Of a stretch of DNA of 64,000 nucleotides, positions 1 to 64,000 are shown in pieces (within the stretch, counting starts at the first letter, position 1; every line of letters starts with the position of its first letter). Both the position numbers and the translations under genes were made by a program. The notes below the pieces were generated by a model, which did not search any database, was not told the origin of the DNA, and saw only the letters and a program-made list of their open reading frames with translations. Origin of the DNA: Sneathiella limimaris (GTDB taxonomy: Bacteria; Pseudomonadota; Alphaproteobacteria; Sneathiellales; Sneathiellaceae); the NCBI RefSeq assembly GCF_012932565.1, contig NZ_JABBYJ010000001.1:1116001-1180000 (forward strand). Direction: 5' to 3'.

Positions 1-1695
1 CGTCTTCCCCGGTTAATTGGAATTCAGGCAGCGCTTCCTCTTTTGTTGGAAGGGAAGCATCTCAGCCCTGAAAAAGCCTTGAAGGTTGGAGCCATCAATG
101 AAGTGGTGCCAGCAGACAAACTAATTGAAACTGCGAAAGCCTGGTTGAAAAATGCCAAGCCGGAAGATGCTGTGCAGCCATGGGATAACAAGAAATTCCG
201 TATTCCAGGCGGCGCACCTATGAGCCCGACAGGCATGATGACCTTCACGGCCGGCAATGCCATGCTTCGAGACAAAACTCAGGGAAATTACCCTGCAGCA
301 TTGAATATCATGTCTTGTGTTTACGAAGGCTGTTGCGTCGATATTGATAACGGCTTGAAAATCGAAACCCGGTATTTCGTAAAAACATGTATGTCGCCAG
401 AAGCGAAAAATATGATCAGGAGCCTCTTCTTTGGCATTGGGGCGGCGAACAAACTCGCGAGCCGACCAAAGGGTGTTCCAACACAGAGCTATAAGAAAGT
501 TGGTGTGTTAGGTGCCGGTATGATGGGTGCAGGTATCGCATACGTTACAGCAATGGCTGGTATTGAAGTTGTTTTGATCGATCAGGACCAGGCTGCTGCC
601 GAACGCGGCAAAGGTTATAGCGAAAATCTGCTGAAGAAGGCAATTTCCCGGGGCCGTATGACCGAGGAAAAGGCTGCAGGAATTCTCTCCCTAATTACGC
701 CGACAACTGATTATGCCCTTCTGGATGGAGCGGACATGGTTATTGAGGCGGTATTTGAAAATCGGGATATCAAGGCGGATGTTACGCAAAAATCAGAGGC
801 GGTCCTTGCTGATACCGCGATTTTTGCCTCTAACACATCGACCTTACCCATCACTGGATTGGCCGAGGCAAGCAAACGCCCTGAAAACTTTATTGGACTG
901 CATTTCTTCTCACCCGTGGATAAAATGCCATTGGTAGAGATTATCTGTGGGAAGGAAACCAGTCAGGAAACTCTCGCTCGGTCTATGGACTATGTGAAAG
1001 CCATCCGGAAAACGCCGATTGTTGTCAATGACAGCCGTGGTTTCTATACAAGCCGTGTCTTTGGAACTTATGTCAGTGAAGGTATCGCGATGCTGGCTGA
1101 AGGTGTGAACCCTGCCTTGATTGACAATGCAGGTAAAATGGCTGGTATGCCAGTTGGTCCTCTGGCACTTGCAGATGAGGTTGCGCTGGACTTGATCTAT
1201 AAGGTCGCCAAACAGACTCAAAATGATCTTGGTGACAAATATGTTCCTGCCCCTAGTGAACCTGTCGTTTCCAAGATGGTAGAAGAACTAAATCGGGTTG
1301 GAAAGCGTGAAGGTAAAGGGTTCTATGAGTATCCTGAGGGCGGCAAAAAGCATCTTTGGGAAGGACTTGCTGAGCATTTCCCACAGAAACCAGAAGATGA
1401 GCAACCCTCTGTTGACGAAGTGATTAAACGACTGATGTTTATTCAGTCTGTTGAGACAGCGCGGTGTTTGGAAGAAAATGTAGTTACTAATCCAACTGAT
1501 GCAGATGTTGGATCGATCCTTGGGTGGGGCTTTGCACCATTTCAGGGCGGTGCGATTAGTCAAATTCACACCGTTGGTGTTGATACATTCGTTTCCGAAT
1601 GTGATCGGTTGGCACAAGCCTATGGTGCGCGATTTACACCGCCGGCCATACTGAGAGATATGGCATCCAAAGGGGAGCAGTTTTACGCTGCCTGA
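1..1695 (+). CDS. fadJ: FadJ/FadB-type enoyl-CoA hydratase / 3-hydroxyacyl-CoA dehydrogenase, 5' truncated
   Basis: The reading frame is already open at base 1 (it begins RLPRLIGIQAALPLLLEGK), so the N-terminus lies outside the window. About 564 codons remain. The first part is the end of a crotonase domain. It is followed by an NAD-binding 3-hydroxyacyl-CoA dehydrogenase domain with the dinucleotide motif VGVLGAGMMGAGIA (codon region near base 502) and the catalytic-His segment GLHFFSP near base 897. Two C-terminal dehydrogenase lobes follow. Family knowledge: such proteins carry out hydration and NAD-dependent oxidation in fatty acid beta-oxidation in the cytosol. The internal TTG at 43 is not a credible start. 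A hairpin terminator follows the stop codon. Thiolase and other partners would be upstream and are not visible. The domain call is secure; FadJ versus FadB subtype is inferred. Confidence 0.88.
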   Translation, partial: RLPRLIGIQAALPLLLEGKHLSPEKALKVGAINEVVPADKLIETAKAWLKNAKPEDAVQPWDNKKFRIPGGAPMSPTGMMTFTAGNAMLRDKTQGNYPAALNIMSCVYEGCCVDIDNGLKIETRYFVKTCMSPEAKNMIRSLFFGIGAANKLASRPKGVPTQSYKKVGVLGAGMMGAGIAYVTAMAGIEVVLIDQDQAAAERGKGYSENLLKKAISRGRMTEEKAAGILSLITPTTDYALLDGADMVIEAVFENRDIKADVTQKSEAVLADTAIFASNTSTLPITGLAEASKRPENFIGLHFFSPVDKMPLVEIICGKETSQETLARSMDYVKAIRKTPIVVNDSRGFYTSRVFGTYVSEGIAMLAEGVNPALIDNAGKMAGMPVGPLALADEVALDLIYKVAKQTQNDLGDKYVPAPSEPVVSKMVEELNRVGKREGKGFYEYPEGGKKHLWEGLAEHFPQKPEDEQPSVDEVIKRLMFIQSVETARCLEENVVTNPTDADVGSILGWGFAPFQGGAISQIHTVGVDTFVSECDRLAQAYGARFTPPAILRDMASKGEQFYAA

Positions 1696-1712
1696 TAGAA
1701 GCTATAAATCAT

Positions 1713-1746
1713 AAAAAAGCGCGGTAGAGATACCGCGCTTTTTTTA
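1713..1746. terminator. Rho-independent terminator, bidirectional
   Basis: The stem GCGCGGTA / TACCGCGC with a GAGA loop is flanked by an A-run on the left and a T-run on the right. It can therefore end transcription of the FadJ-like gene from the left and of the hotdog/TetR/crotonase operon from the right. Confidence 0.85.
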
Positions 1747-1751
1747 TCGGT

Positions 1752-2666
1752 TCAAATTTGATGTTTCAATAATCGTTCTTCTGGAACATTTCGATATTCT
1801 TCTGGAAGCTCAACAGCTTTTCTAAGGGACATATCAAAGTAGCATCCAAGAACTGTTGTACAGTTCACCACTTCCCCAGTATCGCAGTTGATCAGGTGAT
1901 GCCCGAAGACAAAGTTTTTAGGCATTCTATCGAGCAATCCACTTTTTAGAACCAAAGAATCCGCCATACGGATAGGACGATTAAACTCGGTGTAGTAATC
2001 AAGCGCTGCAGATCCTAAATTACGTTCTCGTTGCATGGCACGGGTAATCCCGACCGAGCTCATAATATGGCTGGCTGCGTCTGAAAAGCGGGCGATAACG
2101 TTTCTGACTTCGATGTTGTTGTAAGCGTCGCATTCCCAAACATCGACAGCACTTCTGTTGGTCTCAAACATATGGTCCATTGGCTTTGCGGGCAGTAGAA
2201 CGGATCGCATTGGCGCGGGCTCATACAATCCTTCATGTTCATCCTCCAGACGCTTGGCGGATTCCAGAACATCGCTTGGAATCTCCAGTCGCTCTCCGGT
2301 GTCCAGATCCTCATAGATTAAATGAAACTCACTAATGGAAGAGAGCTTGTCGTTGGATCCATCAAATAAGTGCGTAAAGGCCTTTATCTCTCCATTATCC
2401 ACTTTGCGAATGCCTGAGACGCCATACATGATGGCGCCTACGTGCATCTCGGACATATATTGAATGCGCAGGTCTCTGTAGCGAAGGGATTTTCTCTCCT
2501 CTCGAATGCGGGCTGGTTTCAGGCCGATAGCATTTAAGAGATGCGCCAAAGAGGTAGAGGCGCGGGAACTATAGAATTGCACATTCATGTGCTTCATCTG
2601 ATCACATTCCCAGCTTTCAACAGCACCTCGATATCCTGGGATGAGCTTGTCAGTCAGGTTAATCAT
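1752..2666 (-). CDS. Double-hotdog acyl-CoA thioesterase-like protein
   Basis: 304 residues. Two related halves are visible: WECDQMKHMNVQFYSSR near residue 19 and VWECDAYNNIEVRNVIARF near residue 176. Each resembles the start of a hotdog (4HBT-type) fold, in which an Asp/Asn-rich loop precedes the central helix. Single-domain family members hydrolyse acyl-CoA thioesters, and tandem copies form one pseudo-dimer. The start overlaps the stop of the upstream single-hotdog gene by 4 bases, so the two are probably translationally coupled. It is the last gene of a leftward operon with a TetR regulator and a crotonase, which suggests a role in releasing or editing a CoA intermediate. The second half has NN where the first has KHMN, so one half may be catalytically degenerate. 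The substrate is unknown. Confidence 0.72.
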   Translation of the reverse strand: MINLTDKLIPGYRGAVESWECDQMKHMNVQFYSSRASTSLAHLLNAIGLKPARIREERKSLRYRDLRIQYMSEMHVGAIMYGVSGIRKVDNGEIKAFTHLFDGSNDKLSSISEFHLIYEDLDTGERLEIPSDVLESAKRLEDEHEGLYEPAPMRSVLLPAKPMDHMFETNRSAVDVWECDAYNNIEVRNVIARFSDAASHIMSSVGITRAMQRERNLGSAALDYYTEFNRPIRMADSLVLKSGLLDRMPKNFVFGHHLINCDTGEVVNCTTVLGCYFDMSLRKAVELPEEYRNVPEERLLKHQI

Positions 2667-3115
2667 AAGCTCACCTCCTCGTTAAGTTTGAGATTGGCCA
2701 GAAGCTCCAAGGTTTCCGGCTCAAAAGAGCAGGCCTTTCTCGCACTCATATCAAAATGAAGAACTGTCAAAAGCGACTCAAAAGAAAGCTCGCCCGTCGC
2801 ACTGTTGAACAGTTGGTGATGAAACGTCACGGACTTATCAGAATATTGGGCGACAGCAGACATCATGTGGATAATATCGCCAGCCATTAGTTCTTTGCGA
2901 TATTTGCTCTTTTGATCAACGGCAGCAAATCCAAGTTTAGTGTCCCGCATTTCCGTTACAGGAAACCCAATTCTGAAAAACATATTTTGCATAGCTTGGC
3001 TTATGTAAGCGCCGTAAAACTGAATGTTCAGATGACCCATTAGGTCACATTCACTATTTAAAACATGCCCACGAAAACTTTCGACATATCCGTTCATGGA
3101 ACGCAACACCCCCAT
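2663..3115 (-). CDS. Single-hotdog acyl-CoA thioesterase-like protein
   Basis: 150 residues, the usual size of one 4HBT hotdog domain. The segment NSECDLMGHLNIQFYGAYI near residue 20 matches the loop plus helix start of the family (D-x-x-G-H-x-N). It is clearly related to the first half of the downstream 304-residue protein, so the three hotdog units probably arose by duplication. The stop codon overlaps the next start by 4 bases. The start is uncertain: ATG at 3115 has an A-rich but not Shine-Dalgarno-like leader, and an in-frame ATG at 3097 is an alternative. Function as a thioesterase is family-based inference; it might also be a hydratase-like or non-catalytic subunit that pairs with the neighbour. 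Confidence 0.72.
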   Translation of the reverse strand: MGVLRSMNGYVESFRGHVLNSECDLMGHLNIQFYGAYISQAMQNMFFRIGFPVTEMRDTKLGFAAVDQKSKYRKELMAGDIIHMMSAVAQYSDKSVTFHHQLFNSATGELSFESLLTVLHFDMSARKACSFEPETLELLANLKLNEEVSL

Positions 3116-3135
3116 TTTTTTCTTATTCTTTTTGG

Positions 3136-3759
3136 TCAGAACCTTTTTAGCATTTGTTGGATATGCCGGTCGATCATTTCTTCTGCTGAGGCGCCAAAAA
3201 GGGACAAGCGACCCGTTTCGGAGAGGATTAAGGTTCCAGTGATGAAACTGATTGTATCAAGAGTTTCGGTCTGTGCGGTTTCCGCTTCAAGGTCAGCAGC
3301 CTGATGGACAAGATGTGCCATAGAGCCTAACAGAGCAGTTAGTTTTCCATTCAAGAGGCGGTTTGTCTCATCTGAAAAACCTTGTTTTCGCACCTGTCCT
3401 GAGGAGAAGAGGTAAAGGCCAAGCTGAAGATCTTCTGGATGTCGGAGGTAAAATTGAGCATATGCCCTGAAAGCGGAAGTTACCTTTTCTGTTGGTGAAT
3501 TGGCGTTCTGACTTGCAGCTTTGACTGCAGTCGTCAGGTTTTTGAGGGAAACAAATAGAAGCTCTGAATAGATTTCCTCCTTCGACTGAAAGTAGGCGTA
3601 AGGCGCGCCAGTAGAATAACCTGCCTGCTTGGCAATGGCGCGCATGGTTGTACCTTCGAGCCCGTTCTGTTGAAAGAGACGAGAGGCCGCATCGAGGATC
3701 TTTTGTCGCTTGTAATTCTGAATTTCCTCGCGACGGTTAGATTTTTGGGTATCTGTCAT
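3136..3759 (-). CDS. TetR/AcrR family transcriptional regulator
   Basis: 207 residues with an N-terminal helix-turn-helix: ILDAASRLFQQNGLEGTTMRAIAKQAGYSTGAPYAYFQSKEE spans about residues 20 to 61 and is canonical TetR. The C-terminal ligand-binding half is not assignable to a ligand. The gene lies 3 bases downstream of the crotonase stop codon and is followed by the two hotdog genes, so it sits inside the operon it probably controls. Two palindromes upstream of the crotonase (4622 to 4641 and 4659 to 4674) are candidate operators. By analogy with other fatty-acid TetR proteins the effector could be an acyl-CoA, but that is inference. Confidence 0.9.
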   Translation of the reverse strand: MTDTQKSNRREEIQNYKRQKILDAASRLFQQNGLEGTTMRAIAKQAGYSTGAPYAYFQSKEEIYSELLFVSLKNLTTAVKAASQNANSPTEKVTSAFRAYAQFYLRHPEDLQLGLYLFSSGQVRKQGFSDETNRLLNGKLTALLGSMAHLVHQAADLEAETAQTETLDTISFITGTLILSETGRLSLFGASAEEMIDRHIQQMLKRF

Positions 3760-3762
3760 GGG

Positions 3763-4596
3763 TTAGCCCAGGTCCTGACCGCTATCACGCTCTTTTACGG
3801 CCTGCTGAAAACCAACATTTTCAGCACGTTCTTTAAACCACATACCCTCCGGACTGTGGCGAGTGATACCGTCGAAAATAGTCGCAGTCATTTGAGTGGA
3901 GGCAAGTCCCATATTGTCGAGAGCCTGATTGATCATCAGCTTTTGCATCATAAGTTGGTTTTTCGGTACAGAGCCAATGCGCTTTGCCAATTCAAGAACA
4001 CGATCCTCCAACTTGTCTTCAGGAACGGCATCGATCACAAGCCCCATTTCCTTGGCTTCTTTGCCAGTGACGAGATCACCGGTCAGCAGCATGCGTTTTG
4101 CTTTTTCCGGACCGAGGCGGTAGACCCACATTGCTGTTGTTGGACAGCCCCACATGCGTGCCGGGGGATAGCCGATTTTCGCTGTTTCTTCCATCACGAC
4201 CAAATCTGCACAAAGCGCGATATCGCTCCCGCCTGCCACTGCATAGCCCTGCACCTTTGCAATCACTGGCTTGTAGGAGCGGAAAATGCTCATGAAATCC
4301 TGCGTATTGGACATCATCATTTTGTAGTCGACGGTCGGATCCCAAGGCATTTCCTGAACGCCCGGATTTGTGCCTTCTGTCTCTGCATAGAGTTTCAAGT
4401 CATAACCGGAGCAGAATGCTTTTCCAGCCCCTTCCAGGATCACTACATGAATTGAATCATCTGCATTCGCTTTTTCAATCGCCTCTCGAATGGCGCGAGG
4501 CGTATCCATATGAATTGCGTTGTAGGTTTCTGGCCGGTTTAGAGTTATTCGGGCAATCCGGCCTGTCGTTTCGTATAGAACAATATCTTTTTTCAT
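3763..4596 (-). CDS. Enoyl-CoA hydratase/isomerase (crotonase) family protein
   Basis: 277 residues from the ATG at 4596, chosen because GGAGG lies 8 bases upstream; the longer frame to 4641 would run through this Shine-Dalgarno sequence and the upstream palindrome. Crotonase landmarks are ITLNRPETYNAI, the oxyanion-hole segments AFCSGYDLK and VQGYAVAGGSDIALCADLVV, and a C-terminal helix PEGMWFKERAENVGF typical of mycobacterial-type EchA proteins. The glutamate pair of classical hydratases is not obvious around the GYPPARMWG segment, so a hydratase reaction is not assured; isomerase, hydrolase or dehydratase activity are alternatives. It leads the operon crotonase-TetR-hotdog-hotdog. Confidence 0.82.
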   Translation of the reverse strand: MKKDIVLYETTGRIARITLNRPETYNAIHMDTPRAIREAIEKANADDSIHVVILEGAGKAFCSGYDLKLYAETEGTNPGVQEMPWDPTVDYKMMMSNTQDFMSIFRSYKPVIAKVQGYAVAGGSDIALCADLVVMEETAKIGYPPARMWGCPTTAMWVYRLGPEKAKRMLLTGDLVTGKEAKEMGLVIDAVPEDKLEDRVLELAKRIGSVPKNQLMMQKLMINQALDNMGLASTQMTATIFDGITRHSPEGMWFKERAENVGFQQAVKERDSGQDLG

Positions 4597-4621
4597 CAGC
4601 ATTTCCTCCAATTTTTTATAT

Positions 4622-4641
4622 TTGTTCATAAAAATGAACAA
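4622..4641. promoter_or_regulatory. Perfect inverted repeat, candidate TetR operator
   Basis: TTGTTCAT-AAAA-ATGAACAA is an exact 8-bp inverted repeat with a 4-bp spacer, centred about 36 bases upstream of the crotonase start codon. Size, symmetry and position fit a TetR-family operator for the regulator encoded in the same operon. Assignment is inference. Confidence 0.55.
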
Positions 4642-4658
4642 CGTTCAATATTTTTTAT

Positions 4659-4674
4659 TCGAAAATATTTTCGA
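4659..4674. promoter_or_regulatory. Perfect 16-bp palindrome, second candidate operator
   Basis: TCGAAAATATTTTCGA is an exact 16-bp palindrome between the divergent crotonase operon and EF-hand gene. It differs in sequence from the GTTCAT repeat next to it, so the two may bind different proteins, or one may be part of an AT-rich promoter. Confidence 0.45.
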
Positions 4675-4730
4675 CGGATTGGTGATGCTGCTTCGTTCAA
4701 GGTCCGTACTCAACTTGAAAGGACAATTTC

Positions 4731-5186
4731 ATGAAACGCACAATTATTGTTTCTGCACTCATCGCAGCTGTTGCTATTCCGACCGTTGTATTTGCTGCGA
4801 AGCATGGTGATAGAAGCGGTGACAAATGGATCGAGTATTTTTTTGAAAAGCATGATGCAAACAAAGACGGTCAGCTCAGCAAAGATGAAATGCCTACACG
4901 GTTCCAAAACCGTTTTGACGAAGCTGATAAAAACTCCGACGGTGTCTTGTCAAAAGATGAGGCTATAGCTGCTCATCAGGAGCGAAAAGAAAAGCATATT
5001 ACCGAGATGATGATGCGCTTTGATACGGACAGTAACGGCCTGGTGAGTGAGCCGGAAATTATGGCCTTCGTTTCAGAAAAATTTAAGGAAGCAGATCTAG
5101 ATGGAGATGGTAGTCTCTCAAAAGAAGAGATCCTGAAAATGGGGCCAATGATGCGTAAAGGTCATCATATGCACGGTAAACATTAA
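4731..5186 (+). CDS. Secreted EF-hand calcium-binding protein
   Basis: 151 residues. The first 22 residues (MKRTIIVSALIAAVAIPTVVFA) form a standard Sec signal peptide, so the protein is exported to the periplasm. Four EF-hand loops follow: DANKDGQLSKDE, DKNSDGVLSKDE, DTDSNGLVSEPE and DLDGDGSLSKEE. Each has Asp or Asn at the usual ligand positions and Glu at position 12, so all four could bind calcium. There is a short Lys/His/Met-rich tail (RKGHHMHGKH) that could bind another metal. A plausible role is periplasmic calcium buffering or sensing; no partner gene is apparent. It is transcribed away from the crotonase operon, sharing the palindrome-containing spacer. Confidence 0.88.
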   Translation: MKRTIIVSALIAAVAIPTVVFAAKHGDRSGDKWIEYFFEKHDANKDGQLSKDEMPTRFQNRFDEADKNSDGVLSKDEAIAAHQERKEKHITEMMMRFDTDSNGLVSEPEIMAFVSEKFKEADLDGDGSLSKEEILKMGPMMRKGHHMHGKH

Positions 5187-5194
5187 GGGGCGTT

Positions 5195-5240
5195 GAAGCT
5201 CGAAGCGGGTTTAAGGTGATCCGCTTCAGTCTCGCTTCAT
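5195..5240. terminator. Possible hairpin between convergent genes
   Basis: GAAGCGG (5202 to 5208) pairs with CCGCTTC (5221 to 5227), and flanking TGAAGC / GCTTCA can extend the stem. No T-run follows on either strand, so it is a weak terminator candidate between the EF-hand gene and the converging acyl-CoA dehydrogenase operon. Confidence 0.3.
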
Positions 5241-5249
5241 AAATTTCAG

Positions 5250-6404
5250 TTAGATACCAAGTTGCCGGGAGGCAAGATCGCGCATAATCTCCTCGGCGCC
5301 ACCCCCGATGGCGTTGACGCGAACCTCCCGGTAGATCCGTTCCACTTTAGGCCCTCGCATAAAACCGGCACCGCCCATAATCTGCACGCCTTCCCGGGCG
5401 CAGAATTCCATTGTTTCCGTGGCTTGGTTTTTCAGCATACAGATGTCAGCAATCGGCGCTTCTCCATTTTGAACGCGCATCGCGATCTGATCGAGATAGG
5501 CTTGGGATACATTGATACTTTGCGCCATTTGAACCAGTTTATGGCGAATAACCTGCTTTTCTGTGAGTGGTTTGCCAAAAACCATGCGCTCTTTGGCATA
5601 TTCAAGGACTTCATTATAACAAGTCCGCGCCGCGGAAATACTTCCTGCCGCCATGTGTAGTCGTTCAGAATTAAAGTTCAGCATAATTGCTTGAAAGCCG
5701 CAATTCTCTTCCCCTAAAAGATTCTCAGCGGGAACTTTGCAGTTATCAAAATAGAGTGTGGCTGTGTCTGAAGCCCACCATCCCATTTTTTTGAGTGGAG
5801 TTCGTTCGAAACCGGGTGTGTTGCGATCAATTAACAGTAATGAGATTCCACCCATTCCTGGACCACCCGTCCTAACGGCTACAGTATAGATGTCAGCACG
5901 CATTCCCGACGTGATGAATGTCTTGGATCCATTTACTATGAAGTGGTCACCTTCCCGTTTAGCGGTGGTTTTCAAGTTGGCAACATCTGATCCACCACTT
6001 GGTTCGGTTATCGCCAAAGCACTGATTAAATCGCCAGAAAGAATCTTGGGAAGGTATTTTGCTTTTTGTTCTTCATTGCCAACGTTTTTAATGGGCGGCG
6101 CACCAATAGTATGGCTCATAAGGCTGGCGGAAATGCCACCCGCTCCAGAGCGTGCGAGCTCCTCCGAATTGATGAGCTCGTAATAGAGATCGACCTCTGT
6201 GCCCCCATACTGTTCTGGAAACCCCACTCCCAGCATGCCAATTTCAGCTGCTTTTTTATAAAGTTCCCTCGGAAAGCTTTCCGCTTCATCCCATTCGGCT
6301 GCAAAGGGTTCAATCTCTTTTTCGACAAATCGTCTTACCGTCTCGCGATAAGCCGCATGGTCTTCTGTGAAAAACGGAGCTGAAAATCTCTCGAGCTGAG
6401 TCAT
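5250..6404 (-). CDS. Acyl-CoA dehydrogenase (IVD/AtuD-like)
   Basis: 384 residues, normal for the family. It has the flavin-binding stretch ALAITEPSGGSDVANLKTTA, the FITSG segment and the C-terminal AIGGGAEEIMRDLASRQLG. The position that is the catalytic Glu in medium-chain enzymes (YEGT) is Gly here. Instead a Glu-Arg occurs at NFNSERLHMAAG, the place used by isovaleryl-CoA dehydrogenase, which suggests a branched-chain or terpenoid acyl-CoA substrate. It is the last gene of the leftward SDR-carboxylase-dehydrogenase operon, 10 bases after the biotin carboxylase gene. Function: FAD-dependent alpha,beta-dehydrogenation of an acyl-CoA, passing electrons to ETF. The exact substrate is inferred from context only. 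Confidence 0.88.
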   Translation of the reverse strand: MTQLERFSAPFFTEDHAAYRETVRRFVEKEIEPFAAEWDEAESFPRELYKKAAEIGMLGVGFPEQYGGTEVDLYYELINSEELARSGAGGISASLMSHTIGAPPIKNVGNEEQKAKYLPKILSGDLISALAITEPSGGSDVANLKTTAKREGDHFIVNGSKTFITSGMRADIYTVAVRTGGPGMGGISLLLIDRNTPGFERTPLKKMGWWASDTATLYFDNCKVPAENLLGEENCGFQAIMLNFNSERLHMAAGSISAARTCYNEVLEYAKERMVFGKPLTEKQVIRHKLVQMAQSINVSQAYLDQIAMRVQNGEAPIADICMLKNQATETMEFCAREGVQIMGGAGFMRGPKVERIYREVRVNAIGGGAEEIMRDLASRQLGI

Positions 6405-6414
6405 GCAGTTTTCC

Positions 6415-8379
6415 TTAGGTTGTTTTTATTTCTGCGAGAAGGGCTTTGCTGGCAACCTGTTGATCGGGTGATACGAGAAGCTTTTCAATCACACCTTCAG
6501 ATTTTGCCGTAATGTCATGTTCCATTTTCATGGCTTCCAGAATGAAAAGGCTTTGGCCTTTGGTAACAGCCTCACCTGCTTTCACCATGACCTTTAAAAC
6601 CCGACCATTCATTGGGGACATAATCTTACTATCCATCTCCCCATCATCGCTACGGGAGACTTGGTGAGTAATGTCCTCCACAGTCAGCTTGGATGTCCCA
6701 AAGCCAAAATAAGCTTGGGTATCTGCTATGACAAATACACCCGATTGAATATGACCGTCGTAGTCGAACCTAAACCGGTTTTCGCTGATGTCGAGAAGCT
6801 GCAGAGAGGTTGTTTGATCCTGAAGAGTGATTTGATAACTGCGATCACCTGAATTTCTGATTAAAGCTTCGTTGGGTTTTCCATCAAATTCGAGAATGAG
6901 AAGTTGCTCACCGGCTGAGCTGCTATCCCATCCATCTGTCGAGCGACCCGTTTTATAGGCTTGCAGATGATATTGAAGGGCAACTGCAGCACATGTCTCG
7001 GCCATGCTGGGTGCTCTGGTTTTGAGGGCCTTTTTGGGGAAAAAGTTTTCAATAAAGCCTGTGGTCGCTTTACCTGAGGCAAAGTTTTCGTGATCTAAAC
7101 AGTCAACCAGAAACTGTCGATTGGTTGTCAGGCCAAGATCCAGTGTTTCTTTAAGCGCCTTCATAAGCCGTCGGCGCGCATCTTCTCGGCTGCTGCCATA
7201 GGCAATAACCTTGGCTACCATGGGATCATAGTGGGGTGTGATTTCAAAACCCGTCTCAAGCCCATGATCACAGCGGAGGCCTTCTCCCTTTGCAGGTTGC
7301 CACAGATGAACTTTGCCAACTCGCGGAAGGAAATTTTTTGAAGGGTCCTCAGCGTAAAGGCGTGCCTCAATAGCATGGCCTTTGAGCTGAACTTCCTGCT
7401 GCGTAACAGGGAGCGGTTCACCCCGGGCAATTCGGATTTGCCATTCCACCAGATCAAACCCCGTGACCAGTTCCGTGACAGGATGTTCAACCTGAAGGCG
7501 GGTATTCATTTCCAGAAAATAGAATTCACCATCCTGGCTTAGGAGGAATTCAACGGTGCCAGCTCCCGAATAATGAATTGCTTTAGCCGCTGAGACTGCT
7601 GCCTCACCCATTTTTGTACGAAGTGTTTCAGACACAGCGGGAGAGGGGGCTTCCTCTATGACTTTTTGGTGACGCCGTTGGATGGAGCAGTCCCGCTCAC
7701 CCAGATGAATACAATTACCATGTGCATCAGCAAGTATCTGAATTTCGATATGTCTGGGTTCGACGACAGCCTTCTCAAGAATAAGTTCATTAGAGCCAAA
7801 AGCATTCTTGGCTTCAGATCGGGCAGTTTCTAGAGCTTTTTTCAGCTGATCACCAGACGTAACAAGTCTCATGCCTCTTCCGCCGCCGCCAGCTGCAGCT
7901 TTGACCATAACCGGGTAACCAATTCTTTCTGCGGCAGATACGAATTGATCGTCTGACTGGTCCTTGTCTTCATAGCCGGGAACACATGGGACTTTAGCAT
8001 GGATCATGCGCCGTTTCGCTTCAGCCTTATTGCCCATTAGATGAATGGCGTCTTTAGGAGGGCCGATAAAAGTCAGACCTTCCTTTTCACATCGTGCAGC
8101 AAAGTCCGCATTTTCCGACAAAAACCCGTAGCCGGGGTGAACAGCGTCTGCTCCCGCCTTTTTTGCTGCAGCGATAATACTCTCGATGTTGAGATAGCTC
8201 TCAGCAGCGGCAGCGGGACCAATATGGATCGCTTCAGTGGCCATCTTCACATGGCGGGCACCTCTATCCGGATCTGAATAGACGGCAACTGTCTCATATC
8301 CCATGGCATGAGCTGTTTTGATCACCCGGCAGGCTATTTCCCCCCGATTGGCAATCAGAATTTTGGAAAATTCTGACAT
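6415..8379 (-). CDS. Acyl-CoA carboxylase alpha subunit (biotin carboxylase + BCCP), MCC/GCC type
   Basis: 654 residues, the size of methylcrotonyl- or geranyl-CoA carboxylase alpha subunits. It has an N-terminal biotin carboxylase (KILIANRGEIACRVIKTA), an ATP-grasp glycine loop (KAAAGGGGRGMR near residue 160) and the EMNTRLQVEHPVTE catalytic segment. A linker of about 100 residues follows, then a C-terminal biotinyl domain with ILEAMKMEHD, whose Lys carries biotin. It loads CO2 from bicarbonate on biotin and delivers it to the carboxyltransferase encoded at 9565 to 11187. It is placed between two acyl-CoA dehydrogenase genes with gaps of 6 to 10 bases. Methylcrotonyl-CoA (leucine) versus geranyl-CoA (terpene) cannot be told from this subunit alone; a propionyl-CoA role is less likely given the neighbours. 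Confidence 0.9.
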   Translation of the reverse strand: MSEFSKILIANRGEIACRVIKTAHAMGYETVAVYSDPDRGARHVKMATEAIHIGPAAAAESYLNIESIIAAAKKAGADAVHPGYGFLSENADFAARCEKEGLTFIGPPKDAIHLMGNKAEAKRRMIHAKVPCVPGYEDKDQSDDQFVSAAERIGYPVMVKAAAGGGGRGMRLVTSGDQLKKALETARSEAKNAFGSNELILEKAVVEPRHIEIQILADAHGNCIHLGERDCSIQRRHQKVIEEAPSPAVSETLRTKMGEAAVSAAKAIHYSGAGTVEFLLSQDGEFYFLEMNTRLQVEHPVTELVTGFDLVEWQIRIARGEPLPVTQQEVQLKGHAIEARLYAEDPSKNFLPRVGKVHLWQPAKGEGLRCDHGLETGFEITPHYDPMVAKVIAYGSSREDARRRLMKALKETLDLGLTTNRQFLVDCLDHENFASGKATTGFIENFFPKKALKTRAPSMAETCAAVALQYHLQAYKTGRSTDGWDSSSAGEQLLILEFDGKPNEALIRNSGDRSYQITLQDQTTSLQLLDISENRFRFDYDGHIQSGVFVIADTQAYFGFGTSKLTVEDITHQVSRSDDGEMDSKIMSPMNGRVLKVMVKAGEAVTKGQSLFILEAMKMEHDITAKSEGVIEKLLVSPDQQVASKALLAEIKTT

Positions 8380-8385
8380 GATTGC

Positions 8386-9546
8386 TCAGCCTTTTCTTTT
8401 CTTGGGCAGGGTGTCCATCAGTTTACAAATGATACCAAGCATAACCTCATCAGCGCCGCCGCCGATGGAGGCGAGCCGGCCATCCCGGTAATTCCGACTG
8501 ACTAAGGTTTCATTCATGAAACCCATACCACCGTAATATTGAAGGCAGGCGTCATTTACCTCTCGGATCAGGCGGCCAGCTTTTAATTTCGCCATGGATG
8601 CCATCATGGTGACATTCTCACCATTGATGTAATCCTCTACTGCCCGGTAGGTGAGGGATCGGAGAAGCTCTACTTCGGTTTTGAGTTCTGCAAGCCGGAA
8701 ATGGACAACCTGATTATCAAGGATTGATTGGCCAAAGGCTTCTCTCTGGCGTGTATATTCAATTGTATCATCGATCGTCTTATCCAGCGTGCGAAGTGCA
8801 TTACCCGCTGCCCATAGACGCTCTTCCTGGAATTGAAGCATTTGATAAGTGAAGCCCATACCTTCTTCCCCGATGATATTTCTTTGGGGAACCCGAACAT
8901 CTTCGAAGTAGAGTTGTGCCGTGTCGGAGGAGCGCATGCCAAGCTTGTCCAGCTTGCGCGCAACAGTAATTCCTGGAGTGTCCATGGGAACAATGATGAG
9001 TGACTTGCTGCTATGAATAGGGCCGTCACTTGTGTTTACCAGCATGCACATGAAGTCGGCTTGCGTGCCGTTGGTGATCCACATTTTCTGACCGTTGATG
9101 ACGTAATCATCTCCGTCTTTGCGGGCATTGGATTTGATGTTTGCAACGTCTGAGCCGGCGCTGGGTTCAGAAACACCAATACAAGCCACATAGTCGCCTG
9201 AAATTGCGGGGCGAAGGAAATTTTCTTTCACATAGTCAGAGCCAAAACGGGCCAGTGCAGGTGTTGCCATATCTGTTTGGACACCAATTGCCATCGGAAC
9301 ACCGCCACAAGGTGCTTCACCTAAGGTTTCTGCCATCGCCAGGCTGAAGGAGTAATCAAGCCCCATGCCACCGTATTCTTCAGGCTTGCAAACACCTAAG
9401 AACCCTTGGTCGCCCATCTTTTTGAAGAGTTCTTTTGCTGGGAAAATTCCTTCAGCTTCCCAATCATCTACATGTGGGGTGATCTCCGCAGCGATAAATT
9501 TGCTGAGGGAATTCATGAATTCGCGATGTTCTTGTTTGTATAGCAT
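8386..9546 (-). CDS. Acyl-CoA dehydrogenase (citronellyl-/isovaleryl-CoA dehydrogenase-like)
   Basis: 386 residues with the family segments CIGVSEPSAGSDVANIKSNA and MWITNGTQADFM, and C-terminal ASIGGGADEVMLGIICKLMD. As in the sister enzyme at 5250, Gly replaces the MCAD-type Glu, while Glu-Arg at QFQEERLWAAGN fits the isovaleryl-CoA dehydrogenase catalytic position. It sits directly after the carboxyltransferase gene, the same order as atuC-atuD in Pseudomonas terpene clusters. Likely reaction: dehydrogenation of a branched or long acyl-CoA before carboxylation. It ends in a lysine-rich tail (LPKKRKG). AtuD versus LiuA type is not settled. Confidence 0.88.
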   Translation of the reverse strand: MLYKQEHREFMNSLSKFIAAEITPHVDDWEAEGIFPAKELFKKMGDQGFLGVCKPEEYGGMGLDYSFSLAMAETLGEAPCGGVPMAIGVQTDMATPALARFGSDYVKENFLRPAISGDYVACIGVSEPSAGSDVANIKSNARKDGDDYVINGQKMWITNGTQADFMCMLVNTSDGPIHSSKSLIIVPMDTPGITVARKLDKLGMRSSDTAQLYFEDVRVPQRNIIGEEGMGFTYQMLQFQEERLWAAGNALRTLDKTIDDTIEYTRQREAFGQSILDNQVVHFRLAELKTEVELLRSLTYRAVEDYINGENVTMMASMAKLKAGRLIREVNDACLQYYGGMGFMNETLVSRNYRDGRLASIGGGADEVMLGIICKLMDTLPKKRKG

Positions 9547-9564
9547 TTTTGTTTCCTCCCGAAT

Positions 9565-11187
9565 TTACATCCGCCCGATACCGAACGTGTTTGTATTTGT
9601 CTCCCGTTTGTCCCCTTCCATAGCGATGGAGAGGCAATAGCTGACGACTTTGCGGGTATCCCGCGGATCAATAAGCCCATCATCCCAAAGTCGTGCAGTT
9701 GCATATAGTGCCGTAGATTCTTTTTTTGTTCGGGCAATTATGCCTTGCTCCATTTTCGCTAATGCTTCCCGGTCAGGTTCTTGCCCCATACGCCGAAACT
9801 TCTCTTCGGTTACAATTGAGAGGACCTTGGCTGCCTGTTCTCCGCCCATGACGGCAACCTGATAGTTTGGCCAGGCGAAGATAAACCGTGGATCAAATGC
9901 GCGGCCGCACATACCATAATTTCCGGCTCCAAAACTGGCGCCAATATGAATGGTTATTTTGGGAACAGTGGCGTTTGTGACCGCCTGGATCATTTTGGAG
10001 CCATGCTTGACGATCCCGGCCTGCTCGGCTTCCGTACCAACCATGTAGCCCGTTGTATTTTGCAAGAAGAGAAGGGGCGTGCCAGACTGACTGCAAAGCT
10101 GAATGAACTGGGCAGCCTTTGCGGCTCCATCAGCATTAATTGGACCATTATTTCCGATGATTCCAACAGGTTGCCCTTCTATTTTGGCATGTCCGCAAAT
10201 AGTTGCATTGCCATATAACTCTTTAAAATCTAGAAACTCGGAACCATCCACGATACGGGCAATGACTTCTCGGACATCGTAGGGTTTGCGGTAGTCTGGG
10301 GAGACAATGCCAAGAAGTTCTTCTGCATCATAAAGGGGGTCTTCAAAGCTGTTTTGACCATAGGGCTCTGGGCGGTTTTCATTCCAGGGAAGGTTACTCA
10401 TGATCTCCCGTGCGATGCGAATACCGTCCCGATCATCATCTGCCAGATATTCGGAGACACCAGAGATTTCAGAATGCATTTCAGCGCCGCCCAATTCCTC
10501 ATCCGTTGCAATCTCTCCTGTTGCAGCTTTGAGAAGTGGGGGACCGGCTAAAAAGACCTTAGCTTTCTTTTTTACCATGACAACATAATCAGAAAGGCCA
10601 GGAAGATAAGCGCCACCTGCAGTGCTGGAACCGTGAACTACTGTGACTTGCGGAATGCCTGCGGCGGACATTCGGGCCTGGTTGGCAAATCCTTTGCCGC
10701 CTTTCACAAAGATCTCGGCTTGGTAAAGAAGATTTGCACCGCCAGATTCCACAAGATTGATAACCGGTAGTTTGTTTTTCAGAACAATTTCTTGTGCTCG
10801 CAGTGATTTTTCGAGCCCCATAGGTGCGATCGTTCCGCCTTTTATGGCACTGTCTGAAATCGAAATGAGGCAACGAATACCTGCCACATATCCAATCCCA
10901 ACAATAAGGCCACCGCCATAGATTTCTTCTTTGCCGTCATCATCGTGCATCCCCAGTCCAGCCAAGGTTGCCAGTTGCAAAAATGGAGCCCCCTTGTCCA
11001 GAAGCAGAGACAGTCGTTCTCTGGGGAGAAGCTGTCCGCGTTTTTCGAATTTTTCCTTCTTGGCGTTGGAAGTGTCGCGGATTTTCTGTTCCAGGTCTCT
11101 GAACTGCGTAATGAGTTCCAGCATTGCTTTTTCATTGGCAGCGTATGCTTCGCTGTTTTTATCAATGGAGGAGGTGATTACTGGCAT
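9565..11187 (-). CDS. Acyl-CoA carboxylase beta subunit (carboxyltransferase), geranyl-/methylcrotonyl-CoA type
   Basis: 540 residues, family-typical. It has an N-terminal crotonase-like half with LVESGGANLLYQAEIF and HGSSTAGGAYLPGLSDY, then FLAGPPLLKAATGEIATDEELGG. The C-terminal half carries the oxyanion segment FLQNTTGYMVG and FGAGNYGMCGRAFDPRFIFAWPN. Methylcrotonyl-CoA carboxylases typically have a bulky aromatic-rich FGRIFYNQAN stretch; here it is GGKGFANQAR, with Gly residues. That resembles my recollection of geranyl-CoA carboxylase, where a Gly opens the acyl pocket. With AtuB-like SDR upstream, a terpenoid substrate is attractive but inferred. It transfers CO2 from carboxybiotin to the gamma carbon of an enoyl-CoA. 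Confidence 0.88.
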   Translation of the reverse strand: MPVITSSIDKNSEAYAANEKAMLELITQFRDLEQKIRDTSNAKKEKFEKRGQLLPRERLSLLLDKGAPFLQLATLAGLGMHDDDGKEEIYGGGLIVGIGYVAGIRCLISISDSAIKGGTIAPMGLEKSLRAQEIVLKNKLPVINLVESGGANLLYQAEIFVKGGKGFANQARMSAAGIPQVTVVHGSSTAGGAYLPGLSDYVVMVKKKAKVFLAGPPLLKAATGEIATDEELGGAEMHSEISGVSEYLADDDRDGIRIAREIMSNLPWNENRPEPYGQNSFEDPLYDAEELLGIVSPDYRKPYDVREVIARIVDGSEFLDFKELYGNATICGHAKIEGQPVGIIGNNGPINADGAAKAAQFIQLCSQSGTPLLFLQNTTGYMVGTEAEQAGIVKHGSKMIQAVTNATVPKITIHIGASFGAGNYGMCGRAFDPRFIFAWPNYQVAVMGGEQAAKVLSIVTEEKFRRMGQEPDREALAKMEQGIIARTKKESTALYATARLWDDGLIDPRDTRKVVSYCLSIAMEGDKRETNTNTFGIGRM

Positions 11188-11195
11188 GGCTGGGG

Positions 11196-12068
11196 CTAGT
11201 CCTTATCCTGAAAAATCTTGGGTGTGACTGCCAGATGAAAACCGTCAAACGCAGTGTTGTTCTGATGGTTTTCCAATGGCCAATGTAGGCGGGCATTAGG
11301 CGCAGCACCGTCTACACGGATGCAATCTCCTGAAATAAATGCTGCTGCTTCTGATAAAAGAAAAACAATAGCAGCGGATGTCTCTGATTCCGTCCCCATG
11401 CGTTTCGCGGGATTGTATTCAGCCAACTTCTTTAATTGCGCCTGAAACCATTCTGGATAAGTGTCCATACCGGAAGACATAATCCAGCCTGGCGCAACCG
11501 CATTCACCCGAACACCAGCCGATGCCCATTCAACGGCAGCCGTTTCAGTAAAGCTCAACATTCCTTTTCGGGCGGCCCCTGAATGTCCCATGCCCGGCAT
11601 AGAGGTCCACATGTCAGCAACGATATTTACGATGGAGCCACCACCATTTTCTTTCATCCACTGGGTGAAACACTCGCGCGCAAAAAGAAAACCGCCGGTT
11701 AAATTGTTGTTCACAACAGCCTCCCATCCTTTTTGGCTGATGCTCTCAAGGGGAGCTGGGAACTGACCACCTGCGTTGTTGACGAGGCCATGAATGGCTC
11801 CGTGCTCTTTCAGGATGTTGCTAACCGTTTCTGTAACCGCTTTTTCATCGCGAATGTCGCAGGAATGAATGGAGGCATTGCCGCCAGCGCTGTGAATCTC
11901 TTCCTGAACGGTTTCCAGTTTGTCGATTGAACGGCCAACCAGGGCAACATCTGCGCCAAGGGAGATAAGCTCGTGGGCAGTGCATCGGCCAATGCCGCTT
12001 CCGCCACCCGTCACAATAATCTTCTGACCGGAAAAAAGGTCAGGACGGAAAATAGACCGGTACCCCAT
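11196..12068 (-). CDS. PECR/AtuB-like short-chain dehydrogenase
   Basis: 290 residues. Rossmann SDR with IIVTGGGSGIGRCTAHEL at the NAD(P) site and VNNAGGQFPAPLESIS in the core. The usual YxxxK stretch is replaced by GMGHSGAARKGM, the arrangement seen in peroxisomal trans-2-enoyl-CoA reductase and 2,4-dienoyl-CoA-reductase relatives rather than classical alcohol dehydrogenases. The N-terminus YRSIFRPDLFSG recalls citronellol-catabolism AtuB proteins. It is the first gene of the leftward operon and lies 8 bases before the carboxyltransferase gene. Probable role: NADPH-dependent reduction of an enoyl-CoA, or oxidation in an acyclic-terpene-like pathway. Exact reaction uncertain. Confidence 0.8.
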   Translation of the reverse strand: MGYRSIFRPDLFSGQKIIVTGGGSGIGRCTAHELISLGADVALVGRSIDKLETVQEEIHSAGGNASIHSCDIRDEKAVTETVSNILKEHGAIHGLVNNAGGQFPAPLESISQKGWEAVVNNNLTGGFLFARECFTQWMKENGGGSIVNIVADMWTSMPGMGHSGAARKGMLSFTETAAVEWASAGVRVNAVAPGWIMSSGMDTYPEWFQAQLKKLAEYNPAKRMGTESETSAAIVFLLSEAAAFISGDCIRVDGAAPNARLHWPLENHQNNTAFDGFHLAVTPKIFQDKD

Positions 12069-12164
12069 ATATACTGCGCCTCCCAGCTGTTTTTGTTTTT
12101 ATCCTGTCAGGCGTTTTCGTTTTTAAGTTGTTTGTCTGACAAGAGTGTTTGACTTCATGGTAGG

Positions 12165-12185
12165 TGACGTTTACGTTAACGTCAA
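12165..12185. promoter_or_regulatory. LiuR-like palindrome upstream of the carboxylase operon
   Basis: TTTACGTTAACGTCAA (12170 to 12185) is a 16-bp palindrome with one mismatch, nested in a TGACGT-8-ACGTCA inverted repeat (12165 to 12184). This closely resembles the TTTACGTnAACGTAAA operators known for the MerR-family regulator LiuR, which controls branched-chain amino acid degradation genes in proteobacteria. It lies about 100 bases upstream of the SDR start and about 70 upstream of the SCP2 gene, so it could control either or both. No MerR-family regulator gene is present in the window. Confidence 0.6.
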
Positions 12186-12255
12186 GCAAGGAGTTGTGCA
12201 GAAATGCTTGGCTCAAGGCCACTTAAAAGTCTAGGCGAGGAAAGGATTCCAGAGA

Positions 12256-12558
12256 ATGGCGACTTTAGAGGAAATCACAGAAGCAATGAAAGACCGCATT
12301 GGTGAAGATTGCGGGCTTGGCGCGACCTTGAAATTCGATTTCAAAGGTGACGGCTTTATTTTTGTGGACGCGGAAACAGTTCCGAATGTTGTGAATAATG
12401 AAGATGCTGATGCAGATTGCACCATTAAAATCACAATTGAGAATTTTGAGAAACTGGCGGCTGGTGATTTGGACCCAACAACAGCTTTCATGATGGGTAA
12501 GCTTAAGATTGAAGGCAATATGGGAATTGCCATGAAACTTCAGAGTGTTTTTTCTTAA
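12256..12558 (+). CDS. SCP2 sterol-binding domain protein
   Basis: 100 residues forming a single SCP-2 domain: KDRIGEDCGLGATLKFDFKG, then ADCTIKITIENFEKLAAGDLDPTTAFMMGKLKIEGNMGIAMKLQ, which is the family's characteristic C-terminal half. Such proteins bind acyl chains, acyl-CoAs or other hydrophobic ligands in a tunnel and act as carriers. It is divergent from the acyl-CoA carboxylase operon and shares the LiuR-like spacer, consistent with carrying an intermediate of that pathway. A hairpin terminator follows, so it is probably a single-gene transcript. Confidence 0.88.
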   Translation: MATLEEITEAMKDRIGEDCGLGATLKFDFKGDGFIFVDAETVPNVVNNEDADADCTIKITIENFEKLAAGDLDPTTAFMMGKLKIEGNMGIAMKLQSVFS

Positions 12559-12591
12559 GACCTCAAATTTTGTATATTGAATCTTGAAATT

Positions 12592-12619
12592 GCGGCCTGA
12601 GATTTTAGGCCGCTTTTTT
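12592..12619 (+). terminator. Rho-independent terminator after SCP2 gene
   Basis: GCGGCCT (12592 to 12598) pairs with AGGCCGC (12607 to 12613), followed by a T-run. Confidence 0.88.
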
Positions 12620-12814
12620 CTATTTAGATTCTCATATCCAAGTTGGATAGCAAGTGAAGTGCTTTATAAATCGGCTTAAACGCCAGTATTTATATGGAAT
12701 TTCGAGAGGTTGAGAGAAAATTGGATGAAATTGAATTTTTTTCTGTACCTTTGAGAAACGAACCAGTATGTAAAGCCCTTCGAATTTAAACTTGAACCGA
12801 ACGGAGCTAGTCAC

Positions 12815-13018
12815 ATGACAGCAAGATCTGCACGGAACGGCCGCAATCAGGGCGGCAAAAGCCGCAAAAAAGGCGGTGGCGGACGCGGTAACGGCGGAAC
12901 TAAAAACTGCCGTTCAAACGCACAGCGCGCTGCTCGCAAACTGACATTGAAAATGGGGCGCCACGCTTCCCGTCGTCAGTTGAAGAAAGTCCGCGAAGCG
13001 ACAAAGGCTGCTGCCTAA
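12815..13018 (+). CDS. Small, very basic Gly/Arg/Lys-rich protein of unknown function
   Basis: 67 residues. I do not recognise the family. The N-terminal half is Gly/Lys/Arg/Asn rich (NQGGKSRKKGGGGRGNGG). The C-terminal half is likely helical and basic (RSNAQRAARKLTLKMGRHASRRQLKKVREATKAAA in parts), with one Cys. CGGAG lies 8 bases upstream of the ATG and a strong hairpin terminator follows, so it looks like a real single-gene unit despite its size. Charge and composition suggest binding to RNA, DNA or the ribosome. A chance open frame is unlikely given the ribosome binding site, terminator and codon pattern. Confidence 0.7.
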   Translation: MTARSARNGRNQGGKSRKKGGGGRGNGGTKNCRSNAQRAARKLTLKMGRHASRRQLKKVREATKAAA

Positions 13019-13040
13019 GTCGACTTTAAAGAAATTTAAA

Positions 13041-13074
13041 AAAAGCTGCTCCTAATTAAGAGCAGCTTTTTTTA
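13041..13074. terminator. Bidirectional Rho-independent terminator
   Basis: AAAAGCTGCTC (13041 to 13051) pairs with GAGCAGCTTTT (13060 to 13070), with A- and T-runs on the two sides. It serves the small basic gene and the convergent exonuclease gene, whose stop codon overlaps the right edge. Confidence 0.88.
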
Positions 13075-13626
13075 TGCCCCTTCCTCTAATTGGGTATAGC
13101 GCTCCCCAACATTTTGAAAACCGGATTCAAAATCCCAACCATCTTTTTCTGCGGCAATGACGATATTTGCGCAAGCCCGGCTGTCTGACAGGGCATCATG
13201 GTGGTTTAATTCCAAATTCAGAAAATGAGCGACATTTGGAAGCTTTGTTGGGCGCACATTCCACATCGATCTGGCAAGTTTGACCGTACAGACAAATTCT
13301 GGCTCTGGTGGGGGTATGTTAAAGGTTTCACAGCAGGCGTTGAGTACCTTTTTGTCAAAACCGGAATTGTGGGCGGAGAGAAAATCTACGTCTTGAAAGA
13401 GATATTCAATATCTGGCCATACGCCATCAAACAGAGGCTCTAAAGCCACATCCTCGAATGTCAGTCCATGAATATGGGTGAAAAAAAACTCTGGGCTGGG
13501 TGGCTGGATAAGACGGCTTACCTCTTCAACGATGGCGCCGTTCTCTACACGAACAAGTCCAATCGCACAGGCACTGTCAGCCCCGTAATTGGCAGTTTCG
13601 AAGTCAATAGCGAGAAATTTACTCAT
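13072..13626 (-). CDS. DEDDh-family 3'-5' exonuclease (DNA polymerase III epsilon-like)
   Basis: 184 residues. The three exonuclease motifs are visible: Exo I FLAIDFETANYG near the N-terminus (Asp and Glu metal ligands), Exo II SAHNSGFDKKVL near residue 100, and Exo III HDALSDSRACANI near residue 145 (His and Asp). This is the single-domain form, without the polymerase-binding tail of DnaQ; such proteins degrade single-stranded ends of DNA or RNA and act in repair or RNA turnover. It is flanked by a terminator at each end, so it is probably monocistronic. Substrate not predictable. Confidence 0.85.
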   Translation of the reverse strand: MSKFLAIDFETANYGADSACAIGLVRVENGAIVEEVSRLIQPPSPEFFFTHIHGLTFEDVALEPLFDGVWPDIEYLFQDVDFLSAHNSGFDKKVLNACCETFNIPPPEPEFVCTVKLARSMWNVRPTKLPNVAHFLNLELNHHDALSDSRACANIVIAAEKDGWDFESGFQNVGERYTQLEEGA

Positions 13627-13640
13627 TGTTGCAGTCTAAA

Positions 13641-13673
13641 AGAAAACTCCCGGAAGGTCATCCGGGAGTTTTG
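13641..13673 (-). terminator. Rho-independent terminator after fadD
   Basis: AAACTCCCGGA (13644 to 13654) pairs with TCCGGGAGTTT (13661 to 13671). On the minus strand the stem is followed by TTTTCTTTT, fitting termination of the acyl-CoA ligase transcript. Confidence 0.82.
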
Positions 13674-13683
13674 AAAAAGTCGT

Positions 13684-15402
13684 TTAAGCAGAAGCTTTAT
13701 TCTTCGCTTCGTACTTGAGTCGTTCCTCTTCAACCAATTCTTTCTTGGAGAGCTTGCCGACAAGTGTTTTGGGAAGTTCAGGCCGGAATTCCACCGCAGC
13801 AGGGAGCTCATGTTTACCAAGCTTATCTTTCAGAAACTCACGAAGTTCTTCCAGTGAGAACTCGCTGGCGCCTTGCTTCAGTTTAATAAAGGCTTTTGCC
13901 GCTTCACCGCGATACTCGTCTGGAACACCAATAACTGTGACTTCCTCTACAGAAGGATGTTCGAAGATGGCCTCTTCGATAATTCGTGGATAGACGTTAA
14001 AGCCACCGGAGGTGATCATGTCTTTTGTCCGGTCCACGATATGCATGTAACCATCTTCATCCAGATAGCCAGTATCACCGGTCAGGAAAAAGTCACCGAT
14101 AAATGATTCAGCTGTTGCTTCGGGTTTATTCCAATATCCTTTCATGACATTCGGACCCTTGATGCCAATTTCACCAATTTCTCCGGTTGGCATAAGCTTG
14201 CTTTTGTCATCAACGCTGAAAATTCGAATTTCAACACCAGGTACCGGAACACCAGCTGCCCCAGCGACCCGTTTTTCGGTCATGGGTGTGGATGTGCCGG
14301 CTGGTGAAGTCTCTGTCATGCCCCAGCCTTCAAGAAGGCGGCACCCTGTAACCCGCTGGAAATGATCCTGGACTTCAACAGGAAGCGGTGCGCCGCCCGA
14401 TGCACAGAATTTGAGGGAGCTGAGGTCATATTTGCTAACCTCAGGGTGATTGGCAATCGCCATATACATAGTAGGAACGCCCGGGAAAACCGTTGGTTTT
14501 TTCTTGTCCAGATCCTTCATGACTGCATCCAGTTCGAATTTTGGATGCAGGATCAATTCCGCGCCACCATCGATTCCGAAGTTCATGTTAACCGTCAGCG
14601 CATAAATATGGAAAAGGGGGAGCACGCACATCACCCGCTCTGATCCATCCACAAGAACTGCATCATCCCCTTGCTGCATGGCCCGTAACTGCTGGCATGC
14701 GGCGACAAGGTTAGTGTGGGACAGCATTGCTCCTTTTGGTAGGCCCGTTGTGCCGCCCGTATATTGGAGAACTGCGATCCTTTCGTCAGGATTTTTGACG
14801 GGAACCGCATCATATTGACCGTCGTTGGACGTTAGTTGCTTAAAGGTAATGTGCTGACTGTCCCGCGGAACGGATGCGATTTCCTTTGATTTAACCAGTG
14901 GGTATAGAAGGTTTTTAGGGAACGGGAGAACTTCCTTCAAATTACCAACAATGATTTTTTTCAATCGTGTTTTGCTGAGCAATTTTGCGATATTGGGATA
15001 TAGGACCTCTAGATCCAATGTCACCATGAAGTCAGTTTCACTATCTTCAATCTTGTGAACAAGTTCTCTTTCTGCATCCAACGGGGAATAGTTTACGACG
15101 GTTCCACCAGCCTTCAGAATGGCAAAGAAACAAACAATGTAGTGAGGCGTGTTCGGCAGATAGAGGCCAACATGAACACCTTTCTTCACACCAAGCTGCT
15201 GAAACCCCTTGGCGGCCTTGTTGACCAGGCTATTAAGCTCTGCATAGGTAATTTTTTTGTCCATGAAATCGATGGCAAAATTACCCGGCCATTTTTTGAC
15301 AGCTTCATCCAGAATTGCATAAACGGGTTTCTTATCGATTTCGATTTCCCATTTAACACCTGCCGGATATGATTTTTCCCACGCAAAATCTGACATATTC
15401 AC
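13684..15402 (-). CDS. fadD: Long-chain fatty acid-CoA ligase (AMP-binding)
   Basis: 572 residues. ANL-superfamily landmarks are the P-loop YTGGTTGLPKGAMLSHTN, GWGMTETSP, the hinge region TGDTGYLDEDGYMHIVDRTKD, SGGFNVYP, and the C-terminal catalytic lysine in LVGKLSKKEL. It activates free fatty (or similar carboxylic) acids to acyl-CoA through an acyl-adenylate. It is a single-gene unit with its own terminator, among many beta-oxidation genes. Length and motifs fit FadD/LcfB-type ligases; medium-chain, long-chain or aromatic substrate choice is not visible. The gene symbol is by family similarity. Confidence 0.88.
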   Translation of the reverse strand: MNMSDFAWEKSYPAGVKWEIEIDKKPVYAILDEAVKKWPGNFAIDFMDKKITYAELNSLVNKAAKGFQQLGVKKGVHVGLYLPNTPHYIVCFFAILKAGGTVVNYSPLDAERELVHKIEDSETDFMVTLDLEVLYPNIAKLLSKTRLKKIIVGNLKEVLPFPKNLLYPLVKSKEIASVPRDSQHITFKQLTSNDGQYDAVPVKNPDERIAVLQYTGGTTGLPKGAMLSHTNLVAACQQLRAMQQGDDAVLVDGSERVMCVLPLFHIYALTVNMNFGIDGGAELILHPKFELDAVMKDLDKKKPTVFPGVPTMYMAIANHPEVSKYDLSSLKFCASGGAPLPVEVQDHFQRVTGCRLLEGWGMTETSPAGTSTPMTEKRVAGAAGVPVPGVEIRIFSVDDKSKLMPTGEIGEIGIKGPNVMKGYWNKPEATAESFIGDFFLTGDTGYLDEDGYMHIVDRTKDMITSGGFNVYPRIIEEAIFEHPSVEEVTVIGVPDEYRGEAAKAFIKLKQGASEFSLEELREFLKDKLGKHELPAAVEFRPELPKTLVGKLSKKELVEEERLKYEAKNKASA

Positions 15403-15606
15403 TCCCCTTTAGATTCGCTAAAGCCCTGTAGACTTTTGTGATTAAATTACGTTGAACAGGTTAGGCTGGTCAAAGGGAAATTATGCCAAATTCCCGTTTT
15501 TATTGCACTTCAAAGCGTTGTTGCGCTTCAATTCCAGCTACTTTGCGTTGGATCAATGACCTCCGGTCACTTTATTCTAGCTTGTTTTCTAAAAAAGGAG
15601 AGGTGA

Positions 15607-15825
15607 ATGACGACCGCAAGTGAACTGGCGAAAATAGCTGTTACTGAAGCGATGCAAAAGGCAGCTGACCTGAAATTAAGCGAGGATGCGCTCGCAAGAG
15701 CATTAGTAACCGAAGCCATTGGTATATTCCGGCTCAGCCGGAATAATTCTGACATCGCCAGTGAGTTGGAATTTATTGCTGAACATCTTGATGAAGATGA
15801 ACAATACACCTTCATGCGGCCTTAA
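15607..15825 (+). CDS. Small acidic helical protein of unknown function
   Basis: 72 residues; family not recognised. The sequence (start MTTASELAKIAVTEAMQKAA) predicts mostly amphipathic helices with an acidic C-terminus (EHLDEDEQYTF). AAGGAG lies 8 bases upstream of the ATG, a good ribosome binding site. The stop is a few bases from the convergent stop of the PLP-dehydratase gene. The 204-base spacer before it contains no hairpin or other feature I can name. Similar small proteins in alphaproteobacteria are usually annotated hypothetical. Confidence 0.7.
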   Translation: MTTASELAKIAVTEAMQKAADLKLSEDALARALVTEAIGIFRLSRNNSDIASELEFIAEHLDEDEQYTFMRP

Positions 15826-15831
15826 GGACAC

Positions 15832-16770
15832 TTAAGTGGGTATTCCGTCAAGTCCTGCACCGCAGATAACAACACCAACTTTCTCGTCCGGCTTGGGTTT
15901 GTAAATGCCTTCGTGGAGCGCTGCTATGGCGGCCGCGGCAGATAATTCCACGGCAATACCGGCGGTATTCCATAGCCATTTGGCAGCATCGGTCATTTGA
16001 TCGTCAGTAACGAGAAGAATGTTGTCTACATTTTCCCGGATCAAACTGAAGTTTGGCTCAGATGACCTGCGAGGAGCTAGTGTAGAAGCTTTTGTGGTGA
16101 TTGCATCCAGCGTAACCAACTCACCAGCTTTCACGCTCTCGTAAAGGGTGGGCGCACCAGTTGCCTCAATGCCGATAATCTTGATGTTCGGATTGATCAA
16201 CTTGGCTGCTGTGGCAACGCCAGAGATTAATCCGCCGCCGCCAATAGCGACCAGAAGAACGTCCAGTTCAGGGCATGCTTTCAGGGTTTCGAGAGCGATA
16301 GTTCCCTGCCCGGCGATAACAGTGTCGTCTGCGAAGGGATGGATATATGTTTTTCCCTCCTTGTCCTTGGCCTCAAGTGCGAGCGCATTTGCATCATCCC
16401 ACACTGCGCCCTTTACAATGACATCAGGGGTTAGCTTCTTGAGCTTCTCAACTTTTGAGGCGGGTGTGTTCTCAGGTAAATAAATTGTGGTTGGGGTTTG
16501 GGTCAGAGCCCCTGCATAGGCAACGCCCATTCCATGATTGCCACCAGACGCGGTTACCAGGCCTCGCCTTAGTTCCTCTTCTGTTAGGGAGAGAACCGTA
16601 TTCAACGCGCCGCGTATCTTGAACGATCCAGAAGCCTGCAGGTTTTCCAGTTTCAAAAATGCTTTCAGTCCGCTTTTGAGAGGCAGCTCCATGACCGGTG
16701 TTTTGTGGATATAAGGGGCCAGTCGCTCTGCCGCAGTTTCAAACATCGCTAAACTAAAATTATTACGCAT
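15832..16770 (-). CDS. Threonine/serine dehydratase-like PLP enzyme
   Basis: 312 residues, fold type II PLP family. The PLP lysine segment is ASGSFKIRGALN (near residue 50), the substrate loop is ASGGNHGMGVAYAG, and the phosphate-binding glycine loop is AIGGGGLISG. There is no ACT regulatory domain, so it resembles catabolic threonine dehydratase, serine racemase or hydroxyectoine-utilisation EutB-type enzymes rather than biosynthetic IlvA. Likely product is a 2-oxo acid plus ammonia. It is divergent from the dienoyl-CoA isomerase gene. The substrate is uncertain. Confidence 0.82.
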   Translation of the reverse strand: MRNNFSLAMFETAAERLAPYIHKTPVMELPLKSGLKAFLKLENLQASGSFKIRGALNTVLSLTEEELRRGLVTASGGNHGMGVAYAGALTQTPTTIYLPENTPASKVEKLKKLTPDVIVKGAVWDDANALALEAKDKEGKTYIHPFADDTVIAGQGTIALETLKACPELDVLLVAIGGGGLISGVATAAKLINPNIKIIGIEATGAPTLYESVKAGELVTLDAITTKASTLAPRRSSEPNFSLIRENVDNILLVTDDQMTDAAKWLWNTAGIAVELSAAAAIAALHEGIYKPKPDEKVGVVICGAGLDGIPT

Positions 16771-16785
16771 TTCATAAAACCTGAA

Positions 16786-16816
16786 TTGACGGGGTTGGAA
16801 GGGATCAGTCTATAAT
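16786..16816 (+). promoter_or_regulatory. Putative sigma-70 promoter for the dienoyl-CoA isomerase gene
   Basis: TTGACG (-35, 16786 to 16791) and a perfect TATAAT (-10, 16811 to 16816) are separated by 19 bases, slightly long. Transcription would start near 16823, about 50 bases before the chosen start codon. Confidence 0.5.
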
Positions 16817-16872
16817 GACCCCATAGTGTGGAGCGACAGAATAACAGCAAAAAAGACAGCGGATCAATTCTC

Positions 16873-17721
16873 ATGACCTATCAGACCTTAAATTACACAA
16901 TCCAAAATAACATCGCGCATATTGAGTTAAACCGTCCCAAACAGTTCAATACAATGGTGATGGAGTTCTGGCAGGAGATGGTGGACGTCTTTGCGGAGAT
17001 TGATGAAACGCCCGAAGCCCGGGTTGTTGTCATCTCTTCAACTGGTAAACATTTTACAGCCGGACTGGATCTTAGCGCATTCGGTGGATTAGCAGCCGAA
17101 ATGAAATCGGACGTGGACGGAGGCCGCCTGCGGGAGCAAATGAAGAACAATGTGTTGGAGATGCAGGAAAGTTTCACAGCCATTGAAAAATGCCGATTAC
17201 CGGTTCTTGTAGCCGTGCAAGGGGGATGCATTGGCGGTGGTGTGGATCTGGTGAGTGCGACTGATATGCGCTACTGCACAAAAGATGCGTTCTTTTGTAT
17301 CCAGGAGATTAATATTGGTATGACCGCAGACGTTGGCACCTTGCAAAGGCTTCCACATCTTATTCCATCTGGTTTAGTGCGGGAACTTGCTTACACAGGG
17401 CGCCGGATGATGGCGGAGGAAGCAGCCAAGAGCGGTCTTGTAAATACTGTTTTCGATACTGCTGAGGAAATGCTGGCGGAAGTCATGAAAATTGCCGCGG
17501 TGATAGCGGCCAAGTCACCTTTGGCCATCAACGGAACAAAAGAGATGTTTAACTACACTCGGGATCATTCCGTTGATGACGCCCTTCGCTATATGGCGGT
17601 CTGGCAGGCAGGTATGTTCTTTTCAGATGATTTGTTTGAGGCCGCAACCGCAAATGCTGAAAAGCGGGAGCCTGTTTTCAAGGATATGCTCCCACCTAAA
17701 AAACTGGTTCGCCGAAAATAA
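16873..17721 (+). CDS. Delta(3,5)-delta(2,4)-dienoyl-CoA isomerase (ECH1-like crotonase)
   Basis: 282 residues from the ATG at 16873; upstream in-frame starts fall before or on the predicted promoter region. Crotonase segments: FTAGLDLSAFGG, VAVQGGCIGGGVDLVSATDMRY, and QEINIGMTADVGTLQRLP. The Glu and Asp in the last segment match the two acidic catalytic residues of mammalian ECH1 (IKEVDVGLAADVGTLQRLP). That is a stronger assignment than a generic hydratase. It moves double bonds in dienoyl-CoAs made from unsaturated fatty acids with odd-position bonds. It sits near fadD and thioesterase genes, consistent with unsaturated fatty acid degradation. Confidence 0.85.
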   Translation: MTYQTLNYTIQNNIAHIELNRPKQFNTMVMEFWQEMVDVFAEIDETPEARVVVISSTGKHFTAGLDLSAFGGLAAEMKSDVDGGRLREQMKNNVLEMQESFTAIEKCRLPVLVAVQGGCIGGGVDLVSATDMRYCTKDAFFCIQEINIGMTADVGTLQRLPHLIPSGLVRELAYTGRRMMAEEAAKSGLVNTVFDTAEEMLAEVMKIAAVIAAKSPLAINGTKEMFNYTRDHSVDDALRYMAVWQAGMFFSDDLFEAATANAEKREPVFKDMLPPKKLVRRK

Positions 17722-17727
17722 GGGCTT

Positions 17728-18144
17728 CTATTTACCAAATATCTTCCAAATCCCGTCGGCGGTCATGATTACCTGATCGCCGACATATAACTCGCCTCGC
17801 ATGAAGACGACGGACATTCCTTGACGGGTGATGGAATATTTTAAATCGACCCAATCCCCTTCTTTGGCAGAGGAGACAAAGTCAAAATTCAAAGTGATTG
17901 TTGCGCATGGCTTTTGGCCGACCGCACGAAAAACGGTATGTCCCATCATTTCGTCGGTGAAGCTCATCATCATCCCGCCATGTAAAATCCTGTTGGCGTT
18001 TGTATGCTCTTTTTCTACCAGAAAGCCGAAATGGTACTTATCACCTTCGCGTTTGAAATAGAGCGGGCCAATTTTTTCAGGGAATCTTTCTGGGGATTCA
18101 TATAAGCGATATCCCTCAGGGATCTGAGCTGTCGTCATCTGCAC
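17728..18144 (-). CDS. PaaI-family hotdog thioesterase
   Basis: 138 residues. The PaaI signature HGGMMMSFTDEMMG near residue 55 (His-Gly-Gly followed by the Asp/Glu of the catalytic helix) is clear, followed by TLNFDFVSSAKEGD. These enzymes hydrolyse aryl- or acyl-CoA thioesters as tetramers. The gene is convergent with the dienoyl-CoA isomerase gene (stops 6 bases apart). The start is either the first Met or Met3. Substrate unknown. Confidence 0.82.
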   Translation of the reverse strand: MQMTTAQIPEGYRLYESPERFPEKIGPLYFKREGDKYHFGFLVEKEHTNANRILHGGMMMSFTDEMMGHTVFRAVGQKPCATITLNFDFVSSAKEGDWVDLKYSITRQGMSVVFMRGELYVGDQVIMTADGIWKIFGK

Positions 18145-18223
18145 TCACTTTCTTGTTTTGATGTGCAGTATGACGACTTTTTTTAGCTTGGCAACTCACT
18201 CAATCTGTAAAAGGGATATTGTC

Positions 18224-18406
18224 TTACTCCTCGTTGAAGCCGTTTCGGATTGCATTGTCCAGGCAGTCCGATTTGTTGTGATAGCCTTCAGTTGAGGCTC
18301 CTACAATACGACCGTTTGGAGCCGTACGCTGCCATCGCCACTCGGGTTTGCGGGCATTATTATCTTTGTAAAATTCCCATTTATCGTCTTTTCCAAGGTT
18401 GGACAT
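18224..18406 (-). CDS. DUF1508 (YegP-like) small protein
   Basis: 60 residues from the ATG at 18406, chosen because GGAG lies 7 bases upstream; a GTG one codon earlier is an alternative. The sequence WEFYKDNNARKPEWRWQRTA followed by NGRIVGASTEGYHNKSDCLDNAIRNG is the typical DUF1508 unit. Bacterial members are small, cytosolic and of unclear function. It stands alone. Confidence 0.82.
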   Translation of the reverse strand: MSNLGKDDKWEFYKDNNARKPEWRWQRTAPNGRIVGASTEGYHNKSDCLDNAIRNGFNEE

Positions 18407-18508
18407 CACTAATCTCCGGGGTGTATGGATATATGTAAACGTGCCAAGACGAGACGTTTTAATTTTTATTTTGTGAGTGAGACGAGATCCAAAAACTGGG
18501 AGCGCAAA

Positions 18509-18928
18509 ATGTTGCAGGTTAGTGGTGAAATATCTGTTCGGACGCCTGGCCGCGCGCTGGTGGATGTGACGCGTCAGATAGATGACTGGTTACAATCGCA
18601 AAATCTGTCCGAAGGTGTTCTGACGCTTTTTATTCAGCATACATCTGCCTCTCTGACCATACAGGAAAACGCAGACCCGGATGTTCTTGTCGATCTGCTA
18701 GGATATTTTGAGCGTCAGGTGATAGATGGGGATCCAGCTTTTTATCACCGGGCGGAAGGGCCAGATGATATGTCAGCACATATCAGGAGCAGCCTCACCG
18801 ATGTATCGCTGACAATCCCTGTCCTGAACGGACGCATGCGCCTTGGGACCTGGCAAGGTATTTACGTGTTTGAGCACCGGACCAGCCCTCATCATCGAAG
18901 ACTGGCCCTGAATTTCATAGGAAGTTGA
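18509..18928 (+). CDS. YjbQ/UPF0047 family protein (secondary thiamine-phosphate synthase-like)
   Basis: 139 residues from the ATG at 18509, which has GGGAG 6 to 8 bases upstream; the longer frame from 18425 adds a non-conserved N-terminus. Family segments: LFIQHTSASLTIQENADPDVLVDL, YHRAEGPDDMSAHIRSSL, LGTWQGIYVFEHR and the C-terminal RRLALNFIG. A His/Asp/Glu-rich pocket is conserved in the family. E. coli YjbQ shows weak thiamine-phosphate synthase activity but its physiological role is unsettled. No thi genes are nearby. Confidence 0.88.
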   Translation: MLQVSGEISVRTPGRALVDVTRQIDDWLQSQNLSEGVLTLFIQHTSASLTIQENADPDVLVDLLGYFERQVIDGDPAFYHRAEGPDDMSAHIRSSLTDVSLTIPVLNGRMRLGTWQGIYVFEHRTSPHHRRLALNFIGS

Positions 18929-18934
18929 TCCAGG

Positions 18935-20395
18935 CTAGTTCCCGGTATTTTCCATCAAACGAATATAGAAACGGATAATTTCTCCGTAATTTTTAATAAG
19001 GATCCGTTCATTCGTGCCATGAACACGGCCAAGATCATCTGGACCGAAGCGCATGGGAATAAAACGATAGCTGTTTTCAGCAAGATCCTCGTAATGCTTG
19101 CTATCTGAGCCGGCCAGCATCAAACCTGGCGAGACCAGAACATCTGGAAGGACTTCCTCAATCGTTCTTTTGATTTGGCGATAACTTCCGCTTGTATGAT
19201 CTGAAACTTTCGAAGGCTCGTTCCCTTGCTTGATCTCGATCTTAACATCAGGATCATCGACGACCTGGGTCACATGATCAATAACGCCTTGTACAGTGCT
19301 GCCGGGCAAGATCCTGAAATTGACAACTGCTTTGGCTGTTGAGGGAAGCACGTTGTCTTTGGTTCCGCCTTGAATAATGGTTGCTGCAGTAGTCGTTCTG
19401 ACCATTGCATTTGTGGCGCCACCTTTGCCAAGTTGGCTAACCAGAACAGGATCCAGGAGCCAGCGATTGGAAATCACAGCTTTTAAGGATAGAGGCATGT
19501 AGGGTGATAGGGTTTCAAACATGTCTGTAACAGGCCGGCGCAGGGCGGCAGGCAGACGGTTATCCTCGATCCGCGCAATTGCTCTCGCGATTTTTCCTAC
19601 TGCTGTCTTGCGAGGTGGAATGGACGAATGTCCCCCTTCCGCAGTCGCGGTTAGTTCAACGGTCAGATATCCTTTTTCTGCTAGCGCAATAAAGGCAATA
19701 GGCTGGGAAACTCCAGGCATGATATCGTTGACGACAACCATGCCCTCATCAAGTGTGTAAGCAACCTTAACACCCTGGTCAGCAAGGTATTTAGAGATTT
19801 TGCCCGCACCGTGATCGCCACCGATTTCCTCATCGTGACCGAAGGCGAGATAAATGGTTTGCTTGGGCTTTAGGCCTGCCTTCAAATGATATTCTGCAGC
19901 TTCCAGCAGACCAAAGACAGAAACCTTGTCATCCAAGGTACCCCGACCCCAGATTGCACCGTTTACGATCGCGCCTGAGAAGGGAGGTTGCTCCCAATTT
20001 TGCTCTGTTCCTTCCTCAACTGGCACCACATCCAGATGTCCCATCAGAACAGCTGCAGGAAGGTCAGGGTCCCGGCCTTCCCATTTGTAAAGAAGGCTGT
20101 AGCCGCCAATCACCTGTTTCTCAAGTTTCTCGGCAACGGTCGGATAAGAAGTTTCGATCAGGGCATGCAACTCATCAAACGCGTCCGCTTCGACAGGCGC
20201 GTCGTGGGAGTAGGATATTGTCTTGATCCGAACTGCTTCGGCCAGCCTGTTTGCAGCGGCCATCTCATCAATCTTAACCGACGCGATGGCCGTTCCGGTT
20301 TTCTCCGGTGCTGTGTTCATGACGGTGTTGTAGCCAATGACTCCAACAAGCCCGATGATGACCAGCACGATCAGGATCGCAAGTTTTTTGAACAA
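18935..20395 (-). CDS. M20 family zinc peptidase (PM20D1/CPS1-like), membrane-anchored or exported
   Basis: 486 residues. The N-terminus MFKKLAILIVLVIIGLVGVIGY is a single hydrophobic segment (anchor or uncleaved signal). M20 motifs: MGHLDVVPV (zinc His and catalytic Asp), GRGTLDDKVSV (bridging Asp), FGHDEEIGGDHGA (catalytic Glu-Glu), and the C-terminal zinc His in RVHGTNERI. A dimerisation domain lies between. Relatives hydrolyse or condense N-acyl amino acids or dipeptides. The stop is a few bases from the convergent yjbQ stop. The substrate cannot be read from sequence. Confidence 0.87.
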   Translation of the reverse strand: MFKKLAILIVLVIIGLVGVIGYNTVMNTAPEKTGTAIASVKIDEMAAANRLAEAVRIKTISYSHDAPVEADAFDELHALIETSYPTVAEKLEKQVIGGYSLLYKWEGRDPDLPAAVLMGHLDVVPVEEGTEQNWEQPPFSGAIVNGAIWGRGTLDDKVSVFGLLEAAEYHLKAGLKPKQTIYLAFGHDEEIGGDHGAGKISKYLADQGVKVAYTLDEGMVVVNDIMPGVSQPIAFIALAEKGYLTVELTATAEGGHSSIPPRKTAVGKIARAIARIEDNRLPAALRRPVTDMFETLSPYMPLSLKAVISNRWLLDPVLVSQLGKGGATNAMVRTTTAATIIQGGTKDNVLPSTAKAVVNFRILPGSTVQGVIDHVTQVVDDPDVKIEIKQGNEPSKVSDHTSGSYRQIKRTIEEVLPDVLVSPGLMLAGSDSKHYEDLAENSYRFIPMRFGPDDLGRVHGTNERILIKNYGEIIRFYIRLMENTGN

Positions 20396-20438
20396 GTTAA
20401 TCTCTCCCCGGTAATAAATTACTGGGGAGAACTATAGC

Positions 20439-21866
20439 TTAAATTGAAAATCCGCCAAGCTTGGTTTCCAGATATTCTGCAATCCCTTCATGACCACCTT
20501 CGCGTCCGAGGCCGCTTTCCTTCATGCCACCAAAGGGTGCAGCTGCGGCAGTTGGGTTAATGTCATTAATCCCGATAATGCCAAATTTGAGTCCCTCAAA
20601 CATCCTAAAGGCTCTGCCAATGTTCGGTGTATAGACGTATGCTGCCAAACCATAATTGGTATCATTGGCTTTCTCGAGAACCTCGTCCTCAGATTCGAAG
20701 GTCAGGACAGGAGCAACAGGGCCAAAGGTCTCTTCACGGTAAATCAGCATATCCTCGCGGACATCTGCGAGTACGGTAGGGGCGTAGAAATGCCCTCTGT
20801 CCAAGCCATCGTCCAAAAGCCTATGTCCGCCGCAGACGAGACGGGCGCCTTTTTCAACGGCATCGTTCACTTGCCGTTCAACTTTCTCAACTGCACCGGG
20901 TCCGACAAGAGGGCCAATGCTGATCCCATCTTCCATGCCATTGCCACCACGCATGCGGCGAACTCGGTTTTCCAGTGTTTCGATAAATGGCTCTGCAATT
21001 GATTTGTGAACGAAAATTCGGTTGGGGCTAATACAAGCCTGACCAGTGTTTAGAAACTTGACCAGAGATACGCCCTTCGCAGCATGTTCAGGATCTGCAT
21101 CTTCGAACACGATAAATGGTGCATGTCCACCCAGTTCCATGGAAACCCGCTTCATGTTGGCTGCGGCACCCTGCGCAAGCATCTTGCCCACGTTCGTCGA
21201 GCCAGTGAACGTTAGCTTGGCGATTTTTGGGTTATTGATAAATTCATCACCGATAGGTTTTGGATCTTCTGCAGTAACCAGGTTGACAACACCTTCTGGA
21301 ATGCCCGCTTCTTCAAAAATCTTGAACATCTCAACAGCGCAAAGCGGAGTAGATTCAGCTGGTTTTAAAACAATTGTGCAACCGGCTGCGAGGGCAGGCG
21401 CAATTTTCCGCGTCAGCATGGAAATCGGATAGTTCCATGGGGTAACGGCACCGACAACCCCAACAGGGTGTTGCTGGACAATAAAGCGCTGGTCTCCACG
21501 TGGAGCCGGGAGAGTTTCACCATAAATTCGTTTGGCTTCTTCCGCGTACCAAAGCAGGAAGTCGGCTCCATATTGCACTTCGTTACGAGCAGCTTTCAGA
21601 GGTTTTCCCTGTTCGCTTGTCATTGTAACCGCCAGATGCTCTTTCTTTTCGATCATCAGGGTATAAGCCCGATACAAAAATTGGGAGCGTTGATATGCCG
21701 TGGTTTTTGACCAGCTCTTGAAAGCGTCTGCCGCGGCATCAATGGCTTTCTTAACGTCGTCCCGACCACCGTTTGGAACATCTCCCAAAATGTCACCCGT
21801 AGCAGGATTAGATACTGGGAAGCGACTGTTATCGGCGGCTTCACACCACTGGCCATTAATGTACAT
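20439..21866 (-). CDS. gabD: NAD(P)-dependent succinate-semialdehyde dehydrogenase (GabD-like)
   Basis: 475 residues from the ATG at 21866 (MYINGQWCEAAD), where family members usually start; a 21-codon longer frame is not conserved-looking. Aldehyde dehydrogenase landmarks: PWNYPISML, FTGSTNVGKMLAQGAA (NAD site), MELGGHAPFIVFEDAD (catalytic base Glu), TGQACISPNRIFV (catalytic Cys), and EETFGPVAPVLTF. GQAC-ISPNR instead of GQ-x-C-x-AxR places it with GabD-type enzymes. Likely role: oxidation of succinate semialdehyde from GABA. No GABA transaminase is next to it, so other semialdehydes are possible. Confidence 0.85.
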   Translation of the reverse strand: MYINGQWCEAADNSRFPVSNPATGDILGDVPNGGRDDVKKAIDAAADAFKSWSKTTAYQRSQFLYRAYTLMIEKKEHLAVTMTSEQGKPLKAARNEVQYGADFLLWYAEEAKRIYGETLPAPRGDQRFIVQQHPVGVVGAVTPWNYPISMLTRKIAPALAAGCTIVLKPAESTPLCAVEMFKIFEEAGIPEGVVNLVTAEDPKPIGDEFINNPKIAKLTFTGSTNVGKMLAQGAAANMKRVSMELGGHAPFIVFEDADPEHAAKGVSLVKFLNTGQACISPNRIFVHKSIAEPFIETLENRVRRMRGGNGMEDGISIGPLVGPGAVEKVERQVNDAVEKGARLVCGGHRLLDDGLDRGHFYAPTVLADVREDMLIYREETFGPVAPVLTFESEDEVLEKANDTNYGLAAYVYTPNIGRAFRMFEGLKFGIIGINDINPTAAAAPFGGMKESGLGREGGHEGIAEYLETKLGGFSI

Positions 21867-22022
21867 GTTCGTGCCTGTCTTTGTTGATCTAAGGTCTGTA
21901 TAACAATTTAGTCCTCGGCCATAACGCATTCAAGCAGCGCCTGTAAAGCCAATTTAACTTCTTATTGCTGTGGAATAGTGACGGTCTCAAGGTGTATACT
22001 TCTGAAAAAAGAGGAAGCCAAA

Positions 22023-22601
22023 ATGTCGAAAGAGCAACAGCGTAGAGAAGCCGTTCAACAGGCGGTTGGTCGGATCCGGGATCAATTGCAGGGTCGGGAA
22101 ATTTCAAAGGAAACCCTGTCAATTGTGGAGGCAGAATTAATTAAGCTGGCCAATAAAGAGGATTTATTTTCGTTCGAGGATTTCCCACCACCAAGCGATG
22201 AAGACCCCAGATCTAGTTGTCTATACCGGTTGTCAGAAGATGAGGATCATGGGCTAGCCTTATATGCAAATGTGGCAGATGGAAAGGTGGATGCGCCGCC
22301 TCATGATCATACGACTTGGGCGGTGATTGTTGGCCTGAAGGGGCAAGAGGAGAACCGCTTTTACGATAAAGCTGCAACTGGTGTTTCTCAAAAAGGGTCA
22401 GCTGTCGTGGAAAAAGGAAAAGGGGTTTGTCTGCTCGCCGATGACATTCACAGCATTCATATTAGGAAGGGGGAGCCCGTATTGAATTTTCACATGTATG
22501 GCTTGGCGCTGGAGCAGCTTCATAATCGCCGATATTGGAGTGAGCCAAAACAGGAATGGAAAGTTTTCCCAGCTCACGTAGATATTCGGGATGCTCGCTA
22601 A
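22023..22601 (+). CDS. Cysteine dioxygenase type I-like cupin
   Basis: 192 residues from ATG 22023 (GAGG 9 bases upstream). A cupin core with PPHDHTTWAVIVGLKGQEENRFY supplies His94 and His96, and LLADDIHSIHI supplies His143, together the three-His iron site of the thiol-dioxygenase family. Length fits cysteine or 3-mercaptopropionate dioxygenases. They add O2 to a thiol to give a sulfinate. The stop codon overlaps the start of the next gene (TAATG), a four-domain rhodanese, so the two are translationally coupled and likely act on the same sulfur compound. Cysteine versus another thiol as substrate is undecided. Confidence 0.82.
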   Translation: MSKEQQRREAVQQAVGRIRDQLQGREISKETLSIVEAELIKLANKEDLFSFEDFPPPSDEDPRSSCLYRLSEDEDHGLALYANVADGKVDAPPHDHTTWAVIVGLKGQEENRFYDKAATGVSQKGSAVVEKGKGVCLLADDIHSIHIRKGEPVLNFHMYGLALEQLHNRRYWSEPKQEWKVFPAHVDIRDAR

Positions 22602-24187
22602 TGCAGGTGAAATGCATATCTGCGGCTGAGGTTCACCAACGGGTTATAGCAGCCAGCGAACTGGCGTTTCTTGATGTTCGTGAGCATGGCGTGCATAGCC
22701 AGGGACATCCGCTTTATGCCGTGCCGCTTCCCTTGAGCCGTTTAGAGCTGGAGGTTGAACGTCTGGTTCCTAAAAAATCTGTTCCCATTGTTCTGTTGGA
22801 TCAAGGGGAGGCAGATGATTACGCATCTCGGGCAGCCAAAAAGTTTATCGAGTTCGGGTATGAGGATATCTCAATTCTTGAGGGCGGCGTAATGGCCTGG
22901 AAGGATGCCGGTTTTGAACTTTTTTCCGGTGTTAATGTTCCAAGCAAAGCTTTTGGAGAGTTTGTGGAGCAGACTTGCGAAACTCCACATATTACAGCGG
23001 CTGAATTGAATGACCGGCTGTCAGTGGGTGAGAAAATTGCAATCTTCGACAGTCGTCCTTATTCCGAATATCAACGGATGTGTATTCCGGGTGGTGTTGA
23101 TATGCCTGGAGCGGAACTTGCGTATCGTATCCATGAGAATATTGCAGATGACACGACGCCAATCGTTGTTAATTGTGCGGGGAGAACCCGGAGCATAATC
23201 GGGGCTCAGTCGTTGATTAATGCGGGCGTGAAAAATCCGGTTATGGCGCTGAAAGATGGCACTATGGGCTGGTATTTGGAGGGATTTTCGCTTGAGCATG
23301 GCTCAAATCGAGTTGCTGGTCCGCCAAGCATGGAAGCGCACGAAAAATCTCTGCAGGGTGCGAGAGCCCTGGCCGAAAAACTCGGAGTTAAGGTCGTTGA
23401 AAAAGCAAGAGTGGATCGTCTTAAGGACTCCGATTGCGCTCTCTTTCTTCTGGATGTTCGCACGATAGAAGAGTTTGAGGAAAGACATGTCGCCGGGGCG
23501 CAGCATGCACCTGGCGGTCAGTTGGTACAGGCCACTGACGAATATGTGGGGGTTCGGGGGGCAACACTGGTCCTATTTGATGATAAAGAGGTGCGTGCTC
23601 TGATGACGGCGAGTTGGCTAAAGCAACTTGGTTGGAGGAAGGTTTTTGTCGTAACTGATTTCTCTGGTTTTGATCTCGAGACAGGGCCAATGAAAAAAAT
23701 AGAGGTTGCGGGTGTTGAAACTCTGACTCCGCATGAGCTCTCAGCAGTTTTACAATCTGGTGAGGCCGTTGCTCTGTTGGATCTATCACCTTCTCTTTCT
23801 TTTCGGGCTGGCCATATTCCAAGAGCCAATTGGATGATTCGATCCAGAATTCCCCGGGATATGATGCTTTTGCCACCTGTTGGGTTGGTAATTCTGACTG
23901 CTGAGGACGAGCGCATTGCCCATCTGGCGGCCCCAGAAATTCAAGCGGTTCGGCCTGAGGTTATTGTTCGTGTTCTGGCGGGAGGAAATAAGGCTTGGAA
24001 AGAAGCCGGCCTTAATCTTGAGGAAGGCGAAACAGGTCAGCTAAGCCCACCAGAAGATGCATGGTATAAGCCATACGACAACAAGGAAAAGATCCGCGAG
24101 AGGATGTTGGAATATTTGGAATGGGAAGTTGGTCTGATTTCTCAAATAGAGCGTGACGCGACGGCAAATTTCAATATTCTCTCGTGA
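22601..24187 (+). CDS. Four-domain rhodanese-like sulfurtransferase
   Basis: 528 residues from the ATG at 22601 that shares its A with the preceding TAA. Four rhodanese-like units can be traced at about residues 5 to 108, 130 to 232, 262 to 362 and 374 to 472, each with a FLDVREHG-, IFDSRPYSEY-, LLDVRTIEEF- or LLDLSPSLSF-like strand. Only the second has the catalytic loop NCAGRTR with Cys192. The loops of the first (LLDQGEA), third (LFDDKEV) and fourth (LTAEDER) lack Cys, so they are probably structural or binding domains. It likely accepts or donates persulfide sulfur in the cytosol in thiol oxidation with the upstream dioxygenase. No signal peptide. Confidence 0.87.
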   Translation: MQVKCISAAEVHQRVIAASELAFLDVREHGVHSQGHPLYAVPLPLSRLELEVERLVPKKSVPIVLLDQGEADDYASRAAKKFIEFGYEDISILEGGVMAWKDAGFELFSGVNVPSKAFGEFVEQTCETPHITAAELNDRLSVGEKIAIFDSRPYSEYQRMCIPGGVDMPGAELAYRIHENIADDTTPIVVNCAGRTRSIIGAQSLINAGVKNPVMALKDGTMGWYLEGFSLEHGSNRVAGPPSMEAHEKSLQGARALAEKLGVKVVEKARVDRLKDSDCALFLLDVRTIEEFEERHVAGAQHAPGGQLVQATDEYVGVRGATLVLFDDKEVRALMTASWLKQLGWRKVFVVTDFSGFDLETGPMKKIEVAGVETLTPHELSAVLQSGEAVALLDLSPSLSFRAGHIPRANWMIRSRIPRDMMLLPPVGLVILTAEDERIAHLAAPEIQAVRPEVIVRVLAGGNKAWKEAGLNLEEGETGQLSPPEDAWYKPYDNKEKIRERMLEYLEWEVGLISQIERDATANFNILS

Positions 24188-24348
24188 AAATTCTGTGGAC
24201 CCATTCCCGGGATCACAAATTGCCTTTCAAATGCAGGTTAAAACTTTGGAGCTGTTGCTAGCCGGTGCTTGCAATCTTTTTGCGATACGCCTAGCATAGC
24301 GCCAAATGGACGCATTAGATGTCCTGTAGAATAATGGAGTAAACCCCA

Positions 24349-25545
24349 ATGGATTTATCATTTACGGATGAAGAGCTGGCGTTTCAGTCAGAGGTAAGGG
24401 AGTTCTTGGAAAAGAACCTGCCATCTGACGTGAAAGAACGGTATCGTCGCGGCGTACACTTTACCAAAGAAGGTCAGGTTCGCTGGCAAAAAATTCTTAA
24501 TGAAAAAGGCTGGATGGCTCCTAACTGGCCTAAAGAATATGGTGGCCCCGGCTGGACAGCGACTCAGAAGTATATTTTCGCTCAGGAAATGGGACGTGCT
24601 TCAGCGCCAAACCCCATGCCGTTTGGCGTGAGTATGGTCGGCCCGGTTATTTATACCTTCGGTACGGATGAACAGAAAAACTACTATCTCCCTAGGATTT
24701 TGAATTCTGAAGACTGGTGGTGTCAGGGCTATTCCGAGCCAGGTTCTGGGTCAGATCTCGCTTCATTGAAAACCCGCGCAGATCGGGACGGCGATGATTA
24801 TATCGTGAATGGTCAGAAAATCTGGACTTCCCATGCCCAGCATGCCGATATGATTTTCTGTCTTGTGCGGACGGATCAGAATGCCAAGGCACAGGAAGGT
24901 ATTTCTTTTCTGCTGATCGACATGAAAACACCGGGCATTACAGTTCGCCCGATTATCGGTCTGGATAAAGAGCATACTCTGAATGAGGTGTTCTTCGATG
25001 ATGTGCGGGTGCCGATCAAAAATCGTATTGGTGAAGAAAATAAGGGCTGGACCTATGCAAAATTCCTGCTTGGTAATGAACGGACAAGTATTGCGCGTGT
25101 TGCCCAGTCAAAACTCCGCTGTGAACATCTTCGCGAAATTGCAAACACGGAAAAGGTAAATGGCGGTTTGCTGAACGAAGATCGCGATTTTATGCGCAAA
25201 TTGACACAGATCGAAGTCGATCTGATGGCGCTGGAATATACAGAGCTTCGAATGCTTTCCAAGATCGAAAAGGGTGAAACTCTTACGGCTGAGCCGTCTC
25301 TTCTGAAAATCAAGGGGACAGAAATTCAGCAACGATTGACGGAATTACTTGTGGAGTCGCTTGGAATGTATGGGGCTGCTTACGATAGTCTCGAAGTTCG
25401 CGAAGGACGTAATGATCTCAATTTTGCGCCAGACTATGCCCATGGCCCAATGGCCGAGCATCTTTATTTAAAGGCCGCCAGCATTTATGGTGGCAGTAAT
25501 GAAATTCAACGAAATATCATCTCCAAAATGGTTTTGGGTCTATAA
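24349..25545 (+). CDS. Acyl-CoA dehydrogenase, large-type subunit of a probable pair
   Basis: 398 residues. Segments: QGYSEPGSGSDLASLKTRA (FAD/substrate), KIWTSHAQHADMIFCLVRT, and C-terminal SIYGGSNEIQRNIISKMVLGL. The YEGT catalytic Glu of MCAD-type enzymes is replaced by YGGS; a Glu-Arg at LLGNERTSIARV could serve instead. Twelve bases separate it from a second, more divergent dehydrogenase gene. This layout matches heteromeric (alpha2beta2) acyl-CoA dehydrogenases known for steroid side chains and some bile acids. No ribosomal or other gene intervenes upstream for 161 bases. Substrate inferred only. Confidence 0.87.
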   Translation: MDLSFTDEELAFQSEVREFLEKNLPSDVKERYRRGVHFTKEGQVRWQKILNEKGWMAPNWPKEYGGPGWTATQKYIFAQEMGRASAPNPMPFGVSMVGPVIYTFGTDEQKNYYLPRILNSEDWWCQGYSEPGSGSDLASLKTRADRDGDDYIVNGQKIWTSHAQHADMIFCLVRTDQNAKAQEGISFLLIDMKTPGITVRPIIGLDKEHTLNEVFFDDVRVPIKNRIGEENKGWTYAKFLLGNERTSIARVAQSKLRCEHLREIANTEKVNGGLLNEDRDFMRKLTQIEVDLMALEYTELRMLSKIEKGETLTAEPSLLKIKGTEIQQRLTELLVESLGMYGAAYDSLEVREGRNDLNFAPDYAHGPMAEHLYLKAASIYGGSNEIQRNIISKMVLGL

Positions 25546-25557
25546 GGAAGAATAAGA

Positions 25558-26691
25558 ATGGATTTTGAACTCTCAGAAGAACAGGTTCTGCTTAAAGACA
25601 GTGTGGATCGCTTTGTTCAGGACAACTATAGCCCGGAAGATCGGCTGAAACTCTCCCAGACAGAACTTGGCTTTAGCCGGGATCATTGGAAAACCATGGC
25701 GGAACTCGGTTGGCTGGGGATGGCTTTCTCAGAAGAGGTCGGCGGTTTTGGTGGTGGTGCCGTTGAGGTCATGATCATGATGGAAAGCATGGGTCGTGGT
25801 CTGGTGCTGGAACCTTTTGTTTCTACAGTTCTGCTTGGCGGCAAGCTGGTCGCTGAAGCTGGAAGCGCCGAGCAGATTGAGCAAATCATTCCTTCTCTCA
25901 TTGAAGGGGAAACAATGCTCGCATTTGCCTATGCGGAAGCCCAATCTCGTTTCAATCTAAATGATGTTCAAACAACGGCGAGCAAGTCTGGCGACAACTA
26001 CATACTCAACGGAACAAAAGCTGTTGTGTATCATGGTGGAACCGCAGATAAGATCATCGTTTCTGCTCGCACATCTGGTGATGCACTAGACGCTGAGGGT
26101 ATTTCTCTGTTCATCGTGGATAAAGATGCAGCAGGTCTTGATATCCGAAGCTATGCAACCGTTGATGGTCAGCGTGCTGCAGACATCCGGTTTGAAAATG
26201 TGTCTGTTCCAGCAGCAAACCTGTTGGGTGCAGAAGGGAAAGCTGCTCCAATCATTGAGAAAGTTGTTGATCAGGCAATTGGTGCGCTTTGTGCTGAAGC
26301 TGTGGGCGCGATGGCAGCCTCCAACGAGATTACCAACGAATATCTGAAAACACGCAAGCAGTTCGGTGTTCCAATTGGAAAGTTCCAGGTGCTTCAGCAC
26401 CGTATGGTGGATATGTACATGGATGCGGAACAGTCTAAATCCATGTCCGACATGGTCGCCATGAAACTGGATATCGATTACAACGATGACGCTCGTAAAG
26501 CCGTATCTGCTGCGAAAGCTCAAATTGGCAAAGCCGCCAAATTTATTGGTCAACAGTCTGTTCAGCTCCATGGTGGTATGGGCATGACTGATGAATACTC
26601 TATTGGCCATTATTTCAAACGGCTCACCACATTGGAAATGCTGTTTGGTAATACAGACTATCATCTCAATCGTTTTTCTAGCTTGTCATAA
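25558..26691 (+). CDS. Acyl-CoA dehydrogenase-like partner subunit
   Basis: 377 residues. It starts MDFELSEEQVLLKDSVDRFV and contains the acyl-CoA dehydrogenase N-terminal, middle and C-terminal domains. The C-terminus QSVQLHGGMGMTDEYSIGHYFKRLTTLEMLFGNTDYHL is family-like, but neither a YEGT-type nor an E-R-type catalytic Glu is obvious: the region where the partner has NER reads AIGALCAEAVG. It has a good GGAAGA ribosome site and lies 12 bases after the partner gene. I infer it supplies FAD binding or structure to a heterotetramer with the 24349 to 25545 product. A terminator follows. Confidence 0.85.
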   Translation: MDFELSEEQVLLKDSVDRFVQDNYSPEDRLKLSQTELGFSRDHWKTMAELGWLGMAFSEEVGGFGGGAVEVMIMMESMGRGLVLEPFVSTVLLGGKLVAEAGSAEQIEQIIPSLIEGETMLAFAYAEAQSRFNLNDVQTTASKSGDNYILNGTKAVVYHGGTADKIIVSARTSGDALDAEGISLFIVDKDAAGLDIRSYATVDGQRAADIRFENVSVPAANLLGAEGKAAPIIEKVVDQAIGALCAEAVGAMAASNEITNEYLKTRKQFGVPIGKFQVLQHRMVDMYMDAEQSKSMSDMVAMKLDIDYNDDARKAVSAAKAQIGKAAKFIGQQSVQLHGGMGMTDEYSIGHYFKRLTTLEMLFGNTDYHLNRFSSLS

Positions 26692-26710
26692 ACGGTAAAG
26701 AGACTTATTC

Positions 26711-26744
26711 AAAAAGCCGGAGTTATGATGCTCCGGCTTTTTTA
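26711..26744 (+). terminator. Rho-independent terminator after the dehydrogenase pair
   Basis: AAAAAGCCGGAG (26711 to 26722) pairs with CTCCGGCTTTTT (26731 to 26742) around the loop TTATGATG, with a T-run. Confidence 0.9.
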
Positions 26745-26757
26745 TTGAGGTGATGAG

Positions 26758-27144
26758 ATGAGGTTTCCCTGGCTAGTTCTCGCGGCTCTTTTTGGGGCAT
26801 TGGCCGTTGTGTTAGGGGCTATTGGTGCCCATCTTGTGATGGGCGATCAGCAGGCCACACGCTTTCACGATACGGCTTTGCAGTATCAAATGTTTAGCCT
26901 TTTACCTTTGGTTGTCTCAGATATTCTGATCCGCCGTCGCCATGGAAATGGATTTGCCTCTCTGGCTGCGTTTTTCACGACTGTAGGGATCATACTATTC
27001 TCCGGATCCCTCTATCTCCGCGCTTGGTACGACATTCAGGTTGGTTTTAATATTACACCAACTGGTGGGATCTGCTTGATTCTCGGATGGATATGCCTCG
27101 TTTTTGCTGCCTTAGTGGATATTCGCAAAAGAGAGCATAACTGA
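26758..27144 (+). CDS. DUF423 (YgdD-like) integral membrane protein
   Basis: 128 residues, four hydrophobic segments. The start LVLAALFGALAVVLGAIGAH, the middle FHDTALQYQMF, and ILFSGSLYLRAWY with ITPTGGICLILGW are the characteristic DUF423 segments. Members sit in the inner membrane; the family function is not established. GAGG lies 7 bases upstream of the ATG at 26758. It converges on the thymidine kinase gene with one base between the stop codons. Confidence 0.88.
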   Translation: MRFPWLVLAALFGALAVVLGAIGAHLVMGDQQATRFHDTALQYQMFSLLPLVVSDILIRRRHGNGFASLAAFFTTVGIILFSGSLYLRAWYDIQVGFNITPTGGICLILGWICLVFAALVDIRKREHN

Positions 27145-27145
27145 T

Positions 27146-27727
27146 CTAATTTCCGTAAGTTGACTCTTTGAAGTGAAGGCGGCAGAGGGCGACATATTTA
27201 TCGTTGCCGCCGATTTCTTTTTGTGCGCCTTCGACAAGAGGTTTTCCATCTTCTCCAACCCGGATCACCATGGTCGCTTTACGGCCGCAGTGACAGATAG
27301 TTTTGAGTTCTTTGAGTTCATCTGCCCAAGCCAGAAGATGCTGACTACCTTCAAAGAGGTTGCCTTGAAAGTCGGTGCGAAGGCCATAGCACAAGACCGG
27401 AATCTTGAGCTTGTCAGCGACTTCGGAAAGTTGGAACACCTGATCGCGGGACAAAAACTGGCTCTCATCTACAAGGACGCAATCTACGCGGCGTTCATCC
27501 AGAATGTCCTTAGTCAGTTGAAGGAGATCAGTATCGTCACTAAAAAGGCTTGCCTCGGCCTCCAGGCCAATGCGCGAGGCTATTTTCCCAATGCCATATC
27601 GATCATCAAGCGCTGCCGTCAACAGGAGGGTCTGCATTCCCCGCTCTTCGTAGTTAAAGGCCGATTGTAGGAGCGTCGTTGATTTGCCGGCGTTCATGGT
27701 CGAATAGTAAAAGTAGAGCTTGGCCAT
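27146..27727 (-). CDS. tdk: Thymidine kinase (TK1 type)
   Basis: 193 residues. The P-loop [15 protein letters not shown] is at the N-terminus, [11 protein letters not shown] is the magnesium-binding Asp-Glu segment, then a Cys-rich zinc site near residue 145 ([14 protein letters not shown]) with CRLHF near the C-terminus. It phosphorylates thymidine to dTMP in the salvage pathway. It is in a tight leftward set with the DUF1643 and glutathione transferase genes, but no functional link is known. Confidence 0.92.
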
Positions 27728-27733
27728 GTGGAT

Positions 27734-28231
27734 TTAGATACCTGTCCAGGGAATTGGGCTTTGAGAATAGGATACATAAAGGGGGTGGCGGGGCTGGTCA
27801 AATTTTGTTAGCGCAAGAATATGTGGGTTGATCCCAGCATCTTTTAAGAGCTTGCGCACGTCACGATCCCGGTTCTGATGGGTGCCATGACTTCCCCAAG
27901 CGCAAATAGTCATGTCGCAGCTTTTGGCAGTTTCTAGCAGGATTTGGTCGTTGAGTGGACCAATAGGATCCTTTGCTTTTTTCAGGTTCTTTGGATCCGT
28001 TGCGCGAAAGGCAAATATATTAACAACCTCTAACGCGCCGAAGCCCATCGCCACGGCTCTTCGGTGGCAACGTTCAACTGTGGGATCATTTCGAAACGCA
28101 TCAGCGGTCGATGGATTAAGCATTAAAAATGCTACGGATGGACCGTCATCCCATCTCCGCCAGAGACGATAACGGTATGTCTCGCAGTCACTGAAAACGG
28201 CATCACTTTCCCCAAAATATTTCGCGTCCAT
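27734..28231 (-). CDS. DUF1643 family protein
   Basis: 165 residues. The segment PSVAFLMLNPSTADAFRNDPTVERC followed by GFGALEVVNIFAFRATDPKNLKKA and MTICAWGSHG is the DUF1643 pattern (members are often found in phage-like or genome-defence settings). Its function is unknown. The start codon overlaps the stop of the upstream glutathione transferase gene by one base (TAATG), so they are coupled. No catalytic residues can be claimed. Confidence 0.85.
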   Translation of the reverse strand: MDAKYFGESDAVFSDCETYRYRLWRRWDDGPSVAFLMLNPSTADAFRNDPTVERCHRRAVAMGFGALEVVNIFAFRATDPKNLKKAKDPIGPLNDQILLETAKSCDMTICAWGSHGTHQNRDRDVRKLLKDAGINPHILALTKFDQPRHPLYVSYSQSPIPWTGI

Positions 28232-28911
28232 TAGTGAGCCTCTGGCAAGGTCAGGTCGGGAAAATATATCGGTGGGTTCCCTTCCTTCCAGATAGGCCTT
28301 TTCTTCATTAGGTGCTTGAAGGCGTCAGAGGAGGTCCAGTTTTCCAGCCACTCTCTCAAGTGTGGATAGGGGGCTTGGTCGAACCACTCTCGGTCACTAT
28401 TGGCAAACTGCCGAATGAACGGAAAAATACCGACATCTGCAAGGGTTGGGTTTTCTCCTAACAAATACTGAGTGCGAGAGAGCCGCTCCTCAAGTTTCGT
28501 GAAAAACTGCTCCCCTTGCTCCCGATAATATTCTTTTGGGTGTTCAGGAAATCGAACATGATACTTGTAGCGATCAAGGGCAGATTTAAAGGGGCCGTCG
28601 GTCTCATTCAGTAGATCATCGATCTCAGATCGGAGCGTTTCATCGTTTGGATAGAGATTTCTCGGGTCGCTTTTCTTGGCCGCCCAGATCATGATGTCAC
28701 GGCTTTCTTCAAGGACTGTCCCATCCTCCAGGATGAGGACTGGAACGGTTGCCTTTGGACTGGCTTTTATCATCTCGGCTGGTTTGTCTTTTAACAGGAT
28801 ATCCTTGAGCTCAATTTTTAACCCTGCATAAAAAAGCATCATTCGGGCTCGCATGGCATATGGGCATCGGCGAAAGCTGTATAAGACTGGATATGTTTTA
28901 GAGGCAGTCAC
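28231..28911 (-). CDS. Glutathione S-transferase family protein
   Basis: 226 residues. The N-terminal thioredoxin-like domain begins YPVLYSFRRCPYAMRARMML, with a CPYA motif in place of the usual Ser/Tyr, so it may work as a Cys-type (omega/glutathionyl-reductase-like) enzyme. The C-terminal helical domain includes LLGENPTLADVGIFPFIRQF, matching the GST N-capping segment. Probably cytosolic glutathione-dependent reduction or conjugation. It is the first gene of a short leftward operon with DUF1643 and tdk. Confidence 0.85.
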   Translation of the reverse strand: MTASKTYPVLYSFRRCPYAMRARMMLFYAGLKIELKDILLKDKPAEMIKASPKATVPVLILEDGTVLEESRDIMIWAAKKSDPRNLYPNDETLRSEIDDLLNETDGPFKSALDRYKYHVRFPEHPKEYYREQGEQFFTKLEERLSRTQYLLGENPTLADVGIFPFIRQFANSDREWFDQAPYPHLREWLENWTSSDAFKHLMKKRPIWKEGNPPIYFPDLTLPEAH

Positions 28912-28984
28912 GACACTTAAGAATTTAAAATAAATAGGAACACAGGGATTGAGTTATGGCAAAAGCAGGCGTCTGTAAAGGGGC

Positions 28985-29875
28985 TTACCAGCGTAGCCGG
29001 TTTACGCGGCGCAACATGGCTTCCCTCAGAACGTCTTGCTGCTGGGCCAATTGGTCAGCAAGCGCTTTTTCTTCGGTCTCGGCGTCCTCAATGGTGCCAC
29101 CGTCACTTATTTTTGCATCGGGTACAGGTTGGGATGAAACGGCAACCGCGCGATAGGCATCAGCTGCCTCCTGAGCACTGGTTTTTTTGGAAGACCGTTC
29201 GGTTACCAATTCTGAAGGCTGTGGATGGAACACATCTTGTTTTTTATCCCAGGTAGGAGATGCCAGCAGGTTCATCTCTTTTGAATCCAGTTCCGGCGTA
29301 TGTTCCATATCTTCAGCGACTAATGGGGCGTCTTCGATAACATCAGGCGTATTGGTAGTCTCTACAGTTTCAGTGACCGGCGTCTCATCTTCTTGTTCTG
29401 CTTCGTATTCGTGCTGAACACGTTCATAAAGCGGTATTCTTTTTTCAGGTTCTGGTTTGAAATTAACCTCAGAAATATCCACCTTATAGGTTGTTGATTC
29501 CAGAATTTCGCTTAATGGTTTGCGCTTCCGTTCTGTGGGTTTCCCAGTTTTGGTTGACGTAAGTTTTTCAGGCTCCCACGCTTCCCCGACTATTTTTTGC
29601 TTTTGAGGTGCTTTTTTAGGAGGCTGGTTTTTCTGCGGCTTGGCTGAAGGGCTGGTATTCTGAAGCGGTGGAGGCGCAGACGATGCTTTTTCAGATTTGG
29701 GCGCCAAGAGGGGTAAGCGTTTCTCCACCTGACCGACAAGATAAACCATAGCCGTTGATAGGCGCTTATTTCTTTTCTTCAGACGATTGTTCTCGGCAAT
29801 AAGCTTCTTTTCCCGAGAAGAGAGCTTCTTCGGGTCCTGATAGTAGTTATTTAGCTTTTTGCCAGCAAAATTCAT
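28985..29875 (-). CDS. Unrecognised protein with basic N-terminus and acidic, Pro-rich middle
   Basis: 296 residues; no family recognised. The first 70 residues are strongly basic and look like a helix/coiled coil (KKLSSREKKLIAENNRLKKR near residues 17 to 36). Then come a Pro/Lys/Ser-rich linker, a Glu/Thr/Asp-rich disordered-looking stretch (about 130 to 200), and a C-terminal helix ADQLAQQQDVLREAMLRRVN. A scaffold or adaptor role is only a guess. It lies about 70 bases beyond the GST gene on the same strand. A hydrophobic segment (STAMVYLVGQV) is too short to be a clear transmembrane helix. Confidence 0.6.
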   Translation of the reverse strand: MNFAGKKLNNYYQDPKKLSSREKKLIAENNRLKKRNKRLSTAMVYLVGQVEKRLPLLAPKSEKASSAPPPLQNTSPSAKPQKNQPPKKAPQKQKIVGEAWEPEKLTSTKTGKPTERKRKPLSEILESTTYKVDISEVNFKPEPEKRIPLYERVQHEYEAEQEDETPVTETVETTNTPDVIEDAPLVAEDMEHTPELDSKEMNLLASPTWDKKQDVFHPQPSELVTERSSKKTSAQEAADAYRAVAVSSQPVPDAKISDGGTIEDAETEEKALADQLAQQQDVLREAMLRRVNRLRW

Positions 29876-30294
29876 TCTGGTGTTTGCTTTAAAAGCCCCC
29901 CAATCACACCGTTTCAGTTCCGCCGATCAATGAATAATGTTTGAGCTGTATCCATTAAAGAGCCGACAGTTTAGATCAGATTAGTCTTCATGAGAATACC
30001 CGAAATTCTATAGTTGCGGCGCAATATGGTTAATTTTTAGGTGTTTTTGTTATTTTGGGACCGCACAAAATTTGTTCAACGTATTAATTTTTAATTAATT
30101 GCCTAAAATTTATGCAATAAAAAAATATTGAGAATGGAAATCCTGAGATAGCAAACCTTGGATTGGATTAAGAGTTGCGAATATTTCTCTATATTTTTCA
30201 ATGCTTTCTATCAAAAAAGATATATGCCTTCGAAGTTGGCACGCCCTTTGCTTTTGATTGTGCAGTGCAAAAATAATAGCTAACGGAGGTGCAC
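29876..30294. other. AT-rich urtA upstream control region
   Basis: The 419 bases between the unknown acidic gene and urtA contain no credible gene. They carry the sigma-54 promoter listed separately, an AT-rich tract (about 30060 to 30130) that may help bending, and a TTGCGGCGCAATATGGTTAA stretch (30014 to 30033). The central CAATATGGT of that stretch weakly resembles an NtrC site. It lies some 230 bases before the expected transcription start, a reasonable enhancer distance, but the match is partial. Confidence 0.5.
30237..30252 (+). promoter_or_regulatory. Sigma-54 (RpoN) promoter of the urea operon
   Basis: TGGCAC-GCCCT-TTGC (30237 to 30251) matches the -24/-12 consensus exactly, with GG and GC twelve bases apart. 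The expected start is near 30263, about 30 bases before urtA ATG. Sigma-54 control of urea transport and urease via NtrC-type activators is well known in proteobacteria. Confidence 0.88.
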
Positions 30295-31584
30295 ATGTTC
30301 AAACTCAAAAAGATGGTGGGTAAATTATCGGCGGCGGCAATGATCGCTGCTGGCGCAATGGGGGTTGCAGCTCCATCTGTAAACGCTGCTGATGTGATTA
30401 AGGTCGGGGTTTTGCACTCCCTGTCCGGTACAATGGCGATTTCAGAAACAACTCTTAAGGACTCTGTCCTGATGTTGGTGGACGACCTTAATAAAAAAGG
30501 TGGTTTGCTGGGTAAAAAAGTTGAGGCAGTTGTTGTTGATCCAGCTTCTAACTGGCCACTTTTTGCTGAAAAAGCGCGTGAGTTGATTGAAGTTGAAAAA
30601 GTTGACGTCGTATTTGGTTGCTGGACATCCGTATCACGGAAATCAGTTCTTCCAGTGTTTGAAGAGTTGAACAGCATGCTGTTCTATCCTGTTCAGTATG
30701 AAGGTGAAGAAAGCTCTCGGAACGTATTCTACACAGGTGCGGCTCCAAACCAGCAGGCTATTCCAGCTGTTGAATATTTGATGAGTGAAGATGGTGGTAG
30801 CGTTGAGCGTTGGGTGCTTGCCGGTACTGACTATGTGTATCCACGGACGACAAACAAAATCCTCGAAGCCTTCCTGAAGTCTAAAGGCGTAGCGGAAGAA
30901 GACATCATGATCAATTACACTCCATTCGGTCACTCCGATTGGCAGACAATTGTATCTGATATTAAAAAGTTTGGTTCAGCTGGCAAGAAAACAGCAGTTG
31001 TGTCCACAATTAACGGTGACGCCAACGTTCCGTTCTATAAGGAACTGGCAAACCAGGGCATCAAAGCTGACGATATTCCAGTTGTAGCTTTCTCTGTCGG
31101 TGAAGAAGAACTTGCTGGCCTTGATACCAAGCCACTGGTTGGTCATCTGGCCGCATGGAACTACTTCATGAGTGTTGAGTCACCTGAAAATGCTGAATTT
31201 ATTTCCAAGTGGAAAGCGTTTATTGGTGATGACAAACGCGTCACAAACGACCCAATGGAAGCCACATATATTGGCTTCAACATGTGGGTACAGGCTGTGA
31301 AGCAGGCTGGTACAACAGATGTAGATGCTGTTCGTCAGGCTATGTACGGCCAGAAGGTTAAAAACCTAACTGGCGGTGTTGCTGTCATGAACACTAACCA
31401 CCACCTGTCCAAGCCAGTTCTTATTGGTGAAATTCAGGAAGATGGCATGATCGAAACTGTCTGGAGCACAGACGGTGTCGTTAAAGGCGATGCATGGAGT
31501 AACTACATTCCAGAAAGTGCAAAATTGGTCGCAGACTGGACATACCCATATGTCTGCGGTGGTTGTGAAAAACCAATGAACTAA
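30295..31584 (+). CDS. urtA: Urea ABC transporter substrate-binding protein UrtA
   Basis: 429 residues from ATG 30295 (GGAGG 5 bases upstream; the GTG at 30289 overlaps this site and is unlikely). Signal peptide about residues 1 to 30 (MFKLKKMVGKLSAAAMIAAG... ending in NAAD). The mature start DVIKVGVLHSLSGTMAISET is typical of FmdD/UrtA periplasmic receptors, as are DPASNWPLFAEKA and the Cys-containing tail YVCGGCEKPMN. It captures urea for UrtBCDE. It is the first gene of the operon behind a sigma-54 promoter; a hairpin follows it. Confidence 0.93.
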   Translation: MFKLKKMVGKLSAAAMIAAGAMGVAAPSVNAADVIKVGVLHSLSGTMAISETTLKDSVLMLVDDLNKKGGLLGKKVEAVVVDPASNWPLFAEKARELIEVEKVDVVFGCWTSVSRKSVLPVFEELNSMLFYPVQYEGEESSRNVFYTGAAPNQQAIPAVEYLMSEDGGSVERWVLAGTDYVYPRTTNKILEAFLKSKGVAEEDIMINYTPFGHSDWQTIVSDIKKFGSAGKKTAVVSTINGDANVPFYKELANQGIKADDIPVVAFSVGEEELAGLDTKPLVGHLAAWNYFMSVESPENAEFISKWKAFIGDDKRVTNDPMEATYIGFNMWVQAVKQAGTTDVDAVRQAMYGQKVKNLTGGVAVMNTNHHLSKPVLIGEIQEDGMIETVWSTDGVVKGDAWSNYIPESAKLVADWTYPYVCGGCEKPMN

Positions 31585-31600
31585 GAGTAGCGTGTAAGTT

Positions 31601-31630
31601 GGAGGCGGGGTTTCTCTCGCCTCCTGCTTT
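31601..31630 (+). terminator. Hairpin between urtA and urtB, possible partial terminator
   Basis: GGAGGCG (31601 to 31607) pairs with CGCCTCC (31618 to 31624), followed by TGCTTTTTA. A leaky terminator here would give more UrtA receptor than permease, as in many ABC operons. Confidence 0.7.
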
Positions 31631-31653
31631 TTAGTCTAATCTGGACAATCCCC

Positions 31654-33291
31654 ATGAAATTACTGAAAATAACAATAATAAATTGTTTGCTGGTGATCTC
31701 TGTTTGCCTCACCTCCCTTGCTCAAGCAGCAACGGTAGAGGAACTGGTCCAAGGACTAGGTAAGGGAAACTTCACCAAAAAAGCAAAAATCGTTGAGGAA
31801 ATCGCCAGTACTGGCAATGACCGTGCTGTCTTTATCTTGAATGCCCTAATGGAGGGCGATCTCTACTACCAGAAATCTGACAAGGCCGTTTTTTTGCTGG
31901 AAGAGCAGGGGGGTAACTTGAAGGCGCTAGAACCTGTTTCAGGTGCCGTAGTGGCTGACGCCAACAAGTCTGATTTCAAAAAAATTCGCATTAACAACAA
32001 AGTTCGTGGAGCCATTAAAGCGGGTCTTGGCCGTCTCAATCTGGCCCATCCAGACCCGGCGCGCCGGATTACGGCTGCTAACGAAGTGTTTCGAAATGCT
32101 GATCCGGAAATGCTACCGATATTGCTGTCGTTAATCGAGGAAGAGGCTGACGACAGTGTCCGTGTAGCTTTTCAATCTGCAGCCGCAGCAATTCAACTGA
32201 CCAAGGCGGAAGAACTGGATGATCGCATTCAGGCCGTCGACATATTGGTTGAAACGGGCGGATCGGATGTTAAGGCACTTTTCTCTCGGACCCTCTTGCA
32301 AATGGAAGACGTCACTACTCCTGATGCAAAGGCATTGAAAGACGCAATCGAGGATGGTCTGGCGTCTGTTGAACGCCAATTGGAAACTTTCGGGATGGTT
32401 GAAAACCTGTTCCAGGGTTTGTCTCTTGGCTCTGTACTGCTGTTAGCGGCAATCGGGCTTGCAATTACCTTTGGCGTGATGGGCGTGATCAATATGGCCC
32501 ACGGCGAAATGGTCATGCTCGGTGCTTATACAACCTACGTTATTCAGGAAACTTGCCGGCTCTATATTCCGGGGTTTTTGGACTACTCTCTAATTGTCGC
32601 CATTCCAATGGCATTCGTTGTTTCGGGGATATTTGGGATTGCCCTCGAGCGAAGTGTTATTCGGTTTTTATACGGACGCCCTTTGGAAACTTTGCTGGCG
32701 ACCTGGGGGGTCAGTCTGATCTTGCAGCAGTTTGTGAGGACAATATTTGGGCCGACAAACAAAGAGGTAAGCACACCAAGTTGGTTGAGCGGAGCCTGGG
32801 AAATCACTAGCGGTCTCACCCTGACTTACAATCGTATGGCAATCATTATCTTCTCTCTGATTGTTCTGTTCTTCCTCATGCTTGTCCTGAAGAGGACGCT
32901 CTTCGGTTTGCAAATGCGTGCCGTAACTCAGAACCGAATGATGGCAAACTCCATGGGCATTCGCAGTGCGAAAGTTGATGCCATGACCTTCGGGTTGGGA
33001 TCTGGCGTTGCTGGGATGGCAGGCGTGGCGCTCAGTCAGATTGACAACGTTAGCCCCAATCTTGGACAGGCATATATCATCGATAGTTTCATGGTTGTTG
33101 TTTTTGGTGGCGTCGGCAACTTATGGGGAACCCTCGTGGGTGCTGGAAGTCTTGGTATCGTGAACAAGTTCCTGGAGCCTTACTCCGGAGCGGTTCTCGC
33201 CAAGATCTTTGTCCTTGTAGCCATTATTTTATTTATCCAGAAAAGACCAAGAGGCCTGTTTGCTCTCAAAGGTCGTTCTGTGGAGGGTTAA
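31654..33291 (+). CDS. urtB: Urea ABC transporter permease UrtB
   Basis: 545 residues. A signal-like hydrophobic start is followed by about 230 periplasmic residues with repeated helical units (for example AIKAGLGRLNLAHPDPARRITAANEVF). Then comes a LivH-type permease domain (MVENLFQGLSLGSVLLLAAIGLAITFGVMGVINMAHGEM). The long N-terminal extension is known in proteobacterial UrtB and absent from LivH. The permease motif near residue 430 (MRAVTQNRMMANSMGIR) fits the coupling loop. It forms the inner-membrane channel with UrtC. Confidence 0.92.
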   Translation: MKLLKITIINCLLVISVCLTSLAQAATVEELVQGLGKGNFTKKAKIVEEIASTGNDRAVFILNALMEGDLYYQKSDKAVFLLEEQGGNLKALEPVSGAVVADANKSDFKKIRINNKVRGAIKAGLGRLNLAHPDPARRITAANEVFRNADPEMLPILLSLIEEEADDSVRVAFQSAAAAIQLTKAEELDDRIQAVDILVETGGSDVKALFSRTLLQMEDVTTPDAKALKDAIEDGLASVERQLETFGMVENLFQGLSLGSVLLLAAIGLAITFGVMGVINMAHGEMVMLGAYTTYVIQETCRLYIPGFLDYSLIVAIPMAFVVSGIFGIALERSVIRFLYGRPLETLLATWGVSLILQQFVRTIFGPTNKEVSTPSWLSGAWEITSGLTLTYNRMAIIIFSLIVLFFLMLVLKRTLFGLQMRAVTQNRMMANSMGIRSAKVDAMTFGLGSGVAGMAGVALSQIDNVSPNLGQAYIIDSFMVVVFGGVGNLWGTLVGAGSLGIVNKFLEPYSGAVLAKIFVLVAIILFIQKRPRGLFALKGRSVEG

Positions 33292-33295
33292 GCCA

Positions 33296-34474
33296 ATGAC
33301 AACTCTTCAAAATTCATCAACAGAAAAAGGTCCGTTTGTGTCTCTATTGGCGGGCCTTCCTGGCGGTGGCAAAGTGTTTATGGGGATACTCTTTGTCGCC
33401 GCTACCTACGTAGTCATCGGGAATTTATTCATTCCTGCTGACAGCTTCTTCCATGTCCCGACTTATATGGTCAGTCTCCTCGGGAAATATTTGTGTTACG
33501 CGTTGCTTGCCTTGAGTGTAGATCTTATCTGGGGGTATTGCGGAATTCTCAGTTTGGGACATGGAGCCTTCTTTGCCCTGGGTGGTTATGCCATGGGAAT
33601 GTATCTGATGCGCCAGATTGGCGATCGGGGTGTCTATGGTAACCCGGAACTTCCTGATTTTATGGTCTTTTTGAACTGGCAAGAGCTACCCTGGTACTGG
33701 TATGGCTTTGACAGTTTTATTATTGCGGCCATTATGATCATGCTGGTGCCCGGACTTCTGGCATTTGTGTTCGGCTGGTTTGCGTTCCGGTCTCGTGTGA
33801 CAGGCGTCTATTTCTCAATCATTACTCAGGCGATGACCTACGCATTGCTGCTTGCTTTTTTCCGTAACGATATGGGTTTCGGTGGAAACAATGGCCTCAC
33901 AGACTTCAAGGACCTGCTCGGATTTGATTTAAGATCCAATGGGACGCGAATTGCTCTGTTCATTGGCTCGGCTGTGGCATTGATCATCGGGTATTTTGTC
34001 TGTGTCTTTGTGACCCAATCCAAGTTTGGGCGGGTTTTGATCGCCATTCGGGATGCGGAAAGTCGGACACGATTTACAGGCTATCGGGTGGAGTATTATA
34101 AGCTCACTGTTTTTGTTATCTCTGCTGTGTTGGCGGGTATCGCGGGGGCATTTTATGTGCCTCAAGTTGGTATTATTAACCCATCTGAGTTTTCGCCAGC
34201 GAATTCCATTGAAGTTGTGATCTGGGTTGCGATCGGAGGCCGTGGAACTTTGTGGGGAGCAATCCTGGGCGCTGTTCTCGTGAACTGGGGGAAAAGTTAC
34301 TTCACCGGGGCATTCCCAGACGCCTGGCTCTACTTGCTCGGTGGGTTGTTTGTATTTTCCACCTTGGTATTGCCAAAAGGTATTGTCGGAACGGTCCCTG
34401 AATTTGTCGCAAAGTTCAGGAACAAAATTTCGTCTAAACCGGCAGCTTCTACTTTGAAAGAAGGAGAAGTCTGA
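33296..34474 (+). CDS. urtC: Urea ABC transporter permease UrtC
   Basis: 392 residues from ATG 33296, 4 bases after urtB. LivM-type permease: CYALLALSVDLIWGYCGILSLGHGAFFALGGYAMG, then RVTGVYFSIITQAMTYALLL and the coupling loop FGRVLIAIRDAESRTRFTGYRV. About ten membrane segments. It partners UrtB, and the ATPases UrtD/UrtE drive import. The stop shares TGATG with urtD. Confidence 0.93.
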   Translation: MTTLQNSSTEKGPFVSLLAGLPGGGKVFMGILFVAATYVVIGNLFIPADSFFHVPTYMVSLLGKYLCYALLALSVDLIWGYCGILSLGHGAFFALGGYAMGMYLMRQIGDRGVYGNPELPDFMVFLNWQELPWYWYGFDSFIIAAIMIMLVPGLLAFVFGWFAFRSRVTGVYFSIITQAMTYALLLAFFRNDMGFGGNNGLTDFKDLLGFDLRSNGTRIALFIGSAVALIIGYFVCVFVTQSKFGRVLIAIRDAESRTRFTGYRVEYYKLTVFVISAVLAGIAGAFYVPQVGIINPSEFSPANSIEVVIWVAIGGRGTLWGAILGAVLVNWGKSYFTGAFPDAWLYLLGGLFVFSTLVLPKGIVGTVPEFVAKFRNKISSKPAASTLKEGEV

Positions 34475-35247
34475 TGGAACCGCAACTCACGCAAAAAAAA
34501 TCAGGCTCAGAAACCTCTATTCTGTATCTAGATGGGGTGAGCGTCAGCTTCGATGGATTTAAAGCGCTTAATAACCTGAGCTTTACGGTTCGCCCAGGGG
34601 AAATGCAGGCAATTATTGGTCCTAATGGTGCCGGTAAAACGACCATGATGGATGTGATTACTGGCAAAACGAGACCAGATGAAGGGGAAGTTTTCTTCCG
34701 CGATACTGTAGACCTCACACGAATGGACGAAGCCCGAATTGCTAATCTGGGAATTGGCCGAAAGTTTCAAAAGCCAACAGTTTTCGAAAGCCATACGGTT
34801 TTTGACAATCTGGAGCTTTCCCTGAAATGCGATAAGTCACCTTTTAAGTCTCTCTTTTCATCCTTATCGAGTGAAGATCTTGCCCGCATTGAGGAAGTGC
34901 TGGAGACGATCCGGTTAACGGAGAAAAAAGACTGGTTGGCTGGAAACTTATCTCATGGGCAAAAGCAATGGTTAGAGATCGGGATGCTGCTGATGCAGGA
35001 TCCAGAACTATTGTTGGTGGACGAACCTGTTGCCGGAATGACGGATGCCGAAACGGTTCAGACGGCTGATCTTCTTCGGGTGATTGCCCGCAATCATTCC
35101 GTTGTGGTGGTTGAGCATGACATGGAGTTCGTTCGCTCCCTTGAATGCCGGGTAACCGTCCTTCATGAAGGCAGTGTGCTGGCTGAAGGGTCTTTGGACA
35201 AAGTGTCTACAAATCCAGAAGTTATTGAAGTCTATTTGGGGCGCTGA
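34474..35247 (+). CDS. urtD: Urea ABC transporter ATPase UrtD
   Basis: 257 residues. Walker A PNGAGKTTMMDVITG, the signature [32 protein letters not shown] with Walker B, and H-loop VVVEHDMEFVRSL. LivG type. Translationally coupled to urtC and 2 bases upstream of urtE. Cytosolic face of the urea importer. Confidence 0.93.
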   Translation: MEPQLTQKKSGSETSILYLDGVSVSFDGFKALNNLSFTVRPGEMQAIIGPNGAGKTTMMDVITGKTRPDEGEVFFRDTVDLTRMDEARIANLGIGRKFQKPTVFESHTVFDNLELSLKCDKSPFKSLFSSLSSEDLARIEEVLETIRLTEKKDWLAGNLSHGQKQWLEIGMLLMQDPELLLVDEPVAGMTDAETVQTADLLRVIARNHSVVVVEHDMEFVRSLECRVTVLHEGSVLAEGSLDKVSTNPEVIEVYLGR

Positions 35248-35249
35248 TC

Positions 35250-35945
35250 ATGTTGAAAGTTGAAAATATTGATCTTTTCTATGGCGCCAGCCAGGCGCTT
35301 CGCAAAGTTTCTCTTGAAGTGAACATGGGAGAGGTGACGTCTTTGATGGGACGGAACGGTGTTGGCAAAACCAGCACACTGAGGGGAGTTGTGGGTCAAC
35401 ACCCGATTTCATCAGGGACGATCACCTGGGAGGGAGAAGATATCTCGTCCCTTGGGGCATCGGACAGGGCGCGGCGTGGGATCGCCGTGATACCCCAGGG
35501 GCGAGATATCTTTCCTTTGCTGACGGTGGAGGAGAACCTGAAGACCGGGTTCGCCTGCCTTCCCCGTTCAGAACGTAAAATCGATGAAGAGATTTTTGAC
35601 CTGTTTCCTGTGTTAAAAGACATGTTAGGCCGCCGAGGGGGTGACCTGTCGGGGGGGCAGCAACAGCAATTGGCCATTGGTCGGGCGCTGGTGACGAAAC
35701 CCCGACTTCTTGTTTTGGATGAACCAACCGAGGGTATCCAGCCATCAATCATCAAGGATATTGCCCGCGTTATTTCCATGCTTCGGGACAAAGGAGGTAT
35801 GGCAATTTTGCTTGTAGAGCAGTATTTTGAATTTGCCCGTGATCTGGCCGACCGATTTGCGGTGATGGATCGGGGGGAAATTGTCCTTGAGGGCTTGAAG
35901 AAGGATATGCAGGAAAGTGTCGTTCGTAAGTATCTTACCGTCTGA
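35250..35945 (+). CDS. urtE: Urea ABC transporter ATPase UrtE
   Basis: 231 residues, LivF type. Walker A MGRNGVGKTSTLRGVVG, signature LSGGQQQQLAIGRALVTKPRLLVLDEPTEGIQPSI, H-loop LLVEQYFEFARDLADR. The C-terminus overlaps the putative GTG start of ureD by 29 bases, joining transporter and urease genes in one transcript. Confidence 0.93.
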   Translation: MLKVENIDLFYGASQALRKVSLEVNMGEVTSLMGRNGVGKTSTLRGVVGQHPISSGTITWEGEDISSLGASDRARRGIAVIPQGRDIFPLLTVEENLKTGFACLPRSERKIDEEIFDLFPVLKDMLGRRGGDLSGGQQQQLAIGRALVTKPRLLVLDEPTEGIQPSIIKDIARVISMLRDKGGMAILLVEQYFEFARDLADRFAVMDRGEIVLEGLKKDMQESVVRKYLTV

Positions 35946-36786
35946 GGAACTGGACACATCAAAGCTTGTCCGTTCTGTTGGCCGCGTGGAAATGTCCTTC
36001 CGAAAGGATGGAGAGGACAATGCGATCGATCATCTTTTTCAATCTGGCTGTGGTCGCGTTCGATTTCCAAGTATTGATAATCCGCATATGCCGGAGGCTG
36101 TTCTCATCAATACCGCCGGTGGGCTAACTGGCGGTGATCACATGACCTATGAGGTTGCGCTGGAGGCCGGGGCGGCGCTCACTGTAACGGGGCAGGCGGC
36201 TGAAAAAATATACAAGTCCGTTGGGCCGGATGTGGTTATTGACGGACGTTTGGATTTGGCCGCTGATAGTTACCTCGAGTGGCTTCCGCAGGAAACAATT
36301 CTGTTCAATCGGGCGCGCCTGCAGCGGATGAATGAAGTGAACTTGACGTCAAGCTCTCGTTTACTCGCGTTGGAGACAACTGTCTTTGGACGCGAGGCTT
36401 ACGGCGAGACGGTTGTTGAAGCGGCTCTGAGCGATGGCTGGAAAATTCGCCTTGATGGAGACTTGATTTGGTTCGACCGGTTTCGATTTGACGGATTGAT
36501 GCAGGAAGTTTTGAGCCGCCCGGCCTTGTTGGCTGGTGCGCGGGCGATGACAACGATCATTGCTTATGTTGATGGTGTTGAGGAGGTGCGAGATCCATTG
36601 CGGGATAAATTAGCCGGCATGGAAAGCCTGTTCGGCTTAACCGTTTTGGATAAAGGGCCGCTGGTTATTCGGGGGCTGGACAAAGACCCCTATCGCTTGA
36701 GAAAATCTATAGTTGGGATTGTCTCAGCCTTACGGGAAAAAATGACGGGACTGACCATGGCGATGCCTGCCGTATGGGAAGTATGA
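35917..36786 (+). CDS. ureD: Urease accessory protein UreD
   Basis: 289 residues with a GTG start at 35917 inside urtE; an AGGA lies just upstream. The alternative ATG at 35992 would cut the conserved VRSVGRVEMSFRKDG block, so the long form is preferred. Family segments: GCGRVRFP, NTAGGLTGGDHMTYEVALEAGA, TGQAAEKIYKS and YLEWLPQETILFNRARL. It is a chaperone that with UreF and UreG delivers nickel to UreC. Confidence 0.88.
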   Translation: MSFVSILPSEELDTSKLVRSVGRVEMSFRKDGEDNAIDHLFQSGCGRVRFPSIDNPHMPEAVLINTAGGLTGGDHMTYEVALEAGAALTVTGQAAEKIYKSVGPDVVIDGRLDLAADSYLEWLPQETILFNRARLQRMNEVNLTSSSRLLALETTVFGREAYGETVVEAALSDGWKIRLDGDLIWFDRFRFDGLMQEVLSRPALLAGARAMTTIIAYVDGVEEVRDPLRDKLAGMESLFGLTVLDKGPLVIRGLDKDPYRLRKSIVGIVSALREKMTGLTMAMPAVWEV

Positions 36787-36798
36787 GAGGGATAAAGG

Positions 36799-37101
36799 AT
36801 GCAGTTTTCACCGAGAGAAAAAGATAAGTTGCTGGTTTCCCTGGCGGCGATGGTTGCCCGCGGACGGCTGGAGCGTGGGGTCAAGCTGAACTATCCGGAA
36901 ACGATTGCGCTGATCACAGACTATGTGGTTGAAGGGGCCCGTGATGGGAAATCGGTTGCCGATCTGATGAGTGAAGGGGGCAAGGTTGTCTCCAAATCTC
37001 AGGTCATGGATGGCGTTGCCGACATGCTGCACGAGGTTCAGGTGGAAGCAACATTCCCGGACGGAACCAAACTTGTCACTGTTCATAATCCGGTTCGCTA
37101 A
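36799..37101 (+). CDS. ureA: Urease gamma subunit UreA
   Basis: 100 residues, the standard size. [32 protein letters not shown] and [21 protein letters not shown] are diagnostic. AGGGATAAAGG upstream gives a ribosome site. It is the small subunit in the alpha-beta-gamma urease trimer. Confidence 0.95.
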
Positions 37102-37112
37102 AGGGGGTCAAG

Positions 37113-37427
37113 ATGAAGCCAGGTGAAATCATTCCCGCTGAAGGGGACATTGAACTGAACGCAGGGGCCGAGAAGAAAACCCTTGAAGTTGCCAACACAG
37201 GCGATCGCCCGGTACAGGTGGGCAGTCATTATCATTTTGCTGAGGTCAATGCCGGGCTAGAGTTTGATCGCGATCAGGCCAAGGGTTTCCGACTGGACAT
37301 TGCGGCAGGAACGGCCATTCGATTTGAGCCCGGTCAAAAGCGGGAAGTCAATTTAACGGCAATTGGTGGCAAGCGGACAATCTACGGGTTTAGAGGGGAC
37401 GTCATGGGCCCACTGGGGGAGAACTAA
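37113..37427 (+). CDS. ureB: Urease beta subunit UreB
   Basis: 104 residues. [18 protein letters not shown], then [28 protein letters not shown] and [22 protein letters not shown] are family-typical. A GGGGG stretch precedes the ATG. One base separates the stop from the ureC start. Confidence 0.95.
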
Positions 37428-37428
37428 G

Positions 37429-39141
37429 ATGGCGACTACAATTTCAAGACGCGGCTATGCCAACATGTTCGGCCCCACTGTCGGAGACAAAGTCCGACTT
37501 GCAGACACAGATCTGATCATTGAGGTGGAAAAGGATTTCACAACCTACGGCGAAGAAGTCAAATTTGGCGGCGGTAAAGTTATTCGCGATGGGATGGGAC
37601 AATCCCAGGTTACCCGTGCTGGCGGCGCAGTTGATACGGTCATCACGAATGCCACCATTATTGATCATTGGGGAATTGTGAAAGCGGACGTCGGGATCAA
37701 GGATGGCAAGATTGCGGCCGTAGGTAAGGCCGGGAACCCTGACATTCAGTCGGACGTCACGATCATTATTGGTCCTTCGACAGAGATTATTGCGGGTGAG
37801 GGGAAAATTCTCACAGCGGGTGGCATTGACGCGCATATTCACTTTATTTGTCCGCAGCAGATCGAAGAAGCATTGGCAAGTGGTGTCACAACCATGATGG
37901 GCGGTGGAACGGGACCGGCAACAGGAACCAACGCAACGACCTGTACGCCAGGGGCCTTTCATATTGGTCGCATGCTGCAGGCAGCGGAAGCTTTCCCGAT
38001 GAACCTTGGCTTCTTTGGCAAAGGAAACGCCAGTCTACCTGATGGCCTAATTGAGCAGGTGCAGGCTGGCGCTTGTGGCTTGAAATTGCATGAAGATTGG
38101 GGAACCACACCTGCCGCTATTGATAATTGCCTGTCCGTCGCGGATGAGATGGATGTGCAGGTGCTGATCCACACAGATACGCTTAATGAAAGCGGTTTCG
38201 TGGAGGATACAATCGCGTCGTTCAAGGGCCGGACCATTCATGCCTTCCATACTGAAGGCGCAGGCGGCGGTCATGCACCGGATATTATTCGCCTCGCTGG
38301 CGAAGGAAACGTTATTCCCTCTTCAACCAATCCAACACGGCCTTTCACCGTAAATACAATTGACGAGCATCTGGATATGTTGATGGTTTGCCATCATTTG
38401 GATCCCAATATTCCAGAAGATGTAGCCTTTGCCGAAAGCCGGATCCGTCGGGAGACAATAGCTGCGGAAGATATTCTGCATGATATGGGGGCTTTCTCGA
38501 TCATCTCGTCTGACAGTCAGGCCATGGGCCGGGTGGGCGAGGTCTTGATCCGGACTTGGCAGACAGCCGACAAGATGAAAAAACAGCGGGGAAGATTGGC
38601 GCAAGAGACTGGAGATAATGACAATTTCCGGGTTCGGCGCTATATCGCCAAATACACAATTAATCCAGCCATTGCGCAAGGGATCGATAGCTATGTTGGT
38701 TCGATTGAGGTTGGAAAACTTGCGGATTTAACCCTCTGGTCACCTGCATTCTTTGGTGTCAAACCCGACCTGGTGATTAAAAGCGGAACGATTGCAATGG
38801 CCCCGATGGGGGATCCAAATGCATCCATTCCAACACCACAACCTGTTCATTATCGTCCTATGTTTGGTTCATATGGTAAAAGCCTGATTGCAAGTTCTGT
38901 AAGCTTTGTCAGCCAGTATGCTGTTGAGGCTGGGCTTGGAGAGAGCCTTGGGCTGGAGCGTGAGTTGCTCCCAGTAAAGAATACTCGGGGTGGAATTGGT
39001 AAAGCGGCCATGTTGCTAAATGATGCAACACCGGAGCTGGAGGTCGATCCAGAAACTTACATTGTGAAAGCGGATGGGGAGGTTCTGACTTGCGAGCCCG
39101 CCACCAGCCTTCCCATGTCGCAGCTTTATTTTATGTACTAA
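37429..39141 (+). CDS. ureC: Urease alpha subunit UreC (catalytic)
   Basis: 570 residues from ATG 37429 ([20 protein letters not shown]). The carbamylated lysine is in GLKLHEDWG, nickel histidines are in DAHIHFICP and the HTD and [15 protein letters not shown] segments, the flap Cys/His are in [22 protein letters not shown], and [13 protein letters not shown] carries the final nickel Asp. All key residues of an active urease are present. It hydrolyses urea to ammonia and carbamate in the cytosol. Confidence 0.96.
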
Positions 39142-39144
39142 GGC

Positions 39145-39717
39145 ATGAAGACAGCACTTAAAGTTATTAAAGCGCCTGAGAAATTTAATGGGCGTCTGAT
39201 CGGAACTGTTACGCTTGATTTCGACAGTCGGCGTCGCCGTCGGATCCGTCTTGAAACAGATCAGGGAGAGCCCTTTCTATTGAACCTCGCAGACGTTGCC
39301 ACTCTTCGGGATGGCGATATTTTGGAGCTCTCAGCAGATGAGGGCATCGAGGTTAAGGCCGCGCCTGAGCCAGTTGTCGATGTGACTTGTAAAAATACGG
39401 CGGAGCTTGTCCGTGTTGCCTGGCATCTGGGGAACAGACATCTTCCAACCCAGTTGATGGGTGACAAAATCCGAATTCGTCAGGATCATGTGATTGAGGA
39501 AATGCTGGTGATCCTGGGGGCGGAACCTAAAAGGGTTGAAGCTCCTTTTAATCCTGAAGGAGGTGCTTACGGTCACGGGGAAACGGAAGGGCATGATCAT
39601 GGAGATGGTCACAGCCATTCTCACTCCCACTCCCACAGTCACTCTCACTCTCATAGTCATTCCCATGGGCACGCCCATTCTCACGGGGCAGCTGATAAAA
39701 CGGATTTGGCGTCATGA
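39145..39717 (+). CDS. ureE: Urease accessory protein UreE with His-rich tail
   Basis: 190 residues. The N-terminal peptide-binding domain is followed by AWHLGNRHLPTQLMGDKIRIRQDHVIEEML, the nickel-site segment. The C-terminal 40 residues contain GHDHGDG then nine consecutive His-Ser units and HGHAHSHG, a high-capacity nickel tail like that of Klebsiella UreE but with a different repeat. The ATGA stop/start overlap couples it to ureF. Confidence 0.93.
   Translation: MKTALKVIKAPEKFNGRLIGTVTLDFDSRRRRRIRLETDQGEPFLLNLADVATLRDGDILELSADEGIEVKAAPEPVVDVTCKNTAELVRVAWHLGNRHLPTQLMGDKIRIRQDHVIEEMLVILGAEPKRVEAPFNPEGGAYGHGETEGHDHGDGHSHSHSHSHSHSHSHSHSHGHAHSHGAADKTDLAS
39610..39663 (+). repeat. Coding tandem repeat (His-Ser x9) in ureE
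   Basis: Nine CAY-TCN/AGY codon pairs run from 39610 to 39663. Serine codons alternate between TCN and AGY, so the DNA repeat is imperfect, which limits slippage. The protein repeat is a metal-binding tail. Confidence 0.9.
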
Positions 39718-40394
39718 AACTGGCCGGACTTTATGAATTGATGTCCTGGATGTCCCCTTCCTATCCAGTTGGGGCTTATACCTATAGCCATGGAATTGAG
39801 TATGCAGTCGAGGCTGGGTTTGTCCGGGATAAAGACAGCTTGGTGGAGTGGGTTTCCGACATCGTGACCTATGGGTCAGGTCATTCAGATGCGATTTTGT
39901 TTGCGGAAACTTACCGCGCCATTGCTGGAGCTGATCTCGAAAAATTGCGGGAGGTTGCAGAGCTTGCCTACGCCAATCGACCCACCAAGGAATTGGAGCT
40001 GGAAACCACAGCGCAAGGCCGTGCATTTTTGACAATTACGGATAGTGCTTTTCCGGCGTTCGCGCTCCAGCAACTCCGTGAAGTCTGGAATGGTCCTGTT
40101 GCTTATCCCGTCGCGGTTGGAGCGGCGGCCGCGGGGAAGGACATTCCACTAGAGCCAGCTTTGATGGCCTATCTGCACGGTTTTGTCTCTAACCTAGTTT
40201 CGGCTGCGGTTCGAATTGTGCCGCTTGGACAAACGGACGGGCAAAAGGCAATCGCGTCTCTTTCTGACAAGTGTGCCGAAGAGGTTCAGGCAGCTCTTTT
40301 TGCGACTTTAGAAGACTTGGGAACGGCCACCCTCATGGTGGATTGGTGTTCCGCAAATCATGAAACACAGTATACGAGGTTATTTAGATCATGA
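39714..40394 (+). CDS. ureF: Urease accessory protein UreF
   Basis: 226 residues. It starts [35 protein letters not shown], the standard UreF opening, and ends with the conserved C-terminal helix region. It overlaps ureE and ureG by ATGA on both sides. It bridges UreD and UreG in the nickel-loading complex. Confidence 0.93.
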
Positions 40395-41017
40395 CAGCAG
40401 CAGCTCACGGTCCTTTGCGCGTTGGTATCGGGGGACCGGTTGGCTCCGGTAAAACGGCGCTTACAGACGCCTTATGTAAACATCTTCGCGACCATTATAA
40501 TGTCGCTGTGATTACCAACGATATCTACACCCGTGAAGATGCGGAATTCCTGACCCGTTCGGGGGCTTTATCTCCTGATCGCATTTTGGGCGTTGAAACA
40601 GGGGGATGCCCCCATACGGCTATTCGCGAAGATGCCTCTATCAATTTGGCGGCGGTTGCCGATCTCAATGAGACATTTGAGGGCCTGGAGCTGATCCTGA
40701 TTGAAAGTGGTGGGGATAACCTGGCCGCCACCTTTTCCCCTGAACTTGCAGATATCACCATCTACGTGATTGATGTTTCCGCAGGCGATAAAATTCCGCG
40801 CAAAGGAGGGCCCGGCATTACGCGGTCCGACTTGTTGGTGATCAATAAGATTGATCTGGCGCCATTAGTTGGCGCAGACCTGGGTGTAATGGACCGGGAT
40901 TCCAAAAAAATGCGGGGTGAGCGGCCGTTTGTCTTCACAAATATCAAGGCAGGCGACGGGGTTGCCGGAGTCGCAGATTTTATTATCAAGACCGGCGGGC
41001 TTGAGCCACGTCTCTAG
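40391..41017 (+). CDS. ureG: Urease accessory GTPase UreG
   Basis: 208 residues. P-loop [18 protein letters not shown], metal-binding switch [18 protein letters not shown] (Cys-Pro-His), [16 protein letters not shown] and NKIDLAP for guanine. Complete. The stop overlaps by 4 bases with the stop region of the oppositely oriented exported protein gene, so the operon ends here. Confidence 0.95.
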
Positions 41018-41361
41018 CGCTTGGGAAGGCCTTTACTCTTACATTCGGAAGTCGCGTAATCCGCTTGGATGAAGCAGGCTTCGTTCATTCGAATGACCAG
41101 ATTGCCTGTACAGGTTGAAAAGCTTGTCCAGGCTTCATATTCCTTGACCTCACCGTGATCACTTCCATTCACGTAGTTTGTGACATATTCAGTGCGGGTT
41201 ATTTTATCCAGATCGATGCTGTGCTTTTCAAGGTAATCGTCGACAACCGGTTTGCAGTCCTCTGCTTTGTAGGGTGTCAAAGTCGAATAGATATCTCCTG
41301 CTTGGGCTGTCGCACTAAGCATTAATAAACTGCCAAGACAGGCTGGAATTAGGCGTTTCAT
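41014..41361 (-). CDS. Small exported Cys-containing protein, unknown function
   Basis: 115 residues. Signal peptide [21 protein letters not shown] with likely cleavage before GDIYST. The mature part has four cysteines (EDCKPVV, STCTGN, EACFIQ, SECKSK), suitable for two disulfides in the periplasm. I do not recognise the family. Its 3' end overlaps ureG by 4 bases in convergent orientation. AAGGAG lies upstream of the ATG. Confidence 0.7.
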
Positions 41362-41373
41362 CAGAAAGCTCCT

Positions 41374-42075
41374 TCACACGATCATCAGTGTTATGGGGGA
41401 CAGGCCCTCTATCTTACCTTCAACAGTGTCACCAGGATTAAGTGCCCCAACCCCTGCCGGCGTTCCAGTGTAAATCAGATCTCCGGCCTTTATGGTATAG
41501 AAATGGGAAAGATGCGCGACAATTTCAAAGGGATTCCAGATCATATCTGAAATTTTTGCGTCCTGCTTCACTTCACCATTAACAGAAAGCGAGATACGGC
41601 TTTGCTCGATATCTGAAGTCTGTTCTTTTGGGGTTATCGCAGCGCATGGAGCCGAATAGTCGAAGCCTTTAGCCGTATCCCAGGGTCGGCCGGCTTTCTT
41701 TGCTGCAGCTTGTAAATCACGCCGGGTTAGATCAATTCCGGCGGCATAACCGAAAATCACATCTTCGGCCTCTTCTGCCTTAAGATCTTTTCCGTCTTTT
41801 CCAATGGCAATCACCAGTTCCATCTCGAAATGAAAGTTTTCTGTCGCCTGTGGATACGCGAGCTGACTACCTGATGGAACAATTGTATCCGCTGGTTTGG
41901 AGAAGAAAAAAGGTGGTTCCCGATCCGGGTTTCCGCCCATCTCCAAGGCATGCTCGGCATAATTACGGCCAACGCAATAGATCCGATGAACCGGGAAGAG
42001 CGCATCATTTCCCTCTACAGGAACAACAGGAGTGGGGGTGGGGTCGAAACAATACAGCATTGGGGGAAGTCTCAC
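41374..42075 (-). CDS. Fumarylacetoacetate hydrolase-family protein (fumarylpyruvate hydrolase-like)
   Basis: 233 residues from the GTG at 42075; an in-frame ATG at 42060 (MLYCFDPTP) is an equally plausible start, as neither has a strong ribosome site. RIYCVGRNYAEHALEMGGNP and PPFFFSKPADTIV, then FHFEMELVIAIGKDGKDL (acidic metal ligands) and GDLIYTGTPAGVGALNPGD are FAH-family landmarks. The start pattern is like fumarylpyruvate or acylpyruvate hydrolases of aromatic degradation. No ring-cleavage genes are adjacent. Confidence 0.85.
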   Translation of the reverse strand: MRLPPMLYCFDPTPTPVVPVEGNDALFPVHRIYCVGRNYAEHALEMGGNPDREPPFFFSKPADTIVPSGSQLAYPQATENFHFEMELVIAIGKDGKDLKAEEAEDVIFGYAAGIDLTRRDLQAAAKKAGRPWDTAKGFDYSAPCAAITPKEQTSDIEQSRISLSVNGEVKQDAKISDMIWNPFEIVAHLSHFYTIKAGDLIYTGTPAGVGALNPGDTVEGKIEGLSPITLMIV

Positions 42076-42193
42076 GTCAAATAGAATTGTTGCCAGTATA
42101 GAGCAAACTATCGTTGAATAAAAAGTCTCTCTCTTGTCGCTCGCTTCACTTCAGTTTAACCTGATAAAAAACAAAAAGAATAGGGGAGACGAA

Positions 42194-43066
42194 ATGAACA
42201 CCTGGCAAATTGGTGACGTCAAGGTCACGCGGATTGTCGAGCTGGAAATGGTCGGGGGTACCCGTTTTATTTTGCCAGATGCAGCTCCGGATGCAGTCTT
42301 GCCCATCCGTTGGCTGTATCCAAACTTCATGAATGAAAAGGGTCGTTTGATCATGAGTGTTCATGCCCTGGTGATTGATACGGGGGATCGGCGGATCATT
42401 GTTGATACCTGCATTGGCAACGATAAAGAGCGGGAAATCCCGGGGTGGAACAACCTGCAGACCAGTTTTTTAAAAGATCTGGAAGCGGCCGGCTATCCTC
42501 CTGACACGATCGATACAGTTCTGTGTACACATTTGCATGTGGATCATGTGGGCTGGAATACCATGCTGGTGGAAGGAGAATGGGTGCCGACTTTTCCCAA
42601 TGCCCGCTATCTGATTGCAGATCAGGAATGGGAGCATTGGAATGGTGGGGACGGTGATAAATATGGGGAGGCTTTTGACGATTCCGTTAAGCCGGTTTTT
42701 GATGCCGGGCTTGTTGACCTGGTGCGTGTAGACGCCGAAATCTGTGATCAGGTCAAATTGGTGCCAACGCCGGGCCATACGCCAGGGCACGTCAGTATCC
42801 GGATCTCATCAAAAGGGCAAGAGGCATATATTACGGGCGATGCCATGCATCACCCTTGTCAGATGGCACGACTTGACTGGGCGAGTAGTGCAGATGCAGA
42901 CAAGGACGCCGCTATTCGAACGCGGACAGGTATTTTGGAAGGCCTTGCAGATACAGAAACGTTGATGTTTGGAACCCACTTTGCATCTCCCTCAGCGGGG
43001 TATGTAAAGCGCGAGGCGGATGGGAGTTTTTGGTTGGATATAGACGCAGTAGACACAGATGTGTGA
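42194..43066 (+). CDS. MBL-fold metallo-hydrolase
   Basis: 290 residues from ATG 42194 with GGGGAG 6 bases upstream; the frame upstream is not conserved-looking. The metal motif THLHVDHVGWN (HxHxDH) is at about residue 115, with further ligands in PTPGHTPGHVS and ITGDAMHHPCQ. Similar proteins include quorum-quenching lactonases and uncharacterised hydrolases. Cytosolic; no signal peptide. Substrate unknown. Confidence 0.85.
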   Translation: MNTWQIGDVKVTRIVELEMVGGTRFILPDAAPDAVLPIRWLYPNFMNEKGRLIMSVHALVIDTGDRRIIVDTCIGNDKEREIPGWNNLQTSFLKDLEAAGYPPDTIDTVLCTHLHVDHVGWNTMLVEGEWVPTFPNARYLIADQEWEHWNGGDGDKYGEAFDDSVKPVFDAGLVDLVRVDAEICDQVKLVPTPGHTPGHVSIRISSKGQEAYITGDAMHHPCQMARLDWASSADADKDAAIRTRTGILEGLADTETLMFGTHFASPSAGYVKREADGSFWLDIDAVDTDV

Positions 43067-43153
43067 TCGTCCAGCAAACAGGTGTATTTTAAGTGACAAT
43101 GTGGTAGGAACGCGTGGGGCGTTCTTTAGTAATCATCAGATTATGAGGGACCA

Positions 43154-43783
43154 ATGAAATTATATGATATGGCCGGACCGCCAAGCCCACGTCGGGTTCG
43201 TATTTTCCTCGCGGAAAAAGGGCTGGAGTTGGACCGGGAAGAGATTAATATTCGGGAAAAAGCGCAGTTTAATCCTGAATTCTCCTCCATCAACCCAAGG
43301 CTGACAATTCCCGCCTTACAACTGGATAGCGGCGTCGTTCTGACTGAAAGTGAAGCGATCCAGCGTTATTTGGAAGAATTATATCCAGATCCTCCTCTCT
43401 TTGGAGATACGCCGGAAGAGCGGGCGATTGTGACCAACCGGCTTCGGATGATTGAGGTCGATGGGTATATGGCCGTTGCTGAGGCGGTCAGAAATTCAAT
43501 TCCGAATTTTGAAAACAGGGCGCTAACCGGACCTCGCAACTTCGCTCAGATTGAAGAACTTGGAAAACGGGGTATAGAGCGGATCGGTTACTTCTTTGAA
43601 GATCTGGACGCTATTTTGGCAAACAGTCAGTATGTGGCCGGTGACAAATATACCGTCGCAGATGTCAATGCTCTGGTGGCGGTTGATTTTGCTGGAATGA
43701 TGAAGCAAGCCATTCCCGAAAACTGTCCTAACCTGAAGCGCTGGCACGATGAAGTTTCAGCCCGTCCGAGCGCCAAGGCCTAG
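43154..43783 (+). CDS. Glutathione S-transferase family protein
   Basis: 209 residues. The N-terminal half starts MKLYDMAGPPSPRRVRIFLAEKGLELDREEINI (Ser/Pro at the usual catalytic region), with TIPALQLDSGVVLTESEAIQRYLEELYP for glutathione binding (cis-Pro and ESEAI). The C-terminal helical half includes YVAGDKYTVADVNALVAVDF. AGGGAC lies 5 to 8 bases before ATG. The 3' end overlaps the convergent DinB gene by 4 bases. Confidence 0.87.
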   Translation: MKLYDMAGPPSPRRVRIFLAEKGLELDREEINIREKAQFNPEFSSINPRLTIPALQLDSGVVLTESEAIQRYLEELYPDPPLFGDTPEERAIVTNRLRMIEVDGYMAVAEAVRNSIPNFENRALTGPRNFAQIEELGKRGIERIGYFFEDLDAILANSQYVAGDKYTVADVNALVAVDFAGMMKQAIPENCPNLKRWHDEVSARPSAKA

Positions 43784-44274
43784 CCTAAGCTTCTGATGAA
43801 ATAGATCATGTCCAACGGGGGCGGTGACTTGCCAAGCTGACTGAGCATATGGTGGCACTGCCCCCGATGGTGCGTCTGATGATTGAAGACATGGCTGAGA
43901 ATATCTGAAATTCCGTCATGACAAGGTATTCCTGACGTGGTTTGGTAATCCAGAAACCCTGTGAGTTCTTCTTCTTTCAGGGATTGAACATACCTACTTA
44001 ATCTTTCATCAATTTCAGCCCGGTGCATCTCAAGGTCTGAAAGTTCTGTATGCAGGATCTGGTTTAGTGCTTCAGGTTTTGGACCCTGCCCATCCAGCCT
44101 TTCCAGCCAGAAAAGATCAGCAACCAATATATGGTTGAGTGTGTTAATCACGGTGCCGAAAAACGCCCCAAGCTCCCTGTTTTGTTCTTCAATACTCAAC
44201 TCCTTTACGGCTGCATATAGGGTTTGATTAGCCCAGCGGTTATACTGGCTAAACCTTGTAAAATGCGCTTTCAT
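43780..44274 (-). CDS. DinB-family four-helix protein
   Basis: 164 residues. FSQYNRWANQTLYAAVKEL, TLNHILVADLFWLERLDGQGP and SHVFNHQTHHRGQCHHMLSQLG are the DinB/YfiT segments; three histidines (in NHIL, NHQT and HHRG) would bind a divalent metal. Members act as metal-dependent thiol transferases, for example on bacillithiol or mycothiol substitutes, or are uncharacterised. Stand-alone gene. Confidence 0.87.
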   Translation of the reverse strand: MKAHFTRFSQYNRWANQTLYAAVKELSIEEQNRELGAFFGTVINTLNHILVADLFWLERLDGQGPKPEALNQILHTELSDLEMHRAEIDERLSRYVQSLKEEELTGFLDYQTTSGIPCHDGISDILSHVFNHQTHHRGQCHHMLSQLGKSPPPLDMIYFIRSLG

Positions 44275-44357
44275 ATCCTCTCCCTCACGTCAGATGAAGA
44301 AGAGTTTATCTCGCGTTATTGGTGTTGGGTAGCCATTTGCTCACAGAATAACAATTT

Positions 44358-45287
44358 TCAGTCCGGTGACCTCAGCGGAAGGGCGAAGGGACGTTCATAG
44401 AGCTCCGTTATTGTAAAAGTGATCACGGCTTGGGCTCCTTGAAAGTCATTGAGATACGGACTGTTCCAGTCTGTCTGCGCGTTGCCTGTCAACTGCAGCA
44501 AACTCCCCGTTTTGAAATCGATAAATAACAATCCGGCTTTTGGATAGTGCAATAGGTTTCCAAGTGTATTGAACAGGTTGTTGCCTGGGTAATCTGGCAG
44601 CAGAAGTGTCTTGTCATCTAGAACGTGAACGAAGCCTGGGTTTCCTCCTTTGTGAGAAACATCCATTCCATATCTTGGGTCCTCGTCATTTTTCAGAAAG
44701 CCGCTTGCCATGAACAGAGTATCCGCGTGGGAGATCCAATTGATTTGGCTAGGGTTTAACTGGGTTCCCGGTGTTGGTTGTATTGCTTCGTGATCTGGCG
44801 AGGGAACCAGTTGACGGGTTTGAATATGTTGCGGGCAATTGCCATAGGCTTGCCGAATTTCAAAAGACAAACGGGTTTTGTCGATCTTCCGGACTATGCC
44901 GTTGGCCCGGTTACGGCGACGAGAATGAAGCTCAATACCAAGGATGCCCATTTGACTTCCTTCGGCAATGGCGCCTTCCAAAGGATCGTTTTTAAAAATA
45001 TCACCTCTCAATTCCAGCAAATCCCTCTCTGGGGAGGTCACGAACCCATCGCCACCGCTTAAGATGGTTGCCCAGGGTTGCCCTTGTCGATCGAGCGCAC
45101 TAGCGATTAGGAAAGGTTGTTGTTCATAGAAATTCCGATGCTGGTCAGGCAGGTAGTTGAAAATTGCACGCGTAGCCCATTTTCGGACATTGTAAGCACC
45201 TTGCTGTGCTTGCAGGGAGAGCTCCCCTTCATGCAGGGGCGCGTTTTCAGGCGTATCTTCAAAGTTTGGGGACTTGGGATCAGACAT
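44358..45287 (-). CDS. Pyridoxamine-phosphate-oxidase-like FMN split-barrel protein
   Basis: 309 residues. HRNFYEQQPFLIASALDRQGQPWATILSGG and SQMGILGIELHSRRRNRANG are features of the split-barrel flavin-binding family (about residues 45 to 150). A second, related region (DTLFMASGFLKNDEDPRYGMDVSHKGGNPGFV) has the same fold signs, so the protein may hold two barrels. It is the third gene of the leftward set behind the ACAGATCTGT operators. Likely FMN- or F420-independent oxidoreductase; substrate unknown. Confidence 0.78.
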   Translation of the reverse strand: MSDPKSPNFEDTPENAPLHEGELSLQAQQGAYNVRKWATRAIFNYLPDQHRNFYEQQPFLIASALDRQGQPWATILSGGDGFVTSPERDLLELRGDIFKNDPLEGAIAEGSQMGILGIELHSRRRNRANGIVRKIDKTRLSFEIRQAYGNCPQHIQTRQLVPSPDHEAIQPTPGTQLNPSQINWISHADTLFMASGFLKNDEDPRYGMDVSHKGGNPGFVHVLDDKTLLLPDYPGNNLFNTLGNLLHYPKAGLLFIDFKTGSLLQLTGNAQTDWNSPYLNDFQGAQAVITFTITELYERPFALPLRSPD

Positions 45288-45311
45288 GATTGGGGTCTCT
45301 CTGGTATCAGT

Positions 45312-45722
45312 TCAGGCTGCAGGTGCGATAAGTTCAAGACGGATCCCGCCCGGGATATAGATCATCATATGTTGTGTTGGACCTTTACCCAGGTTTTGTG
45401 GTGCGAATTCAATCTCTACGTCGGCTGTGTTCAGCAGCGTCGCGTACAGGCGCTCCAGGGCTTGAGATGAGGGAACTTTCAGGGCCAGGTGATGCAGGCC
45501 AATGATGTTTTTTCGATCAAATGGAATTGCATCTTTTGGATCTACGGCCTGCCATAGCGTAATCATGGTAATGCCATCGGAAACAAACGCTGCTGGATAG
45601 CTTGGGACTTCACCAACCTGCTTGAAGCCGAGGATTTGAAGAAAGAAATTTTTGCTTTGATTAAGGTCCGGAACTGTCAGTCCAATATGATGTGCGCCTT
45701 GCGTAAGAGCTGAGTTTTGCAT
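45312..45722 (-). CDS. VOC (glyoxalase/bleomycin resistance) family protein
   Basis: 136 residues. HHIGLTVPDLNQSKNFFLQILGF and HHLALKVPSSQALERLYA are the two beta-alpha-beta-beta-beta modules; a metal-binding Glu occurs in IRLELIAP near the C-terminus. Lies 24 bases upstream of the split-barrel gene and downstream of the DUF1348 gene, so probably one transcript. The reaction (isomerase, dioxygenase or lyase) cannot be assigned. Confidence 0.83.
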   Translation of the reverse strand: MQNSALTQGAHHIGLTVPDLNQSKNFFLQILGFKQVGEVPSYPAAFVSDGITMITLWQAVDPKDAIPFDRKNIIGLHHLALKVPSSQALERLYATLLNTADVEIEFAPQNLGKGPTQHMMIYIPGGIRLELIAPAA

Positions 45723-45760
45723 TTTGTGTTCCTGTTTAGAGGGTTGTGAAGGGGTTGGGG

Positions 45761-46225
45761 TTAAAGGCCGAGATCGCTCAGGCCGGGGTGATCATCTGGG
45801 CGACGCCCAATTGGCCAACGGAATTTTCGGTCAGTCTCATTGATAGGTTTGTCATTAATGCAAGCAAAGCGGCGCTGCATAAAACCACCTTCGTCAAACT
45901 CCCAATTTTCATTTCCGAAAGATCGGTACCATTGCCCACTGTCATCTCTCCACTCATAAGCAAATCGGACAGAGATGCGGTTTTCGCTCCATGCCCAAAG
46001 TTCTTTAATTAGGCGATAATCCAACTCCCGATCCCATTTCCGGGTCAGGAATTTTTCAATTTTCTCCCGTCCTGAAAAAATTTCGGCCCGATTGCGCCAT
46101 TCACTATTTTCGGAATAGGCGAGAGCAACCTTGGCAGGGGTTCTGCTGTTCCAGCCATCTTCCGCTGCTCGGACCTTCTGTTTGGCTGTTTCCTCGGTAA
46201 AGGGAGGAAGGGGAGGGCGGGTCAT
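45761..46225 (-). CDS. DUF1348 (NTF2-like) family protein
   Basis: 154 residues. The sequence [43 protein letters not shown] is the DUF1348 pattern, and [20 protein letters not shown] is its C-terminus. This is an NTF2-like small alpha/beta fold of unknown function, often near TetR regulators. It is the first gene of the leftward set and lies between two operators and the VOC gene. Confidence 0.86.
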
Positions 46226-46248
46226 TTTGATTTCCTTCTCTAAAGTTT

Positions 46249-46258
46249 ACAGATCTGT
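46249..46258. promoter_or_regulatory. ACAGATCTGT operator copy 1
   Basis: Perfect 10-bp palindrome in TTTACAGATCTGTTCAC, 24 bases upstream of the DUF1348 start. One of three copies in this spacer. Confidence 0.7.
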
Positions 46259-46276
46259 TCACTTTAAATAAAATGT

Positions 46277-46286
46277 ACAGATCTGT
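46277..46286. promoter_or_regulatory. ACAGATCTGT operator copy 2
   Basis: Second perfect copy, TACAGATCTGTTCAT, 28 bases from copy 1 (roughly three helical turns), favouring cooperative binding. Confidence 0.7.
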
Positions 46287-46394
46287 TCATTTATCAATAA
46301 GAATTTTCCCAAACAGGTTGGTTTTGTGATAGAAGTCACGTATTTCGATATTTCAGTTTGGCTTTGACTTAAGTTCTGTAAATTTGGTTTAGAG

Positions 46395-46406
46395 AACAGA
46401 TCTGTT
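46395..46406. promoter_or_regulatory. ACAGATCTGT operator copy 3, before TetR
   Basis: AACAGATCTGTT, a perfect 12-bp palindrome 15 bases upstream of the TetR start codon, indicating autoregulation. Confidence 0.72.
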
Positions 46407-46421
46407 ACTTAAGGAAAAAGA

Positions 46422-47000
46422 ATGCGCCCATCCCGTCGTAATGAACTGGTGGAACAAGCTTTGAAAATTTTTAACCGGAATGGGTATCAGGCATCCGGTA
46501 TGGATTTGCTGGCGCTGGAAACCGGAATTTCCAAGACGTCCATGTACAAATACTTTCGAACGAAAGAGGATTTGATCCTGGCTGTGTTGGAGCTTAGGGA
46601 TCAAAAGCTTCGGGACTGGATGTTTGTCCGGATTGCTGAACTGGCAGATACTCCTGCCGGTCAGTTGCTTGCTCTGTTTGATGTATTGCGTGAATGGTTT
46701 GCACAGCCCGATTTCTGCGGCTGTATGTTTATGCGGGCAGCTGGTGAATATGGGGCAGCCACTCATCCGATCCATCTAAAAGCAGCAGAGCATAAGGAAA
46801 CGATAGTTCGCTATTTGGCAGATTTGGCGATCAAGGCAAATGCCGATAGGCCGGAGCAATTGGCTCGCCAGCTCATGTTGGTGAAGGAGGGGGCTACAGT
46901 CTCTGCGCAACTCGGTTATGCGAAGGATCCGGCAGGGGACGCAAGGGTGGTGGCCAAGGCGCTGATTGAAAAAGCGACCGGCCAAGCTATCCCGGCTTAA
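46422..47000 (+). CDS. TetR family regulator of the DUF1348-VOC-flavoprotein set
   Basis: 192 residues. Helix-turn-helix RNELVEQALKIFNRNGYQASGMDLLALETGISKTSMYKYFRTKED at the N-terminus. The C-terminal half includes FAQPDFCGCMFMRAAGEYG, with vicinal cysteines that might sense redox or electrophiles. It is divergent from the DUF1348 operon; the shared spacer carries three copies of one palindrome, a strong case for repression of both promoters. Confidence 0.9.
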   Translation: MRPSRRNELVEQALKIFNRNGYQASGMDLLALETGISKTSMYKYFRTKEDLILAVLELRDQKLRDWMFVRIAELADTPAGQLLALFDVLREWFAQPDFCGCMFMRAAGEYGAATHPIHLKAAEHKETIVRYLADLAIKANADRPEQLARQLMLVKEGATVSAQLGYAKDPAGDARVVAKALIEKATGQAIPA

Positions 47001-47025
47001 GTGACTTGCCGCTGGAACGCTGAAG

Positions 47026-47499
47026 TTAGATCCAGCGTCTCACCCGAGACTTATAATCCTTGTAATCCTTGCCAAACTTATCCTCCAAATACGCCTCTTC
47101 CTTGGCTATCACATGGAAGCGAATGATCCAGATAGGAATGGGTAATAACAAAATTGCCAGCCAACTGTTGGCCATGATCGCACCCCCGATATAAGATACG
47201 ATCATCCCAACATATATGGGATTGCGGGAGTATTTATAGAAACCTGTCGTGATGATTTCTGTGGTCGGTTTCCAAGGCTCGACATTGGTGCCGTGTTGAT
47301 GATGACGGTAGGCTTCCAGCAGAATGACGGCGAAGCCTGCAATGAAAACAAGCAGGCCAAGAATAACTTCATTCCATGGAGGAAGTCTTCCGTAAACCCA
47401 GTCAGACTGAATGAGAATTCCTGCCCCCAGAAAGCTCCCAAAGCAGAGCGGCGGTGGAATTTTTACACCTGCATGATCCTTGGATGATTTTCCTGTCAT
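47026..47499 (-). CDS. Isoprenylcysteine carboxyl methyltransferase/PEMT-like membrane protein
   Basis: 157 residues from the ATG at 47499 (GGAGG 8 bases upstream; the upstream ATG at 47520 overlaps this site). Several membrane helices (PPLCFGSFLGAGILIQSDWVYG, VILGLLVFIAGFAVILLEAYR). The conserved C-terminal block TTGFYKYSRNPIYVGMIVSYIGGAIMANS and EEAYLEDKFGKDYKDYKSRVRRW is the family signature for SAM binding. Substrate unknown in bacteria. Confidence 0.86.
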   Translation of the reverse strand: MTGKSSKDHAGVKIPPPLCFGSFLGAGILIQSDWVYGRLPPWNEVILGLLVFIAGFAVILLEAYRHHQHGTNVEPWKPTTEIITTGFYKYSRNPIYVGMIVSYIGGAIMANSWLAILLLPIPIWIIRFHVIAKEEAYLEDKFGKDYKDYKSRVRRWI

Positions 47500-47579
47500 G
47501 AAAATATCCTCCCACTTCAAGACGCCTTTATCATATGTCAGGCATCCTCATTTCAGAAGAGAGTTTCACGTGGTGGAAA

Positions 47580-48770
47580 TCACGAAATGGGCACATTCTC
47601 TGACAAGTATTTGATGGCGGCGCTGGTTCCACCCTCCCCATGAGGAATTTCGAGAGCTTGTAGTCCCATTTCAATTGCACTGAGCGTTCCAAGCAGCATT
47701 GGGGCGTTAGCGTAACCCATATGGGCAATGCGCATCGCCAAACCTTCGAGGGCGCCAATGCCGATACCAACGACCACACCGCATTTCTCGTTACAATATT
47801 TCAAAAGGGGCTCAGGCGTGTAGCCTTTGTTGAAGAGGATCGTTGTCACACCGGTTGATCTTTCTGCCGGGTCGGGAACATTAAATTCCAGAACGCCACC
47901 CTCGGCCCATTTAGAAACCGCTGCCCAGCAGGCACCTGCCAGCAATTGGTGACGCAAAGTGGAATTCTCAAGCGTTTCTGCATTCAGGATTTCAAAAGAT
48001 TGCTCAAGCGCAAACAGAAGATGCTCAGGCGGGGTTCCTGCATATTTCAGGTAATGGGCATCACCCATTCTGGCAGTCCAGTCCCAGTAAGCGGTTCGAA
48101 GTCCTGCGGTTTGGTGGACGTCCATGGCACGCGGGCCAGCGGCGTTGAAGCTGAGACCGGGGGGTGACATGAGCCCTTTTTGAGCTGCTGAAACAGCCAG
48201 ATCCACTCCCCATTCATCCATCTTAAATTCCATGGTGCCAAGGGATGCGATCGTATCCACCATAAAGAGTGCAGGGTGCCCAACCTCTTTGATAGCCTTT
48301 CCTACGGCCTTAACATCATTACAAATCCCAGATGCAGTATCGACCTGAACCATCAGGATGCCCTTGATCGTATGGTCAGTATCTTTGGCAAGACGTTCTT
48401 TGACTTTGTCTGGATCAACCGATTTCCGCCAGGATCCAGCCAGAATTTCAATATCCAGACCCAAGGACCGACCAAATTCGCCCCAGCCGTTCGCAAACAA
48501 ACCACTTTCCAGAACCAGGAGCTTGTCTCCTTTGCTGCAAGCATTACTGAGGGCAGCCTCCCAGGCGCCATGACCGTTGGCGATATAGATAAACGTGCGT
48601 CCTTCAGTCTTGAATGTGTTTTTCAGGTTCTGGAGTAAGCTTTCAGTTCGTCCTGGAAAATCTGCCCGATGAATATCAATGGCAGGGTGATGCATGGCAT
48701 TCAGCACCTGCTCAGGGATATTGGTTGGCCCGGGAATACTCAAGAACTCGCGACCGGTTCGAACAGACAT
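47580..48770 (-). CDS. Class V aminotransferase (serine/alanine-glyoxylate type)
   Basis: 396 residues. It starts SVRTGREFLSIPGPTNIPEQVLNAM, typical of serine-glyoxylate aminotransferase (SgaA) of alphaproteobacteria. VDTIASLGTMEFKMDEWGVDLAVSAAQKGLMSPPG contains the PLP Lys, and GHGAWEAALSNACSKGD binds the cofactor phosphate. Probable reaction: amino group transfer between serine or alanine and glyoxylate, used in C1 or photorespiratory-like metabolism. No serine-cycle partners nearby. Confidence 0.88.
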   Translation of the reverse strand: MSVRTGREFLSIPGPTNIPEQVLNAMHHPAIDIHRADFPGRTESLLQNLKNTFKTEGRTFIYIANGHGAWEAALSNACSKGDKLLVLESGLFANGWGEFGRSLGLDIEILAGSWRKSVDPDKVKERLAKDTDHTIKGILMVQVDTASGICNDVKAVGKAIKEVGHPALFMVDTIASLGTMEFKMDEWGVDLAVSAAQKGLMSPPGLSFNAAGPRAMDVHQTAGLRTAYWDWTARMGDAHYLKYAGTPPEHLLFALEQSFEILNAETLENSTLRHQLLAGACWAAVSKWAEGGVLEFNVPDPAERSTGVTTILFNKGYTPEPLLKYCNEKCGVVVGIGIGALEGLAMRIAHMGYANAPMLLGTLSAIEMGLQALEIPHGEGGTSAAIKYLSENVPIS

Positions 48771-48837
48771 GGCAGGGTATCCTTTTAAATCAAATTCTGA
48801 GAAAGCTATTGTAACTGAAATAACATCGCAAGAGCCA

Positions 48838-50058
48838 TTAGGCCTCTGTAATAGGTACCTTTGAATTCGTGATGTACATGATGGTTAGTGATGTGAGGCT
48901 GAAAATACTAAACCCAATCACCAGCGGCAAGATTGTTCCATTATAGGACTGCGCCACAATGGTTCCGAAAATTACGGACATAAAGGTTGAAAGGGAGGTG
49001 ATTACAGCAGATGCCACGCCCGCGATATGACCAAGCGGCTCCATAGCGAGGGCATTCATGTTCCCGAACAAAATTCCCACACAGAAGAAAACCAGCATCA
49101 GAAATGGAAGCAGTATGAATAGTGGCGGATGCCCACCGACTGAAAAAGCATAAATCAGGAAGCAGATGGAGATGACGACGAAGGACCACAAGGCTTTTGC
49201 TACCAGACTTTTCATCCCGAGTTTCATGACCAATGTTGAGTTGGCAAAGCTGGCACCCCCAAAAGAAAGAGCAAGAGATGCAAAATAAAGCGGAAAGAGT
49301 TCGCCAACGCCATACTGATCCTGAAAGATCTGCTGAGACATGCTGAGGAAACTCAGAAATGCCGCAAAGATAAACCCGGTTGCAAGTGTGTAGCCTAGAG
49401 AAACAGGTGTCTTGACCACTTCCATGACAGCAATGCCAAGGCGGGAAAACGAAAAGGCGATGCGCCTTGGTCGTTCGAGTGTCTCAACCTGCCGAAACCC
49501 AAACCAAAAAATTGCGATCGTCCCAAGAATGAACATGGCGCCAAAAATCATCCGCCAAGAGGATAGCAACATTACAGACTGGCCAAGGGCAGGTGCCAGC
49601 ACAGGCACCAGGATGAACACGGTCATGACCAAAGAGGTAAAGCGGGCCATTTCCCGTCCTGAATATTGATCCCGGATTAAAGCAATGGAGACTACCCGTG
49701 GGCTTGCAGCCCCAAGGCCTTGCAGGAAGCGGCCGACCAGCATGACCGCAAAGGACTCACTGAAAAAGGAGAGAAGACAACCCGTTAGAAAAATTGTAAT
49801 GCCCGCATAAATCGGCGGCTTTCGACCCACGCTGTCTGATATTGGGCCATACAGCATCATGCCTACCGCCATCCCGACAAAGGTGGCGCCAATAATAAAT
49901 TGACGCCCATTTGGACTGTTGGATTGCAGCTCGTTCTCGATATGCGCCAATGCAGGCAGCATGATGTCTATCGACAGGGCGATAAGAGAGGAGAGCAGTG
50001 CCAGAAGAATGACCTGTTCAACGGGACCGACTGACGATGAGCGGGATGCATCTTCCAA
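48838..50058 (-). CDS. MFS multidrug transporter, Bcr/CflA type
   Basis: 406 residues, twelve transmembrane segments. The start EQVILLALLSSLIALSIDIMLPALAHIE and PISDSVGRKPPIYAGI (loop 2-3 motif) and FLQGLGAASPRVVSIALIRDQYSGREMARF are the Bcr/CflA pattern. It should export drugs or metabolites by proton antiport. Stand-alone gene; no local regulator. Confidence 0.88.
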   Translation of the reverse strand: MEDASRSSSVGPVEQVILLALLSSLIALSIDIMLPALAHIENELQSNSPNGRQFIIGATFVGMAVGMMLYGPISDSVGRKPPIYAGITIFLTGCLLSFFSESFAVMLVGRFLQGLGAASPRVVSIALIRDQYSGREMARFTSLVMTVFILVPVLAPALGQSVMLLSSWRMIFGAMFILGTIAIFWFGFRQVETLERPRRIAFSFSRLGIAVMEVVKTPVSLGYTLATGFIFAAFLSFLSMSQQIFQDQYGVGELFPLYFASLALSFGGASFANSTLVMKLGMKSLVAKALWSFVVISICFLIYAFSVGGHPPLFILLPFLMLVFFCVGILFGNMNALAMEPLGHIAGVASAVITSLSTFMSVIFGTIVAQSYNGTILPLVIGFSIFSLTSLTIMYITNSKVPITEA

Positions 50059-50240
50059 TTTTAGCTCCAGATTAGGAATGAATTATCTGCTGGGAATGCC
50101 GAAGGGGCAGTGAAATCAACCGCAGACAATCTATCATCCACTTTTTTGCTGTCCAGTTACAAAAATCACAACCCATTTGTTAAGTTTGTGTTAATATCTC
50201 TCCCAGACTTGGTTTGATCTAGTGTAGCTAATTGATTTGT

Positions 50241-50957
50241 ATGTATTCGTTTGACAGTCCCAGCCCTCGCTATCGGCAGCTACTTGACTACTATCGTGTG
50301 ATGCACTCAGACGGTGTATGGCGGCGAAAGGATGGGGACGTTGTTAAATTTACGCCGCTGGAGACATTCAGTGGGCGAGGCGTTTTCAAACACGCAAAAA
50401 CAATCCGAAAATTATCACGAGCGACTGAGGCTGAAACTCTTCTGGATTTTGGAAGTGGTAAAGGGCGCCAATATACGGATGAGGTTTTCCAGAATGGGCA
50501 ATTGGTGGCGGATAATCTTTGTGATTATTGGCAATTGAAGCAGGTCACCTGTTATGACCCTGCCCTAAATGATCAGGACCAGGCCTTATCCAAAACTTAT
50601 GACGGCGTTATTGCAACCAATGTACTGGATCTCATCCCCGAAGAAGACCTCTACTGGGTGACTGAAAGTCTGTTTCAGGCAGCAGATAAGTTTGTTTTTT
50701 GTAATGTACTGGATTATTCGTCCCAGACTTATTTGCCAAGTGGTGAAAATGCCCGGGTTACCCGCCGTTCCAGTATTTGGTGGCGCGGTATGTTTGCAGC
50801 CGCCAATGCTAAAAAACCACATGTGAAATACTGTATTGCCTATGGCAGTCAGGGGCGTGATCGGGACGGAAAAGTTATTCGCAAAACGGGTTATCTCCAT
50901 AATTGTCAGGACCTTCGCCTCTCCTCTGAGGCTCAACTTTCACCGGCCCAAGACTGA
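50241..50957 (+). CDS. SAM-dependent methyltransferase-like protein
   Basis: 238 residues from ATG 50241; TTG at 50232 is an alternative. The motif ETLLDFGSGKGRQYTDEVF at about residue 63 is a class I methyltransferase SAM-binding loop (E-x-x-x-D-x-G-x-G), followed by VTCYDPALND (acidic loop) and YDGVIATNVLDLIPEEDLYWV. The C-terminal WWRGMFAAANAKKPHVKYCIAYG does not match a family I know. Substrate unknown. It may represent a little-studied methyltransferase family. Confidence 0.72.
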   Translation: MYSFDSPSPRYRQLLDYYRVMHSDGVWRRKDGDVVKFTPLETFSGRGVFKHAKTIRKLSRATEAETLLDFGSGKGRQYTDEVFQNGQLVADNLCDYWQLKQVTCYDPALNDQDQALSKTYDGVIATNVLDLIPEEDLYWVTESLFQAADKFVFCNVLDYSSQTYLPSGENARVTRRSSIWWRGMFAAANAKKPHVKYCIAYGSQGRDRDGKVIRKTGYLHNCQDLRLSSEAQLSPAQD

Positions 50958-51043
50958 TCTTTTAAGACATTTCCTGATCAACATGCTTTGAGTGTTTCTA
51001 AAACTCAGGTACAGTTTCCTCAAAATAATAAAAGGAAACGCTC

Positions 51044-52408
51044 ATGTCTGTTGGGGAGAGATCGCTCAATCCGTTCAACCAGTTTCTTGCGCGCTCGCCG
51101 ATCTTCTATGGTTGGATTGTGGTGGCAATCGTCTTTATTACCATGGGAATTGGGGTCAACGTCCGAACCGCTTTTTCCCTCCTGTATCCAGCAATCCTTA
51201 ATGAATTTGGTTGGGATAGGGCAACGACGGCAGCTGCGTTCACCGTGGGTTTCATATTCGCAGGATTGATTTCCCCGGTTCTGGGTCGGTTGATGGACAG
51301 CGTCGACAGTCGCTATCTGATTTCCGGATCTGCTCTTTGTGTCAGTTTGGGAATGGTTCTGGCGACTTACGCGAGCCAACCCTGGCATATCTATGCGACG
51401 CTTGGCTTGTTGGTTGTCGGGGCGGGGATCATGATGACTTACGTCGGTCATTCCATGTTCTTGCCAACCTGGTTTGAAAAGCGACGGGGTCTTGCCGTTG
51501 GGATTGCTTTTTCAGGGGTTGGGATTGGTTCCATTATCCTGATGCCCGTTATTCAAAGCATGATCAATGAGGAGGGGTGGCGTTATGCCTGTTGGTTTAT
51601 GGCAATCCTTTTGATGGTAATTGTCCTCCCTCTTAATCTGGTTTTTCAGCGGCGAAACCCGGCAACCCTTGGGCTTAAGCCTGATGGCGTAACGGTTGTG
51701 ACAGAAACCAATGATCCAGCTGCCGCCGCTGCGCCCGATATCGATCCGATTGTTGATCATCAATGGGCGGCGACTGACTGGTCTTTGCCTCGGGCCTTGA
51801 AAACAAAAGAGTTCTGGTGGATGAGCCTTGCTGCCAGCAGTGCCCTTTATGTTTGGTATGCGGTACAGGTTCACCAAACCAAGTACCTGATAGAGATCGG
51901 GATATCTGAACTGGACGCTTCCTTTGCCCTTGGCTTTGTTGGATTTGCGGGCGTAATTGGCCAAATTTACCTTGGGCACTTATCGGATCGTATCGGTCGT
52001 GAATGGGTTTGGAGCATTTCCGTTGGCGGTTTCACCCTGTGTTACATCTGTCTTCTGGTGTTAGAATTCTCACCCAGCCACTTCATGATGTATCTCATGG
52101 TGATCGCACAAGGAGGCCTGGGTTATGCGATGGCTGCCGTTTTTGGGGCGATGCCAGCCGATTTGTTTCAGGGACGGCGATACGGGGCCATTTTTGGCGT
52201 GTTCAGCATGATCTCACTGCTCGGGGGAGGTGTTGGCCCATGGATTACAGGATATCTTTATGACGTAACAGGGAACTATCGGGCGGGGTTTGCATTGGCT
52301 ATAGTGGTTTGCCTGACGTCTTGTTTGGCTGTTTGGATGACGGCTCCTCGCAAGCGTCGACTGGTTGCGGGCCAAGCCGAAAAACGGGCAAAGCGTAAGA
52401 GTGCTTAA
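51044..52408 (+). CDS. MFS transporter, monocarboxylate/oxalate-formate antiporter-like
   Basis: 454 residues, twelve segments. SPIFYGWIVVAIVFITMGIGVNVRTAFSLLYPAI and LGRLMDSVDSRYLISGSALCVSLGM, GHSMFLPTWFEKRRGLAVGIAFSGVGIG and LSDRIGREWVWSI resemble the OFA/MCT (monocarboxylate) branch. It probably imports an organic acid. A SDR gene lies 12 bases downstream and likely shares its transcript. Confidence 0.86.
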   Translation: MSVGERSLNPFNQFLARSPIFYGWIVVAIVFITMGIGVNVRTAFSLLYPAILNEFGWDRATTAAAFTVGFIFAGLISPVLGRLMDSVDSRYLISGSALCVSLGMVLATYASQPWHIYATLGLLVVGAGIMMTYVGHSMFLPTWFEKRRGLAVGIAFSGVGIGSIILMPVIQSMINEEGWRYACWFMAILLMVIVLPLNLVFQRRNPATLGLKPDGVTVVTETNDPAAAAAPDIDPIVDHQWAATDWSLPRALKTKEFWWMSLAASSALYVWYAVQVHQTKYLIEIGISELDASFALGFVGFAGVIGQIYLGHLSDRIGREWVWSISVGGFTLCYICLLVLEFSPSHFMMYLMVIAQGGLGYAMAAVFGAMPADLFQGRRYGAIFGVFSMISLLGGGVGPWITGYLYDVTGNYRAGFALAIVVCLTSCLAVWMTAPRKRRLVAGQAEKRAKRKSA

Positions 52409-52420
52409 AAGGAGATGGAA

Positions 52421-53170
52421 GTGAGTAAAGTTTCAGTTGTTACCGGCGCTGGATCCGGTATTGGCCGTGCCGTCGCTTTGGAATTGCTGGCGGCTGGATA
52501 CACAGTCTATCTGGCAGGTCGAACCCTGTCACGATTGGATGAAACTGTTCGTCTGGCAGGCGACACGTCAGGCCGTGCAATTGCAGTTGGTGTTGATGTT
52601 GCCGATCCGGTCAGCGTTACTGAGCTTTTTCAAAAGGTGCGTGAAAAGTCGGGGCGGCTGGATCTTCTGTTTAACAATGCCGGTATTGGCGCCTCACCAG
52701 TTCCGTGTGACGAACTTTCCATCGACTCCTGGGTAAATGTGGTCAACACCAACCTGAACGGATCTTATTTCTGTGCGCGGGAAGCTTTCTCGATCATGCG
52801 TCACCAGGATCCTCAGGGCGGACGGATTATCAATAATGGCTCGATTTCGGCTCATGTACCACGCCCATATAGCGCTCCCTATACGTCTACAAAGCACGCC
52901 ATTACAGGGCTGACGAAGTCCCTGTCGTTGGATGGGCGGGCCTTTAACATCGCTTGCGGCCAGATCGATATTGGAAATGCGGCCACAGATATGACTGAGG
53001 TGATGCAAAAAGGCGTTCCCCAAGCCAATCTAGAGGTCAAGCCCGAGCCCGTTATGGACGTGAGCAATGTCGCATCTGCCGTTCTTTATATGGATAGTTT
53101 ACCTCTTGATGCCAACGTACAGTTCATGACTGTGATGGCAACGGCAATGCCTTATATCGGCAGAGGTTGA
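52421..53170 (+). CDS. Short-chain dehydrogenase/reductase
   Basis: 249 residues from the GTG at 52421, which has AGGAG 6 bases upstream; the ATG at 52415 overlaps that site. [18 protein letters not shown] binds NAD(P), [10 protein letters not shown] is the core, and [16 protein letters not shown] is the YxxxK catalytic unit with Ser in NGSISAHVP. It follows the carboxylate-type MFS gene and converges with a TetR gene, suggesting oxidation/reduction of a substrate taken up by the transporter. Substrate unknown. Confidence 0.88.
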
Positions 53171-53782
53171 TCAGTCGCCAAGAATTGTTGCCAGATAGGC
53201 AATTGTCATCTTTGGCATCTCTTCCAAAAGCCTATCAGCTTCCTCTTTTGTGGGAAGTTCATGGGCCGCGCGGGACAAGGATGATGTCAGGGTGACGATC
53301 ACACGAACAATGTTGCGGGCTTCTGCAGGTGAGAAGCCCCGTTCGGTGAGCAGGCCATAATTTGCAAAAAACTCGACCATTTTGTTGGTGGAGCGGGAAT
53401 TCATTTGATCCCATTCTTTGGTCCAGGAAAGAGCCCGACTGAGGCGCTGGTAAAGAATATCTTCGCTATTTATTCGGATAAACGCTTGTTGAACAGCTTT
53501 CACAATATGGCGCCAGTGTGCATGAGAGCTGATTTCCGCATATAGCTCCTGCAATTTTTGGTCCTGTTCATTTACAAGTTGTTCAGCAACCGCCAGTAAA
53601 ACATCATTTTTATCTTCAAAATACTGATATACAGATCCCACAGGAACGCCAGCAGCCTTGGCGATAGAGCTTGTCGTAATATTGGAGATTTCGGCTGTTG
53701 TCGCTAGCTCTCGAGTTGCGGAAATTATTTTTTGCACCCGTTGTCTGGAGCGGGCTTGGGTGGGCTGTTTGCGGTTGTTCAT
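53171..53782 (-). CDS. TetR family regulator
   Basis: 203 residues. Helix-turn-helix IISATRELATTAEISNITTSSIAKAAGVPVGSVYQYFEDKND is at the N-terminus after a Gln/Arg-rich start. It is divergent from the beta-helix/cytochrome pair and convergent with the SDR gene. Its upstream spacer holds a triple ACTTTT/AAAAGT element (53804 to 53828), a candidate binding site shared with the beta-helix promoter. Confidence 0.88.
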   Translation of the reverse strand: MNNRKQPTQARSRQRVQKIISATRELATTAEISNITTSSIAKAAGVPVGSVYQYFEDKNDVLLAVAEQLVNEQDQKLQELYAEISSHAHWRHIVKAVQQAFIRINSEDILYQRLSRALSWTKEWDQMNSRSTNKMVEFFANYGLLTERGFSPAEARNIVRVIVTLTSSLSRAAHELPTKEEADRLLEEMPKMTIAYLATILGD

Positions 53783-53803
53783 ATTTAATCTATACAGCTT
53801 AAT

Positions 53804-53828
53804 ACTTTTTTTAAAAGTGAATACTTTT
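53804..53828. promoter_or_regulatory. Alternating ACTTTT / AAAAGT half-sites
   Basis: ACTTTT (53804 to 53809), AAAAGT (53813 to 53818) and ACTTTT (53823 to 53828) alternate in orientation with spacers of 3 and 4 bases, and AATACTTTT is a 19-bp-spaced direct repeat. This fits overlapping operators for the divergent TetR gene. Confidence 0.45.
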
Positions 53829-53920
53829 CACATTTTGTCTTGACGATAACTCATAAATCGAAAAGACTAATATGTCCATTATTATTTGGGAATACAGCTA
53901 ATAAATAGGGAAGAAAACCT

Positions 53921-55237
53921 ATGCAATCTATCAGGGGGAAGATGCCCGCTACCTTTTTGAGGGTGCAGCGGGGTATGCTGGGAATTATAGCTACAGCTTT
54001 AATCATTTTGTCGGGACCGGTTCTGGCAGACGATGTCATTCGGGTATCGCCGAGCGAAAATGCACAGGAAGAAATTCAGGAGGCGCTCATTCTGGCAGAG
54101 CCAGGTCAGACAATTGAGCTGGCAGCCGGTTTCTATAAGTTAACCGATGGATTATCCCTCGATGTTGCAAATGTGACAGTGAAGGGCGCGGGGATGGATA
54201 AAACCATTCTCTCTTTCAAGGGACAGAAAGGCGGATCAGAAGGGCTGCTGGTTACCTCAGACCAGGTGGTGCTGAGAGATTTTGCTGTTGAGGATTCAAA
54301 AGGTGACGCCGTCAAAGCAAAAGGTGTGGACGGGATCGCCATGATCAATATCCGCACTGAATGGACGGGTGGACCCAAATCTACAAACGGTGCGTATGGG
54401 CTTTATCCAGTTCAGTCCAAAAATGTTTTTATTTATGGATGTGTAGCAATTGGAGCCTCCGACGCTGGGATATATGTCGGACAAAGCGAAGATATAATTG
54501 TCACCAAAAGTCGCGGCGAATTTAATGTGGCTGGGCTTGAGATCGAAAATAGTTACCGCGCTGATGTGTTTGATAATGTCATGACCCGTAACACAGGGGG
54601 ACTGCTGGTTTTTGATTTACCAAATCTGCCCAAACAGGGTGGCCACAATGTTCGGTTTTTCAGAAATAAGTCCTTTGACAATGATACGGATAATTTTGCG
54701 CCAGAAGGAAATATCGTCGGTATCGTGCCGCGCGGAACTGGCATGATTGTCATGGCTAATGAGAATGTGGAGGTTTTTGAGAACGAGTTTTATGGCAACG
54801 ATACTGTGAATATAGTTGTTGCCAGTTATGTGGACGAGTTTGAGGATGAAAACTATCAACCGACTCCTAAAAAAATTCATATCCATCATAACAAATTCGG
54901 AAAATCAGGAATGGATCCAGACCCCGGTCAATTCGGAACCATTTTGCGGGAAACGGTCGGTACTCCGGTACCAGATGTCGTGTGGGACGGAGTTCTCCCT
55001 CTCATGGATTATCTATTCTTTGGGCAGGCCGAAGAAGACAGTCTTGCACTTCATGACAACACGCATCTGGATGGGGTGAAGCCTTATGGGAATGCCAATA
55101 TGATCATGCATGTGGTGGCCCCAATTTTCCATTCTCCGGATTTTGATATGGCGCCATATGCCAAATCCTATCCGTCTTTGCCCGCGGTTGACGTCACCAT
55201 TCGCGGACGACCTGCCATGGAACTGGTTGCTCAATGA
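53921..55237 (+). CDS. Exported right-handed beta-helix protein, first gene of a conserved pair
   Basis: 438 residues. The N-terminus has a hydrophobic stretch GMLGIIATALIILSGPVLA with a probable cleavage site before DDVIRV. Repeated short strands with Asn/Asp/Gly turns follow (for example VTVKGAGMDKTILSFKGQKG, QVVLRDFAVEDSKGDAVKAKG, IIVTKSRGEFNVAGLEIENS), the look of parallel beta-helix repeats. This and the next gene match my recollection of TIGR03805/TIGR03806, a two-gene exported pair of unknown function. The stop overlaps the cytochrome start by 4 bases. Confidence 0.84.
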   Translation: MQSIRGKMPATFLRVQRGMLGIIATALIILSGPVLADDVIRVSPSENAQEEIQEALILAEPGQTIELAAGFYKLTDGLSLDVANVTVKGAGMDKTILSFKGQKGGSEGLLVTSDQVVLRDFAVEDSKGDAVKAKGVDGIAMINIRTEWTGGPKSTNGAYGLYPVQSKNVFIYGCVAIGASDAGIYVGQSEDIIVTKSRGEFNVAGLEIENSYRADVFDNVMTRNTGGLLVFDLPNLPKQGGHNVRFFRNKSFDNDTDNFAPEGNIVGIVPRGTGMIVMANENVEVFENEFYGNDTVNIVVASYVDEFEDENYQPTPKKIHIHHNKFGKSGMDPDPGQFGTILRETVGTPVPDVVWDGVLPLMDYLFFGQAEEDSLALHDNTHLDGVKPYGNANMIMHVVAPIFHSPDFDMAPYAKSYPSLPAVDVTIRGRPAMELVAQ

Positions 55238-56298
55238 AGGGTATCCGCTTTTGGTTGCTGTTGTTCGCAGTAAGTGTGTTGGGGGGTGCGTCTCAGTCGG
55301 TTTGGGCTATTGATCAGAACAAGTTACTGGCGACCAAGCCGGCTCGCACACTCTCGGAATATGGCTTATTCCAAGATGCCGGAGCCAGAAATCAGGCTGA
55401 AGGCCTGGTTCTATATGAATTGAATAATCCCCTTTTCACGGATTACGCCCTGAAAATCCGCTATCTTTATATCCCGAAGGAAAGTGGTCCTGCTACTTAT
55501 CAGGAGGATGGCGTGTTGGAATTTCCAGTGGGGACCGTCCTTGTCAAAACCTTTGCCTATCCCGCCAGCTTTGAACAGCCGGACGCAGATATTCGCTACA
55601 TTGAAACGCGTCTGTTGATCCACAAGAGAGATGGGTGGAAAGCCTATCCTTATGTGTGGAATGAAGAGCAGACCGAAGCCCGTCTTAAGGTTGCTGGAAA
55701 GCGGCTTGAGATTCCAGTGGTCTGGGCAGATGGAAAATCCGACATTATTAATTATGCGGTTCCCAACATGAACCAATGCAAGGGTTGTCATGTAAACGCG
55801 GACAAGGCTTTTACACCAATTGGGCCAAAGGTGCGTAACCTTAACCGACAGGCAAAGGGGAAATCCGAAAATCAATTGGAACTCCTCAGGCAGGCCGGTT
55901 ATTTGAAAGGCGGGCCTGAAAATCTGGAGGAAAGCCCTCGGGTTCCCGAACCCTTTAATCCTGATGACGGGAATTTGCAGGCACGGGCGCGGGCATATCT
56001 TGATGGGAACTGTGCGCATTGTCATTCGCCGGGCCATCCTGCAGATACCAGTGGTCTTTATTTAAACTATGAGGAAAATCGTGAAGTTCATTGGGGCGTC
56101 AATAAGCCCCCCGTTGCAGCTGGCCGAGGAGCAGGCGGATTGCTGGTGGATATCCATCCTGGTGCGCCTGAAAAATCAATTTTGCTGTTTCGGATGGATA
56201 GCACGGATCCTGGGATCATGATGCCGGAGCTTGGAAGGTCTACAATTGATCAAGAAGGCGTGGAGTTAATCCGAAAATTTATTGCGGAAATGAATTAG
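55234..56298 (+). CDS. Exported diheme c-type cytochrome, partner of the beta-helix protein (SO2930/HNE_0200-like)
   Basis: 354 residues. Signal peptide about residues 1 to 25 (KGIRFWLLLFAVSVLGGASQSVWA). Two heme-binding CxxCH motifs: NQCKGCHVNA near residue 186 and GNCAHCHSPGH near residue 260. The segment LSEYGLFQDAGARNQAEGLVLYELNNPLF and the C-terminal PGIMMPELGRSTIDQEGVELI are family-like. ATGA coupling to the beta-helix gene suggests a stable complex in the periplasm or at the outer surface. Function undetermined; electron transfer to a substrate held by the beta-helix is one idea. Confidence 0.85.
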   Translation: MKGIRFWLLLFAVSVLGGASQSVWAIDQNKLLATKPARTLSEYGLFQDAGARNQAEGLVLYELNNPLFTDYALKIRYLYIPKESGPATYQEDGVLEFPVGTVLVKTFAYPASFEQPDADIRYIETRLLIHKRDGWKAYPYVWNEEQTEARLKVAGKRLEIPVVWADGKSDIINYAVPNMNQCKGCHVNADKAFTPIGPKVRNLNRQAKGKSENQLELLRQAGYLKGGPENLEESPRVPEPFNPDDGNLQARARAYLDGNCAHCHSPGHPADTSGLYLNYEENREVHWGVNKPPVAAGRGAGGLLVDIHPGAPEKSILLFRMDSTDPGIMMPELGRSTIDQEGVELIRKFIAEMN

Positions 56299-56318
56299 GC
56301 CCGGAAATCCGGGCCTAA
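56295..56318 (+). terminator. Hairpin overlapping the diheme cytochrome stop codon
   Basis: TAGGCCCGG (56296 to 56304) pairs with CCGGGCCTA (56309 to 56317). The stem is strong but there is no T-run, so termination would be weak or factor-assisted. Confidence 0.5.
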
Positions 56319-56340
56319 ATGTATCTGAGTTTTTCGGGGA

Positions 56341-56571
56341 TCAGAAATATGTCTTGATCTCATCCAATAGCGCCAGACGCTGCCGGCGAAGCTGCTTCTC
56401 GAACCCCTCATCAACGGGTTCGACATTAGTCTCATGCCGATGAATTTCCCGGTTCAGTTTGTGGTAATCCTCAGTCAATTTCGCAAAATGCTGGTCTGTC
56501 TTGTTGAGTTCCTGGATTTTTTCTTTTGCTTCTGGAAACTCTTCGGCCAGTTCGTGCGGTACGTGTGTCAT
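56341..56571 (-). CDS. YdcH/DUF465 family small helical protein
   Basis: 76 residues from the ATG at 56571 (MTHVPHELAEEFPEAKEKI); an ATG four codons earlier is possible. HELAEEFPEAKEKIQELN, DYHKLNREIHRHE and LRRQRLALLDEIKTYF is the DUF465 pattern of two long helices. Such proteins are common small cytosolic proteins of unknown function. Confidence 0.87.
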   Translation of the reverse strand: MTHVPHELAEEFPEAKEKIQELNKTDQHFAKLTEDYHKLNREIHRHETNVEPVDEGFEKQLRRQRLALLDEIKTYF

Positions 56572-56714
56572 GTTATTCACCATCCATATTTAGAATTCGA
56601 CACCCGCATATCACTTCAACTCGCAGCCTCCAGCATTGATTTGCCGCAATGGAGGATCTGATTTCTCATTTTTTGGAACGGAAAATTCGATCGGTTGCCT
56701 CGATTTGGAAATCG

Positions 56715-57647
56715 CTATTCGTGCGTACCACCTTGAAACTTGCCTTTTTTGACAAATTCATCTCCCGGAGCCTTACTCGATTTCAGTTCTCTGTGTGAAA
56801 TGTAGGTCGTTGAGGCGACGACAATTGCCCCGCCGAGCAGAACGAAGTGATCAACTTCTTCTCCAAACAAAACATAGCCAACAATGATTGCCCAGATTAG
56901 CTGCAAGAACCCAAGTGGCTGGGTCACTGTTAAGGGGGCCGCTTCAATAGCGCGTGTCATGGCATAGTGACCGACTGTTGCAAAGAAAGCGGTCAGGAAC
57001 AGCCAGAATAACTCTTCGATTGACGGGGTTTGCCATTGGTAAATGGCACCGGGCAACAAGGCTAGGGTGCATCCGATTGAGAGGAAACTCACAATGACCA
57101 CTGAACGCTCTGTCTCTGTAAGCTTTTTCGCCAGAATAAAGGAGATGGCAAAAAGCGGGGTGGCAGAAAGCTGCGCAAGTTGACCCAGGTTAATATCCTG
57201 AAATCCTGGGCGAAGGATAACCAGTGTTCCTATAAAGCCAAAAACAATTCCCATGATGCGCCGAGCCCTCATTTTCTCACCGAGGAAAAGGGCAGCTCCG
57301 ATGGCGACAAAAATTGGGGAGGCGTATCCAATGGCTGTGACTTCTGCAACCGGAATACGGGCCATGGCATAGAACCACAACATAACCCCAACCGCATGAA
57401 CAATAGCGCGAGCCGAATAGAGTTGAGCGGTTCTTAAGCTCATTTTAAACGGCCAGTACCGAATGATCACTGGGATGGTCATGATAACCGCAAATAAATA
57501 GCGGATAAAGGCAGCTTGGATGCTCGGGATGTTGGAGCCGAGATATCGGATGACACTTGTCATGGCGACAAAGAGGAGGGTCGCTAGGATCATCCACAAG
57601 ACGCCTTGCAACGTTCTGTTGCTCTGGAGTGCTGCTGGAATAGGCAC
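56715..57647 (-). CDS. EamA/DMT-family transporter
   Basis: 310 residues with ten membrane segments in two EamA repeats (LQGVLWMILATLLFVAMTSVIRYLG and the second beginning LAQLSATPLFAISFILAKKLTE). The C-terminal cytosolic tail is charged. The family moves amino acids, nucleotides or drugs. No partner genes. Confidence 0.87.
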   Translation of the reverse strand: MPIPAALQSNRTLQGVLWMILATLLFVAMTSVIRYLGSNIPSIQAAFIRYLFAVIMTIPVIIRYWPFKMSLRTAQLYSARAIVHAVGVMLWFYAMARIPVAEVTAIGYASPIFVAIGAALFLGEKMRARRIMGIVFGFIGTLVILRPGFQDINLGQLAQLSATPLFAISFILAKKLTETERSVVIVSFLSIGCTLALLPGAIYQWQTPSIEELFWLFLTAFFATVGHYAMTRAIEAAPLTVTQPLGFLQLIWAIIVGYVLFGEEVDHFVLLGGAIVVASTTYISHRELKSSKAPGDEFVKKGKFQGGTHE

Positions 57648-57716
57648 AGGGTTTCCTTATTCTTATTATTGAGACAATGTTCCCTGAAAAATCGCCGTCT
57701 GTCTAGTCCGTTCGTT

Positions 57717-58739
57717 TTAAATCCACCAAATTGCGTATTGGCGTTCACAGAAGCCGGGCAGGTTTTGAATTTCAATCTCTGCGCCAGAACTGGTTCTGAT
57801 AATCCCATCGAAATGGCCAAATAGCTGGTGAAAATCGAAGGCCGTTTGGATCTTATCGTTCATTGCCGCGTACTTGCCTTCAGCCGTAAATGTAAGCCGG
57901 GATCCTTCTTCTGATGTGATCAACCAGGGCTTTTCCAGGTCATCTGGATCATATGTAAAAGCAAAGAGGCCGACCTCATGGCTTTTGCCATCAATCCAGA
58001 TCCTGTTTTCACTCCACCCGGTTTCGTTGACCCCATTCGAGACATTGAGCCCTATTAGGTTTCCTGTGGTATCCACACCGGTAATACAGGCCCAGTTCCA
58101 AAAGGTATCAGGCCGCAGAAACCCGGCAGTGAAATCATGATGCGCAGTCAGCGACTGAGACGATAAATCAATATGATTTCCCTGAAAGGTTAGCTCCCCT
58201 TGGGCATGGATGCCGGCCACTTTCTGACAGTAGGTCCAGCCGTTCGGTCCTGTTGGGGTCGTCAGGCGCAAGGTTTCAAACTGATCTTCGGTTTCACTAA
58301 AACTCAAGCGCAGGGACAGCTCATCTCCCGCATCAACCGTTAGCGACTTGCTCATGCTATCCTTGTTCGCGGTGAAGGTGACTGAAAATCCTGGCCTTGA
58401 GAGGGAGGAAATTCCGTCATCTGGGTCGAGGGTGATTTTACCTTCCGCTGGGTCCGTCAGGCGCAGCCCCTTTTTAAGAAGGCTCCCGTCTTTGCGATCA
58501 AACAGATAAAAGAAGGCGGTTTTTTCATTTCCGACAAGCGTGAGAGAGCACCCCCCGATATATGCCTTGCTGGTGAAGCCGATAAAATGAAAATGAACAA
58601 AGCGCCGATGACGTTCTTCTACCGCCAGAAGACGCCGAAATGGATCGCGAAGCGGGTAGTCCTGGTAGTTAATTTCCCCTGCTGGTTTTTTCAAAATGCC
58701 AAAGGGAATCTCACCCGCAGAATTGACCAGTTTCCCCAT
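57717..58739 (-). CDS. DUF2804 family protein
   Basis: 340 residues. The start LVNSAGEIPFGILKKPAGEINYQDYPLRDPFRR and the middle LTAHHDFTAGFLRPDTFWNWACITG with WIDGKSHEVGLFAFTYDPDDLEKPW are typical of DUF2804, a predicted all-beta enzyme-like fold. No signal peptide. Function unknown. It is divergent from phnD, and the spacer carries the Pho box. Confidence 0.8.
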   Translation of the reverse strand: MGKLVNSAGEIPFGILKKPAGEINYQDYPLRDPFRRLLAVEERHRRFVHFHFIGFTSKAYIGGCSLTLVGNEKTAFFYLFDRKDGSLLKKGLRLTDPAEGKITLDPDDGISSLSRPGFSVTFTANKDSMSKSLTVDAGDELSLRLSFSETEDQFETLRLTTPTGPNGWTYCQKVAGIHAQGELTFQGNHIDLSSQSLTAHHDFTAGFLRPDTFWNWACITGVDTTGNLIGLNVSNGVNETGWSENRIWIDGKSHEVGLFAFTYDPDDLEKPWLITSEEGSRLTFTAEGKYAAMNDKIQTAFDFHQLFGHFDGIIRTSSGAEIEIQNLPGFCERQYAIWWI

Positions 58740-58835
58740 TTTTTTCTTCCCTTTTATTTTTGATCTTTACGAATAGCAGAAAATATAAGGCCTTGGCGAT
58801 ATTAGACATAAAAAGCTTGTCGTGCCCGTTTCTCT

Positions 58836-58853
58836 GTGTCATGAATTTGTCAT
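58836..58853 (+). promoter_or_regulatory. Pho box upstream of phnD
   Basis: GTGTCAT-GAAT-TTGTCAT is two 7-bp direct half-sites, each 6 of 7 to the PhoB consensus CTGTCAT, with the standard 4-bp spacer. A TAAAAC (-10-like) lies 10 bases downstream, the normal PhoB-activated geometry. Phosphate starvation is the likely inducer. Confidence 0.85.
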
Positions 58854-58900
58854 TAAAATGAAATAAAACTGAAACATTTCGAAACTTGGGAGGACGAAAT

Positions 58901-59875
58901 ATGATCAGGAAAATTCTGATGGGTGCTGCTGGCGCCTTGATTGCATCCACCTTTATGAGCGGTACAGCAGCAGCGGAAGATTGCCCGCGTGGTACGCTGG
59001 ATGCGCGCTTCTGTGATCGTGATGGTGACCTGCTTGCGGATACACCAACCGATCCATCCAAGCAACTGGATCCGGATACGCTTGTGTTTGCCTACACGCC
59101 CGTTGAAGACCCTGCTGTCTACAAAGAAGCTTGGAGTGATTTCCTGGACCATATGGAAAAAGTGACCGGTAAAAGTGTCGTCTTCTTCCCCGTTCAGAGT
59201 AACGCTGCCCAGATTGAAGCAATGCGCTCTGGTCGGTTGCACATCGCGGGCTTCAATACAGGTTCAAACCCTCTGGCTGTGAACTGTGCGGGCTTTAATC
59301 CGTTCACCATCATGGCTTCCAAGGATGGTAACTTCGGGTATGAGATGGAAATCATCACCTATCCTGGAAGTGGCATTGATAAAGTTGAAGATATCAAAGG
59401 CCAGCAACTTGCCTTTACGTCTCCAACATCAAACTCTGGCTTTAAGGCGCCATCTGCGATCCTGAAAGCGGATTTCAACATGATCCCAGAGCGGGATTTC
59501 GAACCTGCTTTCTCTGGTAAGCATGACAACTCCATCTTGGGTGTTGCCAACAAGGACTACAAAGCCGCTTCTATTGCCAACTCTGTTTTAAGCCGGATGA
59601 TTAAGCGTGATGTGATCAAGCCAGATCAGGTAAAATCCATCTACAAATCCCAAACATTCCCAACAACTGGTTTTGGTGTTGTCTACAACCTGAAGCCAGA
59701 ACTGAAAGCGAAAATCGAAGAAGCTTTCTTCACTTTTGAGTGGGAAGGTACATCCTTGCAGAAGGAATTCGAGAAATCCAACGAAGGTCAATTCCTGAAA
59801 ATGACCTACAAGGAGTTCTGGGATGTGATCCGGAAAATTGACGCTGCAAATGGTGTGAAATACACCTGTAAATAA
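58901..59875 (+). CDS. phnD: Phosphonate/phosphite ABC transporter substrate-binding protein PhnD
   Basis: 324 residues from ATG 58901 with GGGAGGA 6 bases upstream. Signal peptide about residues 1 to 26 (ends AAAED). DPDTLVFAYTPVEDPAVYKEAWSDFLDHMEKVTGK and QSNAAQIEAMRSGRLHIAGFNTG with DIKGQQLAFTSPTSNSGFKAPSAIL are PhnD-type segments. Four cysteines at EDCPRG, RFCDRD, VNCAGF and the C-terminal YTCK could form disulfides. The ligand may be phosphonate, 2-aminoethylphosphonate or phosphite. Confidence 0.9.
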   Translation: MIRKILMGAAGALIASTFMSGTAAAEDCPRGTLDARFCDRDGDLLADTPTDPSKQLDPDTLVFAYTPVEDPAVYKEAWSDFLDHMEKVTGKSVVFFPVQSNAAQIEAMRSGRLHIAGFNTGSNPLAVNCAGFNPFTIMASKDGNFGYEMEIITYPGSGIDKVEDIKGQQLAFTSPTSNSGFKAPSAILKADFNMIPERDFEPAFSGKHDNSILGVANKDYKAASIANSVLSRMIKRDVIKPDQVKSIYKSQTFPTTGFGVVYNLKPELKAKIEEAFFTFEWEGTSLQKEFEKSNEGQFLKMTYKEFWDVIRKIDAANGVKYTCK

Positions 59876-59886
59876 GCATCCAGTCC

Positions 59887-59919
59887 ATGCCGCAGGAGTA
59901 TCCCTTCTGCGGCATTTTT
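59887..59919 (+). terminator. Hairpin between phnD and phnC, possible partial terminator
   Basis: ATGCCGCAG (59887 to 59895) pairs with CTGCGGCAT (59907 to 59915), with TTTTT after it. Partial termination would raise the amount of binding protein relative to the ABC core. Confidence 0.82.
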
Positions 59920-59945
59920 ATATTTAGCGCCCGGTGTAGGTAGTT

Positions 59946-60743
59946 ATGCTTCAAATCGAAAAACTGACCAAGAGATACCCAACAGGGGATCTGGCCCTGA
60001 ACGCTGTCGATCTGACAATTCCGAAAGGGCAGGTGATTGCCCTGATCGGCCCATCAGGTGCCGGTAAAAGTACCCTGATCCGCTGTATCAACAGATTGGT
60101 TGAACCAACAAGTGGCCGTGCAGTTTTGAACGGTGTCAATATCACCAGTCTTGGTAGCCGGGGTCTTCGGAGCGCCCGTCGGAAAATGGGAATGATTTTC
60201 CAGGAATATGCGCTGGTGGAGCGCCTGACAGTCATGGAAAATGTTCTCTCCGGTCGTCTTGGATATGTCGGTTTCTGGAGAAGCCTGTTTCGTAAATATC
60301 CTCAAAAAGACATCGACGAGGCGTTTCGCCTGCTGGATCGGGTTGGCCTTTTGGCGATGGCTGATAAACGAGCGGATGAGCTGTCCGGTGGTCAGCGTCA
60401 ACGGGTAGGTATTGCCCGCGCTCTGATGCAGGATCCGGAGTTGTTGCTGGTCGACGAGCCAACCGCCTCGTTGGACCCAAAAACATCCCGCCAGATCATG
60501 CGTCTGATCTGTGAGCTCTGCGCAGAGCGGGAATTGGCCGCAATTATCAATATTCATGATGTTGCGCTGGCCAAAATGTTCGTCCAGCGGGTTATCGGCT
60601 TGAAGCTGGGCGAATTACAGTTTGATGGGGCCCCTGATGAACTGACCCCAGATGTTCTCACCCGCATCTATGGGGAGGAGGACTGGGAAGCCACGATTGA
60701 AAAAGTCGAAGATGAGGAAGACCTCGAAGAGGCAGCCCAATGA
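59946..60743 (+). CDS. phnC: Phosphonate ABC transporter ATPase PhnC
   Basis: 265 residues. Walker [18 protein letters not shown], signature [33 protein letters not shown], and [16 protein letters not shown]. The PhnC/GltL-type fold is clear. The C-terminus is acidic. It overlaps the first permease gene by ATGA. Confidence 0.92.
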
Positions 60744-61555
60744 GTGATGTCACACTCGATATGCGGCTGGGGAAACCCTGGAAGAAGCCTCACTTCATCA
60801 AAAATCCGGTCCTCCGTTGGGGACTGATTATTGGCACGCTTGTTTATATCTCGCTGGCGACCGGATCGCTTGAGGTCAACTGGGCGCGGGTTAGCGAAGG
60901 TCTCATCCGGGGCTGGAACTTTATCATTGCCTTCGCAACGCCAGATTTTGTCTCTCGCGGAACTGATATTCGCGATGGCTTGATCGAAAGTGTGATCATG
61001 ACGATCACCTCGACGATTGTCGGGATTGCCATCTCGATCCCTATTGGTCTTGGTGCCGCGCGCAATATTGCGCCTCTGCCGGTTTATCTGGTGTGCCGCG
61101 GTATTGTGGCGCTCTCCCGTGCTTTGAATGAAATCATTGTGGCGATCCTGATGGTGGCCATTTTTGGTTTTGGTCCTTTGGCTGGTTTCATCACCTTGAG
61201 TTTCGCGACCATCGGTTTTCTGGCAAAGCTTATGGCAGAGGATATTGAGGATATGTCCCGCGTTCAGGCGGAGGCTGTGAAATCTACTGGTGCGACATGG
61301 ATGCAGTGGATCAATTATGGTGTTCAGCCACAGGTTTTGCCGCGGTTGGTCGGACTTTCCATGTATCGCCTGGATATCAATTTCCGGGAATCTGCTGTGC
61401 TTGGGCTAGTGGGTGCTGGGGGTATCGGGGCAACCTTGAATACAGCGTTTGATCGGTATGAATTTGATACGGCTGCGGCCATTTTGTTGATCATTATTGG
61501 TACGGTGATGGTTCTGGAATATCTCTCCGGCATCATTAGAAAGAAGGTGCAGTAA
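60740..61555 (+). CDS. phnE: Phosphonate ABC transporter permease PhnE (first)
   Basis: 271 residues. [40 protein letters not shown] is the BPD permease start. The coupling loop [37 protein letters not shown] contains the EAA motif with [23 protein letters not shown] is the final segment. The ATG follows the phnC stop by overlap; the second permease starts at its stop (TAATG). Confidence 0.92.
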
Positions 61556-62373
61556 TGCCAGTCACTGAAACCTCATCCGGTCAGAAAATCTGGCAGCTCA
61601 GAACCCGCAATCAGACCTTAATTCGCTGGTTTGCCTATCTGGTAACTGTTGCGGCCTTCATGTGGTGCTGGGCGGAAATCTCCAAATCCACCACTTGGTA
61701 TTTTGTCTGGGATGCGCCGCGCATTGCAGCTGATATCGGCAGTCGTTCTTTCCCCCCAAAATGGGAATATATCAACGAACTTTGGCTGCCGATTTGGGAT
61801 ACCCTGAACATCGCCACCTTGGGAACCATTCTGGCCTTGCTGATGGCAGTACCGGTTGCCTTCCTTGCGGCGAGTAACACAACCCCAAGCAAGGTTTTTG
61901 TGCGCCCGATTGCCTTGGTGGTCATTGTCTCCACCCGGTCCATTAACTCCTTGATTTGGGCACTATTGCTCGTCTCGATTATTGGTCCAGGTGTGGTTGC
62001 CGGCCTCTTGGCGATTGCCATTCGCTCGATCGGTTTCTGTGCAAAGCTGCTTTATGAAGCGATTGAGGAGATTGATCCCAAACAGATTGAGGCAATCTCA
62101 GCGACGGGTGCTTCCCGTTGGCAGGTCATGGTTTATGGCATCGTCCCGCAAATCTTGCCAGCCTTTGCCGGGATCTCGGTTTTCCGGTGGGATATTAATA
62201 TCCGCGAGTCTACCGTTCTGGGCCTTGTGGGCGCAGGCGGTATTGGTCTACAACTGCAATCCTCATTAAATGTTCTGGCTTGGCCGCAGGTTGCCCTGAT
62301 CCTGATTGTGATCCTGGTTGCTGTTGTGGTCGGCGAGTGGGTTTCTGCAAAGGTGCGCGGTGCAATCATCTAA
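61555..62373 (+). CDS. phnE: Phosphonate ABC transporter permease PhnE (second)
   Basis: 272 residues. Same BPD permease architecture as its neighbour (LPIWDTLNIATLGTILALLMAVPVAFLAASN, EAA loop LYEAIEEIDPKQIEAISATGASRWQVMVYG, and [20 protein letters not shown]). It forms a heterodimeric channel with the first PhnE, a common two-permease arrangement. The 3' end overlaps the HAD gene by about 14 bases. Confidence 0.92.
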   Translation: MPVTETSSGQKIWQLRTRNQTLIRWFAYLVTVAAFMWCWAEISKSTTWYFVWDAPRIAADIGSRSFPPKWEYINELWLPIWDTLNIATLGTILALLMAVPVAFLAASNTTPSKVFVRPIALVVIVSTRSINSLIWALLLVSIIGPGVVAGLLAIAIRSIGFCAKLLYEAIEEIDPKQIEAISATGASRWQVMVYGIVPQILPAFAGISVFRWDINIRESTVLGLVGAGGIGLQLQSSLNVLAWPQVALILIVILVAVVVGEWVSAKVRGAII

Positions 62374-63298
62374 CCTGTTTGAAGACCTGTTTCCCTCCTT
62401 GGATGGGGAACAGGCTTTTACTCTTTATGAGGCGGTCAAGGACCGCCTTCCTTTTGCCTCTCATCCGACAAATTCGGAACGCCATTCAGGACTTCTGGAT
62501 GTTGCTCCATCTGTGGATGCGTTCGTTTTTGATGCCTTTGGTGTGCTGAATGTTGGAACCACTCCAATCCCTGGCGCAAGCGATTGTATTCAGGAACTCA
62601 GAAGGCTGGGGAAGAAGGTGTTTGTGCTGACAAATGCGGCCAGCTTCAACCGCAATGAGACATTTGAAAAATTCAATAAGCTGGGTTTTGATTTCACTCA
62701 TGACGAACTGGTGACCAGTCGAAATGCTGCCGAACTGGATCTGGCGAGTTTCGGGCCGGAGCATTGTTGGGGTGTTGCTGCTACCGATACATTCCGGATT
62801 GAGGATCTGGCCTGCCAGTCCCTTGAAATTACGGATGATCCCGAAACCTATGAAAATGTGTCAGCCTTTCTGTTTCTGTCCGTACAGAATTGGACAGAAG
62901 CGCGTCAGGCGCTGCTTGAAAAATCGTTGAGCCAAAACCCGCGGCCTGTTGTCATTGCCAATCCAGATATTGTCGCGCCGCGCGGTGAGTATTTCTCGGT
63001 AGAACCTGGTTACTTCGGGCATCGGATGGATCGACATTACGGTATTGATGTTCACTTCCATGGCAAGCCGTTTCCCTCTGTCTATGACTTAGTGGAAGAG
63101 CGCCTTCAGGGATCTCAGATCGAACCTGGCCGTATTTGCATGGTCGGTGATACTTTGCATACGGATGTGCTTGGCGGGGCTGCACGGGGGTGGAAAACTG
63201 CGCTTGTCACTGATCACGGTCTCTTCAAGGGACTGGATCCAGAGCTTTATATCGACAAAAGTGGCATTCGTCCTGACTGGATGGTAGGGTCAATCTGA
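62360..63298 (+). CDS. HAD-superfamily phosphatase (NagD/TIGR01459-like)
   Basis: 312 residues from the GTG at 62360 (14 bases inside phnE); a frame open to ATG 62318 is longer and less likely. Motif I is FVFDAFGVLNVG, with nucleophile Asp but Phe in place of the second Asp, as in DxWG-type HAD enzymes. Thr/Ser motif II is VFVLTNAASFN, and motif IV is GRICMVGDTLHTDVLGGAARGWKTALV. It is transcribed with the phn transporter, suggesting dephosphorylation of a small phosphorylated metabolite. Substrate unknown. Confidence 0.82.
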   Translation: MQSSNLFEDLFPSLDGEQAFTLYEAVKDRLPFASHPTNSERHSGLLDVAPSVDAFVFDAFGVLNVGTTPIPGASDCIQELRRLGKKVFVLTNAASFNRNETFEKFNKLGFDFTHDELVTSRNAAELDLASFGPEHCWGVAATDTFRIEDLACQSLEITDDPETYENVSAFLFLSVQNWTEARQALLEKSLSQNPRPVVIANPDIVAPRGEYFSVEPGYFGHRMDRHYGIDVHFHGKPFPSVYDLVEERLQGSQIEPGRICMVGDTLHTDVLGGAARGWKTALVTDHGLFKGLDPELYIDKSGIRPDWMVGSI

Positions 63299-63341
63299 GT
63301 TTAGGATCCGTTCCCGGTTTTTCCTTGAAGGAGCAGCTCAC

Positions 63342-64000
63342 ATGATCACGCCCGCCGTTTTGGACGTTGCCCTAACCGCGTTTGTCACCCTGTTCGTCAT
63401 TATCGACCCTTTGGGGTTGTTGCCCATTTTTATCAGTGTGACCAAGGGGACAACGCTTTCACATCAGCGCCGCATGGCTATTAAGGGAACCCTGATCGGC
63501 GGTGCCATGCTGCTGTTCTTTGCTCTGCTGGGGGATAAGTTTTTAGCTCTGCTCGGGGTTAGTCTGCCCTCTTTTCGGATCGCTGGCGGTGCCATGTTGT
63601 TTTTGATGGCGCTGGAAATGGTGTTTGATAAACGCAGTAAACGCCGGGAAAGCAGTGCTGAGTCCATGCGTGATGAGATTAAGGCGCACGAGAATGAGCA
63701 TCACGCCTTTGATGATGTCTCGGTATTTCCCCTGTCTATTCCGTTGATATCGGGCCCTGGCGCCATCTCCTCTATCATGCTGCTCATGAGTGCGAACCGG
63801 GATAATCTTGTCCATCAGGGAACAGTATTGCTGGTGTTAGGTGTGGTTCTTTTGATCACCCTGATTTTATTTTTGCTCGCGCCGCGCCTTGAAAAACTGA
63901 TGGGGGTGACCTTCACACAGATTGTCTCCCGCGTGCTTGGGGTGATCCTCGGCGCACTTGCCATTCAGTACATCGTCGACGGTATCAAGTTAAGCTTCGC
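63342..64000 (+). CDS. MarC-family integral membrane protein, 3' truncated
   Basis: The ATG at 63342 has GGAG 9 bases upstream, and the frame stays open to base 64000 with no stop (219 codons). ALTAFVTLFVIIDPLGLLPIFISVTKG, RIAGGAMLFLMALEMVFD and PLSIPLISGPGAISSIMLLMS are MarC signatures (NPxG-like DPLG and xGP). It is a six-helix inner-membrane family of unsettled function. It follows the HAD gene by 43 bases. Confidence 0.9.
   Translation, partial: MITPAVLDVALTAFVTLFVIIDPLGLLPIFISVTKGTTLSHQRRMAIKGTLIGGAMLLFFALLGDKFLALLGVSLPSFRIAGGAMLFLMALEMVFDKRSKRRESSAESMRDEIKAHENEHHAFDDVSVFPLSIPLISGPGAISSIMLLMSANRDNLVHQGTVLLVLGVVLLITLILFLLAPRLEKLMGVTFTQIVSRVLGVILGALAIQYIVDGIKLSF

Follow-up and report, generated by a model that had tools for sequence, protein, structure and literature searches.

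Diheme c-type proteins encoded beside an exported protein are known from the MauG and MbnH systems. MauG and MbnH make or serve cofactors of their target proteins, and MbnH takes part in copper handling. Among beta-helix proteins, the known lyases and epimerases use Lys, Arg or His, and we know of no redox enzyme with a beta-helix as its substrate-binding subunit. The beta-helix protein NosD has an ABC transporter as its partner and is a part of NosDFY, described in the available excerpt of PMC11573801 as the maturation complex of N2O reductase. Beta-helix proteins of the TIGR03805 family have a heme partner instead, namely a cytochrome of the TIGR03806 family. The descriptions of these two models name no function, and no specific function for the proteins was found in the parts of the literature accessible by family, locus and product names. 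The cytochrome family is named after SO_2930, next to which SO_2931 of Shewanella is numbered. In the available portions of the respective papers, SO_2930 and SO_2931 are listed among outer-membrane/extracellular cytochromes (PMC4837345), and SO2931 is given as a diheme outer-membrane lipoprotein (PMC5357785) and counted among five outer-membrane cytochromes of partly redundant function (PMC12175506).

The window, that is, the whole analysed stretch of 64,000 nucleotides from Sneathiella limimaris, contains one such pair. Its features are as follows.

53171..53782, − strand: gene of a TetR-family repressor, divergent from the pair (TetR_N, 42.6 bits)
53817..53831, no strand assigned: candidate TetR operator GTGAATACTTTTCAC (consensus RTGAAWNNNTTTCAY), pattern match at G000:C1:1169817
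53840..53845, + strand: −35-like TTGACG behind the candidate operator (sequence reading)
53921..55237, + strand: beta-helix gene (TIGR03805) encoding an exported NosD-like right-handed protein (438 aa; ORF and profile matches)
54362..54547, + strand: beta-helix codons W148 to E209, with W148, Y159, Y162, D181, Y185, E207 and E209 (alignment)
55234..55237, + strand: ATGA overlap, with the cytochrome start inside the beta-helix stop (ORF coordinates)
55234..56298, + strand: cytochrome gene (TIGR03806, SO2930 family) encoding an exported diheme c-type protein (354 aa; ORF, profile, motifs)
55546..55548, + strand: codon of the conserved Lys105 in FPVGTVLVK, the P460-like segment (K in 124/128 rows)
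55777..55791, + strand: heme-1 motif CKGCH, residues 182–186 (C182, C185, H186 in 127/128 rows; 1 gap)
56011..56025, + strand: heme-2 motif CAHCH, residues 260–264 (C260, C263, H264 in 127/128 rows; 1 gap)
56221..56223, + strand: Met330 codon, the residue being a possible axial ligand of heme 2 (M in 126/128 rows; 2 gaps)

The two genes lie on the same strand and have 4 nt in common. Their products score 397.8 bits against TIGR03805 (cut-off 141.5) and 380.7 bits against TIGR03806 (cut-off 313.3), respectively, and the beta-helix protein also matches the Pfam Beta_helix model (48.9 bits, cut-off 25.9). The original prediction of overlapping genes for an exported beta-helix and an exported CxxCH diheme protein, including the two family names, is thus borne out. 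Read by eye, both N-termini resemble Sec signal peptides; neither protein has a lipobox, and both look periplasmic. In numerous other genomes a lipoprotein-like motif stands at the start of one of the two proteins or of both. The two CxxCH motifs of the cytochrome are predicted attachment sites of c-type hemes. The pair in the window is a typical representative of the two families: its gene order is the usual one, its type of overlap is common, and no difference from other members was found. The prediction had also regarded the pair as having no assigned function and as a good candidate for an undescribed system. The former agrees with the literature as far as it was accessible, as no specific function was found there; the word "undescribed" is too strong.

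Linkage of the two families was assessed in two unselected samples, 240 genomes of the class and 398 genomes of the phylum. In the class sample TIGR03806 scored over its cut-off in 10 genomes and TIGR03805 in 12; ten of these 12 were the same ten genomes, with the matches at neighbouring positions. Further weak partial matches were seen in two genomes for the cytochrome and in five for the beta-helix. Two genomes of this sample belong to the same genus as the window, and the pair is present in one (G041), while the other (G168) has neither family. In the phylum sample TIGR03806 scored over the cut-off in 37 genomes, and a beta-helix was adjacent or fused in 37/37, the inspected regions being the window and those of 36 other genomes. 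Nine more genomes had a TIGR03806 match below the cut-off: two carry beta-helix fusions (G306, G416), three are of the GSDH type described below (G409, G468, G583), and four have weak partial matches. The tight linkage assumed by the prediction therefore holds, and the families are not unlinked in most genomes.

For the analysis of gene arrangement we pooled 132 loci: the window, 51 loci from the genome samples, and the best 80 of at least 571 confirmed beta-helix matches. The best 80 favour the standard pair, and the unselected figures are those of the class and phylum samples. In this pool, best 80 of at least 571 included, there are 113 separately called pairs, every one on a single strand, with a gap of at most 30 nt in 108 and the ATGA (−4) spacing in 42, and six fusions of beta-helix and cytochrome in a single ORF (L063, L064 and L065, all from one genus, and L096, L097 and L098). 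At five loci the cytochrome had been missed by the gene caller and was recovered by HMM (L066, L078, L139, L142, L185). No cytochrome was found beside the beta-helix at two loci: L154, where the contig ends, and L147, a 6.5-kb contig searched by HMM. A MauG/MbnH-like protein is the partner of the beta-helix at two loci (L061, L062), and a cytochrome domain occurs without a beta-helix at four (L099–L102). Since this order of genes is found again in many genomes, the pairing in the window is not due to chance. Divergence of the beta-helix is correlated with that of the cytochrome (Pearson 0.78, Spearman 0.64; 114 loci, without correction for the species tree).

Among the best 80 of at least 571 loci, carriers of the pair include SAR86, Sneathiella, Kordiimonas, Mesorhizobium, Phenylobacterium, sphingomonads, Planctomycetota and Hydrogenedentota. 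The loci closest to the window in this set are from Sneathiella glossodoripedis (L106, 75%) and from two alphaproteobacterial contigs (L107, 76%; L108, 75%). In the tree, SAR86 and Woeseiaceae sequences fall inside an otherwise alphaproteobacterial branch, which suggests gene transfer.

Gene neighbours were surveyed in 63 loci chosen to differ, using 122 proteins of 90–1100 aa at positions −1 and +1 and, as a control, 108 proteins at position 6. The immediate neighbours included TetR (9), DUF2147 (6), TonB-dependent receptors, GST and alpha/beta hydrolases (5 each). Alpha/beta hydrolases were found twice among the controls; the other four families were outside the 25 families listed for position 6, where the lowest count was 2, and thus they are commoner next to the pair, though the counts are small. 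Genes for P450, FAD dehydrogenase, FadL-like (by eye), fatty-acid hydroxylase and acyl-CoA proteins adjoin the pair in some lineages only. A substrate pathway shared by the neighbours was looked for and not found. Nor did anything point in particular to polymers or sterols, which had been proposed for phenotype tests. In the window and at L060, L106, L107 and L108, the TetR gene is preceded by three genes in the same order: one of a 241-aa type without a firm family assignment, one for an MFS protein and one for an SDR; L060 has one extra gene call within this run. On a Novosphingobium plasmid, TonB-receptor genes, annotated as two pieces around an IS5 transposase, precede the beta-helix and cytochrome genes.

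A TetR gene is divergent at position −1 in 17 loci, 11 of them in the cluster of the window TetR and six in a second TetR cluster. The palindromic pattern RTGAAWNNNTTTCAY, drawn from nine of the loci then counted, was found upstream of the beta-helix gene without mismatches in 13 of the 17 TetR-linked loci and in none of 111 others; with at most one mismatch, the counts are 16/17 and 0/111. Exact matches outside the nine defining loci are in L067, L073, L120 and L138. A one-strand scan of 128 beta-helix loci (2402 kb) yielded 14 matches, 13 of them at TetR-linked sites. Behind the palindrome, TTGAC is seen at 11 of the 13 loci with an exact match; L108 lacks it there, and in L055 it stands in front. 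We also counted matches for 360 permuted palindromes including the true one (13 loci). The next best patterns matched 12 and 11 loci, being the same sites with a difference only in the W position, and the following one matched five. In the genome of the window (G000) there are four distinct sites of the operator pattern versus two forward and two reverse sites of the reversed pattern. As these counts are about equal, they give no sign of other targets or of a wider TetR regulon. The divergent TetR, named in the original prediction as a possible regulator, has become a probable one, acting through the conserved candidate operator, and such control would apply to one part of the TIGR03805/TIGR03806 family, the window included. 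Since the two genes stand together or fused in relatives and often share a dedicated switch gene, they very probably form one envelope redox unit.

Alignment of the beta-helix profile with 12 NosD proteins by hhalign was collinear over 199 columns (probability 98.7, E 3.8e-16), and common descent with NosD within the beta-helix fold is likely. Both have Asp at position 181 and Phe/Tyr at 185. Residues E207, E209 and F231 align with His, Met and Met, respectively, that are invariant in 12/12 NosD and presumably bind copper. In the joint alignment ExE is present in 11/11 beta-helices versus H and M in 12/12 NosD, that is, the HxM pattern was not found in the TIGR03805 proteins. The window protein scores 32.7 bits against the NosD model TIGR04247, below the cut-off of 300, and there are no nos genes among the nine window genes scanned (50232–59875). 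As a control, 27 single beta-helix proteins from a PF13229 search were compared one by one. Twenty NosD proteins scored 40.6–91.5 (mean 64.7) and seven others 20.6–52.6 (mean 34.9), two of the latter (52.6 and 48.1) falling inside the NosD range. NosD is nearest on average among the compared beta-helices, with overlapping ranges. Because of this overlap the label of NosD paralogue was dropped in favour of NosD-like.

The conserved residues of the beta-helix were identified in an alignment of 130 members that leaves out a Persicobacter relative and L209. Y159, D181, Y185, E207 and E209 are invariant in 130/130, and the Tyr/Asp/Tyr/Glu/Glu set is thus retained also by the four aligned members without a TIGR03806 partner. 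Likewise invariant in 130/130 are N210, N224, N249, N254, N258 and N288. Beta-helices usually have Asn ladders; the Tyr/Asp/Glu set would be expected to reflect more than a structural need. No invariant Lys, Arg or His was observed in this alignment (K132, 122/130; R245, 112/130). W148 and Y162 are each kept in 126/130 rows. W148 is present in 126/126 aligned members of the TIGR03806-paired group, including those of the two loci without a found cytochrome (L147, L154), and is missing in the four members without this partner (L061, L062, L104, L105); clade and partner effects on W148 are inseparable in these 130 rows. According to the coil register, Y162, Y185 and E207 may form one stack and G187, E209 and F231 another, and judging from the register alone the conserved patch could be a single pocket. 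Since the beta-helix is NosD-like and its Tyr/Asp/Tyr/Glu/Glu set is invariant in 130/130 members, it is likelier to be a substrate- or metal-binding subunit than a mere scaffold. The predicted redox enzyme on a beta-helix scaffold is retained with this refinement: the beta-helix probably does more than present the enzyme. No cofactor that could pass electrons to heme is evident in the beta-helix. A Hymenobacter plasmid member, scoring 144.1 bits against TIGR03805, just above the cut-off of 141.5, keeps the patch and has no cytochrome among its listed neighbours, the gene table being incomplete there. E207 and E209 are absent from the Persicobacter relative, a protein outside the set scored with the family model. 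Both count against a fixed heme link of beta-helices.

Conservation in the cytochrome reaches at least 94% of 128 rows for K74, R76, K105, E124, T125, R126, Y140 and W142 and for the two heme motifs. M330 is the likely ligand of heme 2. No equivalent Met follows heme 1, which may have an open site or take its ligand from the N-terminal domain. Comparison of this domain with 19 P460 proteins by hhalign gave probabilities of 54 (local) and 74 (global). Cytochrome P460 (PF16694) and the window cytochrome have in common the segment R..Y......FP.GT.L.K, and in both a CxxCH closes the domain; unlike in P460, a second cytochrome domain follows. The window protein scores 16.9 bits against PF16694, below the cut-off of 27. 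Of 68 control profiles, run in local mode only, one reached 51.8 over 11 columns, with a raw score (35.4) higher than that for P460 (32.0), and the next reached 4.6. The similarity of the N-terminal heme domain to P460 is suggestive only. A sequence search of the PDB with the cytochrome yielded only short c-type matches.

Divergent beta-helices of L061, L062 and L209, all from one family, and of L105 (Ruegeria pomeroyi SPO_RS20610) carry a CxxCH of their own near the C-terminus, with a PF13442 match below the cut-off in the two scanned. A diheme protein with a PF03150 (CCP_MauG) domain is encoded upstream in L061, L209 and L105, in the latter with one gene between; the upstream enzyme of L062 was assigned by clustering with that of L061. 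For the two variant enzymes scanned against NCBIfam, the best models were of the MbnH family and MauG (TIGR03791, TIGR04039), both below the cut-off. The window cytochrome, unlike the MauG/MbnH enzymes, has no PF03150 match at E 0.1. In a quick tree the four variant beta-helices group together (SH-aLRT 94) on long branches. G612, another genome from the family of L061, L062 and L209, has the standard beta-helix and cytochrome. In four large proteins (L099–L102) a GSDH (PF07995) domain, i.e. a PQQ-type dehydrogenase domain, precedes the TIGR03806-like domain, at the place held by the beta-helix in the fusions. Their cytochrome domains have two CxxCH motifs and score below the TIGR03806 cut-off; L099 and L100 keep most conserved cytochrome positions, and L101 and L102 have lost K74, R76 and R126. 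The GSDH fusions gave rise to the idea of PQQ as the beta-helix cofactor, which is unlikely as a general answer because PqqC is rare in carriers. In 75 genomes PqqC was over the cut-off in 3/46 pair carriers, 1/3 GSDH-type genomes and 9/26 others; the match in one further pair carrier (G590) was below the cut-off, and the genome of the window had none above it.

The pair is real and strongly linked, and most likely is a beta-helix-based envelope heme oxidoreductase. Our best explanation, to which we give about even chances, places the substrate site on the beta-helix. The pair would act as one unit, as indicated by one order, one strand, frequent overlap and some fusions. The NosD-like beta-helix would hold the substrate, or a substrate–metal complex, at the face formed by W148, Y159, Y162, D181, Y185, E207 and E209 and hand electrons to heme 1 in the weakly P460-like domain of the cytochrome. 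From there electrons would pass to heme 2 (His/Met330), a soluble cytochrome c and an oxidase. TetR bound at the palindromic operator would probably shut expression off until released by the substrate or product. Points for this explanation are the 37/37 linkage, the fusions, the GSDH arrangement, the variant CxxCH loci, the invariant residue set, the correlated divergence and the operator. Points against it are the lack of an evident beta-helix cofactor, the Hymenobacter and Persicobacter members, L147, the Burkholderia listing given below, the neighbours, and the P460 score below the cut-off. In a more specific version, which we consider rather improbable, catalysis would reside in the beta-helix, and the pair would represent a new class of heme-linked oxidoreductases. 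The Tyr/Asp/Tyr/Glu/Glu site, in place of the His/Met face of NosD, would hold either a hard metal or a cofactor derived from the protein itself (oxidised Tyr, or W148) that is made or served by the diheme partner, by analogy with MauG and MbnH.

The same residues could serve metal handling or metal-site assembly, with the beta-helix binding a metal via Glu/Glu/Asp/Tyr and the cytochrome setting its redox state for transfer to a client or for uptake. This is doubtful, and the overlap of the NosD control scores made us rate both this reading and the hard-metal or protein-derived-cofactor version slightly lower than before. The NosD-like helix with hard ligands replacing His/Met at aligned positions argues for metal, as do the MbnH-like partner in variant loci and the TonB-dependent receptors, of which one sequence cluster occurs within six genes in 16 of the 132 loci (best 80 of at least 571 included; L100 among them has no beta-helix) and which account for 5/122 immediate neighbours versus at most 2/108 controls. 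However, a recurrent metalloenzyme client is missing from the listed neighbour clusters, ABC ATPases of one cluster, present within six genes in 17 loci, vary in place and strand, catalysis is the better fit for the GSDH fusions, and the NosD relation is only partly separated from that to other beta-helices.

An unlikely reading makes the beta-helix carbohydrate-active, as a hydrolase, an epimerase or a binding module: it would present a glycan to the cytochrome, and the cytochrome would oxidise the glycan or dispose of electrons. Weak PDB matches of the beta-helix profile to phage preneck appendages, PL6 alginate lyase, pectinesterase and C5-epimerases agree with this reading, exposed Tyr/Trp with Asp/Glu would suit sugars, the Hymenobacter member is near GH127 and GH43 genes, and a TIGR03805 prediction is among the entries for a Burkholderia exopolysaccharide cluster in the available part of PMC3584217. 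It is opposed by the absence of an invariant Lys, Arg or His from the 130-row alignment and of any glycoside-related family from the 25 commonest families of immediate neighbours. Still less probable is a surface conduit that would carry electrons from the cell to an external acceptor, or from an external donor to the cell, in the manner proposed for outer-membrane cytochromes of Shewanella. The listing of SO_2930 and SO_2931 cited above speaks for it, and excerpts of further papers report a loss of cathodic current of 95.7% in a strain without SO2931 and other outer-membrane cytochromes versus 88.2% without mtrC/omcA alone (PMC5829830), a 1.20 increase of SO2931 with a speculative tie to Fe/Mn oxides (PMC5955497), and SO2931 as a possible, again speculative, disulfide reductant (PMC10986466). 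A crude pattern finds lipobox-like motifs in 31/130 beta-helices and 33/128 cytochromes. On the other hand, there are only two hemes, the window proteins have no lipobox, and the multi-gene deletion does not isolate SO_2931, itself only a putative family member. Many carriers, by their commonly known habit, are aerobes.

For the preferred reading of the pair as an envelope heme oxidoreductase, the TetR with its defined candidate operator would provide a direct route to the substrate through the inducer, and the comparison with NosD names the beta-helix residues worth changing.

Large proteins from four of the compared loci combine GSDH with a TIGR03806-like cytochrome domain, in that order, and divergent TIGR03805 beta-helices carry a CxxCH in their C-terminal part, with a MauG/MbnH-like diheme enzyme encoded upstream. 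Additional domains in the GSDH-cytochrome proteins are PSD/PSCyt (L101 and L102) and ThuA (L100). Second cytochrome copies adjoin the pair in four loci; Lys105, a conserved residue of the P460-like segment, is absent from both L140 copies and from the second copy of L168.

GSDH-cytochrome proteins: L099:6869-10459; L100:7383-13499; L101:6380-13489; L102:6720-13193
Divergent beta-helix and diheme enzyme regions: L061:7508-10341; L062:7475-10245; L209:3309-6056; L105 (Ruegeria pomeroyi):9677-13284
Second cytochrome copies: L140:10960-14287; L168:11173-13502; L063:7623-11566; L064:7594-12755

Two neighbour clusters recur. The DUF2147-cluster gene, present in L117 and 15 other loci, lies at most two genes from the pair in SAR86 as well as sphingomonad loci (Pfam match checked in L117 and six proteins of the neighbour set). 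The Asp/Glu-racemase-cluster gene, found in L082 and 16 other loci, lies within six genes of the pair and is co-oriented in all 17. The pair also occurs in small genomes of 1.4 Mb (L056, L057), beside P450 genes, an FAD dehydrogenase, a GFA-like gene and a TonB receptor.

L117:12760-13251, DUF2147-cluster gene
L082:12438-13136, Asp/Glu-racemase-cluster gene
window:50232-50954, gene for a 241-aa protein, lying upstream of both the MFS and the SDR gene
window:57717-58739, DUF2804 protein, adjoining a phosphonate-type ABC substrate-binding gene (start 58886)

At an E-value threshold of 0.001 the 241-aa gene matches nothing in Pfam; its sole hit, a weak one to Methyltransf_23, comes at 0.024. Its order with the MFS and SDR genes is kept in L060, Sneathiella glossodoripedis (L106) and two alphaproteobacterial contigs (L107, L108).
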